From positions 1 through 41,991 of the forward strand of contig JACMRA010000004.1 of NCBI GenBank assembly GCA_014376695.1: a stretch of 41,991 bases of DNA, in the 5' to 3' direction. The position numbers and the translations under genes were made by a program. The stretch is from Minisyncoccota bacterium. GTDB lineage: Bacteria > Patescibacteriota > JACMRA01. The notes under the pieces are model-generated. The model made no database searches. It worked only from the letters and a program-made list of their open reading frames with translations, and had not been told where the DNA came from. This document shows, in pieces, positions 1-41,991 of this stretch. Numbering within the stretch: the first letter of the stretch is position 1; each line of letters opens with the position of its first letter.

Positions 1-712
1 ATCAGTATACCCCAACTTATCAGTTATGGCGTTTCGTACCGAAAGCCACGTCAGGCCTTGCCTGCCACCCCTTTGAAAAAGGGGAATTAGGACGCACAAA
101 AATTCCCCTTTTCTAAAGGGGTGGCTTGACGGAGTCAAGACGGGGTATAAGCTTTCCACGGGCTAGGCAAAGCCAATCCGTCTATCAGGTTAAAAAGGGC
201 GGTATAATCGTTTTGACATATTACCTTGATCGCGGTCAAGCTCGCGATGACACTGAAATTTTAAGGTGTATTGAAACAAGGTAACAATTTTACTACTGGC
301 ACCAATATACCCCGTCAGGCCTTGCCTGCCACCCCTTTGAAAAAGGGGAATTGGGACGCACAAAAATTCCCCTTTTCTAAAGGGGTGGATTGACGTAGTC
401 AAGACGGGGTATAAGCTTTCCACGGGCCGGGCAAAGCCAATCCGTCTATCAGGTTAAAAAGGGCGGTATAATCGTTTTGCCATATTACCTAGATCGCGGT
501 CAAGCTCGCGATGACACTGAAATTTAAGGTGTATTAAAACAAGGTAACAACCCTACCACTGGAATCAGTATACCCCAACTTATCAGTTATGGCGTTTCGT
601 ACCGAAAGCCACGTCAGGCCTTGCCTGCCACCCCTTTGAAAAAGGGGAATTGGGACGCACAAAAATTCCCCTTTTCTAAAGGGGTGGATTGACGTAGTCA
701 AGACGGGGTATA
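1..712. repeat. Tandem array of hairpin-forming MITE-like elements
   Basis: Three related elements each begin with TATACCCC and end with GGGGTATA (6-149, 306-413, 569-712), separated by two near-identical spacers of about 155 bp (150-305 and 414-568). Each element contains a long imperfect palindrome: CCACCCCTTT...AAGGGGAATT on the left matches AATTCCCCTT...AAAGGGGTGG on the right. Elements 1 and 3 are 144 bp and element 2 is 108 bp; the difference is a 36-bp block (14-49 and 577-612) directly after TATACCCC. The array covers everything before the tmRNA terminator. The open frames here, such as one at 190-423 minus, run through repeat sequence and are not credible genes. The terminal inverted repeats and internal hairpin resemble non-autonomous mobile or REP-type elements; no transposase is visible. 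Confidence 0.85.
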
Positions 713-724
713 GACCTTAGCCCC

Positions 725-752
725 AAAAAAACACCTCTAAAAATAGAAGTGT
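725..752 (-). terminator. Rho-independent terminator of ssrA
   Basis: Read on the minus strand, a 9-bp stem (ACACTTCTA pairing with TAGAGGTGT, one G-T wobble) closes a TTTT loop and is followed by a run of T. It starts 17 nt after the CCA end of the tmRNA, which is the expected position. Confidence 0.85.
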
Positions 753-768
753 AGCTAAAAAATTAATT

Positions 769-1302
769 TGGTGGAGATAGAGGGATTCGCACCCTCGTCC
801 AACTGGTTAACCAATCGATGCTTTTGTCAGGCCAAAAACTTAGTCAATAAATTGTTTTTGAGTTAATACTGATAATGATTGACGCAAGCTCAGTAACAAC
901 TACTGTTTGGATTCCGAAATATTACTAAACAGTAAATAATATCAAGTTACTTGTGGTTGGTTTGTGACTAAAGCGAATATAACTCCAAGTACAGGGTCAT
1001 ATAACGCTCAGTACCTGATTAGTCGATTCTCGCAGATGTCGGTTAGGACAATCTGGTGGGATTAGCACTCTTAGGTTGTGCCTAGGCAGTTTGTAAGGAG
1101 AGTCGATCGGGTACGCCACAGTTAGCTGTTACGCTAGCTACAACTTGATCAATTTTACTTGAACAGTAGTCGGAGAAACGTACAAACGCTGTGGCAGTTG
1201 TAGAAGTTGATTCTGCATTTATGGTTTTGGAATTTTTGAAGTATTCCAACTTTAATGGCACATCGTTTAATTAAATCCAGCTGTCAAACCTAAGATATCC
1301 CC
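769..1302 (-). ncRNA. ssrA: Transfer-messenger RNA (tmRNA), unusually long
   Basis: tmRNA rescues stalled ribosomes by acting as tRNA-Ala and then as a template for a degradation tag. The 5' end GGGGATA pairs over 7 bp with TATCTCC before A-CCA at the 3' end, and this stem includes the G3-U wobble that marks alanine identity. The T arm reads GAGGGTGCGAATCCCTC. CGATG near nucleotides 38-42 pairs with CATCG near the 3' end, as in the long H2 helix. A hairpin (TTGGAAT...ATTCCAA) sits where pseudoknot 1 belongs, and a GCA resume codon follows at nucleotide 87 (1216-1214), matching the position in E. coli. At 534 nt it is well above the usual 350-400. From GCA the frame stays open for 44 codons to TAG at 1084-1082. 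The tRNA-like ends are certain; the tag reading is inference. Confidence 0.92.
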
Positions 1303-1311
1303 AGTGGTCGT

Positions 1312-1340
1312 AGCCTGAAAGATATCTTGATTGTTGTCAA
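1312..1340 (-). promoter_or_regulatory. Promoter of ssrA
   Basis: On the minus strand TTGACA (1340-1335) is followed after exactly 17 bp by CAGGCT (1317-1312). This puts the transcription start within a few bases of the tmRNA 5' end at 1302. The tRNA-Arg gene has the same layout with TAGCCT, which supports this reading. Confidence 0.6.
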
Positions 1341-1391
1341 TGCCGTTTCAATCAACCATAAATTGACAAATTCACAACCTTCGTCCAGCTT

Positions 1392-1841
1392 ATGACCACA
1401 AACAACTTACTAACTAAAATTATATCTATGCCTAGCGAACCCAACCCACTATCCTCAACTTCAGCACACGTCAAAACGGAAGCTGGAATGCCTGGCTTGC
1501 AAGTAATAAACCATTCGTTATCACCTTCGATGTTCAAATTTTTTTTAGAATATCATATTAATAATTTGTCAGACCCTCAAGGAAACATCCACGGAAATAA
1601 AGCGTCGCCAGATGATAGAGGTGCTTTATTGAAGGTAATCGACCAATTAACTAAAGCTAATCGGAGACTAGCTGGTGAAAATCGGGTACTAGCTGAAGCT
1701 TATCAAGCATTGTCACAAAAGGAGAAGAGGCGCGCTAAGGAGGCTGAACAATTTGAGCGGACTCGAACAGCGACTAGTAATCTAGCCGACAGGCAATTTG
1801 TCACGCCGGGAAACCCTGGAAGTTTAATTCAACCCAAGTAA
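1392..1841 (+). CDS. Hypothetical protein with C-terminal coiled coil
   Basis: I do not recognise this 149-aa protein. The first half is low-complexity and polar. Residues about 75-125 are rich in Lys, Arg, Glu and Ala with heptad-like spacing (for example around ANRRLAGENRVLAEAYQALS), indicating a coiled coil. There is no signal peptide or membrane segment. The start is uncertain: a TTGACA box at 1363-1368 with a 17-bp spacer puts the -10 region at 1386-1391, directly against this ATG, so the in-frame ATG at 1428 may be the true start (137 aa). It is divergent from ssrA and lies upstream of secA on the same strand, with a separate promoter before secA. It could be a lineage-specific small cytoplasmic protein; no function can be assigned. 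Confidence 0.6.
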   Translation: MTTNNLLTKIISMPSEPNPLSSTSAHVKTEAGMPGLQVINHSLSPSMFKFFLEYHINNLSDPQGNIHGNKASPDDRGALLKVIDQLTKANRRLAGENRVLAEAYQALSQKEKRRAKEAEQFERTRTATSNLADRQFVTPGNPGSLIQPK

Positions 1842-1962
1842 AAGGTTAACCCTTACTAAATTTGATTTTCGGGACCGGCCAGACGGCCTGGCTTCTACCG
1901 TGCATAAATAAAACTCAATAAAAAATAATTTTGGGATAGTCGTGAGTTAGTAGGGCCGTTGT

Positions 1963-1991
1963 TTGACAAAATAAGATAGTCAAATTATCTA
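1963..1991 (+). promoter_or_regulatory. Promoter of secA
   Basis: TTGACA (1963-1968), a 17-bp spacer, then TATCTA (1986-1991). The leader to the secA ATG would be about 80 nt, longer than for most genes here, and has no Shine-Dalgarno motif. A GC-rich self-complementary stretch around 1874-1893 (GGCC...GGCC) lies upstream and could act as a terminator for the preceding gene, though it lacks a clear T run. Confidence 0.55.
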
Positions 1992-2077
1992 TTCAGTAAT
2001 TCATAAAAACATACAAAAGTATCAATTCTATTATTGTACAAAAACAAAATCATTGATAACACGACCCAAATCAATTT

Positions 2078-4795
2078 ATGACCGTTAACTCTAATAACAA
2101 CTCATCGAATCCAGCCCAAAACACCAAAATTAGCTCGGCAAACGCCGTCCAAAAAACATCGGTTATCAACTCAATCTTGAGCAGTCTGGTTGGAGAAAAA
2201 AAAGAAATTAATAAATACACCAAGATTGTTGATCAAATAGTTGCCCTCGAGAAGTCAATCGCCAGCTTGTCCGATAGCCAGTTAAAAGAAAAAACAAGCT
2301 ATTTTAGGGCTATGTTCCAGGGCTTAGATGCCAAGGCCACCGAAAACAAAATGACAGAAATTCTCCCCGAAGCCTTTGCGGTGGTACGAGAGGCTAGCTG
2401 GCGAGCGATTGGGAAGAAGCAATTCCCCGTGCAATTAATCGGTGGACTAGTTCTGCACGATGGACGTATTGCCGAGATGAAAACGGGAGAAGGCAAGACT
2501 TATGTCGCCCCTCTGGCCGCTTATCTTAACGCCCTCCCTGCAAAAAACCAAGTTCATATTGTTACTGTCAACGACTACCTAGCCCGGGTTGGAGCCTCCG
2601 AAATTGGTGAAGTCTTTGATTTTCTTGGGATGACTGTTGGCGTGGTGCAACCTAACTCGTCCTTTTACTTTAAGAGTGGTTATCAATCTAGCGACCAAGA
2701 CGATAAGCTGCGTGAAATTAATCGCGTTGATACCTTAGTTGACGGGGAACAGCAAGATAACAAGGCCGTAATCGATGTCAAAAATCTTGTCCCCTGCGAC
2801 AAAAAGCGAGCCTACTGGAACGACGAAACTAATCAGACGATTGATATTGTCTACGCTGTAAATTCTGAACTAGGTTTTGATTATCTGCGTGATAATATGG
2901 CTCAGACCAAAGACGAAATCAATATGAAATCTGGTCAAATTATGGCCATTGTCGACGAAGTTGATAGTATCCTAATTGATGAAGCTCGAACTCCACTGAT
3001 TATTTCGTCCCAAGACGCCAGCAGCTCTCAACGATACCGCCAATTCTCAAAGCTTGTTAACAGCCTGAATCCAGCTCTTCATTATACAGTGGACGAGAAG
3101 CGAAAAAATGTCCTATTGACCGAACTCGGACTCGAAAAAGTCGAAGGAATGCTCGGAATCAAGCACTTGTATGGGGAAGCCAATAATGTGGTTCTAATCC
3201 ACCACATCGAGCAAGCCCTAAAAGCCAAAGGCCTATTCCACAGAGAAAAAGAATACGTGGTTCAAGACGGCGAAATTATCATTGTCGATGAATTTACAGG
3301 GCGTTTAATGTACGGGCGACGGTTTAATCAAGGCCTGCACCAAGCAATCGAGGCCAAAGAGTCGCTCGAAGTCCAAGCTGAGTCCAAGACTGTTGCCACA
3401 ATCACTTATCAGAACTTTTTCCGATTATACACTAAGCTTTGTGGTATGACCGGAACTGCTAGTACCGAATCCGAAGAACTCTTCCAGATTTACAAAGAGG
3501 TTGTAGTTACCATCCCAACTAACCGACCGATGATAAGGCAAGACTTTATCGACAAGATTTTCAAGAATGAGCACGGCAAATTCACAGCCCTTGTTCGGGA
3601 CGTTGCCACCATCCACTCAACTGGCCAACCAATTCTAATTGGAACCACCTCCATCGACAAAAATCTATTACTTAGCAAGATGCTCAACGAGGCCAAGATC
3701 CCTCACCAAGTTCTTAACGCCAAGAACCACGAACAAGAAGCTCGTATCATCTCTGGCGCCGGCAAAAGAGATGCTGTAACTCTAGCGACCAACATCGCTG
3801 GTCGAGGTGTAGATATTATTCTAGGTGGATCACGACCCGACGATGAAGCTGACAAGGCCAAATGGCTCCAAGAACACGAAGAAGTCAAATCTTTGGGCGG
3901 GCTATTCGTTATTGGGACTGAACGACACGAATCACGGCGTATCGATAATCAGCTCCGTGGACGTAGCGGAAGGCAGGGTGACAAGGGTAAAAGTCAATTC
4001 TACATCTCTCTTGAGGATTATATTCTTAGGGTATTTGGCGGAGATAAACCTATGTATTTCTCAAAAGCTCTTCCAATGGCTGACGATGAGTCAATCCAAA
4101 ACCGCCTCGTTTCAACTCTAGTCGAGCAAGCTCAAAAGAAAATCGAAGGTCAAAACTACGATATCCGAAAGCACGTTACCGATTACGACGATGTAATTAG
4201 TAAGCAGAGAAGCGTAATCTACAAAAAACGACAAATTATTCTGGATGGAACTGGGTTCGATTGGAAATCTGAAATGGACAAAGTAATGTATGGCCAAGCC
4301 AAAATCATTATCACAAACCTCCCGCCCAAACCAAAAAAAGAAGATGGCAAATACAAGGCTCAACTCGAGATTTTGGTCAAGATTATCGCTAACATCCTCC
4401 CAGAAACTAAGCTAAATATCAACGATGTTCAAGCTATCGCTACCCGCAACAACTACAACCCAACCAAGTCAACTCTCGACCTCAAGAACAAACTAATGGA
4501 ATTACTTGAGACCGAATGGGCTAATTACGACGATAGGACTAAGTCGGCTATGACCCGCTTTGTGATGATTGGATCTATTGACCAGCTTTGGACGGAACAT
4601 TTGGCAACGATTGACCACCTCCAAGACTCAACTAGACTTCGATACATCGCCCAAAAGGATCCATTGACCGAGTTTAAGGAAGAAGCTATGAGTTTATTCC
4701 AGATACTTCTCAAAGAAATCGACACTGAGGTAGCCTCCGTAATCTACCGTGTCAAACTCGATATGATACCAGCCGGTTTCGTAGAAGAAAATTAA
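2078..4795 (+). CDS. secA: Preprotein translocase subunit SecA
   Basis: SecA is the ATPase motor that drives unfolded preproteins through the SecYEG channel at the cytoplasmic membrane. At 905 aa it is slightly above the usual length. The first 35 residues form a polar Ser/Asn-rich extension not typical of the family. Walker A (MKTGEGKT) is near residues 133-140, Walker B/DEAD (VDEVDSILIDEARTPLI) near 290-307, and the second motor domain carries ATNIAGRGVDIILGG near 570 and RGRSGRQGDKG near 627. The helical scaffold with YDDVISKQR and the WTEHLATIDHLQ segment follow. The usual C-terminal zinc-binding cysteine motif is absent; the protein ends at IPAGFVEEN. It stands alone behind its own promoter. 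It should export the lipoprotein and the large surface protein encoded nearby. Confidence 0.97.
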   Translation: MTVNSNNNSSNPAQNTKISSANAVQKTSVINSILSSLVGEKKEINKYTKIVDQIVALEKSIASLSDSQLKEKTSYFRAMFQGLDAKATENKMTEILPEAFAVVREASWRAIGKKQFPVQLIGGLVLHDGRIAEMKTGEGKTYVAPLAAYLNALPAKNQVHIVTVNDYLARVGASEIGEVFDFLGMTVGVVQPNSSFYFKSGYQSSDQDDKLREINRVDTLVDGEQQDNKAVIDVKNLVPCDKKRAYWNDETNQTIDIVYAVNSELGFDYLRDNMAQTKDEINMKSGQIMAIVDEVDSILIDEARTPLIISSQDASSSQRYRQFSKLVNSLNPALHYTVDEKRKNVLLTELGLEKVEGMLGIKHLYGEANNVVLIHHIEQALKAKGLFHREKEYVVQDGEIIIVDEFTGRLMYGRRFNQGLHQAIEAKESLEVQAESKTVATITYQNFFRLYTKLCGMTGTASTESEELFQIYKEVVVTIPTNRPMIRQDFIDKIFKNEHGKFTALVRDVATIHSTGQPILIGTTSIDKNLLLSKMLNEAKIPHQVLNAKNHEQEARIISGAGKRDAVTLATNIAGRGVDIILGGSRPDDEADKAKWLQEHEEVKSLGGLFVIGTERHESRRIDNQLRGRSGRQGDKGKSQFYISLEDYILRVFGGDKPMYFSKALPMADDESIQNRLVSTLVEQAQKKIEGQNYDIRKHVTDYDDVISKQRSVIYKKRQIILDGTGFDWKSEMDKVMYGQAKIIITNLPPKPKKEDGKYKAQLEILVKIIANILPETKLNINDVQAIATRNNYNPTKSTLDLKNKLMELLETEWANYDDRTKSAMTRFVMIGSIDQLWTEHLATIDHLQDSTRLRYIAQKDPLTEFKEEAMSLFQILLKEIDTEVASVIYRVKLDMIPAGFVEEN

Positions 4796-4863
4796 TAACC
4801 AATCCAACACTAGAATATGACCTCTATCCGTAAATAGGGAAGAGGCGAAAAGTCAATTTTGGG

Positions 4864-4950
4864 GTGGGATTGATAGTTTCGGGCTTAATTATCGTACTTG
4901 GAAGCCTTGGAGCTATTGAATTGAACAAGCGACTTAATAAGCAAAAATAG
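4864..4950 (+). CDS. Possible 28-aa single-span membrane microprotein
   Basis: A GTG-started frame encodes a hydrophobic stretch (VGLIVSGLIIVLGSLGAIEL) followed by a basic tail (NKRLNKQK), the layout of a single-pass microprotein. There is no ATG in frame and no Shine-Dalgarno motif. An ATG at 4818 opens a different frame that stops after 6 codons, so this could also be the end of a frameshifted small gene. It lies between secA and the first ABC gene. Only the hydrophobic-then-basic composition supports it. Confidence 0.25.
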   Translation: MGLIVSGLIIVLGSLGAIELNKRLNKQK

Positions 4951-4973
4951 GATAAAACCCAATTCCAAATAGT

Positions 4974-5002
4974 TTGACAGCCTGCTCTATCTATGATAAG
5001 CT
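4974..5002 (+). promoter_or_regulatory. Promoter of first ABC exporter gene
   Basis: TTGACA (4974-4979), 17 bp, TAAGCT (4997-5002). The ATG is only 9 bp past the -10 box, so the transcript should begin within about 3 nt of the start codon (leaderless or nearly so). Confidence 0.75.
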
Positions 5003-5011
5003 AGAAGTAAT

Positions 5012-6817
5012 ATGTCCAACATTGCCAAATCAGATGACAAGCTAGCGCCAAAATTAAAAGCCGATAATAATATGTCGAATTGGGGCTTGATCCAAACTGT
5101 TTGGAAATTCCTTGGAAAAGAACGGTGGTGGTTTTTGGGGTGCGTTATTTTGATGGGCTTTGGAGTAGCGTCTAATTACGCTGAGATGTATTTATTGGGC
5201 AAAATTGCCGACACAATCCTAACGGGCAATTTAAACCAAGTATATTATCTGATTGGTGGTTTTTTGGGAATTGGAATATCTACTGGTTTGCTGTACTTTT
5301 TGTCCAACAATCGAGCGGCAAATATCGAACTGGATACAATTTTTGACGTGCGGGATAAAACTCTTAAGGCTTTGGCTGAATTTGACATTAATTGGCATCA
5401 AAGTTCCAACAGCGGGAATAAAATCCAGAAAATTGAGACTGGTATCGGGAACTTAAAATCGCTGATTAAAATAAGTAGACGCCAGCTTCTCAACAATATT
5501 ACCGGTATTATTAGTATCGGCGGAATATTTTTGGTAACGGATTTTCGATTTCTACTAATTGTTTTTGTGTTTAATCTTATTACCTATTTTGTACAGAGGT
5601 ATTACGGCAAAAAAGAACAAATTATTAACAAAGAGTTAAACAAGCAAAAAGAAGTATCGACAGGCAAGTTTTTTGAGATCTACAATAATATAACTACTCT
5701 CAAAGTCACAGGCAGCGAACAAAATCTACAAAACAAACTCAGGGAAGATAACTTGGCAGTTTATCATCTGGATCAAAAAATCCGTGACAACTTTCGCCAA
5801 AAAAATATCGTACAAAATATTATTGATTACGCTTTCAAAGCCATTGTCATATTATTTTTGAGTTACGCTGTCTTGAATAAATCGTTGAGCGTTGGGACAT
5901 TTGTAATATATTATGGATTTTTTGACCGACTATCTAACCAAATTAACAACCTAATCGATCTCCAAGAAACTATTCGAACTCTCAAACTTGGGATTGAACG
6001 AATGCTTCCTATCTTGGATGAACAACCGGAGCGTTATTTTGGGACTGGGGAATTCCCAATTGATTGGAGTAATATTGAGATTGATGATTTGCAATTTACT
6101 TATAATCAAGGCGTTACAACTAATCTGGAAATCAAAAACCTAGCAATCAAAAAAGGTCAAAAAATTGGCTTGGTCGGTCGCAGCGGAAGCGGTAAAAGTA
6201 CTCTAGTCAAGATACTTATGGGATTGTACAAAACCACAACCGGCAAGATCTATTACAACAGTCCAAACAGCAAAACCAATTTTTATGATATGAATTTTGA
6301 CCAGATTGTCAATCACCAGGCCGTTGTCCTCCAAGAGACCGAACTCTTTAATATGACATTGGAAGAAAATATCACCCTGCTCAAAACTGTTGACAAAGAT
6401 ACTCTGGAGAAGTCCCTTCGCGTGAGTCAGCTAGAAGAAGTTATCAAAAAACTCCCAAAAGGACTTGAGACAAAAGTAGGAGAAAAGGGTTACAAGCTCT
6501 CCGGCGGCCAAAAACAGCGAGTTGGTATCGCTCGGGCTATCTGCTCAGGAGCCGAAATACTTATATTTGACGAGGCGACTTCTGCCCTCGATAGCCAAAC
6601 AGAACTCGATATTCAAAATGCAATCCAGCAAGAACTGGCTGACAAAACAATGATAATAGTGGCCCATAGGCTTTCGACCCTGCGGCAGGTTGATAAAATT
6701 ATCGTCTTTGAAGATGGTCAAATTGTAGAAACGGGTAAATTCACCGAATTAATTGCTAATCCCAAAAGCCATTTTGCCAAACTCTGGCAACTCCAAAAAA
6801 GCGGCGTGGAGCTGTAA
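5012..6817 (+). CDS. ABC exporter half-transporter (membrane plus ATPase domains)
   Basis: This 601-aa protein has the standard exporter layout. An N-terminal membrane domain of about six segments covers residues 35-310, and a nucleotide-binding domain follows from about residue 345. Walker A is GRSGSGKST near 388, the Q-loop is VVLQETELFN near 446, the signature LSGGQKQRVGIARAI is near 495, Walker B ILIFDEATSALD is near 517, and the switch His is in VAHRLSTL. All catalytic residues are intact. The next gene is a close paralogue with the same ending (LWxLQKSGxEL), so they probably form a heterodimer. The substrate is unknown; lipids, peptides or drugs are all possible for this family. No SD sequence precedes the ATG; the start is fixed by the adjacent promoter. 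Confidence 0.93.
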   Translation: MSNIAKSDDKLAPKLKADNNMSNWGLIQTVWKFLGKERWWFLGCVILMGFGVASNYAEMYLLGKIADTILTGNLNQVYYLIGGFLGIGISTGLLYFLSNNRAANIELDTIFDVRDKTLKALAEFDINWHQSSNSGNKIQKIETGIGNLKSLIKISRRQLLNNITGIISIGGIFLVTDFRFLLIVFVFNLITYFVQRYYGKKEQIINKELNKQKEVSTGKFFEIYNNITTLKVTGSEQNLQNKLREDNLAVYHLDQKIRDNFRQKNIVQNIIDYAFKAIVILFLSYAVLNKSLSVGTFVIYYGFFDRLSNQINNLIDLQETIRTLKLGIERMLPILDEQPERYFGTGEFPIDWSNIEIDDLQFTYNQGVTTNLEIKNLAIKKGQKIGLVGRSGSGKSTLVKILMGLYKTTTGKIYYNSPNSKTNFYDMNFDQIVNHQAVVLQETELFNMTLEENITLLKTVDKDTLEKSLRVSQLEEVIKKLPKGLETKVGEKGYKLSGGQKQRVGIARAICSGAEILIFDEATSALDSQTELDIQNAIQQELADKTMIIVAHRLSTLRQVDKIIVFEDGQIVETGKFTELIANPKSHFAKLWQLQKSGVEL

Positions 6818-6840
6818 TAAACCCACCAAAAGCCAGCTAA

Positions 6841-6869
6841 TTGACAGGTCACTATATCTAAGATAAGTT
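6841..6869 (+). promoter_or_regulatory. Promoter of second ABC exporter gene
   Basis: TTGACA (6841-6846), 17 bp, TAAGTT (6864-6869), then 9 bp to the ATG. Spacing, -10 sequence, the following TAGAAGTA and the first codons (ATGTCCA) closely copy the region before the first ABC gene, so promoter and gene were apparently duplicated together. Confidence 0.75.
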
Positions 6870-6878
6870 AGAAGTACT

Positions 6879-8696
6879 ATGTCCACCACTGTCAAAATCG
6901 AACCAAAAATCCCAAAAAGTAAATTCTTAGGCAGTATTCTGGATATCATCAAGATGAATAATCAAACAAGTCAGATAACCGGTATGTGGCTTCGGTACTG
7001 GTCGCTTTTTGTTATGCAAATTATGGTTATGGTAGCTGAGCTCGGACAAATATTTGCAATTGGGCTTGTATTGGAAGGGTTGACGAAGTTATCTAGCGGT
7101 TATAACTATACCAATTTTGTGTGGATTGCTGGAGCTGGTATTATTCTTGGTCTTCTACAAATTACCATTGCCCAGTATCTCTCTTACGCCGAAGATATGT
7201 TAGTAGAATTGTCCTACCAAAAACTACTCAAAACCGGAATCGATAGAATTATTAATTACTCGTTAAACTGGCACGAAACTCAAAACGCCGGCAACAAAGT
7301 CCAAATTATCAGGGAGGTGGGTCAGTCTATTCCCAAATCTTTAGTTATGTTACCTCAAATTTTCATTCTGATGGTTACTGTTATTATTACGATTGGGTAT
7401 CTGACTTTTGTTAATATTTGGCTATTGCCCCTCGGTCTAGTCTCGATTGTAATTAGCTTGAGCATTGCCATTTCTACTCAGCCAACCCTGCGAAAATGGG
7501 GCAAAGAGACTTCCAAGACCTATGAAACAATTTACGGCAAAATATTTGAATCTTTCAATAATATCCACGTCCTCAAATCCTCTGGCCAGTTCAAAAATAT
7601 CCTATTACCGATATTTGATTTGTTCAAAAAAGTTTTTAATCTCGAGAAAAAAATGCTAACACTGATGTCACTGCGTAATCTTTTACTGGCCTATGTTGTC
7701 CTGTTTCTTGGTTTTGTTTATCTAATTTATGGAGGTTATTTGATAAGTGTAGGCGGTGTTAGCTTTGCGCTGATGTACGCTGGATATAGGTATCTTATGA
7801 AGTTATCTCAAGAAGTCAGTCGATTCACGCGATTAACCGTTGAACTAGGCCTAATCCAGATAAAAGCCGAACGATTCTATGAAATCTACAATCTCAATGA
7901 TAGAGACGCGTTCAAAGGACTAATTGATATTAAAGATCAAACAATAAATCAAATTCAGCTCAATAATATGAGCTTTAGCTACACTAGCGACGGTCAAAAC
8001 CAACTCTCAAATATCAATATGACAATAAACCGCGGTCAAAAAATTGGCCTAGTCGGTACAACTGGAAGTGGTAAAAGTACTCTTGCCAAACTTCTGTCTG
8101 GGCTTAATACAATATCGGCTGGCGAGATAAAGATTGTCACCAATCAATCAGCTGTTGACTTCTACGATCTAAGCTTAGATCAGTGGCATAACTACCAATT
8201 CTTAGTCGCTCAAGATCCCGAACTATTCAACGCAACTATTAGCCAAAATATCACCCTCTTTGATCCGGTTACTAATCAATCGCAACTGGCCAAGGCTATT
8301 ATAACCAGTCAACTAAATTCTGTAATCGACGAATTACCCAGCGGCCTCGAAACCCTAATCGGTGAAAAAGGTTACAAATTATCCGGCGGCCAGAGACAGC
8401 GAATCGGTATAGCTAGGGCAATTTACGCCAACGCCCAAATTATTTGCTTTGATGAGTCAACAAGTGCTCTGGATAGCAAAACCGAACAAGACTTCCAAAC
8501 TGCCTTGGAGCAAGACTGGGAGGACAAAACCTTAATATTTATTGCCCATCGGCTTTCTACTCTTAAGAACGTTGATGTTATATATGTCTTTGAACACGGG
8601 CAAATAATTGAGCAAGGTAGCTTCCAAGAGTTAATTGAACTTAATGGAAAATTCAACGAGCTGTGGGAGTTACAAAAGAGCGGGGCGGAGTTGTAA
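6879..8696 (+). CDS. ABC exporter half-transporter, paralogue of preceding gene
   Basis: A 605-aa exporter with an N-terminal multi-span membrane domain (about residues 40-330) and a C-terminal ATPase domain. Walker A is GTTGSGKST near 392, the Q-loop is FLVAQDPELFN, the signature LSGGQRQRIGIARAI is near 500, Walker B IICFDESTSALD is near 523 and the H-loop is IAHRLSTL. Both half-transporters keep the catalytic Glu, so neither ATP site looks degenerate. The cytoplasmic loops share recognisable blocks with the first gene (NWHxxxNxGNKxQ; GKxFExxNNIxxLKxxG), pointing to tandem duplication followed by divergence. It sits 61 bp downstream of its paralogue with its own promoter. Substrate unknown. 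Confidence 0.93.
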   Translation: MSTTVKIEPKIPKSKFLGSILDIIKMNNQTSQITGMWLRYWSLFVMQIMVMVAELGQIFAIGLVLEGLTKLSSGYNYTNFVWIAGAGIILGLLQITIAQYLSYAEDMLVELSYQKLLKTGIDRIINYSLNWHETQNAGNKVQIIREVGQSIPKSLVMLPQIFILMVTVIITIGYLTFVNIWLLPLGLVSIVISLSIAISTQPTLRKWGKETSKTYETIYGKIFESFNNIHVLKSSGQFKNILLPIFDLFKKVFNLEKKMLTLMSLRNLLLAYVVLFLGFVYLIYGGYLISVGGVSFALMYAGYRYLMKLSQEVSRFTRLTVELGLIQIKAERFYEIYNLNDRDAFKGLIDIKDQTINQIQLNNMSFSYTSDGQNQLSNINMTINRGQKIGLVGTTGSGKSTLAKLLSGLNTISAGEIKIVTNQSAVDFYDLSLDQWHNYQFLVAQDPELFNATISQNITLFDPVTNQSQLAKAIITSQLNSVIDELPSGLETLIGEKGYKLSGGQRQRIGIARAIYANAQIICFDESTSALDSKTEQDFQTALEQDWEDKTLIFIAHRLSTLKNVDVIYVFEHGQIIEQGSFQELIELNGKFNELWELQKSGAEL

Positions 8697-8719
8697 ACTT
8701 AAATTCTGGCAATAACCCC

Positions 8720-8748
8720 TTGTCAAGAAGTAATAAGTTGTATAAAAT
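8720..8748 (+). promoter_or_regulatory. Promoter of small membrane protein gene
   Basis: TTGTCA (8720-8725), a 17-bp spacer, then TAAAAT (8743-8748), one of the best -10 boxes in the window. The predicted leader is about 48 nt and has no Shine-Dalgarno motif. Confidence 0.7.
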
Positions 8749-8803
8749 AAAATCACAAAATTCTAATCTACTAATTAAAAACCCCTAATTTAATCTTTTT
8801 CCT

Positions 8804-9130
8804 ATGCTTAACTCTCTTGCAATCCTCCCATGGTGGTATCAATCTCTGATTATCTCAAGTTTAGTGCTATTTAATACTCTTTGTTTCGCTGGAACAATTG
8901 CCGGTCTCTACAGCATTGTAATCCTAGCCAACATTGACAAAGCTACCAAAGTTACAACCGCCAGCGTCTTAAATAAACTCGATTCAATGGAACAAAATCT
9001 AGCTGACTGGTCTTGGCTAGCAGCTCCAATCGGGGCCATTGTTGGAGGTATCGTCATCGGTCGCAAAAAAAATGTCGCAAAAGACGGCCTAAGTATGATT
9101 GGCAACATCCTCAAAAAAATTGTAAAGTAA
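8804..9130 (+). CDS. Small membrane protein, unknown function
   Basis: I do not recognise this 108-aa protein. Residues about 13-40 are strongly hydrophobic (LIISSLVLFNTLCFAGTIAG), then comes an amphipathic, Lys/Thr-containing segment (41-70). A second short hydrophobic Gly/Ile-rich span (about 73-87, APIGAIVGGIVIG) follows, with a basic tail ending KKIVK. This looks like a two-span or hairpin membrane protein with a cytoplasmic C-terminus. The glycine-rich second span followed by Lys/Arg resembles holin-like or phage-tail-type small membrane proteins, but that is a resemblance only. It has its own promoter and ends at a bidirectional terminator, so it is probably a single-gene transcript. 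Confidence 0.7.
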   Translation: MLNSLAILPWWYQSLIISSLVLFNTLCFAGTIAGLYSIVILANIDKATKVTTASVLNKLDSMEQNLADWSWLAAPIGAIVGGIVIGRKKNVAKDGLSMIGNILKKIVK

Positions 9131-9180
9131 ACCAGTCTTAAACAATCTCCAAAAGCCCTATCGCAAATGCCAGGCAACAA

Positions 9181-9215
9181 AAAACCCCTTTGAAATCAAT
9201 CAAGGGGTAAAATTT
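9181..9215. terminator. Bidirectional rho-independent terminator
   Basis: ACCCCTT (9184-9190) pairs with AAGGGGT (9202-9208). A run of A precedes the stem and AAAATTTT follows it, so it can end both the plus-strand small membrane gene and the minus-strand surface protein gene. Confidence 0.8.
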
Positions 9216-9235
9216 TGATTAAGTTAAGATCTAAA

Positions 9236-10954
9236 CTAGACAGCCGCAAATGAATCGGCCGCAAATCTTGCCATTGTGCGATCAAGAGCCGTTACTAGAC
9301 CATCTAAGTTCACATCCAAGTTGGAATAGGAGTTAATTGCATCGGCCGCTGTTCGCAGCATATTTCTGTCCGCTGAATTGATTTGGGAGTCGCTATTGAC
9401 GTTTGTAGACTTTAAACCGTAGACTCCAGTTTGCAGCATTCGTTGATTAGCACCCTTAACATTAACATTACCTGACATATCGAGTCCGTTCACGGCGCCA
9501 TCAGTTAATACAACATCAGTATTTGTACTAATGGCCAAATGGTTACGGTGCCGGATAATCACTTGATAGCTTCCAGTTGGTAGGCCTGCAAAAGTAAAGC
9601 TTGATCCAGATGCATCGACTACATCGCCATTTGACTTAAGGATTCCAGCTTTTTTGCCAACTACTACAGATCCCTGTCTAAGTTCAACGAGTACCCAATC
9701 AACTACATCAGTTGGAATAGTAGTCATTGTCTCTGTGCCAGTATATTGAAACGGCGTCGAATTGTACGGCTGAGCTGCCGGAATTAGATTTTTAGTTCGT
9801 AGGCTTGTCTTCATCATTGAAGTATTAACATCGTAGGCACCTGCAAGTATCACCTTAAGAGCTAAGGTTGGGCCCACAGCCGGACTGAAATTGGTTGGAA
9901 CACTTACATTAGCAGCTCCAGCAGACTGTAAAATCCCACTACTTGGGCCGGTAGTTGACCCTGCCGGGATGAGCGAGCCAGCAGTTGGTACAAAGCTCCC
10001 ATTCATAATTGTTCCAGCTATCGAAGTAGAGCCCATAGGAACAAAAGTGGCTGAAGTTCCGTCGGGAATGTTACCACCAGTAAGCGAAATAGTTGGAAGG
10101 GGTTGACCTATTGTTCCCGTCACGGGGCTGGCAGTTGTAGATGTTGGAGTTCCAAGATTTGGAGTTACGGCTAATATTGTTAAAGGGGATGTAGCAGTTC
10201 CAGCCAATGTAGTTGCGACTTGTTTAGTTCCGGTTGTGGCACCAGTTGTAGGCGTATTGGCACATACAATTTTAGCGCTAGTTGTTCCGTTAGCGGAGAT
10301 TGAACAAAGGTCTGATTGGGAGTTTGCACCCGACACAAGAGCCTTTATACCGCCGATTGGCAAAGTATAGTTATTGCTGGCATCTCCAGTCAAAGGATAT
10401 TCACAACTAGATAAATCTCCCAGAGTTACCGTTGCAGGGGTACAAGTTCCACTGGATAAGTTAACGACTGCGATTGTGGTGGGTGGAATACTGGAAATTA
10501 TCAAACTGGCTGTGGGACTAGCTCCAAGCGAAGTTGGGACAGCTTGGGTTCCAGTAGTTGCTCCTGCAGTTGGGACACTAGCACAAATCAGTTTGACACC
10601 GGTAGTTCCATTACCAGAAATACTACAAGCAGGGCTAGTGGTAGATCCAGGAACCGTAGCTGTAATCCCACTACCAGGAAGGGCGTAGTTATTGTTAGTA
10701 TCTCCAACTAATGGATATTGACAGGTGGTAGGGGATCCAACTACTTGAGATGTACAAGTTCCACTGGATAGATTAGTTGCGGTGATTGTGGTGGGTGGAA
10801 TACTAGAAATTATCAAACTGGCTGTGGGACTAGCTCCAAGCGAAGTTGGGACAGCTTGGGTTCCAGTAGTCGCTCCCGCAGTTGGGACACTAGCACAAAT
10901 CAGTTTTACCGAAGTAGTTCCATTACCAGAAATACTACAAGCAGGGCTTATGGT
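9236..10954 (-). CDS. C-terminal part of split secreted repeat protein (dockerin-like end)
   Basis: This is the downstream part of the surface protein whose beginning is at 10948-12408. The first internal Met is at 10816, but the frame is open back to the frameshift near 10954. It holds the rest of the first 104-residue IPPTTI repeat and two further copies (each with CxYPLxGDxxNNYxLP and CSISxNGTTxxKxxCA), then a Pro/Thr/Gly-rich linker. Next is a domain with DWVLVELRQGSVVVG, GDVVDASG and YQVIIRHRNHLAI, known from extracellular proteins of several phyla. The end has two dockerin-like calcium loops (NVNSDSQINSADRNML and DVNLDGLVTALDRTMA). Extracellular binding is likely. On its own the piece has no signal peptide or evident start, so it is functional only if the frameshift is an error or is bypassed. 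Confidence 0.8.
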   Translation of the reverse strand, partial: TISPACSISGNGTTSVKLICASVPTAGATTGTQAVPTSLGASPTASLIISSIPPTTITATNLSSGTCTSQVVGSPTTCQYPLVGDTNNNYALPGSGITATVPGSTTSPACSISGNGTTGVKLICASVPTAGATTGTQAVPTSLGASPTASLIISSIPPTTIAVVNLSSGTCTPATVTLGDLSSCEYPLTGDASNNYTLPIGGIKALVSGANSQSDLCSISANGTTSAKIVCANTPTTGATTGTKQVATTLAGTATSPLTILAVTPNLGTPTSTTASPVTGTIGQPLPTISLTGGNIPDGTSATFVPMGSTSIAGTIMNGSFVPTAGSLIPAGSTTGPSSGILQSAGAANVSVPTNFSPAVGPTLALKVILAGAYDVNTSMMKTSLRTKNLIPAAQPYNSTPFQYTGTETMTTIPTDVVDWVLVELRQGSVVVGKKAGILKSNGDVVDASGSSFTFAGLPTGSYQVIIRHRNHLAISTNTDVVLTDGAVNGLDMSGNVNVKGANQRMLQTGVYGLKSTNVNSDSQINSADRNMLRTAADAINSYSNLDVNLDGLVTALDRTMARFAADSFAAV

Positions 10955-11092
10955 GATCCAGGAACCGTAGCTGTAATTCCACCACCAGGCAGGGCGTAGT
11001 TATTATAACTATCTCCAACTAGTGGATATTGACAGGTGGTAGGAGTTCCAACTACTTGAGATGTACAAGTTCCAGTTGATAAGTTAACGACT
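10440..11092 (-). repeat. 312-bp tandem coding repeats in surface protein gene
   Basis: The same landmark (GTACAAGTTCCA on the plus strand) occurs at 10440, 10752 and 11063. The first period is 312 bp (104 codons) and the second is 311 bp. Long stretches between copies are nearly identical, for example the block after GTGGTGGGTGGAATACT at about 10476 and 10788. The missing base in the second period is the frameshift that splits the gene. Confidence 0.85.
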
Positions 11093-12408
11093 GCGATTGT
11101 GGTGGGTGGGATTGGGTTAATAGTAATATTGCCACTGTCATTAGCAGTTACAAAGTTAGAACCGACTATACTCTCAGCTTGAACAAAATTTTGCGAAGTA
11201 GCTGGACTAGGCGCGACCATCTTGTATTCTACGTAACCTGAACCTCGAGCAACGTCTAATAGATCAAGAGAAATTTTTTGCGAATTACTTGTAAAAACTC
11301 CGTACCCATTTCCTAGTGTCGTAGTGCACTCAGAAGAAGCCACGCTATATATGTTTTCACCGTATAGGGCCGTGGTACTTGTTTTGTTAGCTAATGTTCC
11401 AGGAGCTCCGAAATAGAAACTTTTTAGTTTGGTACCTACCGCACATTGTGTTTGGTTAATATATCTCTGACCCAAAATATCCAAAGAAATTTCGTTACTG
11501 CCAGGTCCATACGAATAAGGCAACGTAGCAGCGCATCCTGAAGCATTTCCATTATAAGCATTTATACCGTAAAGAGGGAAATTACTCGTTTTGTTTGCAA
11601 AAGTGGATGCCGCTCCCAAATAAAAGCCTGAGAAATTTTGATTAGTTTCCACACATTGTACTTGGTTAATATATCTTTTACTAAATAAATCCCAACTGAC
11701 AGTAAAACTGCTGCTATTTGGAGTTCCGCCGACAGTTGCTGCGCATTCTGTAATGCCGTTACTATATGTATTTGCTAAATACGTAGGAGTGTTTGAAACT
11801 TTATTTGCCAAAGTAGAAGGGTCCCCATAATAAAAACCGAAATAACCAGGTAAGCCTGTATCTGTGCATTGAGTTTGGTTAACGTACCTCTTCTTTCCAA
11901 TCTCAACCAATCCGCTAGTAGCAGATGTATCAGTTCCACCTGTAGCAGCAGGAGAAGCAGCGTCGTATAGCCCAGCTGTTGGTGACATACCCACTCCAGT
12001 TAAGTTAGAAAACATTATGTTCTTTTGAGAAGTTGTTGCTGCGTCGCAGATGGTTTCTGTACTACTTGGAGTGATACAATTCTTGGTAGATCCCGGTACG
12101 TAGACAAAGCCAGCCGGAAGAGTAGTTTTCAGACTCGCTCCTGTTCCAGGTGTATCTCCCGTATTGTTGTAATACAGTCTGGCTGTTACCGTCGATCCTG
12201 CTGCAGTTGTAATATTATCGGTTTCTGAAGCTCCTACCACGAACTTTTTATCAATTGAAACCACCGGAGTAGTTGGCGGCGCTGATAATACCCCAATATC
12301 AAAAGGAAGCAAAAATCCACCAAATATGGTAAAGGCGGCAACAGTTGCAAGAATTGATAAATTTATTATTCGATCCGATATTTTTTTACCAAAATTTTTT
12401 GCTGCCAT
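10948..12408 (-). CDS. N-terminal part of split secreted repeat protein (DUF11-like)
   Basis: This 486-aa piece begins with a basic N-terminus and a hydrophobic export or anchor segment (about residues 17-45, ending FDIGVLSAPPTT). A DUF11-like region follows (about 48-130, with ARLYYNNTGDTPGTGASLKT and LPAGFVYVPGST). Next come three copies of a roughly 70-residue cysteine-containing repeat marked by RYVNQTQC, RYINQVQC and RYINQTQC. The end enters the first IPPTTI-type repeat. It stops at TAA near 10948 only because one base is missing relative to its sister repeats. An SD-like AAGGTG lies 8 nt before the ATG, rare in this window. The full product would be about 1,057 aa, a Sec-exported adhesin-like or structural surface protein. 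It lies downstream of the glycan cluster on the same strand. Confidence 0.85.
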   Translation of the reverse strand: MAAKNFGKKISDRIINLSILATVAAFTIFGGFLLPFDIGVLSAPPTTPVVSIDKKFVVGASETDNITTAAGSTVTARLYYNNTGDTPGTGASLKTTLPAGFVYVPGSTKNCITPSSTETICDAATTSQKNIMFSNLTGVGMSPTAGLYDAASPAATGGTDTSATSGLVEIGKKRYVNQTQCTDTGLPGYFGFYYGDPSTLANKVSNTPTYLANTYSNGITECAATVGGTPNSSSFTVSWDLFSKRYINQVQCVETNQNFSGFYLGAASTFANKTSNFPLYGINAYNGNASGCAATLPYSYGPGSNEISLDILGQRYINQTQCAVGTKLKSFYFGAPGTLANKTSTTALYGENIYSVASSECTTTLGNGYGVFTSNSQKISLDLLDVARGSGYVEYKMVAPSPATSQNFVQAESIVGSNFVTANDSGNITINPIPPTTIAVVNLSTGTCTSQVVGTPTTCQYPLVGDSYNNYALPGGGITATVPGSP

Positions 12409-12416
12409 AGAACTTA

Positions 12417-12422
12417 CACCTT
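12417..12422 (-). promoter_or_regulatory. Shine-Dalgarno-like site of surface protein gene
   Basis: AAGGTG on the minus strand, 8 nt before the ATG at 12408, complements the usual 16S anti-SD core. Most other genes in the window have nothing comparable. Confidence 0.5.
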
Positions 12423-12438
12423 TTTGAAAAGTATATCA

Positions 12439-12467
12439 TTGTTAGAATATATATCCAAATATGTCAA
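12439..12467 (-). promoter_or_regulatory. Promoter of surface protein gene
   Basis: TTGACA (12467-12462), 17 bp, TAACAA (12444-12439). It gives a leader of about 25 nt containing the SD-like site, so the surface protein can be made independently of the glycan genes upstream. Confidence 0.6.
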
Positions 12468-12500
12468 ACTCTCCAACTAGTCAATAACTTGAGTACAAAA

Positions 12501-13532
12501 CTACTTCAAGCGGGCAATATCGGCTTCTACCATTAGCTTTGCCAATTGATCTACTTTCACGGTAGCTTCCCACCCTAATTCGTTCTTGGCTTTGGTGGCA
12601 TCTCCGATAAGAAGCTCGACTTCGGCAGGACGATAAAATTCTGGGTTGACTTTGACTAAGATTTGTCCCGTTTGGGCATCTTTGCCTACCTCGTTCTCGT
12701 TGGCTCCTTCCCAGATTATCTGGTGTCCAATGCAATCAAAGGCTTTTTCGACAAAATATCGAATTGTGTTAGTCTCCCCCGTTGCCAAAACGTACGATTC
12801 TGGCTTGTCAACTTGAAGCATCAAATACATCCCCATAACATAATCTTTGGCGTAGCCCCAATCCCGTTTGGCATCTAGATTACCAAGCTCTAGGATTTCA
12901 TCGCCACCTTTGGCCCTCTTGGCTACATTGATAGTAATTTTGCGAGTGACAAATTCCGGACCTCGCAGTTCTGACTCATGGTTGAACAAAATACCGCTGG
13001 TCGCAAACAAACCATAACTCTCTCGATAATTTATTGTCATCCAATGAGCGTATAGTTTGGCGCATCCATAAGGGGATCTTGGGTAAAACGAGGTGGTTTC
13101 GTGTTGAGGCACAGCTTGTACCAATCCATACATTTCACTGGTCGAGGCTTGATAGAACTTGGTCTGGGGACTAGTTGTCTTAATCGCATCAAGAATATAG
13201 GCAACGGCCATCCCATCCACCATACCAGTCGAAATAGGCTGTTTGAAGCTTGTCCCAACGAATGATTGCGCGGCCAGATTATAGAATTCGTCGTATTGAC
13301 CTGCTTTGACAATCTCAAAGATGTTCGAATACTCCAATAAATCAAAGTCAATTAATTTAATCTTTTTCTCGATACCCAGAAACTCGAGAGTAGAGAGGTT
13401 GCGTCGAGATGAACGTCTAATTCCACCATGAACTTCGTAACCTTTTTGTAATAATAATTCAGCTAAAAAGGCTCCGTCTTGCCCAGTAACTCCTGTAATA
13501 AATGCTTTTTTGGTAATGTTAGTAGTAGTCAT
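12501..13532 (-). CDS. gmd: GDP-mannose 4,6-dehydratase
   Basis: Gmd converts GDP-D-mannose to GDP-4-keto-6-deoxy-D-mannose using bound NADP, the first step toward GDP-fucose, GDP-rhamnose or related 6-deoxy sugars. The extended SDR fold shows the nucleotide motif TGVTGQDG at residues 13-20. The characteristic GGIRRSS follows, then the TSE active-site motif (131-133) and catalytic Tyr155/Lys159 in YGCAK. NHESELRGPEFVTRKI, in the substrate-binding region, is almost diagnostic for Gmd. Length 343 aa is normal. The partner enzyme (Fcl epimerase/reductase or Rmd) is not in the window. It follows the flippase by 6 bp and is likely co-transcribed with the glycan genes upstream. Confidence 0.95.
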   Translation of the reverse strand: MTTTNITKKAFITGVTGQDGAFLAELLLQKGYEVHGGIRRSSRRNLSTLEFLGIEKKIKLIDFDLLEYSNIFEIVKAGQYDEFYNLAAQSFVGTSFKQPISTGMVDGMAVAYILDAIKTTSPQTKFYQASTSEMYGLVQAVPQHETTSFYPRSPYGCAKLYAHWMTINYRESYGLFATSGILFNHESELRGPEFVTRKITINVAKRAKGGDEILELGNLDAKRDWGYAKDYVMGMYLMLQVDKPESYVLATGETNTIRYFVEKAFDCIGHQIIWEGANENEVGKDAQTGQILVKVNPEFYRPAEVELLIGDATKAKNELGWEATVKVDQLAKLMVEADIARLK

Positions 13533-13538
13533 ATAATA

Positions 13539-14807
13539 TTATATTTGAACATTTTTTTGAGTTTGTCTATTATTTAGTGTATAAATCAATAATACCAGCT
13601 TTAGACCAAGATCTGATAGCAATACAATATAAAAGGCTGTAACTGTACCCATTACTCCAAACATAGGCACTAATATAATTTGAGCAATCAAGTTAATCAC
13701 GAATAGTATTGTTGTAACCCAAAAATCCCACTTTTCTTGGTGTAATAAAGTGGTGATATTATTAATAAATGAATTAGTTAAATAAACACCTATCAACGGC
13801 AACAACCAAAAAGCGTATTGTAAAGTCATTGGATATTTATTTGTTGGATCAATCAACCAGTATATAACTGGCGACGCAATGGCGTATAGAATATAAAGAC
13901 TTATAGTCACAAGACTGTATTTGATCAAAGATTTTTTGAGGCTAGGCCAGTTCTTGGTTTTGTAGGCCTCGGTAAAATGGACAGCGATAGACGGCATTAA
14001 TATCAACCCAAAAGTAGCTGTCGTGCTAAAAATCTTAAAAAAGGCAGTTATATAAGAATTGTAACTAAGTACATCAATATTATACAACTTGAGAAAATAA
14101 GTAAAGCTCGATATGTAAACAAAGGACAAAAATCCAGTAGCCGTAAAATAAAAAATGCTCTTTGAATTATCTTTTATTAAACTAAAATCCGCTTTACCCA
14201 ATTTCGTATATGATTTGTTCCAGATAATATCTAGTAATAAACTTAGAAGATAGCCGCCAAGAAGCACCAGCCCAAAGAAATAAATCCTAAAATCTGAGCT
14301 TATCCAATTCAAATAATTAACACTGAACAACACTACCACAATTGCAACTTTACCGATGAGATCCGTAATACCATAAGTGTAGCTACGTGCGGTCGCATCA
14401 GTAATTGATTTGTAGATTGAGTCGACTATCAACACAAATTGAGCTGTGTATAGTACAATTGCCAACTGCCAATTAGGCTGGTCTATAATCTTTAAGCCAA
14501 TAATTAACATAGCCAAACCTACAAAATAAGAAAAAATCCGCAGGTAGAGCATTGTTGTCCAGAACTTGGCAACTCGAACAGGATCATCGCGGAATTCTTG
14601 TTGGGAGTAAAATCTTAGAGCCAGAGAAGGCACCGACAAACTAATAATCACCAAAATGAAAGCCGTAAGCAAATCAGTAATTTGGGAATAATTGTAATAT
14701 TCTTGGGGTGTTAGATTGTAAATAATCCATTTAGTAAGTAATAATCCGCAGACCAAAACTCCCAAGCGAGAGGATAGTTGAACAACAACCTTGGACAAAA
14801 ATTTCAT
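13539..14807 (-). CDS. Polysaccharide flippase, Wzx/MurJ-like membrane protein
   Basis: A 422-aa very hydrophobic protein with about 12 predicted membrane segments in evenly spaced pairs, the layout of the MOP-superfamily flippases that move lipid-linked oligosaccharides across the cytoplasmic membrane. The N-terminus (SKVVVQLSSRLGVLVCGLLL) and the paired helices around residues 220-290 and 340-415 fit the polysaccharide_synt family. Nothing in the sequence fixes the substrate; the neighbours (Gmd, GT4 and methyltransferase) suggest a deoxysugar-containing glycan. It lies between a glycosyltransferase (4 bp gap) and gmd (6 bp gap), so it is part of one operon. Confidence 0.85.
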   Translation of the reverse strand: MKFLSKVVVQLSSRLGVLVCGLLLTKWIIYNLTPQEYYNYSQITDLLTAFILVIISLSVPSLALRFYSQQEFRDDPVRVAKFWTTMLYLRIFSYFVGLAMLIIGLKIIDQPNWQLAIVLYTAQFVLIVDSIYKSITDATARSYTYGITDLIGKVAIVVVLFSVNYLNWISSDFRIYFFGLVLLGGYLLSLLLDIIWNKSYTKLGKADFSLIKDNSKSIFYFTATGFLSFVYISSFTYFLKLYNIDVLSYNSYITAFFKIFSTTATFGLILMPSIAVHFTEAYKTKNWPSLKKSLIKYSLVTISLYILYAIASPVIYWLIDPTNKYPMTLQYAFWLLPLIGVYLTNSFINNITTLLHQEKWDFWVTTILFVINLIAQIILVPMFGVMGTVTAFYIVLLSDLGLKLVLLIYTLNNRQTQKNVQI

Positions 14808-14811
14808 AAAA

Positions 14812-15846
14812 TTACTTGACTATCAAGTTAATATGCCCTAGTAGCTCGTCTATATATTTATCCCATGTGTAATGATCCTGTACGAATTGCTTGAGTTTGG
14901 GATTGTAATCACTTTGCATTGCTTTGGTAACTGCATTTCGTATCTCTTCCTCAGAATTCTGATTGATAAAAATAGCATACTCTTGCAAATACTCGCGGAG
15001 CGCTTCTAGATCCGAGACTACTAAATTGCATCCAAGATATCCAGCTTCCAGATTAACAAGTCCGGCCGTCTCGGCTTGGCTGACACTTATACTAACTTTG
15101 GCATTTTTATAGCAACTTATCATCATATCAAGATCTGGCCTTTCCAAACACAAGATATTGGGATCATTATCGACCAAATTATGGAATTCTGCGGGGTCGT
15201 ACTCTTTTATAATATGAGTATTATTAAGTACTAACTTAATGCCAGTTCCTTTCAGGGCTTTGATCAAGGCTAGTTGATTTTTACGGGGATAAATGCATGA
15301 GGCAGGGCAGAATACAAAATTCGTAAATCCGTATTTGTCAAAAAACAGTTCCTTGGTAATAGTTTTCTCTAACTCAAAAAATTTATCATCGATACCATAA
15401 TGCATTAGTTTAATCTTATCCTTATCAGCGTCATATAACTCCACTAGATCTCGAGTCTCGGATTGATTGGCAGTTATTATAATGTCGGCACTTTCGAGTA
15501 CTTGTTTTCGATGGCTATAAACATTAAGTATCGGGAGTTTCATCATTACAGGTTTGAGCAGTTTCATCTGCCACAATGGTTTCATGCGATCGAATATTGG
15601 ATACAAAACAACTTTAATTCCCTTGTCTCGGTACCATAATAGTACCTCGGGGTTAAGATAAGTAAATCCAAAAGCCAAAAATACATCAAAATCTAATTCT
15701 TTTGTCATTATGTCCAAGGGTTGGCAATCATGAATCAAAGAAAGTTTGTCAGTGATATCCTTGATTACTTTGCCGCCACCGCCTCCATCCATCACGGCAG
15801 GGTAATTAAAAAAGTATCGAATTCGAAGTTTGGTTGGTTGAGTCAT
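14812..15846 (-). CDS. Glycosyltransferase, GT4/GT1-type (GT-B fold)
   Basis: A 344-aa glycosyltransferase. The N-terminal glycine-rich loop (MDGGGGGKVI, about residues 19-28) and the C-terminal Rossmann half with SQAETAGLVNLEAGYLG contain the E-x7-E pattern of the retaining GT4 family that binds the nucleotide-sugar donor. FCPASCIYPRKNQLALIKAL corresponds to the conserved donor-domain entry. No membrane span is present; it probably works at the inner face of the membrane adding a sugar to a lipid-linked glycan. A TATAAT-like box (near 15858-15863, minus) sits just before the ATG, so a very short leader is possible here too. Donor and acceptor cannot be predicted. Confidence 0.85.
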   Translation of the reverse strand: MTQPTKLRIRYFFNYPAVMDGGGGGKVIKDITDKLSLIHDCQPLDIMTKELDFDVFLAFGFTYLNPEVLLWYRDKGIKVVLYPIFDRMKPLWQMKLLKPVMMKLPILNVYSHRKQVLESADIIITANQSETRDLVELYDADKDKIKLMHYGIDDKFFELEKTITKELFFDKYGFTNFVFCPASCIYPRKNQLALIKALKGTGIKLVLNNTHIIKEYDPAEFHNLVDNDPNILCLERPDLDMMISCYKNAKVSISVSQAETAGLVNLEAGYLGCNLVVSDLEALREYLQEYAIFINQNSEEEIRNAVTKAMQSDYNPKLKQFVQDHYTWDKYIDELLGHINLIVK

Positions 15847-15882
15847 AGTATCTTGATTATAATAAAGTTATTGTTTGTAAAT

Positions 15883-16602
15883 TTAGTTTTTTGTGGTTAT
15901 TGCAATAATATTTGCAGTGTAAATAGATCCAAATTTGCTACCGGTTAATGATAAAATATAAAACATCGTCAACGGCTTAAAAATCAAATTAAGGCAGATT
16001 TTGGCTATTTTTTGCTTCAGAGTTATTGCTACCAAACTAGATTCGAAGAAATTATAATCATAAAAACCCGTCGACTTAAAGACTTGAGCTAGGCTTAGTG
16101 AGGTGTATGACCTAATGTGAGTTATATCGCTAAACAAATATGCTTGAATTAGAGTTATCCCGTTAGGTACTTGGATAACTAATTGCCCGCCGCTGTTTAG
16201 TCGCTGATTGATTAATCCTAATAATTCGACCGCATAATCATTTTCTAAATGCTCCAAAACATCGAACATAGTAATCAAATCAAAGGTTTGAGTTGTGCTT
16301 TTGAGATATTCTAAGGCGTCTGAAACAATTACATTTTCTAATTTACCTTGCGTTTTAGCGTAGTCAATTTGCTCTTTACTTTGATCAAAACCATATAAAT
16401 TGTCGTATCCGCAGTCACGAAAAGCACTAAGACTACCTCCCCATCCGCAGCCAATGTCCAAAATTACGGCATCTTTTTTGAGAGTTATTCGATTAAGTAT
16501 ATTCTCCTTTAGATAGAGGATTTTTTCTCTGACTTTGAAATCATAGTTTTCGACCGAAATATTGGTCGAAGTAGTTGAGTAGTTATCTGTTAATTTTGAC
16601 AT
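15883..16602 (-). CDS. Class I SAM-dependent methyltransferase
   Basis: A 239-aa protein with the SAM-binding motif VILDIGCGWGGSL near residues 45-57, an acidic motif at the end of strand 2 (GFDQSKEQIDYA), and LITMFDVLEHLEND near 110-123, typical of the Methyltransf_23/ubiE-like group. Two hydrophobic stretches near the C-terminus may touch the membrane. Sitting in a glycan operon it may methylate a sugar or a lipid-linked intermediate, as capping methyltransferases do in O-antigen loci; that role is inference. It is 36 bp upstream of the glycosyltransferase on the same strand. Confidence 0.85.
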   Translation of the reverse strand: MSKLTDNYSTTSTNISVENYDFKVREKILYLKENILNRITLKKDAVILDIGCGWGGSLSAFRDCGYDNLYGFDQSKEQIDYAKTQGKLENVIVSDALEYLKSTTQTFDLITMFDVLEHLENDYAVELLGLINQRLNSGGQLVIQVPNGITLIQAYLFSDITHIRSYTSLSLAQVFKSTGFYDYNFFESSLVAITLKQKIAKICLNLIFKPLTMFYILSLTGSKFGSIYTANIIAITTKN

Positions 16603-16636
16603 GCTAATTTTGTTTTTTAAAGTTCATTTATATCTT

Positions 16637-17089
16637 CTAAGAGTTATCGCTATTTGACAAATACTCCACCATCTCCCCAAGCTCTGACTTGTACAAATCA
16701 TCCCAGACCATCAATGGAATCTCGGCAAAATCGCCGTACAGGCAGTTGATACAGGTTTGAACTAACTGCTTGAGGTAATCTGGATTTTCGAGAACGGCTT
16801 CATAGTCACTTTGCCCGCGGCTGACAATCCAGTCTTTGAAATACTCCAGCTCTTCATCTTCTAGACCTGCGTAATGCTGATCTATGGCCAGATCTATTTC
16901 GAGAATATCGAGTTTTGATCTAATATCGCAATATGTTTCTAGCCACTGCTTAATATTAATGGGTTCCATAGTTGAGCCTAAAACTTCCTTTAATTCTGCG
17001 GTATAAAGAGCGTAGTTATTGTCTTCTTCGTCCTTAATCAGTTGAGGGATGTGTTTGATGACTTGCCAAAAGTCAGCCTGAGTGAGCAT
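16637..17089 (-). CDS. DUF4240-like protein
   Basis: A 150-aa acidic soluble protein. The opening ADFWQVIKHI and the central EDEELEYFKDWIVSRGQSDY followed by AVLENPDYLKQLV match the pattern of DUF4240 proteins (FW..I; FR.WLI.qG...fe.al..PD.L). That family has no established biochemical role and is often found in bacterial immunity or contact-dependent toxin contexts. No catalytic motif or membrane segment is visible. It is the first gene of the minus-strand glycan block and may only be a neighbour. Family assignment is by eye. Confidence 0.6.
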   Translation of the reverse strand: MLTQADFWQVIKHIPQLIKDEEDNNYALYTAELKEVLGSTMEPINIKQWLETYCDIRSKLDILEIDLAIDQHYAGLEDEELEYFKDWIVSRGQSDYEAVLENPDYLKQLVQTCINCLYGDFAEIPLMVWDDLYKSELGEMVEYLSNSDNS

Positions 17090-17140
17090 AAAACTTACAA
17101 ATATTGGGTATTATTAAAAGAAATTCGATAAATTTGGTTT

Positions 17141-17217
17141 TGGTGATCTCGGCGCGAGTCGAACGCACAACCTTTTCCTTAGGACGGAACTGCTCTATCC
17201 AATTGAGCTACAAGACC
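17141..17217 (-). tRNA. trnR: tRNA-Arg (anticodon CCT)
   Basis: The minus strand folds as a complete 77-nt tRNA with encoded CCA. The acceptor GGTCTTG pairs with CGAGATC (two G-U wobbles), the D arm is GCTC...GAGC, the anticodon loop is GTCCTAA giving CCT, and the T arm is GTGCG-TTCGACT-CGCGC. The outermost anticodon-stem pair is a G-A mismatch. It reads AGG arginine codons. Confidence 0.95.
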
Positions 17218-17227
17218 GGTTACCCAA

Positions 17228-17256
17228 AGGCTAATACCATATAGAATATCTGTCAA
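17228..17256 (-). promoter_or_regulatory. Promoter of tRNA-Arg
   Basis: TTGACA (17256-17251), 17 bp, TAGCCT (17233-17228), ending 10 bp before the mature tRNA 5' end. The pre-tRNA would have almost no leader. Confidence 0.7.
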
Positions 17257-17370
17257 ATAACTACCATTTAACCAGGAACAATCTCCAAAATTACCCTAAT
17301 TTGACAATTTACCTGTGATAGAATTTGATATAGATATGTACCAGCTCTTGTACCCCAAAACGACTTAAAT

Positions 17371-18105
17371 ATGAAATTATCTATTGTAATACCAGCCTAT
17401 AACGAAGCCAAAACCATTGACCAAATTTTGACTAATATAAACAAGGTTATCTCGGCGGTTAAATTCGAAAAAGAGATTATTATAGTCAATGATTGCTCGA
17501 GCGATAATTCCAGTATAGTTTTGGAGCAACTAGCCAAATCTAATCCAGAAATAACCATTATTACCAATGATATTAACCTAGGCAAAACTCAGACCGTCAA
17601 GCGAGGGTTACTTGCCACTACCGGAGATTGGGTGGTAATTCAGGATGCCGACCTCGAATACGACCCCAATGATTTTGTATTTATGTTAGAGCAAGCAATT
17701 CGACTCGATGTTGATGTGGCTTATGGTAACCGTTTCGGTATTGATAATGGGGTTGGGTATCTCAAGAATTTTATTGGCAATGTTGGACTATCCCTGATCT
17801 CTAATTTATTTACAATGCGGAGAATTCGTGTCTATATTCCCGATATGGAAGTCTGTTACAAAATGGTAAAAGGGAGTATTATCCGAGAATTGGCCCCAAA
17901 GATTCTATCAAGATCTAGCTTTGGTTTTGAACCAGAAATCACCGCCCGATTATCACGATACAAAAAACCAAACGGTCAAAACCTCAAGTTCGCAACTCTA
18001 CCAATCCACTATTATCCACGAAGCTTAGAAGAAGGCAAAAAAATGCACGCTATCAAAGATGGCCTCAAAGCCTTAGCTGAAATAATCCGATTTAATTTAT
18101 TTTAA
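17371..18105 (+). CDS. Family 2 glycosyltransferase, polyprenyl-phosphate sugar type
   Basis: A 244-aa GT-A fold enzyme. It has the opening SIVIPAYNEAKTI, EIIIVNDCSSDNS, and the metal-binding DAD motif in WVVIQDADLEYDP near residues 87-99. The FGFEPEITARL segment near 190-200 is typical of dolichyl/undecaprenyl-phosphate mannosyl- or glucosyltransferases (DPM1-like). It lacks C-terminal membrane spans. Such enzymes make the lipid-linked sugar donors used by GT-C membrane transferases, and the next two genes look like GT-C proteins, so a coupled pathway is likely. TTGACA at 17301 marks an upstream promoter, though its -10 is unclear. The ATG has no SD sequence. Confidence 0.9.
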   Translation: MKLSIVIPAYNEAKTIDQILTNINKVISAVKFEKEIIIVNDCSSDNSSIVLEQLAKSNPEITIITNDINLGKTQTVKRGLLATTGDWVVIQDADLEYDPNDFVFMLEQAIRLDVDVAYGNRFGIDNGVGYLKNFIGNVGLSLISNLFTMRRIRVYIPDMEVCYKMVKGSIIRELAPKILSRSSFGFEPEITARLSRYKKPNGQNLKFATLPIHYYPRSLEEGKKMHAIKDGLKALAEIIRFNLF

Positions 18106-18109
18106 TCAA

Positions 18110-19981
18110 ATGTCTAACTTGCTTGCCATTAATGAGGCATTGAAAATCGGTATCAAAAAACATTTGATAAGTATTTTTCTAATTTTTATTACTATAAGCT
18201 ACTTCAGTATCGGAATTTTTAATACTTACTATTATGGACCAACCGTTGATGAATTTGCTCATATTGGTGCCACTAACTCCAATTCTAGGGGAGTCGCCAA
18301 TAACGGGGAACACCCAATATTACTCAAAACAGTTAATGCGATTTTGATTAAAATCAAGTACAAAAACTTTACAGCGACCGAAAGCGAGCAATATAAATTA
18401 GGTAGCGAATTTTTGTTTGATTCTCAATATCAGGGCATGGAGATTTTGAGATATTCGCGTTTTATTTATTTAGCCTTTAACTACCTACCAATATTATTAC
18501 TGTATTTACTTACCATTAACAATTTACTATCAAAAAATATTTTTGGCTGGTTTTCCATTTTTTATATCTTTTCACCAGCTTTTATTAGTAACAGTAACTT
18601 GCTAACTTTTGATGTTGCAGGATCGTGGACGGCTTTGTTATTTATTGTAATTAACTACATATATTTTAATAGATATACCTCGACTAATCGTACCACTAAG
18701 CTATGGCTTGGCTTGCTTTTTGTGTCTACGTTTTGCCTCGCGCTGAATACCAAATACAGTAATGTTATATTACTTCCAATTCTCCTGATATTTAATATTT
18801 TGGCATTAGTTTTTCCACGTTTAAACCAATCTAACAAAAAGCCCTTAAATTTTTTCTTATCATACGCCGCCATGTCTATTTTGGCTCTAGTTACTTTTTA
18901 TATTACAATCTATGGACTCTATAGTTTTTCTTTTGGCAATAGCAACTTTGTTTTCGGTAGGCACAGTATAATCAATAAAAATCTTTTCTTTAATCAATAT
19001 TACAACCTCCTAGAATATACCAATCAATTTGGTGGGCGTATCCAACGATTACTTTTGCCTATTAAATGGTATATGTCGGGACTTAGCTCAGTTTTTCTTC
19101 GATCGGGCGAACCTAGTTACACATCATTTTTCCACGGTCAAAATATCAACAAAACCTTCTTGGAGTACAATTTAGGATTATTACCATTCAAGGAGAATCC
19201 GTTGGTTTTGATTGGACTTTTATGCGCTATGCCAGTAGCGCTCTGGCGGTCCCTAGCAACCTTAAAAAGAAAACACTCAAGTGCATTCAATCCTAAAAAG
19301 GCTTTAAGCGTCATAATACTGCTTATTTTATTATTGATTTTTCCGCTAATGTATTTATTACTATCAAAAGATAGTAAGCTGACAATTGGCTATAGACATT
19401 TTTTTCCAATACTTATTTTTGGATATTTGTTTGCGGCGGCTTTATTTTCGCGGTATTTCTCAAGATTAATTTCTTGTATTTTCATTTTGCTGATAGTTAC
19501 AACAGGCCTTATTGGGACTTTCCAAAACCTCAGCTATGTCAATTTTTTGTGGAGGAGCCAAAAATGGTTACTTGTCAATGACTCAAGCTATAATTGGGGG
19601 CAAGAAAACTACAGAGCCACAAAGTATATTTACGACAATTATTACGCCGATCTACTTTCAGCTTCGGATCAAGATTTGATTATATCGTCATTTGGAAGTT
19701 CTAATATTGGACGCGAATTAAAATTAATTGATAAAAATTTCTCCAATCCCAATCTTAACAAAGCCACCCTCGAAGCTAAGTATTTTACCGAAAATTTAAT
19801 CGATAATAGAAAAAGTTATTCTAGCCATTCCAAAATTATTATAATAGATAGTGAAGTAGTTCAAAAACTATACCTTTGTCAAAATAATAATTATATCTGT
19901 AAAGCCAATTTCGAATTTTTCCAAAATACCAAGCCAATATACACTAATAATCAAGTCATCTATGTCTACAAGCTTGGCTAA
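18110..19981 (+). CDS. GT-C type membrane glycosyltransferase (ArnT/PMT-like)
   Basis: A 623-aa polytopic protein. After the first span it carries GPTVDEFAHIG (about residues 40-50) and NNGEHPILLKTVNA (about 62-75), the acidic loop motif and the HP motif seen in ArnT/PMT-type GT-C transferases that use lipid-phosphate sugar donors outside the membrane. About ten membrane segments follow, then an extracytoplasmic C-terminal part of about 140 residues rich in Asn and Tyr. It begins 4 bp after the GT2 gene, so the two are translated together and the GT2 product may make its donor. The acceptor is unknown. Confidence 0.8.
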   Translation: MSNLLAINEALKIGIKKHLISIFLIFITISYFSIGIFNTYYYGPTVDEFAHIGATNSNSRGVANNGEHPILLKTVNAILIKIKYKNFTATESEQYKLGSEFLFDSQYQGMEILRYSRFIYLAFNYLPILLLYLLTINNLLSKNIFGWFSIFYIFSPAFISNSNLLTFDVAGSWTALLFIVINYIYFNRYTSTNRTTKLWLGLLFVSTFCLALNTKYSNVILLPILLIFNILALVFPRLNQSNKKPLNFFLSYAAMSILALVTFYITIYGLYSFSFGNSNFVFGRHSIINKNLFFNQYYNLLEYTNQFGGRIQRLLLPIKWYMSGLSSVFLRSGEPSYTSFFHGQNINKTFLEYNLGLLPFKENPLVLIGLLCAMPVALWRSLATLKRKHSSAFNPKKALSVIILLILLLIFPLMYLLLSKDSKLTIGYRHFFPILIFGYLFAAALFSRYFSRLISCIFILLIVTTGLIGTFQNLSYVNFLWRSQKWLLVNDSSYNWGQENYRATKYIYDNYYADLLSASDQDLIISSFGSSNIGRELKLIDKNFSNPNLNKATLEAKYFTENLIDNRKSYSSHSKIIIIDSEVVQKLYLCQNNNYICKANFEFFQNTKPIYTNNQVIYVYKLG

Positions 19982-22583
19982 ACCCACATCGATTATGTTT
20001 AAAAATTCCAAAAACTTTATTTATAAGTTAGTTCACTCTCCTTTGTTCGCCTTAGCTCTGATTATAGGCTTAATATTAGCCCAGCATCGATTTTGGCTAT
20101 ATAGCGAAATATACACTAATCTCTATAACAAAATTGGGTCAGGGGGCGATGCCTACTATAATTTGGCAATTTATTTACAAAACAATACTAATTTGCTGCA
20201 AGGAAAATTCTACTCAATGGACGGCGATCACTTTACTTGGTGGTCAAATATTATAGCTGTAACTGGACATGGATGGGCACCGTCAATAATTTTTAGCCTC
20301 TTTAAAAGCCTGACCAATAACTCAATAGCCGCTTTTAATTTACTCTTTTTTAGTAATCTAATATTGACACAGCTCGGTGTCTACTTGCTAGTTCGAAACC
20401 TCACTAAAAATCAATGGATATCTGGACTAGTCGCTTTATTGGTTCCGCTTAGCCAAGGCTGGAATACCTTTTATATGGCACATATCCATGCTTCATTTTA
20501 TTGGTGGCTTCCATTTTTAGTACTAAGCACAGAAAAAATCATTAATCAAAAACTTAATTTTCGACAGCTTAGATTTTGGTCTTATCTGACTTTACTTATT
20601 TATACTGTATATTGGTATATATTTGGCGATTGGCATTCTTTTGTGTTTGGTTCGCTTTTTTTGATACCTTATATTGCATTTAAATCTAAAAGTATTTTTG
20701 ACTATATCAAAGCTACTAGGCAATCTTTTTTAATTATTTGCGGGTTTATTTTTGGGATTTTTGTATCGGCTATTCCTTTTGTGCTCAAGGTTATAGAAGG
20801 ATCCAAAATTTTCAATGCCACTAGAGACATAGGAGCTGTCAATGGTACCAACTTCAATACGGAGCGTTTTTTGGGTCTTAAATATATTTTTATGCCAATT
20901 ATAAGTGGTATAACAAACCGGTTCCCTAATTCAAAATATAGTCCAAAACTTAATCAAATATACGACGCTCTCAACAAAACTGATTCGATGTATCCAGACG
21001 CCCTATCAATTATAACTTTTTGGCTGTTAATAGTTTTGATAATACCTTGGACTATTCAATTATTTATCAAACGCGGAAAATACTACCCCAGATTGTATAG
21101 TTTGGCCGTAGCGATTTTGATTAGCTTCTTTGTGATTCTTGGGCCATATCTCAAATTTGGTGGATCGACCATTCTATCAAGCTATTTACCGCATCAACTA
21201 ATACATACTATTTTTTATCCCCTGCAAGCAATACGAGCAGTGTGGCGAGGTGCATTTGTTGGATATTTAGGAGTCTTGATTTTTTGGGCGATTATATGTA
21301 GTAGCGTCTGGGCCAAATACAGTGGCCAATTAACAAAAAGCCTTAAGCTAACTCTGATTACAATCATTCTGATTTTAGCACCTATCTTTATGCTGATTCA
21401 GAACAATGGATTTACTACCCGAGCTTTAGATAGCTATAAATCCGATACAGAGTTAAATATGCTCTTGGATAAAGCTACTACGAAAAATCGATCTTATGAT
21501 TTCTATATTTGGCGAAAAGCTATGCCGCAAGATCAATCGCCTACGGACTATTATCATTACTCGATTTCGGAACGCAACAACAATCTCAAATATCAGCAAA
21601 TTAATTGGGTTGTTGGCGGTACGGCTGGAACTTACCCCCTCGAAGCTAGTTTTTTGGATTTAGCCCATAGCAAAAAAATCAATATTCCCGAAACAATTCA
21701 AATTCTAAATCAAAAAAACGTAGACTTAATCCTACAAGAGAATGACACTAACTCAGCCAATCTAGAATATACCGATAAATCAACAGATTTAATATCTAAA
21801 TATTGGCAAAAAGTAGGGCAGACAATCAAATACACTCTTTGGCAAAAACAGCCCAATTTTAGCGAAGTCTCGGTTTCGAATCTCAAATACTCGCTCAACC
21901 TATCTAACACACAAGCAACAAATATTTCCAAAAATTTGGCCGTAAAAATAGAAAATATATCTAGCCAGCCATGGGTAAACCCAAAAATAGTCACCCCAAT
22001 TGACTTTGAAATCAAGACTTATAAGGGCAACATCGAATATAAAAATATAAGTAAGTCGTTTGGCGAACCAGCATTTTTGATGAAAGAACAAGGGATTAGT
22101 TATCAATGGAATAATAAAGATATTTTATTTGATACCGGAGTTGATACCGTAAAACTCTTTAGAAACAAGCAAGAGGTGTACAGTCAAAAAATTAAAACAG
22201 TAAGTAATGATGAATACCAAAAGCTTATTACTAATGCCAAATCCCAACCGTTGGAATTGGATAATAGCCAAATCGTAAACTTTGTAGGTAACTACGGACT
22301 TAGCGTTGCGGCAGTTCATATAAAGAGTAAAGTGCTTAGCGGCGGAGTATTGACAAGCAAGCAACACGGCAAACCAATAATATCGCAATACATATTCCGA
22401 CCTCTGAACTCTCTAGCTCAATTTTCTAATTATTCTATGCCAGGGTATATTGGGCAACCTAATTGTCCAACCGAAGAAAATTATCTCTCGGGGGACATTA
22501 TCGATCAATGGTGTGTTCAATACGCCCCTCAAATGAATCTCGATGGCTATGAATTTAAAATTAATCTCCAATACCAAAAATAA
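19962..22583 (+). CDS. Large membrane protein, GT-C/YfhO-like
   Basis: An 873-aa protein with about 11-12 membrane spans in the first 480 residues and a long extracytoplasmic C-terminal domain of nearly 390 residues. The first external loop holds GSGGDAYYNLAIYLQNN and SMDGDHFTWWSN, an acidic-loop pattern resembling GT-C or YfhO-like glycosyltransferases. No specific family is certain. The first ATG overlaps the preceding gene by 20 bp; a second in-frame ATG at 19995 (Met12, MFKNSKNF) would avoid the overlap and begins directly before the first basic-hydrophobic segment, so it may be the real start. Probably works with the GT2 and GT-C neighbours in glycosylating a surface component. Confidence 0.75.
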   Translation: MSTSLAKPTSIMFKNSKNFIYKLVHSPLFALALIIGLILAQHRFWLYSEIYTNLYNKIGSGGDAYYNLAIYLQNNTNLLQGKFYSMDGDHFTWWSNIIAVTGHGWAPSIIFSLFKSLTNNSIAAFNLLFFSNLILTQLGVYLLVRNLTKNQWISGLVALLVPLSQGWNTFYMAHIHASFYWWLPFLVLSTEKIINQKLNFRQLRFWSYLTLLIYTVYWYIFGDWHSFVFGSLFLIPYIAFKSKSIFDYIKATRQSFLIICGFIFGIFVSAIPFVLKVIEGSKIFNATRDIGAVNGTNFNTERFLGLKYIFMPIISGITNRFPNSKYSPKLNQIYDALNKTDSMYPDALSIITFWLLIVLIIPWTIQLFIKRGKYYPRLYSLAVAILISFFVILGPYLKFGGSTILSSYLPHQLIHTIFYPLQAIRAVWRGAFVGYLGVLIFWAIICSSVWAKYSGQLTKSLKLTLITIILILAPIFMLIQNNGFTTRALDSYKSDTELNMLLDKATTKNRSYDFYIWRKAMPQDQSPTDYYHYSISERNNNLKYQQINWVVGGTAGTYPLEASFLDLAHSKKINIPETIQILNQKNVDLILQENDTNSANLEYTDKSTDLISKYWQKVGQTIKYTLWQKQPNFSEVSVSNLKYSLNLSNTQATNISKNLAVKIENISSQPWVNPKIVTPIDFEIKTYKGNIEYKNISKSFGEPAFLMKEQGISYQWNNKDILFDTGVDTVKLFRNKQEVYSQKIKTVSNDEYQKLITNAKSQPLELDNSQIVNFVGNYGLSVAAVHIKSKVLSGGVLTSKQHGKPIISQYIFRPLNSLAQFSNYSMPGYIGQPNCPTEENYLSGDIIDQWCVQYAPQMNLDGYEFKINLQYQK

Positions 22584-22594
22584 ACCACCTTACA

Positions 22595-23053
22595 ATGTCA
22601 AAAAACCTCTTCTCCTACCTCCTCATTGGAATTGCATGCGCAAGCGGAACTTTTATCTTGAGTAATTTACTCATTTTTGGTTACTCTAGACTGGGCGGGA
22701 CTACTTCATCCCTAGTATTAGCTACTTGTTTTTTCGTGGCCTCAATTACTATGATACTGCCATCTTTTTGGCTCAACCGAAAAACTACTTTCGGGGATAA
22801 AAATCGTAAATCTGGTAAATTAATTACCCTAACTAAAGCTTACTCTATTTATATAATTTCGCCCATGGTTGCCAGTCTGGTAACTTTTCTACTCCAAAAT
22901 ACCTTTAATTTCGAAGCGAAAGATATATCAATTACTTGGCTTGGACTTAGTAACTACGATTTTAATTATGGTCGCTACTCATTACAAATTCTAGCAATTG
23001 GAGTCAGCGCTGTTGGCAACTACCTAGGTCAAAAACTTTGGATCTACAATTAA
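22595..23053 (+). CDS. GtrA-like membrane protein
   Basis: A 152-aa protein with four membrane spans and the conserved NRKTTF segment between spans 2 and 3, as in the GtrA/DPMS family. GtrA proteins are thought to help flip or present polyprenyl-phosphate-linked sugars. Its place just after a polyprenyl-phosphate GT2 and two GT-C-like proteins is the classic GtrA/B context. It lies 11 bp after the previous stop and has no SD sequence. Confidence 0.85.
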   Translation: MSKNLFSYLLIGIACASGTFILSNLLIFGYSRLGGTTSSLVLATCFFVASITMILPSFWLNRKTTFGDKNRKSGKLITLTKAYSIYIISPMVASLVTFLLQNTFNFEAKDISITWLGLSNYDFNYGRYSLQILAIGVSAVGNYLGQKLWIYN

Positions 23054-23075
23054 AAACATAAAAATACACAAACCT

Positions 23076-23474
23076 ATGACTATTCAAAACACCAATAATC
23101 TCCACCAAGACAAACTAAATCCCCTAGATCGTTTCGCTTTCTCAATCACCTCACGGGTTGGAACGGTGCAATTTTTCGGTCTAATTTTTATATGGACTAC
23201 TCTTTGGCTATCTTGGAATACCTTCGCTCCCAGTTCTCTGCGATTTGACCCATATCCAGCCTTTGTGCTTTGGCTGATTATATCCAACCTAATTCAGATT
23301 CTACTTATGCCACTTGTGTTGATCGCCCAAAACCTCCAAAGTCAGCGATCCGAAATTCGCGCCGAAAATGATTATCAGATTAATCTCAAGGCCGAGCGAG
23401 AAGTAGCCCAAATCCTCGAAGAATTAAACGAACAAAAAAAGCTATTAGAAACCATCATAAAATTGAGAAAATAA
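23076..23474 (+). CDS. DUF1003-like membrane protein
   Basis: A 132-aa protein with two membrane spans (about residues 30-48 and 60-85). The signature FDPYPAFVLWLIISNLIQILLM is represented here (about 57-78), and RSEIRAENDYQINLKAE leads into a C-terminal coiled coil ending in LRK. These fit the DUF1003 family of small cytoplasmic-membrane proteins of unknown function. Last gene of the plus-strand cluster, 22 bp after the GtrA-like gene, followed by a terminator. Confidence 0.85.
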   Translation: MTIQNTNNLHQDKLNPLDRFAFSITSRVGTVQFFGLIFIWTTLWLSWNTFAPSSLRFDPYPAFVLWLIISNLIQILLMPLVLIAQNLQSQRSEIRAENDYQINLKAEREVAQILEELNEQKKLLETIIKLRK

Positions 23475-23528
23475 CTAACCCAGTTTTTTTAGTTCTAGAT
23501 TTCCGCAACAAAAACCAGCAACAAAAAC

Positions 23529-23555
23529 CTCCCGAAACTGGGAGTAATTTTTTGT
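23529..23555. terminator. Bidirectional terminator between DUF1003 gene and rpoB
   Basis: CTCCC (23529-23533) and GGGAG (23540-23544) form a short stem followed by a T run on the plus strand. On the minus strand the same stem is followed by GTTTTTG, so the convergent rpoB transcript can also end here. Confidence 0.75.
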
Positions 23556-23576
23556 CATATTCTTATTTTTAAGTAC

Positions 23577-26500
23577 TTATAGCTTTCCGGTATCAATACT
23601 CAAAGCCAGCTTCTTGTCGACCTTAGAATAATCTTCAGCGGATTCGATAACATCGGCGTTAACCTTAATACCTAGGGCAGTAAGCTCGTTTGCCAAAACA
23701 ATAAACGAGTTTGGTAGGTTTGGTTGTACCATTGGCTTTTCTTTGACGATTGCTTGGAATGCGGTGTCGCGTCCTCGAACATCATCGGACTTAACGGTTA
23801 ACATTTCCTGAAGCGCGTGAGCTGCTCCATAGGCTTCGAGCGCCCAAACTTCCATCTCTCCAAACCTTTGGCCTCCTGCCATAGCCCGACCTCCAAGCGG
23901 TTGTTGAGTAACCAAACTGTATGGCCCGGTACTTCGTGCGTGCATCTTGTCATCAACCAAATGATAAAGCTTGTTAAAGTAAATGTAACCTACTGTAACC
24001 GGCCGATCGAATTTTTGACCTGACTGACCGTCGAATAAATCAATTTTACCACTTCGATCAAACCCTGCGTTAACTAGTTCGTCTTGGATAGTTTCAATAC
24101 TAATTTCGTTAAGCGGCTGAGTGACAGCGTAATCATTGTTCTTGTTACAAACTAGTCCGAGATGGGTCTCAAGAATCTGACCCATATTCATACGAGAAAC
24201 TACCGATAGCGGGTTGAGTATCATATCAACTGGTCGACCATCCGGTAAGTACGGCATGTCTTCGACTGGCAAAATTACTGACACAACTCCCTTATTACCG
24301 TGGCGGCCCGACATCTTGTCTCCAGCCTTAATCTTTCGCGTTGTAGCAAGCCATATAATAACTCGTTTAACGACGTCAGTTGGCAGTTGATTTCCTTTTT
24401 CTCGACTTAGTGTCCTGACAGAAATCACCTTTCCGTTGAGACCTCGCTCCAAGTATAGAGACGAATCTTTAACATCTCGAGAATACTCTCCGAACAGTAC
24501 TCGAATCAACTTATCTTCTGGTGTGAGTTCAACTTCGCCTTTAGGAGTGATTTTACCGACCAAAAGATCTCCTGATTCTACGTACGCACCGATATGAATA
24601 ACACCTCCTTCATCAAGTTTTTTTAGTTTTTCTTGAGAGACATTTGAGATATCGCGAGTAATTTCTTCTATTCCAAGTCTTGTTTCGTGGACATCGCAAA
24701 CCAATTCGTAAATGTGTGTTGAAGTAAATTTATCGCGCTGGATTAGCCGCTCCGATAGTACAATCGCGTCCTCATAGTTGTAACCCTTGAACGGAACGAA
24801 GGCTACGAGAGCATTTTGACCGATGGCAAACTCACTGTTATGGATACCAAACCCTTCGATTAAGACATCTCCTTTTTTGACTTTTTCACCAACGTGGACT
24901 TTGAGTTTTTGGTTAATTGTCGAATGATCGTTACTAATAACAAACTTAAGCCCTGAATATGTATATGTTTTACCATCATTTCCCTGTAGAACAACAGTTC
25001 TATCAGAAGACTTGGTAATTACCCCATCAACATCCGCTATTTCCATATAACCACTATCACGAGCAATGATACTTTCAAAACCTGTGGCAACATATGGATT
25101 TTCTGGCTTGACCAGTGGGAGTGCTTGTCCCTGCTGATTGGTACCAATAGCCACACGAAGTCCATCAGTTTGAGCTACAAAAGGAATCAAGCAAGTCGAG
25201 AGCGAAAGAATCTGCGTCGAAGCTACGTCTAGGAACTCAACCTCTTCAACCGATACTTGAACTGGATTATTTTCAACGCGAGCGCCGATGGCCTTGTCCA
25301 AAAATTCCCCCTTTTCATTTAGGCGAGATGTGAACTCAGCAATAGTGTATCGAGTTTCAACATCCGAACCAAGCCAAACTACTTCTTTAGAAACAAAAAC
25401 CTTGACACTGACAATGATTTCTTTGGAGATTTCTTGCAGGCTCTCTAATATATCTTTTGTGATTAGCTGGCCTTCTTTGAGGACTTTTTTGTCTTTATAA
25501 ATTATATCTTTGAAGGCACTCCTTCCAATCAATTCTTCATCGGTTACGGGAAGTGCTTTTTTGACCTTAGTGTAACAGGTTTCGAGGAAGCCAAGATGAT
25601 TAACTCTCGAATAAACCGTCATGTGTAAATTAAGTCCAAAAGCAGGTCCTTCAGGCGTATTAACTGGGCAGATACGGCCGTAATAAGAAGGTTGAACGTC
25701 GCGAATATCGAATCCCGCCCGATCTTTGGCAAGTCCACCAGGGCCGGCAACTGTCATAAATTGCCGTTGATCCATCTCGGCAGAGACATTTGTTTGGTCC
25801 ATAAATCGAGACAACTGAGACACATTAAAGAAATCCTCAACCATAGTTGAGAGTGGCCGCATGTTAATAAGCTGAGACGGCGTAAAGTTGGCGTTTTCAC
25901 TAATTGTTAGCTTGTCTTTGGTATTTTTTACTACTCGACTAAGACCAGCTCGGAAAGTGATAGCAACCCATTCCCCGACACTTCTAACTCGTCGATTTGA
26001 TAGTGAATCAAGTCCGTCTGGTTGACCTTGGTTGAGGGATAGGCTAATTAATTCCTTGATTACCAAGATAATCTCTTCCAAGTCAAAGGTTTTTTTGTGC
26101 TCGCCGTCAGCTCCAACTGGAGATTCGTAATTTAATCGGTTATTGAACTTATATCGACCAACTTTACCAAAATCATACTTGGCCGGATCTCCAAACAGTC
26201 CTTTGATATGCTTAAGCCCCTTATCGATGGAAATAATATCACCTGGTCGAATACGCTTGTAAATGCTGTTAACAGCTTCTGAGATACCGTAAGCAGTATC
26301 CTTATCAAGAGTAGACTGAATATAACTAAAATCTGGATGATTGTCTACATCAGTAAAAGCAGCAATAATGTCCGCATCTTTCATATCAAAAATTTTGAGA
26401 AGTTGAGTGAATGGGAACTTCTTTTTTCGGTCAATTCGGCAATAAATCACCTTGTCGGCGCCGACTACAAAATCTGTCCAAATACCTCGGGCAGGAATAA

Positions 26501-26969
26501 CCTTGGCAGTATATTCAAAGGTACCCTTATCAACATCTCGAGTATAAATCAAACCAGGAGCTTTGACTAATTGACTTACTACAATTTTTTGCACTCCGTT
26601 AATGATAAAATTACCTTTTTTGGTCATCAAAGGAATGTTACCTGCAAAAACTTTTTGTTTTTTCTTTTCTTTGGTCTGTGTATTTTCGACTTGTACGTCG
26701 ATGTAAAGTGGTGCACTAAAAGTTACACCACGCAAAAGAGCTTGCTGTTCAGTTAATTCTACATTTGGTTCGAGATAGTAACTAGGCCCTAAACTAACTC
26801 GAAGCCTATCGCTAGGGTCTTCGATAGTGCCAAATTCGGTTAAAATTTGGGGTAGTTCGGTTAGCCAGAATTTTTTGTATGATTCTAGTTGAGTCTTATT
26901 AGTATCAGGAATTTCGAACTCGCTTAGCTTAGTTCCAAAACTGTTTCGCTTAATCTTTGTAATAGCCAT
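23577..26969 (-). CDS. rpoB: RNA polymerase beta subunit
   Basis: RpoB forms the catalytic core of RNA polymerase with RpoC. At 1130 aa it is compact next to the roughly 1340 aa of E. coli. Landmarks in order: the fork/Rif region with LSRFMDQTN (about residues 386-394), AGPGGLAKDRAGFDIRDV, GRICPVNTPEGPAFGL, the KMSGRHGNKGVVS catalytic-site segment, and the C-terminal clamp GGRAMAGGQRFGEMEVWALE. Rifampicin-contact positions differ from E. coli: Q513 is R388, H526 is Q401, R529 is F404 and S531 is T406, while D516 is kept. rpoC, normally directly downstream, is absent; the gene ends at a bidirectional terminator. No rplJ/rplL lies upstream. Own promoter with a very short leader. Confidence 0.98.
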   Translation of the reverse strand: MAITKIKRNSFGTKLSEFEIPDTNKTQLESYKKFWLTELPQILTEFGTIEDPSDRLRVSLGPSYYLEPNVELTEQQALLRGVTFSAPLYIDVQVENTQTKEKKKQKVFAGNIPLMTKKGNFIINGVQKIVVSQLVKAPGLIYTRDVDKGTFEYTAKVIPARGIWTDFVVGADKVIYCRIDRKKKFPFTQLLKIFDMKDADIIAAFTDVDNHPDFSYIQSTLDKDTAYGISEAVNSIYKRIRPGDIISIDKGLKHIKGLFGDPAKYDFGKVGRYKFNNRLNYESPVGADGEHKKTFDLEEIILVIKELISLSLNQGQPDGLDSLSNRRVRSVGEWVAITFRAGLSRVVKNTKDKLTISENANFTPSQLINMRPLSTMVEDFFNVSQLSRFMDQTNVSAEMDQRQFMTVAGPGGLAKDRAGFDIRDVQPSYYGRICPVNTPEGPAFGLNLHMTVYSRVNHLGFLETCYTKVKKALPVTDEELIGRSAFKDIIYKDKKVLKEGQLITKDILESLQEISKEIIVSVKVFVSKEVVWLGSDVETRYTIAEFTSRLNEKGEFLDKAIGARVENNPVQVSVEEVEFLDVASTQILSLSTCLIPFVAQTDGLRVAIGTNQQGQALPLVKPENPYVATGFESIIARDSGYMEIADVDGVITKSSDRTVVLQGNDGKTYTYSGLKFVISNDHSTINQKLKVHVGEKVKKGDVLIEGFGIHNSEFAIGQNALVAFVPFKGYNYEDAIVLSERLIQRDKFTSTHIYELVCDVHETRLGIEEITRDISNVSQEKLKKLDEGGVIHIGAYVESGDLLVGKITPKGEVELTPEDKLIRVLFGEYSRDVKDSSLYLERGLNGKVISVRTLSREKGNQLPTDVVKRVIIWLATTRKIKAGDKMSGRHGNKGVVSVILPVEDMPYLPDGRPVDMILNPLSVVSRMNMGQILETHLGLVCNKNNDYAVTQPLNEISIETIQDELVNAGFDRSGKIDLFDGQSGQKFDRPVTVGYIYFNKLYHLVDDKMHARSTGPYSLVTQQPLGGRAMAGGQRFGEMEVWALEAYGAAHALQEMLTVKSDDVRGRDTAFQAIVKEKPMVQPNLPNSFIVLANELTALGIKVNADVIESAEDYSKVDKKLALSIDTGKL

Positions 26970-26980
26970 ATTATTATCAT

Positions 26981-27009
26981 TAATAATTGAATTTTAATCT
27001 TTTTGTCAA
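26981..27009 (-). promoter_or_regulatory. Promoter of rpoB
   Basis: TTGACA (27009-27004), 17 bp, TTATTA (26986-26981), with 11 bp from the -10 box to the ATG. rpoB would thus be translated from a nearly leaderless transcript. Confidence 0.6.
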
Positions 27010-27032
27010 GCAAGTCTGCTCTAATTAGTTTG

Positions 27033-27061
27033 TTGTTAAAAACCGAAACTTAGTCTATAAT
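27033..27061 (+). promoter_or_regulatory. Promoter of membrane-anchored protein gene
   Basis: TTGTTA (27033-27038), 17 bp, perfect TATAAT (27056-27061). Transcription would start near 27068, which decides the start codon of the following gene. Confidence 0.75.
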
Positions 27062-27092
27062 TTTGGCAAATAAAACCCAAAACAAAAATAGA

Positions 27093-27746
27093 ATGCTCCC
27101 CACAAAAACCTTTTCTAGCAATTGGATTTCACTCAGCCTTGTTTCATTAGTAGTATTAGGCCTAACATTAACCGTAGCAGGTCAATTCGGGGTCAATATG
27201 TTCAAGGGGAAGTTGCAATCTCAAATAGCCCAAACGACTCCTGCGTCTCAAAGTAGCTCCGCCGAAACTAAACCGCTACAAACTATCGAAATTGCCAAAA
27301 CTGGTTCCAAAATCCAAACAATCAAAGACCAATACACCAGGGACGAAACAATAGTCGCTAACGGACTAGAAATAAAAATTCTCGATTTTAATAAATTTAT
27401 CTACACTTCGACAATAAATCAAGTCCAGGAGTCCTACTGTGCCATTGGAGTAGAAATTTTTAATCAAAGTGATTCCGATGTTAAAGTCTTGCCCGATTTT
27501 GACTTTGAATTAGTTGATGGGTCTCCCTCCGGTGGAATTTTAATGACGGCCCCGCTGGTCAAGTCAATTGAAACAAAGCCAGCTCTAGAATTAGTGGAAT
27601 TTGAAACATTTAAGCTAGCTCCCAAGAACATTTTTAGGAGGTCCATCCCTTTTACTTGTCAGGAAAATCCCCAATATCAACTAATCATCAAAACTACTCA
27701 ATTCTTAAACAATCCCGAATTTAAGGTAGTTAATATAAAACTCTAA
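27093..27746 (+). CDS. Membrane-anchored extracytoplasmic protein, DUF4352-like
   Basis: A 217-aa protein. A longer reading from TTG at 27063 is unlikely because that codon precedes the predicted transcription start; ATG 27093 is preferred. A single hydrophobic segment (WISLSLVSLVVLGLTLTVAG, about residues 11-30) anchors it. A Ser/Thr/Gln linker follows, then a beta-rich domain (about 85-217) with YCAIGVEIFNQSDSDVKVLPDFDFELVDG, the pattern of the DUF4352/telokin-like immunoglobulin-type domains common in secreted bacterial proteins. Function unknown; probably faces outside. It is divergent from rpoB. Confidence 0.75.
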   Translation: MLPTKTFSSNWISLSLVSLVVLGLTLTVAGQFGVNMFKGKLQSQIAQTTPASQSSSAETKPLQTIEIAKTGSKIQTIKDQYTRDETIVANGLEIKILDFNKFIYTSTINQVQESYCAIGVEIFNQSDSDVKVLPDFDFELVDGSPSGGILMTAPLVKSIETKPALELVEFETFKLAPKNIFRRSIPFTCQENPQYQLIIKTTQFLNNPEFKVVNIKL

Positions 27747-27763
27747 TTTATTACCTGCTTGGC

Positions 27764-29065
27764 TTACCATACTTGGACGCTAGCGCGCTCGACGGTTCCA
27801 GTTGGCGCTGTAAATTTGTCCATGGAAGCTAACGAATCGGCTGGAATATTAGACGCCGTGGCGGGCTCGACCTTGACCGCATCTTGATATGCCATAAATA
27901 GCGACTGCCATATATTCAATAACTCCTCGCGAAAAATATAATTATCATGAGGTAGGTAGTAATATAGATCGTTCAAATGGGTTGCAAACTCAAATCTATT
28001 ATTGATTATCTCCTTGTTGACTCGCAAAAAATCCAAACAAATTTCAATAGTTTTGAGCTTCGGAATGTTGCTGTTGATACTATTATTATGGGTCATTAAT
28101 TGGCGATAAATTTGCTCCATGAAATATCTGGCCGATGGCTCAAACTGAGTATGGGTGTTGATGGGATTCTTAAACCAGCTGTCAATAAATTTGTTCCAGC
28201 GTTTGTCGAATTGCCTGGCGAAGTGTTTGAGGTCGGGATTGCAAGTACTGCTAAGGGCCGATTTGACCTGCACAGGAATTTTGGGCTTGAAGCCGAGCCT
28301 TGCCCGTAGTCCAATTCGCTGAGCGGTAATTGCGGGCTTTGACTGTGGTTTTTGATTTTGGGTTATAATCTCTTGGCGAAACTCCGCAAAAAATTTGAGG
28401 ATGGAGAGTTTTTGGAGAGTGCTAAGATACCCATTTTGATAGAGTTTTTGCAGTTTTTGGACTAAGGTACATCGAACTCCTACCCCAGAAATCTGTCGCG
28501 TCTGATTATACAGCGTCCAGAGGTTATTGATATTCTTGAGTTGCTCGGATAAATTAAATTCACGCTTAATATGATAGGCCCGAAATAGGCCTAGTCGGCT
28601 CCGGGTAAGATAACTACCAAGTTTGCCAAAGAATTGATTATCGCCTCGCGCCTGACTAACTAGCCAATTGACCAAACTTTGCCAATTATTATCCAATTTG
28701 GTCTGGAGGTTATCGGAATTATTGTAACTAAGTACCGAGAAATCACGTCGAATTGTAGGCAGGTGGGCTAGATTTACCGGGTCGCCGTAGCTTAATTTAT
28801 GCGAAATACTTGGCAGGAGAATCAAATGCGAATGCAACGAACTATCGGCCTTGTCATAAGACTCCAGCAAAACATCTTTGGAGATAATCCGGCTTTTTAG
28901 GATGACGACACTTTGATTAATTAATTCGTTGCCGGGCTTGATTGCCAGCCTAAGAGGTATTTTGACGACCGAAACATTTGCCAGTGAATTGACTGGTAAG
29001 GGTGTCGATTGGACTATTTTTTTGGATAGCTTGATCGGCGGGGTTTTGACTCTATCTCCTAACAT
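27764..29065 (-). CDS. Hypothetical protein, 433 aa
   Basis: I do not recognise this protein. It is basic overall (many Lys/Arg), has no signal peptide or membrane span, and appears mainly helical in its central part (about residues 120-400), with Trp-rich motifs (NNWQSLVNWLVSQA, FDKRWNKFIDSWF). The N-terminal 110 residues look beta-rich. The last 30 residues are Ala/Pro/Thr-rich and end in VQVW. It converges on the anchored protein gene with 17 bp between stops and diverges from tyrS. TATAGA lies close to its ATG as a possible -10 box. A nucleic-acid-binding role would fit the charge but is not shown by any motif. Confidence 0.7.
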   Translation of the reverse strand: MLGDRVKTPPIKLSKKIVQSTPLPVNSLANVSVVKIPLRLAIKPGNELINQSVVILKSRIISKDVLLESYDKADSSLHSHLILLPSISHKLSYGDPVNLAHLPTIRRDFSVLSYNNSDNLQTKLDNNWQSLVNWLVSQARGDNQFFGKLGSYLTRSRLGLFRAYHIKREFNLSEQLKNINNLWTLYNQTRQISGVGVRCTLVQKLQKLYQNGYLSTLQKLSILKFFAEFRQEIITQNQKPQSKPAITAQRIGLRARLGFKPKIPVQVKSALSSTCNPDLKHFARQFDKRWNKFIDSWFKNPINTHTQFEPSARYFMEQIYRQLMTHNNSINSNIPKLKTIEICLDFLRVNKEIINNRFEFATHLNDLYYYLPHDNYIFREELLNIWQSLFMAYQDAVKVEPATASNIPADSLASMDKFTAPTGTVERASVQVW

Positions 29066-29165
29066 ATTTTACTCTATAGATTTATGATGATTGACGAAAA
29101 TATCGAAAAGTAAGTATAGCTGTATTATAGATTGAAATACATAAACAATAACTAAATCCAAAATT

Positions 29166-30353
29166 ATGTCAAATAAGTACGACTTACAAACACTCAAAAA
29201 AGCCATCCTGTTCAACGTTCGAGAGGTTCTGCCAACCGACCCTGCACAATTAGACAAGGAACTTGAGGTTCTAATCGAACAAGCCAACCTTAGCGGAGAG
29301 CCGATTAGGCATTATATAGGCTTCGAGGTAAGCGGGCAAATTCATATTGGTGGAGGATTTTTTCCGATGCTTCAAGCTGCCAAACTTCAGCAAGCTGGGG
29401 TCGAGATTATTTTGTGGATAGCCGACTACCATACTTATCTCAATAACAAATTAGACGGCAAACTTGAAACTATCAAAACCGCGGCCAGAGATTATTTTGG
29501 ACCGACGATGAAGGAGTGTTTTCGAGCGGCCGGTGGTAATCCTGAGACTATCAAAATTCTTTATAACTTCGATGATTATCGCCAAATCAAAAACGACCAA
29601 ACTTTCTGGGACTACGAATTTCAAATCGACAAAAAGCTGACTCTCAACCGTGTACTTCGCTCGATGAGTATAATGGGCCGAGACAGTGGCGGTGAGGTAG
29701 AGTACCAAATGACTCGATACCCTGGTATGCAATGCGCTGATGTTTTTTGGCTCCAGGCTCATATTTGCCAAGGCGGCCTCGACCAAAGAAAAATTTATGT
29801 CTCAGCCCGCGATCTTGCCTACACCATCGACCCAGGTTACCAACTAAAAATTAATAACAAAACGGTCAAACCAATCACTGTAATGTGCCCACTCCTATCA
29901 GGGCTTCTTCCGCCAGAAACTGACAATCAAGGCAATAAAACCGTGGCCAAAATGTCGAAATCCAAGCCCGACTCAGCCATCTGGGTTCACGACAGCCTAT
30001 CAGAAATCCAACGCAAAATCAAAAAAGCCTACTGCCCAATGATCGATCCTAATTTGTCCCCAGAAGAAAATCAAACTATCCAAAATATGAATCCGATATT
30101 GGATTGGTGCCAAAATATGCTCTACCCCGCCGGTCAAATCATCCAAGTAACTCGACTTGACAAGTTCGGAGGCAATGTTGACTATACAAATTATGATAGT
30201 CTATACGAGGCTTATACATCAGGAAGTCTACACCCAATGGATCTCAAAAACGCAGTGGCCAGCAGTTTGTTTAAGATACTCAAGCCAATTTACGATTATA
30301 CCGTGGCCAACCCAAAACCGCTTGAGTACTTGCTAAATATCAAAAAGTTGTAA
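29166..30353 (+). CDS. tyrS: Tyrosyl-tRNA synthetase, archaeal/eukaryotic type
   Basis: Charges tRNA-Tyr with tyrosine. The class I fold has YIGFEVSGQIHIGGG (about residues 50-64, HIGG in place of HIGH), IADYHTYLNNK, GGLDQRKIYVSARDLA near 213-228, and KMSKSKPDSAI near 262-272. The C-terminal block HPMDLKNAVASSLFKILKPI closely resembles the methanogen/eukaryote enzyme, and the bacterial S4-type C-terminal domain is absent. At 395 aa it is slightly longer than archaeal TyrRS. The archaeal-type gene in a bacterial context suggests ancient transfer. TTGACG at 29091 is a possible -35; no SD before the ATG. Confidence 0.9.
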   Translation: MSNKYDLQTLKKAILFNVREVLPTDPAQLDKELEVLIEQANLSGEPIRHYIGFEVSGQIHIGGGFFPMLQAAKLQQAGVEIILWIADYHTYLNNKLDGKLETIKTAARDYFGPTMKECFRAAGGNPETIKILYNFDDYRQIKNDQTFWDYEFQIDKKLTLNRVLRSMSIMGRDSGGEVEYQMTRYPGMQCADVFWLQAHICQGGLDQRKIYVSARDLAYTIDPGYQLKINNKTVKPITVMCPLLSGLLPPETDNQGNKTVAKMSKSKPDSAIWVHDSLSEIQRKIKKAYCPMIDPNLSPEENQTIQNMNPILDWCQNMLYPAGQIIQVTRLDKFGGNVDYTNYDSLYEAYTSGSLHPMDLKNAVASSLFKILKPIYDYTVANPKPLEYLLNIKKL

Positions 30354-30406
30354 ATGAAATTTAAAATAAACTTCTATCGACAAAATAACTACTAATTATC
30401 CAAACT

Positions 30407-31849
30407 ATGTCCATCGACCGAGCAACTCAAAAGCCAAGTGACCAAGCCAAACTCCTAAAACTGGAACAAACCTTCGACGATATTCAAACTCGTATTGATA
30501 AGGGTGGAGAAGTTCAAACCGATCTAGCAGAACAACTTCTAATTTCTTCGAGTCCGTTAACAAGTCAATTAACCGCCGCCCAAGTCTTTCCCGGAGGTCC
30601 AATTTCGACGGAAACTCTTCATTCAGATATTCAGACTAGTTTACAAAGAATTAGCTTATTATTAGACGACTCTGGCAATATAGAAAACATTCTCAAACTA
30701 GCTAAATTCGTTTCTGCTTGTGCCATTTCTATTGCAAGTGCCTACGTTGAACTTGTTACGGCTGAAGCAGGAAGGGACGATCTCTCAGTAAAATCCCGAG
30801 AAGTCATCCTAATAATGCGAATCGAGGAGGAGCTACTTAAATCTATAGAAGGTTATTTACAGAGTCAACAGGGACGCGAACCTCTCACTATCAGAGACCT
30901 CATTGACAAAATCAGACTTGAAAACATGCAGCTTGATAAAAATGCCATTCTCACGCTAATCACCCTATACCAAGAAGTTCTTTTTGGAAGATACTTTTGG
31001 ATGCCCGCCGAGATACTTCACGGTCTAGAAAAACCAGACAATATCCTAATCCCACCAGTCCCGGACAGCATTAGAGTGGACTTTGACAATCTAAATACCT
31101 CCGTCACCGCCAGAGAAAATGACATTGCAGATATAGAAGAATCTACGCGTAAAATTCATTCAATCTATACCGGTCTACACGAGACATCTCAGCCGATACA
31201 TACAAATAAGAGGGATGATAGTAATTTACCTAGTGCCCCAACTATTATCAAAGGACTAGAGGCGATTGCTGATTTACCAAATCTACCACAAAATCTAAAA
31301 AACGGATTAACTAAACTCTTGGCCAAAGTCAATAATCCGTCTGATATTGGACAGGCATTATACATTGATAAATTTTTCGGGCTATACAAACAAGAACTTA
31401 CCGATGTTGTAAATTCGATTCTGTTACCGCAAGAAACTCTAAATCGATATATTTTGATTGCCCTCTCCATCCTAACAAGCAATTACGACAATTGGAGAAG
31501 CTTCGACGGTAAATGGTCTTCAAGAAGCTTTCTACCCATACTATCCCCACTTTTAAGATTCGCCAAAGATCATAAGCTCGGCCAATATCCAATGCAAAGC
31601 ACACATAACAACACCGTAGAAGAGTCTTTCTATTTAAGGCAAATTAGAGCCTTGAGAGAATCTATCCGCGCACTCGGTAACGAAGTATGCAAGATCGACT
31701 CCTCAATCGCCAGTGCGATACTAACTGCCCTAAGCGAAACAGAGAGTCAAAAGACCATCTCTCCTAACGCTTTAATACAGGCTCTCGTAGACGCTATCCG
31801 AGATAATTTAATACCACCTACCCAACCAACTCCTAATCACACCGACTGA
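30407..31849 (+). CDS. Hypothetical helical protein, 480 aa
   Basis: I do not recognise this protein. It is acidic to neutral, without signal peptide or membrane spans, and looks almost wholly alpha-helical, with Leu-rich amphipathic segments such as LLKLEQTFDDIQTRI near the start and LPNLPQNLKNGLTKLLAKV near 285-303. No catalytic motif is visible. After its TGA, a shifted frame continues with plausible coding sequence (FLDALGIAINQAKILPQVEQ) to TAA at about 31922, so the original C-terminus may have been about 20 residues longer before a frameshift. It follows tyrS by 53 bp on the same strand. Confidence 0.7.
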   Translation: MSIDRATQKPSDQAKLLKLEQTFDDIQTRIDKGGEVQTDLAEQLLISSSPLTSQLTAAQVFPGGPISTETLHSDIQTSLQRISLLLDDSGNIENILKLAKFVSACAISIASAYVELVTAEAGRDDLSVKSREVILIMRIEEELLKSIEGYLQSQQGREPLTIRDLIDKIRLENMQLDKNAILTLITLYQEVLFGRYFWMPAEILHGLEKPDNILIPPVPDSIRVDFDNLNTSVTARENDIADIEESTRKIHSIYTGLHETSQPIHTNKRDDSNLPSAPTIIKGLEAIADLPNLPQNLKNGLTKLLAKVNNPSDIGQALYIDKFFGLYKQELTDVVNSILLPQETLNRYILIALSILTSNYDNWRSFDGKWSSRSFLPILSPLLRFAKDHKLGQYPMQSTHNNTVEESFYLRQIRALRESIRALGNEVCKIDSSIASAILTALSETESQKTISPNALIQALVDAIRDNLIPPTQPTPNHTD

Positions 31850-31936
31850 GTTCCTGGATGCCCTTGGAATAGCCATAAATCAAGCTAAAATACTGCCACA
31901 AGTGGAACAAATCCAAAATTAAGTACTAGTAGTTGA

Positions 31937-32344
31937 TTAAAACCCGTACGTCCCTGGCAGATTTGCTGCATAACCTACATATTCATCATCACTTGTGGGG
32001 TCGCTACAAATTGATTGAGGAGCTGGAGCGGATTCAGCTGGCGAGCCTCCAAATTGTTCAAATTGCTTGCAGGGTAGCTTTAATACAAAAATCTGACCAT
32101 CCGACGCTGGTTTAAAAATGATACTTGATGTATTTCCTTCAGTTACTTCTGCTAACATCTTCTCCCAAGCAGCTGCCCGAATTGCACATTTTATCGCGTT
32201 AGATATAACGAGACGTTTCATATCTGCAAAATTAGTTGGTTCCATGACAACCTTCCCGTCTATTACTGCTTCTTTATAAAATAACGTGTTTGCTTTTAAG
32301 TGTTTACAGTAACCACATTGGGCATTCCCTGTTTCATTAGTCAT
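31937..32344 (-). CDS. Small CxxC protein of unknown function
   Basis: A 135-aa protein beginning MTNETGNAQCGYCKHLKANT. A longer reading from 32398 exists, but its first 18 codons cover the promoter (-35 at 32382-32377) and overlap the RecJ fragment, so ATG 32344 is chosen. The N-terminal CGYC pair, with two further Cys downstream (IKCAIRAAAWEK; LPCKQFEQFG), suggests metal binding. The C-terminus is Pro/Ser/Asp-rich and disordered. No membrane span. I know no family for it. Confidence 0.65.
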   Translation of the reverse strand: MTNETGNAQCGYCKHLKANTLFYKEAVIDGKVVMEPTNFADMKRLVISNAIKCAIRAAAWEKMLAEVTEGNTSSIIFKPASDGQIFVLKLPCKQFEQFGGSPAESAPAPQSICSDPTSDDEYVGYAANLPGTYGF

Positions 32345-32353
32345 ATTACTGAT

Positions 32354-32382
32354 TACATAAAAAATAACTCGAGTTTTGTCAA
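32354..32382 (-). promoter_or_regulatory. Promoter of CxxC protein gene
   Basis: TTGACA (32382-32377), 17 bp, TATGTA (32359-32354). The ATG at 32344 is 9 bp past the -10 box, the same near-leaderless spacing as at the two ABC genes. Confidence 0.65.
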
Positions 32383-32390
32383 ACAAAAAC

Positions 32391-33020
32391 CTACCCAACC
32401 AAATCCATAATCTGACCGATCTCCACTTGGCTCAAAGTTGGCTTGCAAGAAATAACAATGGTTGGGATATGATATTTGGACACGAGGCGACTGGCGATTA
32501 GACCAATAATCCCCTTACTAATACTTGACTCTATCCAAATCATCGGGCTACCGGTATGAACCTGGTTGATTGCCTCCTGCTCCAAATCGGCCAAAATAGA
32601 CTTAACTTCGGCCTTGCGGGCTTGGTTAGTCTCTATAAGATCAGCCACATAATATTCGATAGTCGACGATACCTTGTAATCCGAGTGGGCAAACGGCAAC
32701 AAATCATTATCTTGGGTGCCAAGCAGGCTGGCAATAGACTTGTAGGCGTGGGACATCCGACCCGAGCTGTTGAGAATTGGGGATAATGTGAAAGCGATAT
32801 CTTGGCTAGAGAGGGTTAGGCCTGATTGGATTTTGGCCGTGAGCCCCGTCTGAGCCATCAGCTCGCTTAACCCAACAATACCGTGGTTACCGCTGGCCAA
32901 TATCTTAAGTCCCGCCTTGACGAGCAGGCGATTGGTTGGATCGATGATGCTTTGACAGTCGGCCACGGTGCCAATGGCCACAAGCGGTAAAAAACGATTA
33001 AGACGACTAACACGAGACAT
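32391..33020 (-). pseudogene. recJ: RecJ exonuclease middle fragment
   Basis: This 209-aa frame matches only the central part of RecJ, the single-strand 5'-3' exonuclease. LPLVAIGTVADC and NRLLVKAGLKIL are the end of the DHH domain. LSPILNSSGRM and KGIIGLIASRLVSKYHIPTI are the DHHA1 region with its GxVG-type core. The catalytic DHH and Asp motifs of the first roughly 180 residues are missing, and the protein stops soon after DHHA1 with an unrelated tail. It cannot be an active nuclease alone. There are no internal stops or frameshifts, so truncation is recent or the piece is kept for another role. It lies 8 bp after a TopA fragment of the same kind and may be transcribed with it. Confidence 0.75.
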
Positions 33021-33028
33021 AAAAAAAA

Positions 33029-33964
33029 CTAATTATTTCGCCAAAGGGCTTTATGACCCAAGAAAACTGTCTGGGTGTGCGATCCTGTAAAACGGTTATC
33101 GATGTCGTTAGCTAACTCAAAAGTCGTAATTTCGCGGATTTCGTCGGCCATTTGACTGGCAATAGCTTGTCGCCAAATCAGATCGTAGACCTTAAGTAAG
33201 CGAGGTTCGATTGAGGATTTGAGTTGCTCTGGGCTAAGGAGCGGGTTGGTTGGGCGGATAGCTTCGTGGGCTTCTTGAGCGTTTTTGGAGCGGGATTTGT
33301 AAGTTCGGATGCCGTCAAAGTTATATTCTGGGAATTTATTATCGATGTAGGATTTGATGCTGGCCAGGGCGTCTTTGGAAATTGTTACGCTGTCGGTTCG
33401 CATGTAGGTTATTAAGGCCTGATTTTGACCGTTGATTTCTACGCCTTCATAGAGTTTTTGGGCTATTTGCATGGTGATTTTTGGGTTGAGACCGAGCTTG
33501 GACGAAGCGGCTTGCTGGAGAGTGGAGGTGATATATGGCGCCGTGGGTCTAATTTTCATTTCTTTGGCCGTTACGCTCTTGACCGTGTAGATTGGGTCAA
33601 CTTCTAAATTGCCAATAATTTTGTGAACATTGGCTGTCCCGGAGATTGAAGCTTCAATTTTGGTTCCGCGGATGTAAGTTGGTCGCAAAATTATATCCTC
33701 TTCGTTGACATCTGGCTCGACTTCCTCGGCCTGCTCCTCACCAGTTGACTTAGTTGCCAAGTTGATTTGGACAAAGTTATTGCCATCGTTAATTGCCGTC
33801 AATATCAATCCTTGAATCTGAGAACTAATCAAATTAACTTCCCTAATATCGCTCTTGGGCGTCAGGCTAGCGTATAGCTTTTCTACGCCACTTCGAACTC
33901 CGAGCTGATCTAATACCGCAGCGTCCACCCCTTGTTTATCCATATAAGCTTGCAAACTAATCAT
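33029..33964 (-). pseudogene. topA: DNA topoisomerase I middle fragment
   Basis: A 311-aa frame matching only the central region of type IA topoisomerase. PTAPYITSTLQQAASSKLG, the catalytic-tyrosine segment ITYMRTDSVTISKDAL, QEAHEAIRPT and LIWRQAIASQM are all clear. The N-terminal Toprim domain (metal binding, about 150 residues) and the whole C-terminal third are missing; the frame ends in a short unrelated tail (TVFLGHKALWRNN). It keeps the tyrosine but not the acidic residues needed for cleavage, so normal activity is excluded. The frame is otherwise intact and has a good promoter. It could be a decaying partial copy, or a retained DNA-binding domain. Confidence 0.75.
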
Positions 33965-33994
33965 AATCTTGAACTTGGTTGTCTTAATAGGTCT

Positions 33995-34023
33995 AGTAAA
34001 CCAGAACGGATTGCAATTGTCAA
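33995..34023 (-). promoter_or_regulatory. Promoter of TopA-fragment gene
   Basis: TTGACA (34023-34018), 17 bp, TTTACT (34000-33995), about 30 bp before the ATG at 33964. It suggests the TopA and RecJ pieces are still transcribed. Confidence 0.55.
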
Positions 34024-34025
34024 TC

Positions 34026-34054
34026 TTGACTAAATAGCTTATACTAAATAGTAT
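34026..34054 (+). promoter_or_regulatory. Promoter of 648-aa protein gene
   Basis: TTGACT (34026-34031), 17 bp, TAGTAT (34049-34054). It lies back to back with the promoter of the TopA fragment. The leader is about 35 nt without an SD motif. Confidence 0.6.
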
Positions 34055-34094
34055 CAGGTCAAACCTAATTAATATTGCATAACTAATAATTTAT

Positions 34095-36041
34095 ATGACA
34101 TCTATGGAAATTATAAAGTCTCCCCGACAAAGCCAATCAATGACTCAGGATGCGTTTCGATCCCTTTTGGAGGGTTATTCAATGAAATACTTAAAGACAA
34201 TAACTAGGATAGGTGGCCCACAAGCACCTGGTTTACTATACGAATTATTAAACCCAACGACCGAGATATCAGAAAGCTTACTCCAAGCCAAATTAGATGG
34301 TGCGGACACCAAAACTGGAATTTATCCCGTGCCGGATTCGGGTACTACGCATCATATGCTCCGAAGCGAACGAAGCCTAGTATCGTATTTAGCAGCCATT
34401 TGTGGATTTATAATTAATACTAATGAGGAGCCTAAGAGCAAAGAAATATTGGATGGTGATTTAACAGATGGTTTGGACGAGCCATTTGAAGTTATCGCCA
34501 TCGAAACAAAAAAAGCTCCCTTAATTATAAACCTAAGTGAACTAATCGTATCAACCTCTCTCGCCTATGAAATAAAAAGCTCTCCATTTGTTCCCTTACT
34601 TCTTCAACGACTACAGAAAAAGCCGTTAGTAAACAAAACTCAAAGCACCGTAGACAAAGCGATAGCTGATTTGGGTCAAACCCCACCTCACATAAGCAAG
34701 CAAGTTCTACCTAATCTCTTACGGCTTTTAATTGAGGATGGGACGATAGAATTAGCTAATTTGGTCGAGGGTCAAACTTTACCAGGCTTGCTGGCAAAAA
34801 TTAAAAAAGACTCGCCAAAAATTAAAAAGTTAAATGTTCCTGCCCAAGAACCTAAAGATGCAACAAGCAAATTAAGCAATCCTTTTGATTCAGATCAAGA
34901 AAAAGTTGAAAAAGTTCCAATCGACCTAAAAACAGCGATTGAATATATTAAATCTAATTTTAATATTCTAGATCCTATGCTTCTAGGTTTGTTAAGACCT
35001 GTGTTCGATAGCCCAAATACACTAAAACAGTCTCCAATTACAACAAAGGCCCAGCAAAATAGTCTCAGTCGTGAATATCCAACTCCCTCCATCACTAAAC
35101 ACAGCCTCCTCCCCGCCTTGGTTTATCTCGTGAAAAATGGTTCAATAAACATCAAGGAGATTGATTCAGCAGATGAGAATTTAAAAGATAAAATCGACAC
35201 CCTCTTAAAAAGTTTTAATCTCACATCCAAAAAGCTTGCTAAAGCCCCCAAAACCGAAAAAATTGCTACCCTTAATCAGACTCCCTCAAACCAAGGTGTA
35301 AAAGGCATGCATAAAAAAGAAAACCCACATCAAATAGTTAGGGTAATTAAGTCGAGATATCTCTCAGCATCGCAACAGCAACCAAGCGCTCAAACACCAA
35401 ATTTACCCGAAACCAAACCAAAAAGTCCAATACTTTTAAATAGGAAACAACAACTAAATGACTGCATCGGCCAATTACAACCAGTTAATTTAGGGGTGTT
35501 AGCAAAACGAATGACCCAAAAGAATAACTATATAAATCCGGCCACTAAAGAAGAGTTGGCCAGGGGCAAAGAAGCTGAAGAAAAAATAGTGGCAATTCTT
35601 AAGGGAATGAATATCACTGTAATACCGACGATCCCGGGTTCTCCCGTAGATGAAGCTAGTGGTGATATTATAATAATGCTTATAATTCCTAATTCCGAAA
35701 AGATCCCACCTACGAAACGTTCCGACAGGGGGTGGCTATCTGGGGCTGCACTATTAACCAAACTTAAAGACTCTCAATCAATTGATTCGAATAAGATTCC
35801 CAAAATTGAACTAGATAAACTTTATGCTATATTTCAAATCGATGTGACCTCAGGGAAAATTGGAATTGAGAGGAAGTTTAAAAAAGCAGTATCCGACGGC
35901 CTTCGGGACGGTGTCGATTATCGTAAGTCACTGTGTATAATCGCCCCGTCAGCTAGCGATAAAACAACAAAAGAAAACCTCCAAGGTTTGATTAATCATG
36001 CCAGGGCTTCAATCAATGAATCGTTACATAGTTCCAACTAG
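34095..36041 (+). CDS. Unknown 648-aa protein with internal repeats and possible nuclease-like C-terminus
   Basis: I do not recognise this protein. Two regions of about 100 residues repeat each other: SPFVPLLLQRLQ...ISKQVLPNLLRLLIEDGTIE (about 170-245) and LDPMLLGLLRPVF...ITKHSLLPALVYLVKNGSIN (about 290-365), each followed by a Lys-rich helix. A disordered Gln/Pro/Lys linker (about 385-455) leads to a C-terminal domain (about 490-640). There, a helix with Glu (ARGKEAEEKIVAILKG), a strand with Asp (EASGDIIIMLII) and a strand with Asp and Lys (YAIFQIDVTSGKIGIERK) follow the order of a PD-(D/E)XK nuclease core. That reading is tentative. No signal peptide or membrane span. It is divergent from the TopA/RecJ fragments. 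Confidence 0.7.
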   Translation: MTSMEIIKSPRQSQSMTQDAFRSLLEGYSMKYLKTITRIGGPQAPGLLYELLNPTTEISESLLQAKLDGADTKTGIYPVPDSGTTHHMLRSERSLVSYLAAICGFIINTNEEPKSKEILDGDLTDGLDEPFEVIAIETKKAPLIINLSELIVSTSLAYEIKSSPFVPLLLQRLQKKPLVNKTQSTVDKAIADLGQTPPHISKQVLPNLLRLLIEDGTIELANLVEGQTLPGLLAKIKKDSPKIKKLNVPAQEPKDATSKLSNPFDSDQEKVEKVPIDLKTAIEYIKSNFNILDPMLLGLLRPVFDSPNTLKQSPITTKAQQNSLSREYPTPSITKHSLLPALVYLVKNGSINIKEIDSADENLKDKIDTLLKSFNLTSKKLAKAPKTEKIATLNQTPSNQGVKGMHKKENPHQIVRVIKSRYLSASQQQPSAQTPNLPETKPKSPILLNRKQQLNDCIGQLQPVNLGVLAKRMTQKNNYINPATKEELARGKEAEEKIVAILKGMNITVIPTIPGSPVDEASGDIIIMLIIPNSEKIPPTKRSDRGWLSGAALLTKLKDSQSIDSNKIPKIELDKLYAIFQIDVTSGKIGIERKFKKAVSDGLRDGVDYRKSLCIIAPSASDKTTKENLQGLINHARASINESLHSSN

Positions 36042-36105
36042 CCGCCAGTTTGCCAAAATAACAGAACTCATCTTAAATATTGTCATATAGAATACCGCTC
36101 GCTCT

Positions 36106-36534
36106 ATGACTCCACAGCTCACCAAAACCATCGCTAACATAATAACTTCTAATCTAATTGCCCTAGCTACAAAGCTAGGCCGGCCACTAGAAACCCTGCT
36201 TACCAAAAGCCAATTAATCGAATTAGCCCAGCTATTCCAAGACCAAAGTATCAATAATCAAGGACTGCAAGTGGCCATCGAACATTTAATCGCCAATCCG
36301 TCTGACACGGTAACCAGCACAGTAAAATCGCTCAATCTAATGCAGGTCAATGACGAATCAGCTCTAATTGGCTACGTACAAACAGTAATTAATAACAGCC
36401 CCAAACAAGTCGAAGAATTCAAAGCTGGTAAGCTAAATATTATTGGCTATTTAGTCGGGCAATGTATGAAAGAGTCCAACAAATCAGGTAATCCAGCCAA
36501 ATTCAAAGAACTTCTTGAAAAAGAGCTAAGCTAA
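36106..36534 (+). CDS. Stand-alone GatB/YqeY tail domain
   Basis: This 142-aa protein ends in a clear GatB C-terminal (YqeY-type) domain: ALIGYVQTVINNSPKQVEEF, KAGKLNIIGYLVGQCMKES and GNPAKFKELLEKELS. In GatCAB this helical tail binds tRNA during transamidation of Glu-tRNA-Gln or Asp-tRNA-Asn. The GatB catalytic cradle is absent. The first 75 residues are helical and may be the other half of the tail fold. It could be a YqeY-like free protein, or the surviving end of a broken gatB. It stops 2 bp before the next ATG, so the two are translationally linked. A TAGAAT box about 20 bp before the ATG may be its -10. Confidence 0.8.
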   Translation: MTPQLTKTIANIITSNLIALATKLGRPLETLLTKSQLIELAQLFQDQSINNQGLQVAIEHLIANPSDTVTSTVKSLNLMQVNDESALIGYVQTVINNSPKQVEEFKAGKLNIIGYLVGQCMKESNKSGNPAKFKELLEKELS

Positions 36535-36536
36535 AA

Positions 36537-38180
36537 ATGCCTGAAACCAAAAAAATCAAACTGGGCATTATAGGCTGTGGCAAGCACTGCGGCGCTCATC
36601 TAGTGGCCCTGCAAGAGTTAAGTCATCTATACGAAATTACCGCTCTTTGTGATATAGATCCAACTAGAATAGAAACCACAGCCCAAACTCTCGCAAATAG
36701 CTCCCAAATATTCCAAACAACCGATTATCAAAAACTTATTGACAACCCAAACGTGGAGGCCATAATTATCGTAACCCAAACCGTAACTCACCTTGAGATT
36801 ATAGAATATGCAATCCAAGGCCAAAAACCGGCTCTAACCGAAAAACCGCTCGGCATCAACCTCGAACAAGTTGATAAAATAATCCAGTTGGCCCTTACGC
36901 GAGGTAGTTTGGTAATGCCGGCTCTAGAATATCGACATAGTGCGGCCTTTGGTAATCTCTACAACTATATCCAAAGCAACAAAATGCAAGGGACTCAATT
37001 TATATCTTGCAGCGAACTTCGGGATAACTTTTTTTTGCCGTGGTTCTATGACAGCCGACTATCTGGCGGGGCGGTTAACGATAAGCTAATCCATATTATA
37101 GATCTGATTACAATAATATTTAGTCCGTCAAGACCGATTGGCGTTTATGCTCTTGGCTCGCAAGACAGGTTCAAAACAGGTTCCAAAATCGAAGGATTAT
37201 TTGAGCAAGAGCACGATTTGGACTACAACGATACGGTCGACAATGCAATGATAATTATCGAATTCCAAGACGGCAAAAAAGCTAATATCGCTTTTAATAT
37301 GACACACCAAATGCCGGTTGAGGGTATGAGTATCACCGTAACGGGTACCAACGGACACTATTGCAAGATTGATAATTTGGATACTAGCGATCTGATTTTT
37401 AGTCACAATTTTGATGGGGTTGTTGGTAGTTATCAGCTCGACAGTCCAGATGATATTGATATTAACGGTATCTTGCACCCAGGAACAAAAAGAATGTATC
37501 AACTCTTTGCCCAGATGCTTGCCAAGGATGACAAAAAGGCTTGTAATTGGCGACAAATTCGAGATGCCCACAGTATAACCATGGCAACTAAACTATCAAT
37601 CGAGGAATCGCGACGTGTGGATATCGAGTCCGAATTTTTTAATCCCGAAATCGAAAATCTCTTGAGTGAGTTTGATAAGCCCGTTGAAGTCAACTACCCT
37701 GAATACCCGTTAATTCCCATCCACACCAACTCCAAAAAAATCCTACGACGTAACTGGCTAAGAATTCTGCGACACCTCCCACTGGCCAAGCGTATAAAAT
37801 CCGAAAAAAATATCCTCAGACTAAATCAAGACAATATCTCCCAGCTGATTACAATTTTAACCCAGTCCTCGGCCTACAACCTAGACAAAAAACAAGACCT
37901 AATTCTTCAGATGAACTTGCCCTATTCATCGATATTTATAAATATTCAAGATGGTGATATCAAGATAACTAAACGCCTCCTAAATTCCAATACCCCGAAG
38001 ATTAATTTTAGCCTCAACGAATCTGGCTATATTAACTTTGCCACGGGGATGTCTATTAATAGACTGTATGTCACAAAGCAACTCCAGGTTAGTGGCGATG
38101 TACAGGTCGCTCGTGAGTATCAGCATTTTTTTAGTGATTTACTTGCAGAGATCCGACAATTGATTAAAGTCCAAAAATAA
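36537..38180 (+). CDS. Gfo/Idh/MocA oxidoreductase fused to an SCP2-like domain
   Basis: A 547-aa fusion. Residues 1-350 are a Gfo/Idh/MocA NAD(P)-dependent sugar oxidoreductase: Rossmann motif LGIIGCGKHCGAH (about 8-20), ITALCDIDPTRIE, the EKPLG signature near 101-105, and the substrate-domain helix GGAVNDKLIHIIDL near 178-191. Such enzymes oxidise or reduce nucleotide sugars and inositols. After a basic linker (KKILRRNWLRILRHLPLAKRIK), residues about 430-545 resemble an SCP2 domain, with IFINIQDGDIKI, INFATGMSINRLYVTKQLQVSG and DVQVAREYQHFFSDLL, a fold that binds lipids. The fusion could tether a sugar-modifying enzyme to a lipid-linked substrate; that is inference. It sits between the GatB tail and lgt. 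Confidence 0.85.
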   Translation: MPETKKIKLGIIGCGKHCGAHLVALQELSHLYEITALCDIDPTRIETTAQTLANSSQIFQTTDYQKLIDNPNVEAIIIVTQTVTHLEIIEYAIQGQKPALTEKPLGINLEQVDKIIQLALTRGSLVMPALEYRHSAAFGNLYNYIQSNKMQGTQFISCSELRDNFFLPWFYDSRLSGGAVNDKLIHIIDLITIIFSPSRPIGVYALGSQDRFKTGSKIEGLFEQEHDLDYNDTVDNAMIIIEFQDGKKANIAFNMTHQMPVEGMSITVTGTNGHYCKIDNLDTSDLIFSHNFDGVVGSYQLDSPDDIDINGILHPGTKRMYQLFAQMLAKDDKKACNWRQIRDAHSITMATKLSIEESRRVDIESEFFNPEIENLLSEFDKPVEVNYPEYPLIPIHTNSKKILRRNWLRILRHLPLAKRIKSEKNILRLNQDNISQLITILTQSSAYNLDKKQDLILQMNLPYSSIFINIQDGDIKITKRLLNSNTPKINFSLNESGYINFATGMSINRLYVTKQLQVSGDVQVAREYQHFFSDLLAEIRQLIKVQK

Positions 38181-38194
38181 TCTATAAAGCTTCT

Positions 38195-39202
38195 ATGTCC
38201 AACCAAAAACCACTTACCCCCCGCAAACTAAGCATAATTCTAGCCATCTTATTTGGGATTTTGGCATTAGGACTCTTTGAACCGCTTCGGCTAGTGTTTG
38301 CTGGTGAGTGGAAATTACAACAACAGTTTAATTGGTTCAATTTTAAGGATTTACCGCCGTTTAACAGTGACCTATTTCACGATTTGCCGATTGGTATGAT
38401 TAGTCTGAGGTTTTATTCGCTGCTGATGCTGGCTGGAATTTTGGCCGGTTATGCTTTGACTACTTTTTTGGCCAAGTTTCACTTTATCGCCTCTACGATT
38501 ATTGACCGGCTTTTGATTGGAGTGCTTGTCTCGGGACTTGTTGGAGCAAGGCTTCTGTTTGTGGCTTTCAATTGGGATCAATTCTCCGCTGATCCGCTCA
38601 ACGTGGTGATGACTATTCAGCAAGGCGGCTTAGCTATTTTTGGCGGGTTTATTGGGTCTGGATTGTATTTGCTTATGTACACTAAGCAGTTTCGATTTAA
38701 TTTTTGGGAATTTCTTGACATTATAGCCCCTGGGGTTTTATTGGGGCAAATTATCGCCCGCTGGGGGAACTTTTTCAATTACGAAGCCTATGGCCCTTCC
38801 ACTTCGGTTTTTTGGAAGATGTTTGTACCCGACATTGCCAATATTACAGCCAATATTAATCAGCGATATTTTCATCCTACGTTTTTGTACGAGATTATTC
38901 CAAACTGCTTTTTGCTTATTGGTATTTTGGCTATTTATACCTCACTAACTCGCAAACGCTCTGGCTTAGTATTTGCTATCTGGGCTGTTGGTTACGGGGC
39001 GATTAGATTTGTTGTTGAGTTCTGGCGACTAGATGCTCTCAAATTCAAATTACCCGCCCCTATCAATTACGGCGTATTCGAATACCCTAATTTTTTGGTT
39101 AGTCAGGTTCTAGCCTTGGTTCTAATAATTTTTGGCCTAGTAACTTACTATTATCGCAGCCGAGTCTTCTTCAACAAAAAAGGACTACAAGAAATTAGAT
39201 AA
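38195..39202 (+). CDS. lgt: Prolipoprotein diacylglyceryl transferase
   Basis: Lgt moves diacylglycerol from phosphatidylglycerol to the lipobox cysteine of prolipoproteins, the first lipoprotein maturation step, in the cytoplasmic membrane. The 335-aa protein has about seven spans. The Lgt signature ARWGNFFNYEAYG is near residues 189-201, and HPTFLYE (about 229-235) and RFVVEFWR (about 267-274) supply the other conserved residues. An N-terminal span before the Lgt core and the loop DIANITANINQ are extra relative to short Lgt proteins. A small lipoprotein with a good lipobox is encoded 1.7 kb downstream. It begins 14 bp after the oxidoreductase gene, with no SD. Confidence 0.95.
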   Translation: MSNQKPLTPRKLSIILAILFGILALGLFEPLRLVFAGEWKLQQQFNWFNFKDLPPFNSDLFHDLPIGMISLRFYSLLMLAGILAGYALTTFLAKFHFIASTIIDRLLIGVLVSGLVGARLLFVAFNWDQFSADPLNVVMTIQQGGLAIFGGFIGSGLYLLMYTKQFRFNFWEFLDIIAPGVLLGQIIARWGNFFNYEAYGPSTSVFWKMFVPDIANITANINQRYFHPTFLYEIIPNCFLLIGILAIYTSLTRKRSGLVFAIWAVGYGAIRFVVEFWRLDALKFKLPAPINYGVFEYPNFLVSQVLALVLIIFGLVTYYYRSRVFFNKKGLQEIR

Positions 39203-39221
39203 GACCAGTTAGATGTAATTC

Positions 39222-39250
39222 TTGACTTTTTGATAGATAGCTAATACAGT
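39222..39250 (+). promoter_or_regulatory. Promoter of sugar-phosphate transferase gene
   Basis: TTGACT (39222-39227), 17 bp, TACAGT (39245-39250). A perfect TATAAT also lies at 39256-39261 just before the ATG at 39265. Either choice gives a leader under 10 nt or none. Confidence 0.6.
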
Positions 39251-39264
39251 TTGGTTATAATAAT

Positions 39265-40725
39265 ATGCTCAGCCTCGCCCACTCCCGCCAAATCTGGAAA
39301 ACCGCTTTTTTGCCTATTCTTGACCTCTCAAACCTCCTTTTAGCTGCCGCTCTTGCCTACTGGATCCGTTACGATTTACTCGAAAGCACGTTCAACCCCG
39401 TCAAGCGGATTTTTGGCCAGCAATATGTCTGGTTATCTTGTATCGTAGCAATTGCGATTATTGCAATTTGGATAATTATGGGGGTGTATCGAGTCTTTAA
39501 TAAGCCGACTCTTTGGCAAATCATTCTCAATACCAATATTGGAGTTTGGCTGGCCATGTTAGGTTCGATTACGTATCTATATTTCAACGAATATATTCGA
39601 GCTAGTTTTGAGACGGGTGGATTCGATGTTTCACGATTTATTCTCGGGGTTGTTGGATTTTTGGCTATTGGAACAGTCTTATTGGGTCGCTTAGCCGCCT
39701 GGTATTTCGAAAAATTGTTCTATATTTTTTGGCCGCGCGCGCGTACGCAAATCGCCCTTATCGGCAAACAGAATTTAGACTTAATTAGCGAATTATCCCG
39801 CCGAGAGGATATTAGCAGAATCCATAGCTTTACCAAGCTTAGTACTGATAGCTTTACTCAACTCCAGGATCTAATTTTTGCGGGCAATCTCAGCGAGATT
39901 TATCTATGCTCACTCAATGACTCCGAATTAGAATCGGAACTGGCTCTGCTGGCCGAGCGACACAAAATCCGCTTTGTTTTTAGTCCTCAAGGCTACGAAA
40001 TTCTCAAGGCTTTCAAAGTTCGACCCCTCCGGATACGCGGCATGTACTTTTTTGAAATGTATTACTCGGCCTTAGAAGGTTGGCCAGTAGTTGGTAAGCG
40101 GGTGTTCGATTTGCTAATTTCGCTTAGTTTTATCCTTATTTTTGGTTGGTTATATCTTTTACTAGCCTTGGCAATTAAACTGGACTCTCCGGGCAATGTC
40201 TTCTATTCGTCTGAGCGAGTTGGTCCAAACGGGCAAGTTTTTAAGATGTTTAAGTTTCGCAGGTTTAAGTCAGAATATTGCACCAGCGAACTAGATCCCA
40301 AAGCCAAAAAAGCCCTCGAATACGAGCAAGAACTCATCAAAAAAGGCGGTAAAGAAGCCGACCGAGGAGCCTTATACAAGATCAAGGACGATCCTCGTAT
40401 GACCCGAGTTGGCAAATTCTTAGAACAAACTTCTCTGGATGAAATTCCCCAATTCTTCAATGTGGTACTTGGCAGCCTCTCCCTCGTCGGGCCACGGGCT
40501 CACCAGCCACGCGAAGTCAAAAAATACACCAAATCCCAATACAAAGTCCTCAATATCAAACCCGGTATCACCGGCTACGCCCAAATCAACGGCCGCTCGG
40601 ATCTAAGCTTCGAACGTGAAGTTCAGTACGATACTTGGTACGTAGAAAATTGGAACTTTTGGCTAGATGTTATAATCCTAATCAAAACCCCGTTGATTAT
40701 CCTATTTAAGCGGCACGGGAATTAA
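39265..40725 (+). CDS. Polyprenyl glycosylphosphotransferase (bacterial sugar transferase)
   Basis: A 486-aa initiating transferase that moves a sugar 1-phosphate from a nucleotide sugar onto undecaprenyl phosphate, starting glycan assembly at the inner membrane face. Four N-terminal spans (residues about 10-150), a nucleotide-binding-like middle domain, a further span near 283-310, and the catalytic C-terminal domain follow the WbaP/EpsE layout. Catalytic landmarks are KRVFDLLISL, KMFKFRRFKSE, the DxxP-like RMTRVGKFLEQTSLDEIPQ (about 375-395), VVLGSLSLVGPRAHQP, GITGYAQINGRSD and YDTWYVENWNFWLD. It is the natural first step for the glycan whose flippase, GT4 and Gmd lie at 12501-16602. Confidence 0.93.
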   Translation: MLSLAHSRQIWKTAFLPILDLSNLLLAAALAYWIRYDLLESTFNPVKRIFGQQYVWLSCIVAIAIIAIWIIMGVYRVFNKPTLWQIILNTNIGVWLAMLGSITYLYFNEYIRASFETGGFDVSRFILGVVGFLAIGTVLLGRLAAWYFEKLFYIFWPRARTQIALIGKQNLDLISELSRREDISRIHSFTKLSTDSFTQLQDLIFAGNLSEIYLCSLNDSELESELALLAERHKIRFVFSPQGYEILKAFKVRPLRIRGMYFFEMYYSALEGWPVVGKRVFDLLISLSFILIFGWLYLLLALAIKLDSPGNVFYSSERVGPNGQVFKMFKFRRFKSEYCTSELDPKAKKALEYEQELIKKGGKEADRGALYKIKDDPRMTRVGKFLEQTSLDEIPQFFNVVLGSLSLVGPRAHQPREVKKYTKSQYKVLNIKPGITGYAQINGRSDLSFEREVQYDTWYVENWNFWLDVIILIKTPLIILFKRHGN

Positions 40726-40852
40726 ACATAGTCAGATGCTGCCCTAAGTAAAAAGACTTAAATTTACGGATCATTGGTAAAAATCACTTGTCAAATACTG
40801 ATTAGTGTGTTTTTATACTATGGATGTGCGCCAAGATTTGGGGGAGAGTTTC

Positions 40853-40999
40853 ATGAAATTTAGTTTACCGTTCTTGTTATTCTTGTCGGTGATGGTGGCG
40901 TTGTCGGTGATGTTGGCCGGCTGCGACGAGCGATATCCTCGCCCTAGACCTACGCCCATCCCCAGTCCAATCTCAAAAGTGATCATTCCAGCTCGCTGA
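40853..40999 (+). CDS. Small lipoprotein
   Basis: A 48-aa prolipoprotein. The frame is open from a GTG at 40805 and an ATG at 40820, but ATG 40853 is chosen. It directly precedes a standard signal peptide (MKFSLPFLLFLSVMVALSVM) and is preceded by GGGGGAG, one of the few real Shine-Dalgarno sites here. A TATACT -10 box lies at 40814-40819. The lipobox is LAGC, with Cys at residue 24. Only 24 residues would remain after cleavage: DERYPRPRPTPIPSP followed by ISKVIIPAR, a proline-rich extended tail. It is a direct candidate substrate for the Lgt in this window. The job is unknown; such short lipopeptides can be entry-exclusion or lysis-type proteins or mere surface anchors. Confidence 0.75.
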   Translation: MKFSLPFLLFLSVMVALSVMLAGCDERYPRPRPTPIPSPISKVIIPAR

Positions 41000-41055
41000 A
41001 AAGTTAGTTAAAATATGGCATCTATGTAATTATAGGTGTCTTTTGTTTTGTCTAA

Positions 41056-41376
41056 TCATACAGCCCCCCCCCCAGCTCCCTAATCACTACCGTACTCTCA
41101 TAAACATCCAACAACTCAATAAAAAATCTGTATGGAATTGCAATCCGTTGCCTAGTTAAGGTATTTCCTTGATAGCGTTCGAAGTATAAGTCAACTCTAT
41201 TCGAAGCCAGTGGCCTAGATTTTTGACAATATCAGGGTTGAGATTTTGCTTGTTTAAATACTTATTTTAAGTAGATTAAGAGTCATAGCAAAAGTATAAA
41301 GTATAAGGTGATGGTTATGATTTAGGGGTTCTATAAAGAAGTCAAATTTCTGATTAACAGTTGAATAACGGTATAA
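41056..41376 (-). pseudogene. Frameshifted coding remnant, possibly a rolling-circle Rep protein
   Basis: No intact gene fills 41000-41549, but the minus strand holds coding-like sequence in three successive frames. The first is KFDFFIEPLNHNHHLILYTF and onward to ISI-stop (about 41376-41255). The second is NKYLNKQNLNPDIVKNLGHW then LRIELTY (about 41265-41160). The third is ASNRVDLYFERYQGNTLTRQ then RIAIPYRFFIELLDVYESTV (about 41229-41056). Joining frames one and two gives an IYNK...GHWLRIEL pattern like the replication initiation factor family (Rep_trans, PF02486). At least two frameshifts are needed. A run of ten C (41064-41073) lies in the last codons. The sequence has decayed or the assembly contains errors; the family call is tentative. 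Confidence 0.4.
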
Positions 41377-41549
41377 TTATTGTATTTTTGATATTTTTTT
41401 GTATTCGGAATATTTCAAATAGCTAACTTCGGTTAATTGTTTGGTTTTACCGAACCTAAAATCTATCTCAAACGCGGATAAACTTCCCAGCTTAATATAA
41501 ATTTTTTGCAATATGATTAATCATTATAAAATACTCTTTAGGTATGTAC

Positions 41550-41855
41550 TCACCCTTTCGTACTCTTTTTAGTCTTATAATCAATCCCTTGCTTCTCTTC
41601 GACTATTTCAATTTTAGTAAGGATTGTCTCGATTTTATTCTTTCTAACCTCGTCAAAAGTCATAGCAAATAAAGTATTCATATAAAACAATTTGCCATTA
41701 AAATCTTTTTCACACCAATCTTCTAAATTATGCTCCGGTGTATTATTATCAAAATCCAGAATATATGAGTAAGAACAAAAGGTTCCGTTCTTATAAAAAT
41801 CTCCACCGTCAGCAAAGTAGTGTAGTTCTTTTTTTGGTTTTAATAATGAGTACAA
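41550..41855 (-). CDS. Hypothetical small protein
   Basis: I do not recognise this 101-aa frame. It starts at TTG 41855; no ATG is in frame. The open, protein-like frame continues upstream to about 41904 (SYTFVIGANWLYKILYSLL), so the real N-terminus may lie further up or the gene may be a remnant. The composition (aromatic-rich, many Asp/Asn/Lys; for example HYFADGGDFYKNGTFCSYSY and NLEDWCEKDF) looks like a folded cytoplasmic protein, and the C-terminus is Lys-rich. Base composition is more AT-rich than the neighbours, as is the whole region from 41300 on, which would suit acquired DNA. Confidence 0.5.
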   Translation of the reverse strand: MYSLLKPKKELHYFADGGDFYKNGTFCSYSYILDFDNNTPEHNLEDWCEKDFNGKLFYMNTLFAMTFDEVRKNKIETILTKIEIVEEKQGIDYKTKKSTKG

Positions 41856-41920
41856 TATTTTATATAACCAATTAGCCCCAATTACGAAAGTATAACTTGA
41901 TTAAAAACAGATAACAAAAT

Positions 41921-41958
41921 AGGGGTATAAACCTATGATGAAACAAGAATATACCCCT
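41921..41958. repeat. Inverted repeat around a start codon
   Basis: AGGGGTATA (41921-41929) and TATACCCCT (41950-41958) are perfect 9-bp inverted repeats separated by 20 bp that include ATGATG. This could be an operator or an RNA hairpin hiding the start codon. The arms share GGGGTATA/TATACCCC with the element ends in the 1-712 array. Confidence 0.6.
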
Positions 41959-41991
41959 AATCAAATTACTACCCAAACAAATGATATTACG
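41935..41991 (+). CDS. Start of a gene running off the window edge
   Basis: ATG at 41935 (or the adjacent ATG at 41938) opens a frame of 19 codons, MMKQEYTPNQITTQTNDIT, with no stop before the end. AGGGG lies about 10 nt upstream and could serve as an SD. Too short to identify. It is divergent from the small unknown gene. Confidence 0.45.
   Translation, partial: MMKQEYTPNQITTQTNDIT

What the first reader, a model, noticed from the sequence alone, without database searches (positions are those of the whole stretch)
32391..33964. Head-to-tail TopA and RecJ middle fragments behind their own promoter
Two adjacent open frames, 8 bp apart, each encode only the internal part of a DNA enzyme: TopA without Toprim or C-terminus, RecJ without its DHH catalytic motifs. 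Neither has internal stops, both end in short unrelated tails, and a TTGACA-17-TTTACT promoter precedes them. Two independent truncations of the same style side by side are hard to explain by simple decay. They may be dominant-negative or DNA-binding subunits of an unknown complex, possibly with the divergent 648-aa protein.
Basis: partly seen in the sequence, partly recalled or inferred. Interest (0 to 1): 0.7.

Follow-up and report, generated by a model that had tools for sequence, protein, structure and literature searches.

The report
Core enzymes split into scattered genes
The two fragments are the middle thirds of two DNA enzymes (topoisomerase I and RecJ) that this tiny bacterium encodes in three separate genes each, as part of a wider pattern in which at least ten normally single genes of its lineage are cut into two or three scattered pieces that together still make the whole enzyme.

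Summary
The two frames are not stray truncated enzymes. They are the middle pieces of TopA and RecJ, each split into three genes. The missing parts lie on other contigs: TopA-N on C11, TopA-C on C16, RecJ-N on C2, RecJ-C on C10. The pieces abut with almost nothing lost, keep the catalytic motifs, and diverge from relatives about as much as intact relatives do from each other. No intact copy was found in the assembly (78% complete). A third fragment, the GatB C-terminal domain, also lies in the window (36106-36534). At least ten genes are split in this genome: TopA, RecJ, LepA, AlaRS and a UvrD-like helicase into three; GatB, UvrD, UvrC, TsaD and Der into two. Several splits occur at the same site in independently assembled relatives (LepA, AlaRS, UvrC, UvrD), so misassembly does not explain the pattern. 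Best explanation: progressive gene fission with non-covalent reassembly of the products, as in Nanoarchaeum equitans, whose topoisomerase I, AlaRS and Gln-tRNA amidotransferase are also split. The TopA and RecJ splits themselves are seen in this one assembly only. Expression and assembly of the pieces are untested.

The parts
33029..33964 (-). TopA-M: middle third of type I DNA topoisomerase (domains II-III, the arch/gate, with the ITYMRTDS active-site motif), 311 aa
   Evidence: TIGR01051 230-433; aligns to residues about 224-460 of intact TopA of relatives; AF2 model best matches TopA structures, incl. the stand-alone 30-kDa E. coli fragment 1CY9
33782..33964 (-). N-terminal extension of TopA-M, predicted four-helix domain (residues 1-61), absent from intact TopA; candidate assembly/docking domain (inference)
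   Evidence: pLDDT about 71-81 over residues 1-50, falling beyond; helices 4-11, 15-21, 24-32, 40-61; no homologue in own or relatives' sample
33021..33028 (-). 8-base spacer TTTTTTTT between the TopA-M stop and the RecJ-M start
   Evidence: sequence
32391..33020 (-). RecJ-M: middle third of RecJ exonuclease (after the DHH motifs; first part of DHHA1), 209 aa
   Evidence: TIGR00644 198-365; aligns to residues about 217-391 of intact 590-aa RecJ of relatives
36106..36534 (+). GatB-C: C-terminal (YqeY-like) domain of GatB as a separate gene, 142 aa; the N-part (residues 3-336) is at own C8:48054-49154
   Evidence: PF02637; GatB models about 339-480; N-part; GatB intact in G001, G002, G003, G005, G020, G026
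33995..34023 (-). promoter-like sequence TTGACA-17-TTTACT upstream of TopA-M (not above chance)

Best explanation
TopA and RecJ of this bacterium are naturally split genes. Each is encoded as three separate genes (N, M, C) at distant loci, each with its own start and stop codon, and this genome carries at least ten such split genes. Shown here: the pieces tile the whole proteins, no intact copy is in the held assembly, the pieces are conserved at about the rate of intact homologues, and several other splits are shared at the same site by independent assemblies. Inferred: the polypeptides are all made and reassemble non-covalently into working enzymes. For TopA, the N and C pieces would form the base (Toprim plus domain IV) and the M piece the movable arch (domains II-III). 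The splits arose by successive fission over the history of the order.
For: (1) The TIGR01051 search of the genome gives exactly three partial hits: 1-203 (C11), 230-434 (C13), 443-628 (C16). RecJ gives N on C2, M on C13, C on C10. (2) Aligned to relatives the pieces abut: TopA M|C 450-460 then 458-467, RecJ M|C 387-391 then about 394-395, with catalytic motifs kept. (3) Identity of own pieces to relatives is about that among intact relatives: TopA-N 68 vs 73%, -M 47 vs 55, -C 53 vs 55; RecJ-N 52 vs 54, -M 53 vs 56, -C 39 vs 36. (4) Further complete split sets in own: LepA, AlaRS and a UvrD-like helicase in three pieces; GatB, UvrD, UvrC, TsaD, Der in two. (5) Independent assemblies share splits. 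LepA 1-187|188-594: both halves in G001, G003, G005 and own, one half each found in G002 and G004; intact in G006, G020, G026, G028. In G003 both halves lie on one 105-kb contig, 75 kb apart. AlaRS is split in own, G001, G003, G004, G005. UvrD and UvrC are split at the same place in own, G002 and G005. (6) The UvrD-like N and M pieces lie on one own contig 28 kb apart. (7) No intron or intein: Rfam finds none at the TopA/RecJ loci, the pieces match only the host enzyme family, and cognate flanks pair no better than non-cognate ones. (8) The E. coli TopA domain II-III fragment is known as a stand-alone crystal structure (1CY9).
Against: No expression or binding data. The TopA, RecJ, GatB and TsaD splits are seen in one assembly only (16 contigs, 78% complete), so an unassembled intact copy cannot be excluded for each. 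C-terminal tails are as short as random sequence would give. TopA-M is somewhat less conserved than its intact counterparts. AF2 could only be run on single chains; the RecJ-M model is poor (pLDDT 59).
Confidence: 0.85

Rival explanations
1. Assembly or binning chimaera: the genes are intact in the organism and the contigs are joined wrongly at the breaks.
For: TopA-M and RecJ-M, two broken genes, meet at one 8-bp junction, and AlaRS-M and the UvrD-like N piece meet likewise; draft metagenome-type assembly; the TopA and RecJ splits are in one assembly only.
Against: Same-site splits of LepA, AlaRS, UvrC and UvrD in other assemblies; LepA halves 75 kb apart on one contig of G003 and UvrD-like N and M pieces 28 kb apart on own C14; the other break sides mostly face intergenic stretches beside other genes or a tRNA; G003 and G004 run through the same census give 3 and 1 split-like frames against 19 in own.
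Confidence: 0.06
2. Decaying pseudogene pieces after gene breakage.
For: Fragments lack full catalytic cores on their own.
Against: No stops or frameshifts, all complementary pieces kept, divergence from relatives like that of intact genes, no intact replacement found, and other splits kept across genera.
Confidence: 0.03
3. Pieces joined after transcription or translation (split introns or split inteins, trans-splicing) into one chain.
For: Pieces are exact complements, as trans-spliced genes are.
Against: Each piece has its own start and stop; no intein domain and no group I/II intron in Rfam at the TopA/RecJ loci; cognate flanks pair no better than non-cognate (mean -52.3 vs -51.3 kcal/mol).
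Confidence: 0.05
4. One reading: truncated TopA and RecJ act as dominant-negative or DNA-binding subunits of an unknown complex beside full enzymes.
For: Two fragments sit in one possible operon.
Against: No full-length enzyme found; the complementary pieces are encoded elsewhere; the same pattern in a tRNA synthetase, GatB, LepA and TsaD has nothing to do with a DNA complex.
Confidence: 0.01

Closest known systems
Split protein genes of Nanoarchaeum equitans and nanoarchaeon Nst1 (PMC3655853)
   Same: Reduced genome; conserved genes encoded as separate pieces needing post-translational assembly; some sites shared by relatives and others lineage-specific; N. equitans also has topoisomerase I, AlaRS, Glu-tRNA(Gln) amidotransferase and a helicase split (10 split genes, most among archaea).
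   Different: Bacterial (Gracilibacteria/SR1-related), not archaeal; five of the ten complete sets here are in three pieces, whereas that paper describes separation in two; different genes also affected (RecJ, LepA, UvrC, TsaD, Der).
N. equitans heterodimeric Topo3 and split reverse gyrase (PMC4200833; PMC8185306)
   Same: Type IA topoisomerase encoded in separate polypeptides; the heterodimeric Topo3 relaxes negatively supercoiled DNA.
   Different: Two polypeptides there; here bacterial TopA in three, with the domain II-III arch as a polypeptide of its own.
30-kDa fragment of E. coli topoisomerase I (PDB 1CY9, 1CYY)
   Same: Same structural unit as TopA-M (TM-score up to 0.65 by the target).
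   Different: Laboratory fragment; TopA-M is a natural gene with an added helical N-domain.
Split AlaRS of N. equitans (PMC10036535)
   Same: One piece holds the catalytic domain, another the rest.
   Different: This genome has a second cut near model position 371-383, giving three pieces.

Membership tests
Split protein-coding genes (Nanoarchaeota type) | gene is intact in relatives and most other bacteria | tested here: met
   TopA 740-777 aa and RecJ 593-650 aa frames in all five family members
Split protein-coding genes (Nanoarchaeota type) | pieces together cover the whole protein | tested here: met
Split protein-coding genes (Nanoarchaeota type) | pieces at non-contiguous loci, each with own start and stop | tested here: met
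Split protein-coding genes (Nanoarchaeota type) | no intact copy in the genome | tested here: inconclusive
   none in the held assembly, but that is 78% complete
Split protein-coding genes (Nanoarchaeota type) | split conserved among relatives | tested here: inconclusive
   met for LepA, AlaRS, UvrC, UvrD; not for TopA and RecJ, which are intact in the held relatives
Split protein-coding genes (Nanoarchaeota type) | products assemble into an active enzyme | not testable with these tools
   needs proteins
Bacterial TopA (type IA topoisomerase) | Toprim acidic motif, active-site Tyr motif and GRPSTYAS region all present | tested here: met
   FATDEDREGEA in TopA-N, ITYMRTDS in TopA-M, GIGRPSTYAS in TopA-C
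RecJ | DHH, DHHA1 and GGH motifs present | tested here: met
   DFDTD and DHH in RecJ-N, SSGRMSHA in RecJ-M, GGHPCAAGF in RecJ-C
Split intein / protein trans-splicing | intein halves at the broken ends | tested here: not met
   only host-enzyme matches; the tails and extensions show no family match
Trans-spliced introns | intron halves with pairing flanks | tested here: not met

The most novel reading that the evidence does not exclude
An order of Patescibacteria undergoes continuing fission of essential genes, with up to three pieces per enzyme and new helical docking domains added to some downstream pieces, so that core enzymes became obligate multi-subunit complexes. It parallels Nanoarchaeum independently and on some of the same enzymes.
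Probability: 0.6. Interest if true: 0.8.

Novelty: new variant of a known kind. Interest (0 to 1): 0.72.

Why it matters
Dispersed split protein genes were best known from Nanoarchaeota. Finding at least ten in a reduced bacterial genome, half of them in three pieces, with older splits shared across genera and younger ones nested inside them, turns gene fission into something whose order, rate and structural rules can be studied. That topoisomerase I, AlaRS and Gln-tRNA amidotransferase are split in both groups suggests that reduced, probably symbiotic genomes break the same proteins. In practice, split markers may lower completeness estimates and make essential enzymes look missing or truncated.

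Tried and rejected
Full-length topA/recJ elsewhere: none. Alternative code (TGA=Gly) explaining the stops: the TopA and RecJ pieces end in TAG or TAA, and code 25 does not extend the UvrD-like N piece meaningfully. Introns and inteins: none. Pairing of flanks for RNA trans-splicing: no signal. Homology between the N-terminal extensions of TopA-M, LepA-C and RecJ-C: none found. tRNA genes at break points: only RecJ-N and AlaRS-N lie beside one, no rule. Genome-contig scan with TopA-M: nothing. Concatenated TopA+RecJ tree of the family: poorly resolved, so a single origin of the shared UvrC/UvrD splits is not proven. RecJ-M structure model: low confidence. G001's many split-like frames were not counted; several I looked at are adjacent or overlapping pieces on one contig, as frameshifts would give. 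Dus: only the N-piece found, not counted.

Full report
Observation. The two frames are real, adjacent and without internal stops: TopA-M 33029-33964 (-), 311 aa, and RecJ-M 32391-33020 (-), 209 aa, 8 bases apart. TopA-M matches positions 230-433 of the 632-position bacterial topA model and RecJ-M positions 198-365 of the 546-position recJ model.

Where the rest is. The genome holding the window has 955,781 bases in 16 contigs and is 78% complete. The whole topA model gives three partial hits on three contigs: C11 (1-203), C13 (230-434) and C16 (443-628). For RecJ, the DHH part is on C2, the middle on C13 and the C-terminal part on C10. All five held relatives of the same family have one long TopA frame (740-777 aa) and one long RecJ frame (593-650 aa). 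Across the phylum genomes matched the other TopA frames are 554-846 aa against 353 here. Aligned to the intact proteins, the pieces abut with about 7 residues or fewer lost at the M|C joints and a variable linker at the N|M joints. Catalytic motifs are distributed over the pieces: Toprim in TopA-N, the active-site tyrosine motif in TopA-M, GIGRPSTYAS in TopA-C; DHH in RecJ-N, SSGRMSHA in RecJ-M, GGH in RecJ-C.

It is a genome-wide pattern. I read 438 kb of this genome (46%) and about 1 Mb of four relatives, as stretches. Other genes came out split the same way: LepA (C8, C2, C11), AlaRS (C12, C14, C11), a UvrD-like helicase (C14:2630-3937, C14:31623-32261, C3:18484-20031), GatB (C8 and window 36106-36534), UvrD (C10, C11), UvrC (C15, C6), TsaD (C11, C10) and Der (C10, C12). 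With TopA and RecJ that makes ten complete sets, five in three pieces and five in two. A Dus N-piece has no partner in what I read. Not every gene is affected: of 17 ortholog groups of at least 300 aa, intact in two or more relatives and present in the own sample, 4 are split (TopA, RecJ, UvrC, Dus). Of 7 more searched genome-wide, 4 are intact, none is split, 2 were not found and 1 is unclear. RpoB and SecA in the window are intact. The same screen counted 19 split-like frames against 33 full ones in own, but 1 against 40 in G004 and 3 against 26 in G003. G001 gave 12 against 23, several of them adjacent pieces on one contig that look like frameshifts.

Not an assembly error. Independent assemblies share splits. 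LepA is intact in four genomes of other families and split at model position 187|188 in this order, which in the held set is these six genomes only: both halves were found in G001, G003, G005 and own, only the N half in G002 and only the C half in G004. In G003 both halves lie on one 105-kb contig, 75 kb apart. AlaRS is split near 250|263 in own, G001, G003, G004 and G005. G002 has an intact AlaRS that groups outside the family (98% support), so it is foreign or a contaminant. UvrD is split in one short loop and UvrC in one linker in own, G002 and G005, each downstream piece with its own start; the 3' end of the G002 UvrD C-piece runs off its contig. On top of the shared splits, own has second cuts in LepA and AlaRS and its own cuts in TopA, RecJ, GatB and TsaD. 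Relatives were named through: a candidate division SR1 MAG, a Gracilibacteria MAG and others labelled Patescibacteria or Peregrinibacteria.

Not decay. Own pieces are about as similar to relatives as relatives are to each other, TopA-M being somewhat less so, and their branch in a combined tree is not exceptional.

Not splicing. Every piece has its own start and stop. No intron family was found at the TopA/RecJ loci, no intein domain in the pieces scanned, and cognate flanks do not pair better than non-cognate ones.

How it most likely works. The TopA cuts fall at the two crossings between the base of the toroid (domains I and IV) and the arch (domains II-III); the domain assignment rests on my general knowledge of TopA structure and on the matches below. 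TopA-M is then the arch as a free polypeptide. Its AF2 model (mean pLDDT 78) matches TopA structures, including the E. coli 30-kDa fragment that was crystallised alone (1CY9), which suggests that the unit can fold by itself. Ahead of it lies an added four-helix domain (residues 4-61) and a disordered linker. LepA-C and RecJ-C also begin with an extension of 40-80 aa without recognisable relatives. I infer that these help to hold pieces together; this is untested. Cuts in GatB, LepA and UvrC also appear to fall between domains, but those in UvrD, Der and RecJ M|C fall inside domains (inference from the motifs at the joints).

Comparison. Nanoarchaeum equitans has 10 split protein genes, described as the most among archaea, including topoisomerase I, AlaRS and Glu-tRNA(Gln) amidotransferase; some are shared with its relative Nst1 at the same site (PMC3655853). 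Its Topo3 works as a heterodimer from a split gene (PMC4200833). The bacterial case is the same kind of thing in another domain of life, with tripartite genes. Literature searches found no report of it in Patescibacteria, within the open-access library only.

Limits. There is no expression or protein evidence. TopA and RecJ splits are known from one 78%-complete assembly. Tree resolution within the family is poor. Only 46% of the own genome was read as sequence.

Noticed in passing
window 36106-36534 (+): GatB C-terminal domain as a separate gene; N-part at own C8:48054-49154. A third fission fragment in the same window.
   Followed up: yes
whole genome (own sample): TGA ends only 9 of 250 frames of 200 aa or more (TAA 153, TAG 88), in a family some of whose records are labelled SR1/Gracilibacteria, a group with TGA read as glycine in known members; may be a near-unused codon.
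   Followed up: partly
L132 (G002 C27): Intact AlaRS in a genome whose relatives have a split one; it groups outside the family (98%): gene replacement or contaminant contig.
   Followed up: partly
window 34095-36041 (+), 30407-31849 (+), 27764-29065 (-): Proteins of 648, 480 and 433 aa without any Pfam match and without homologue in the relatives' sample.
   Followed up: partly
L060, G003 C39:64835-67516: A protein that is 881 aa in G004 (weak conjugation-ATPase matches) is two adjacent frames 30 bp apart in G003: possible early stage of fission or a frameshift.
   Followed up: no
window 769-1302 (-): tmRNA (Rfam RF00023, just above the gathering score); tRNA-Arg(CCT) at 17141-17217 (-).
   Followed up: no
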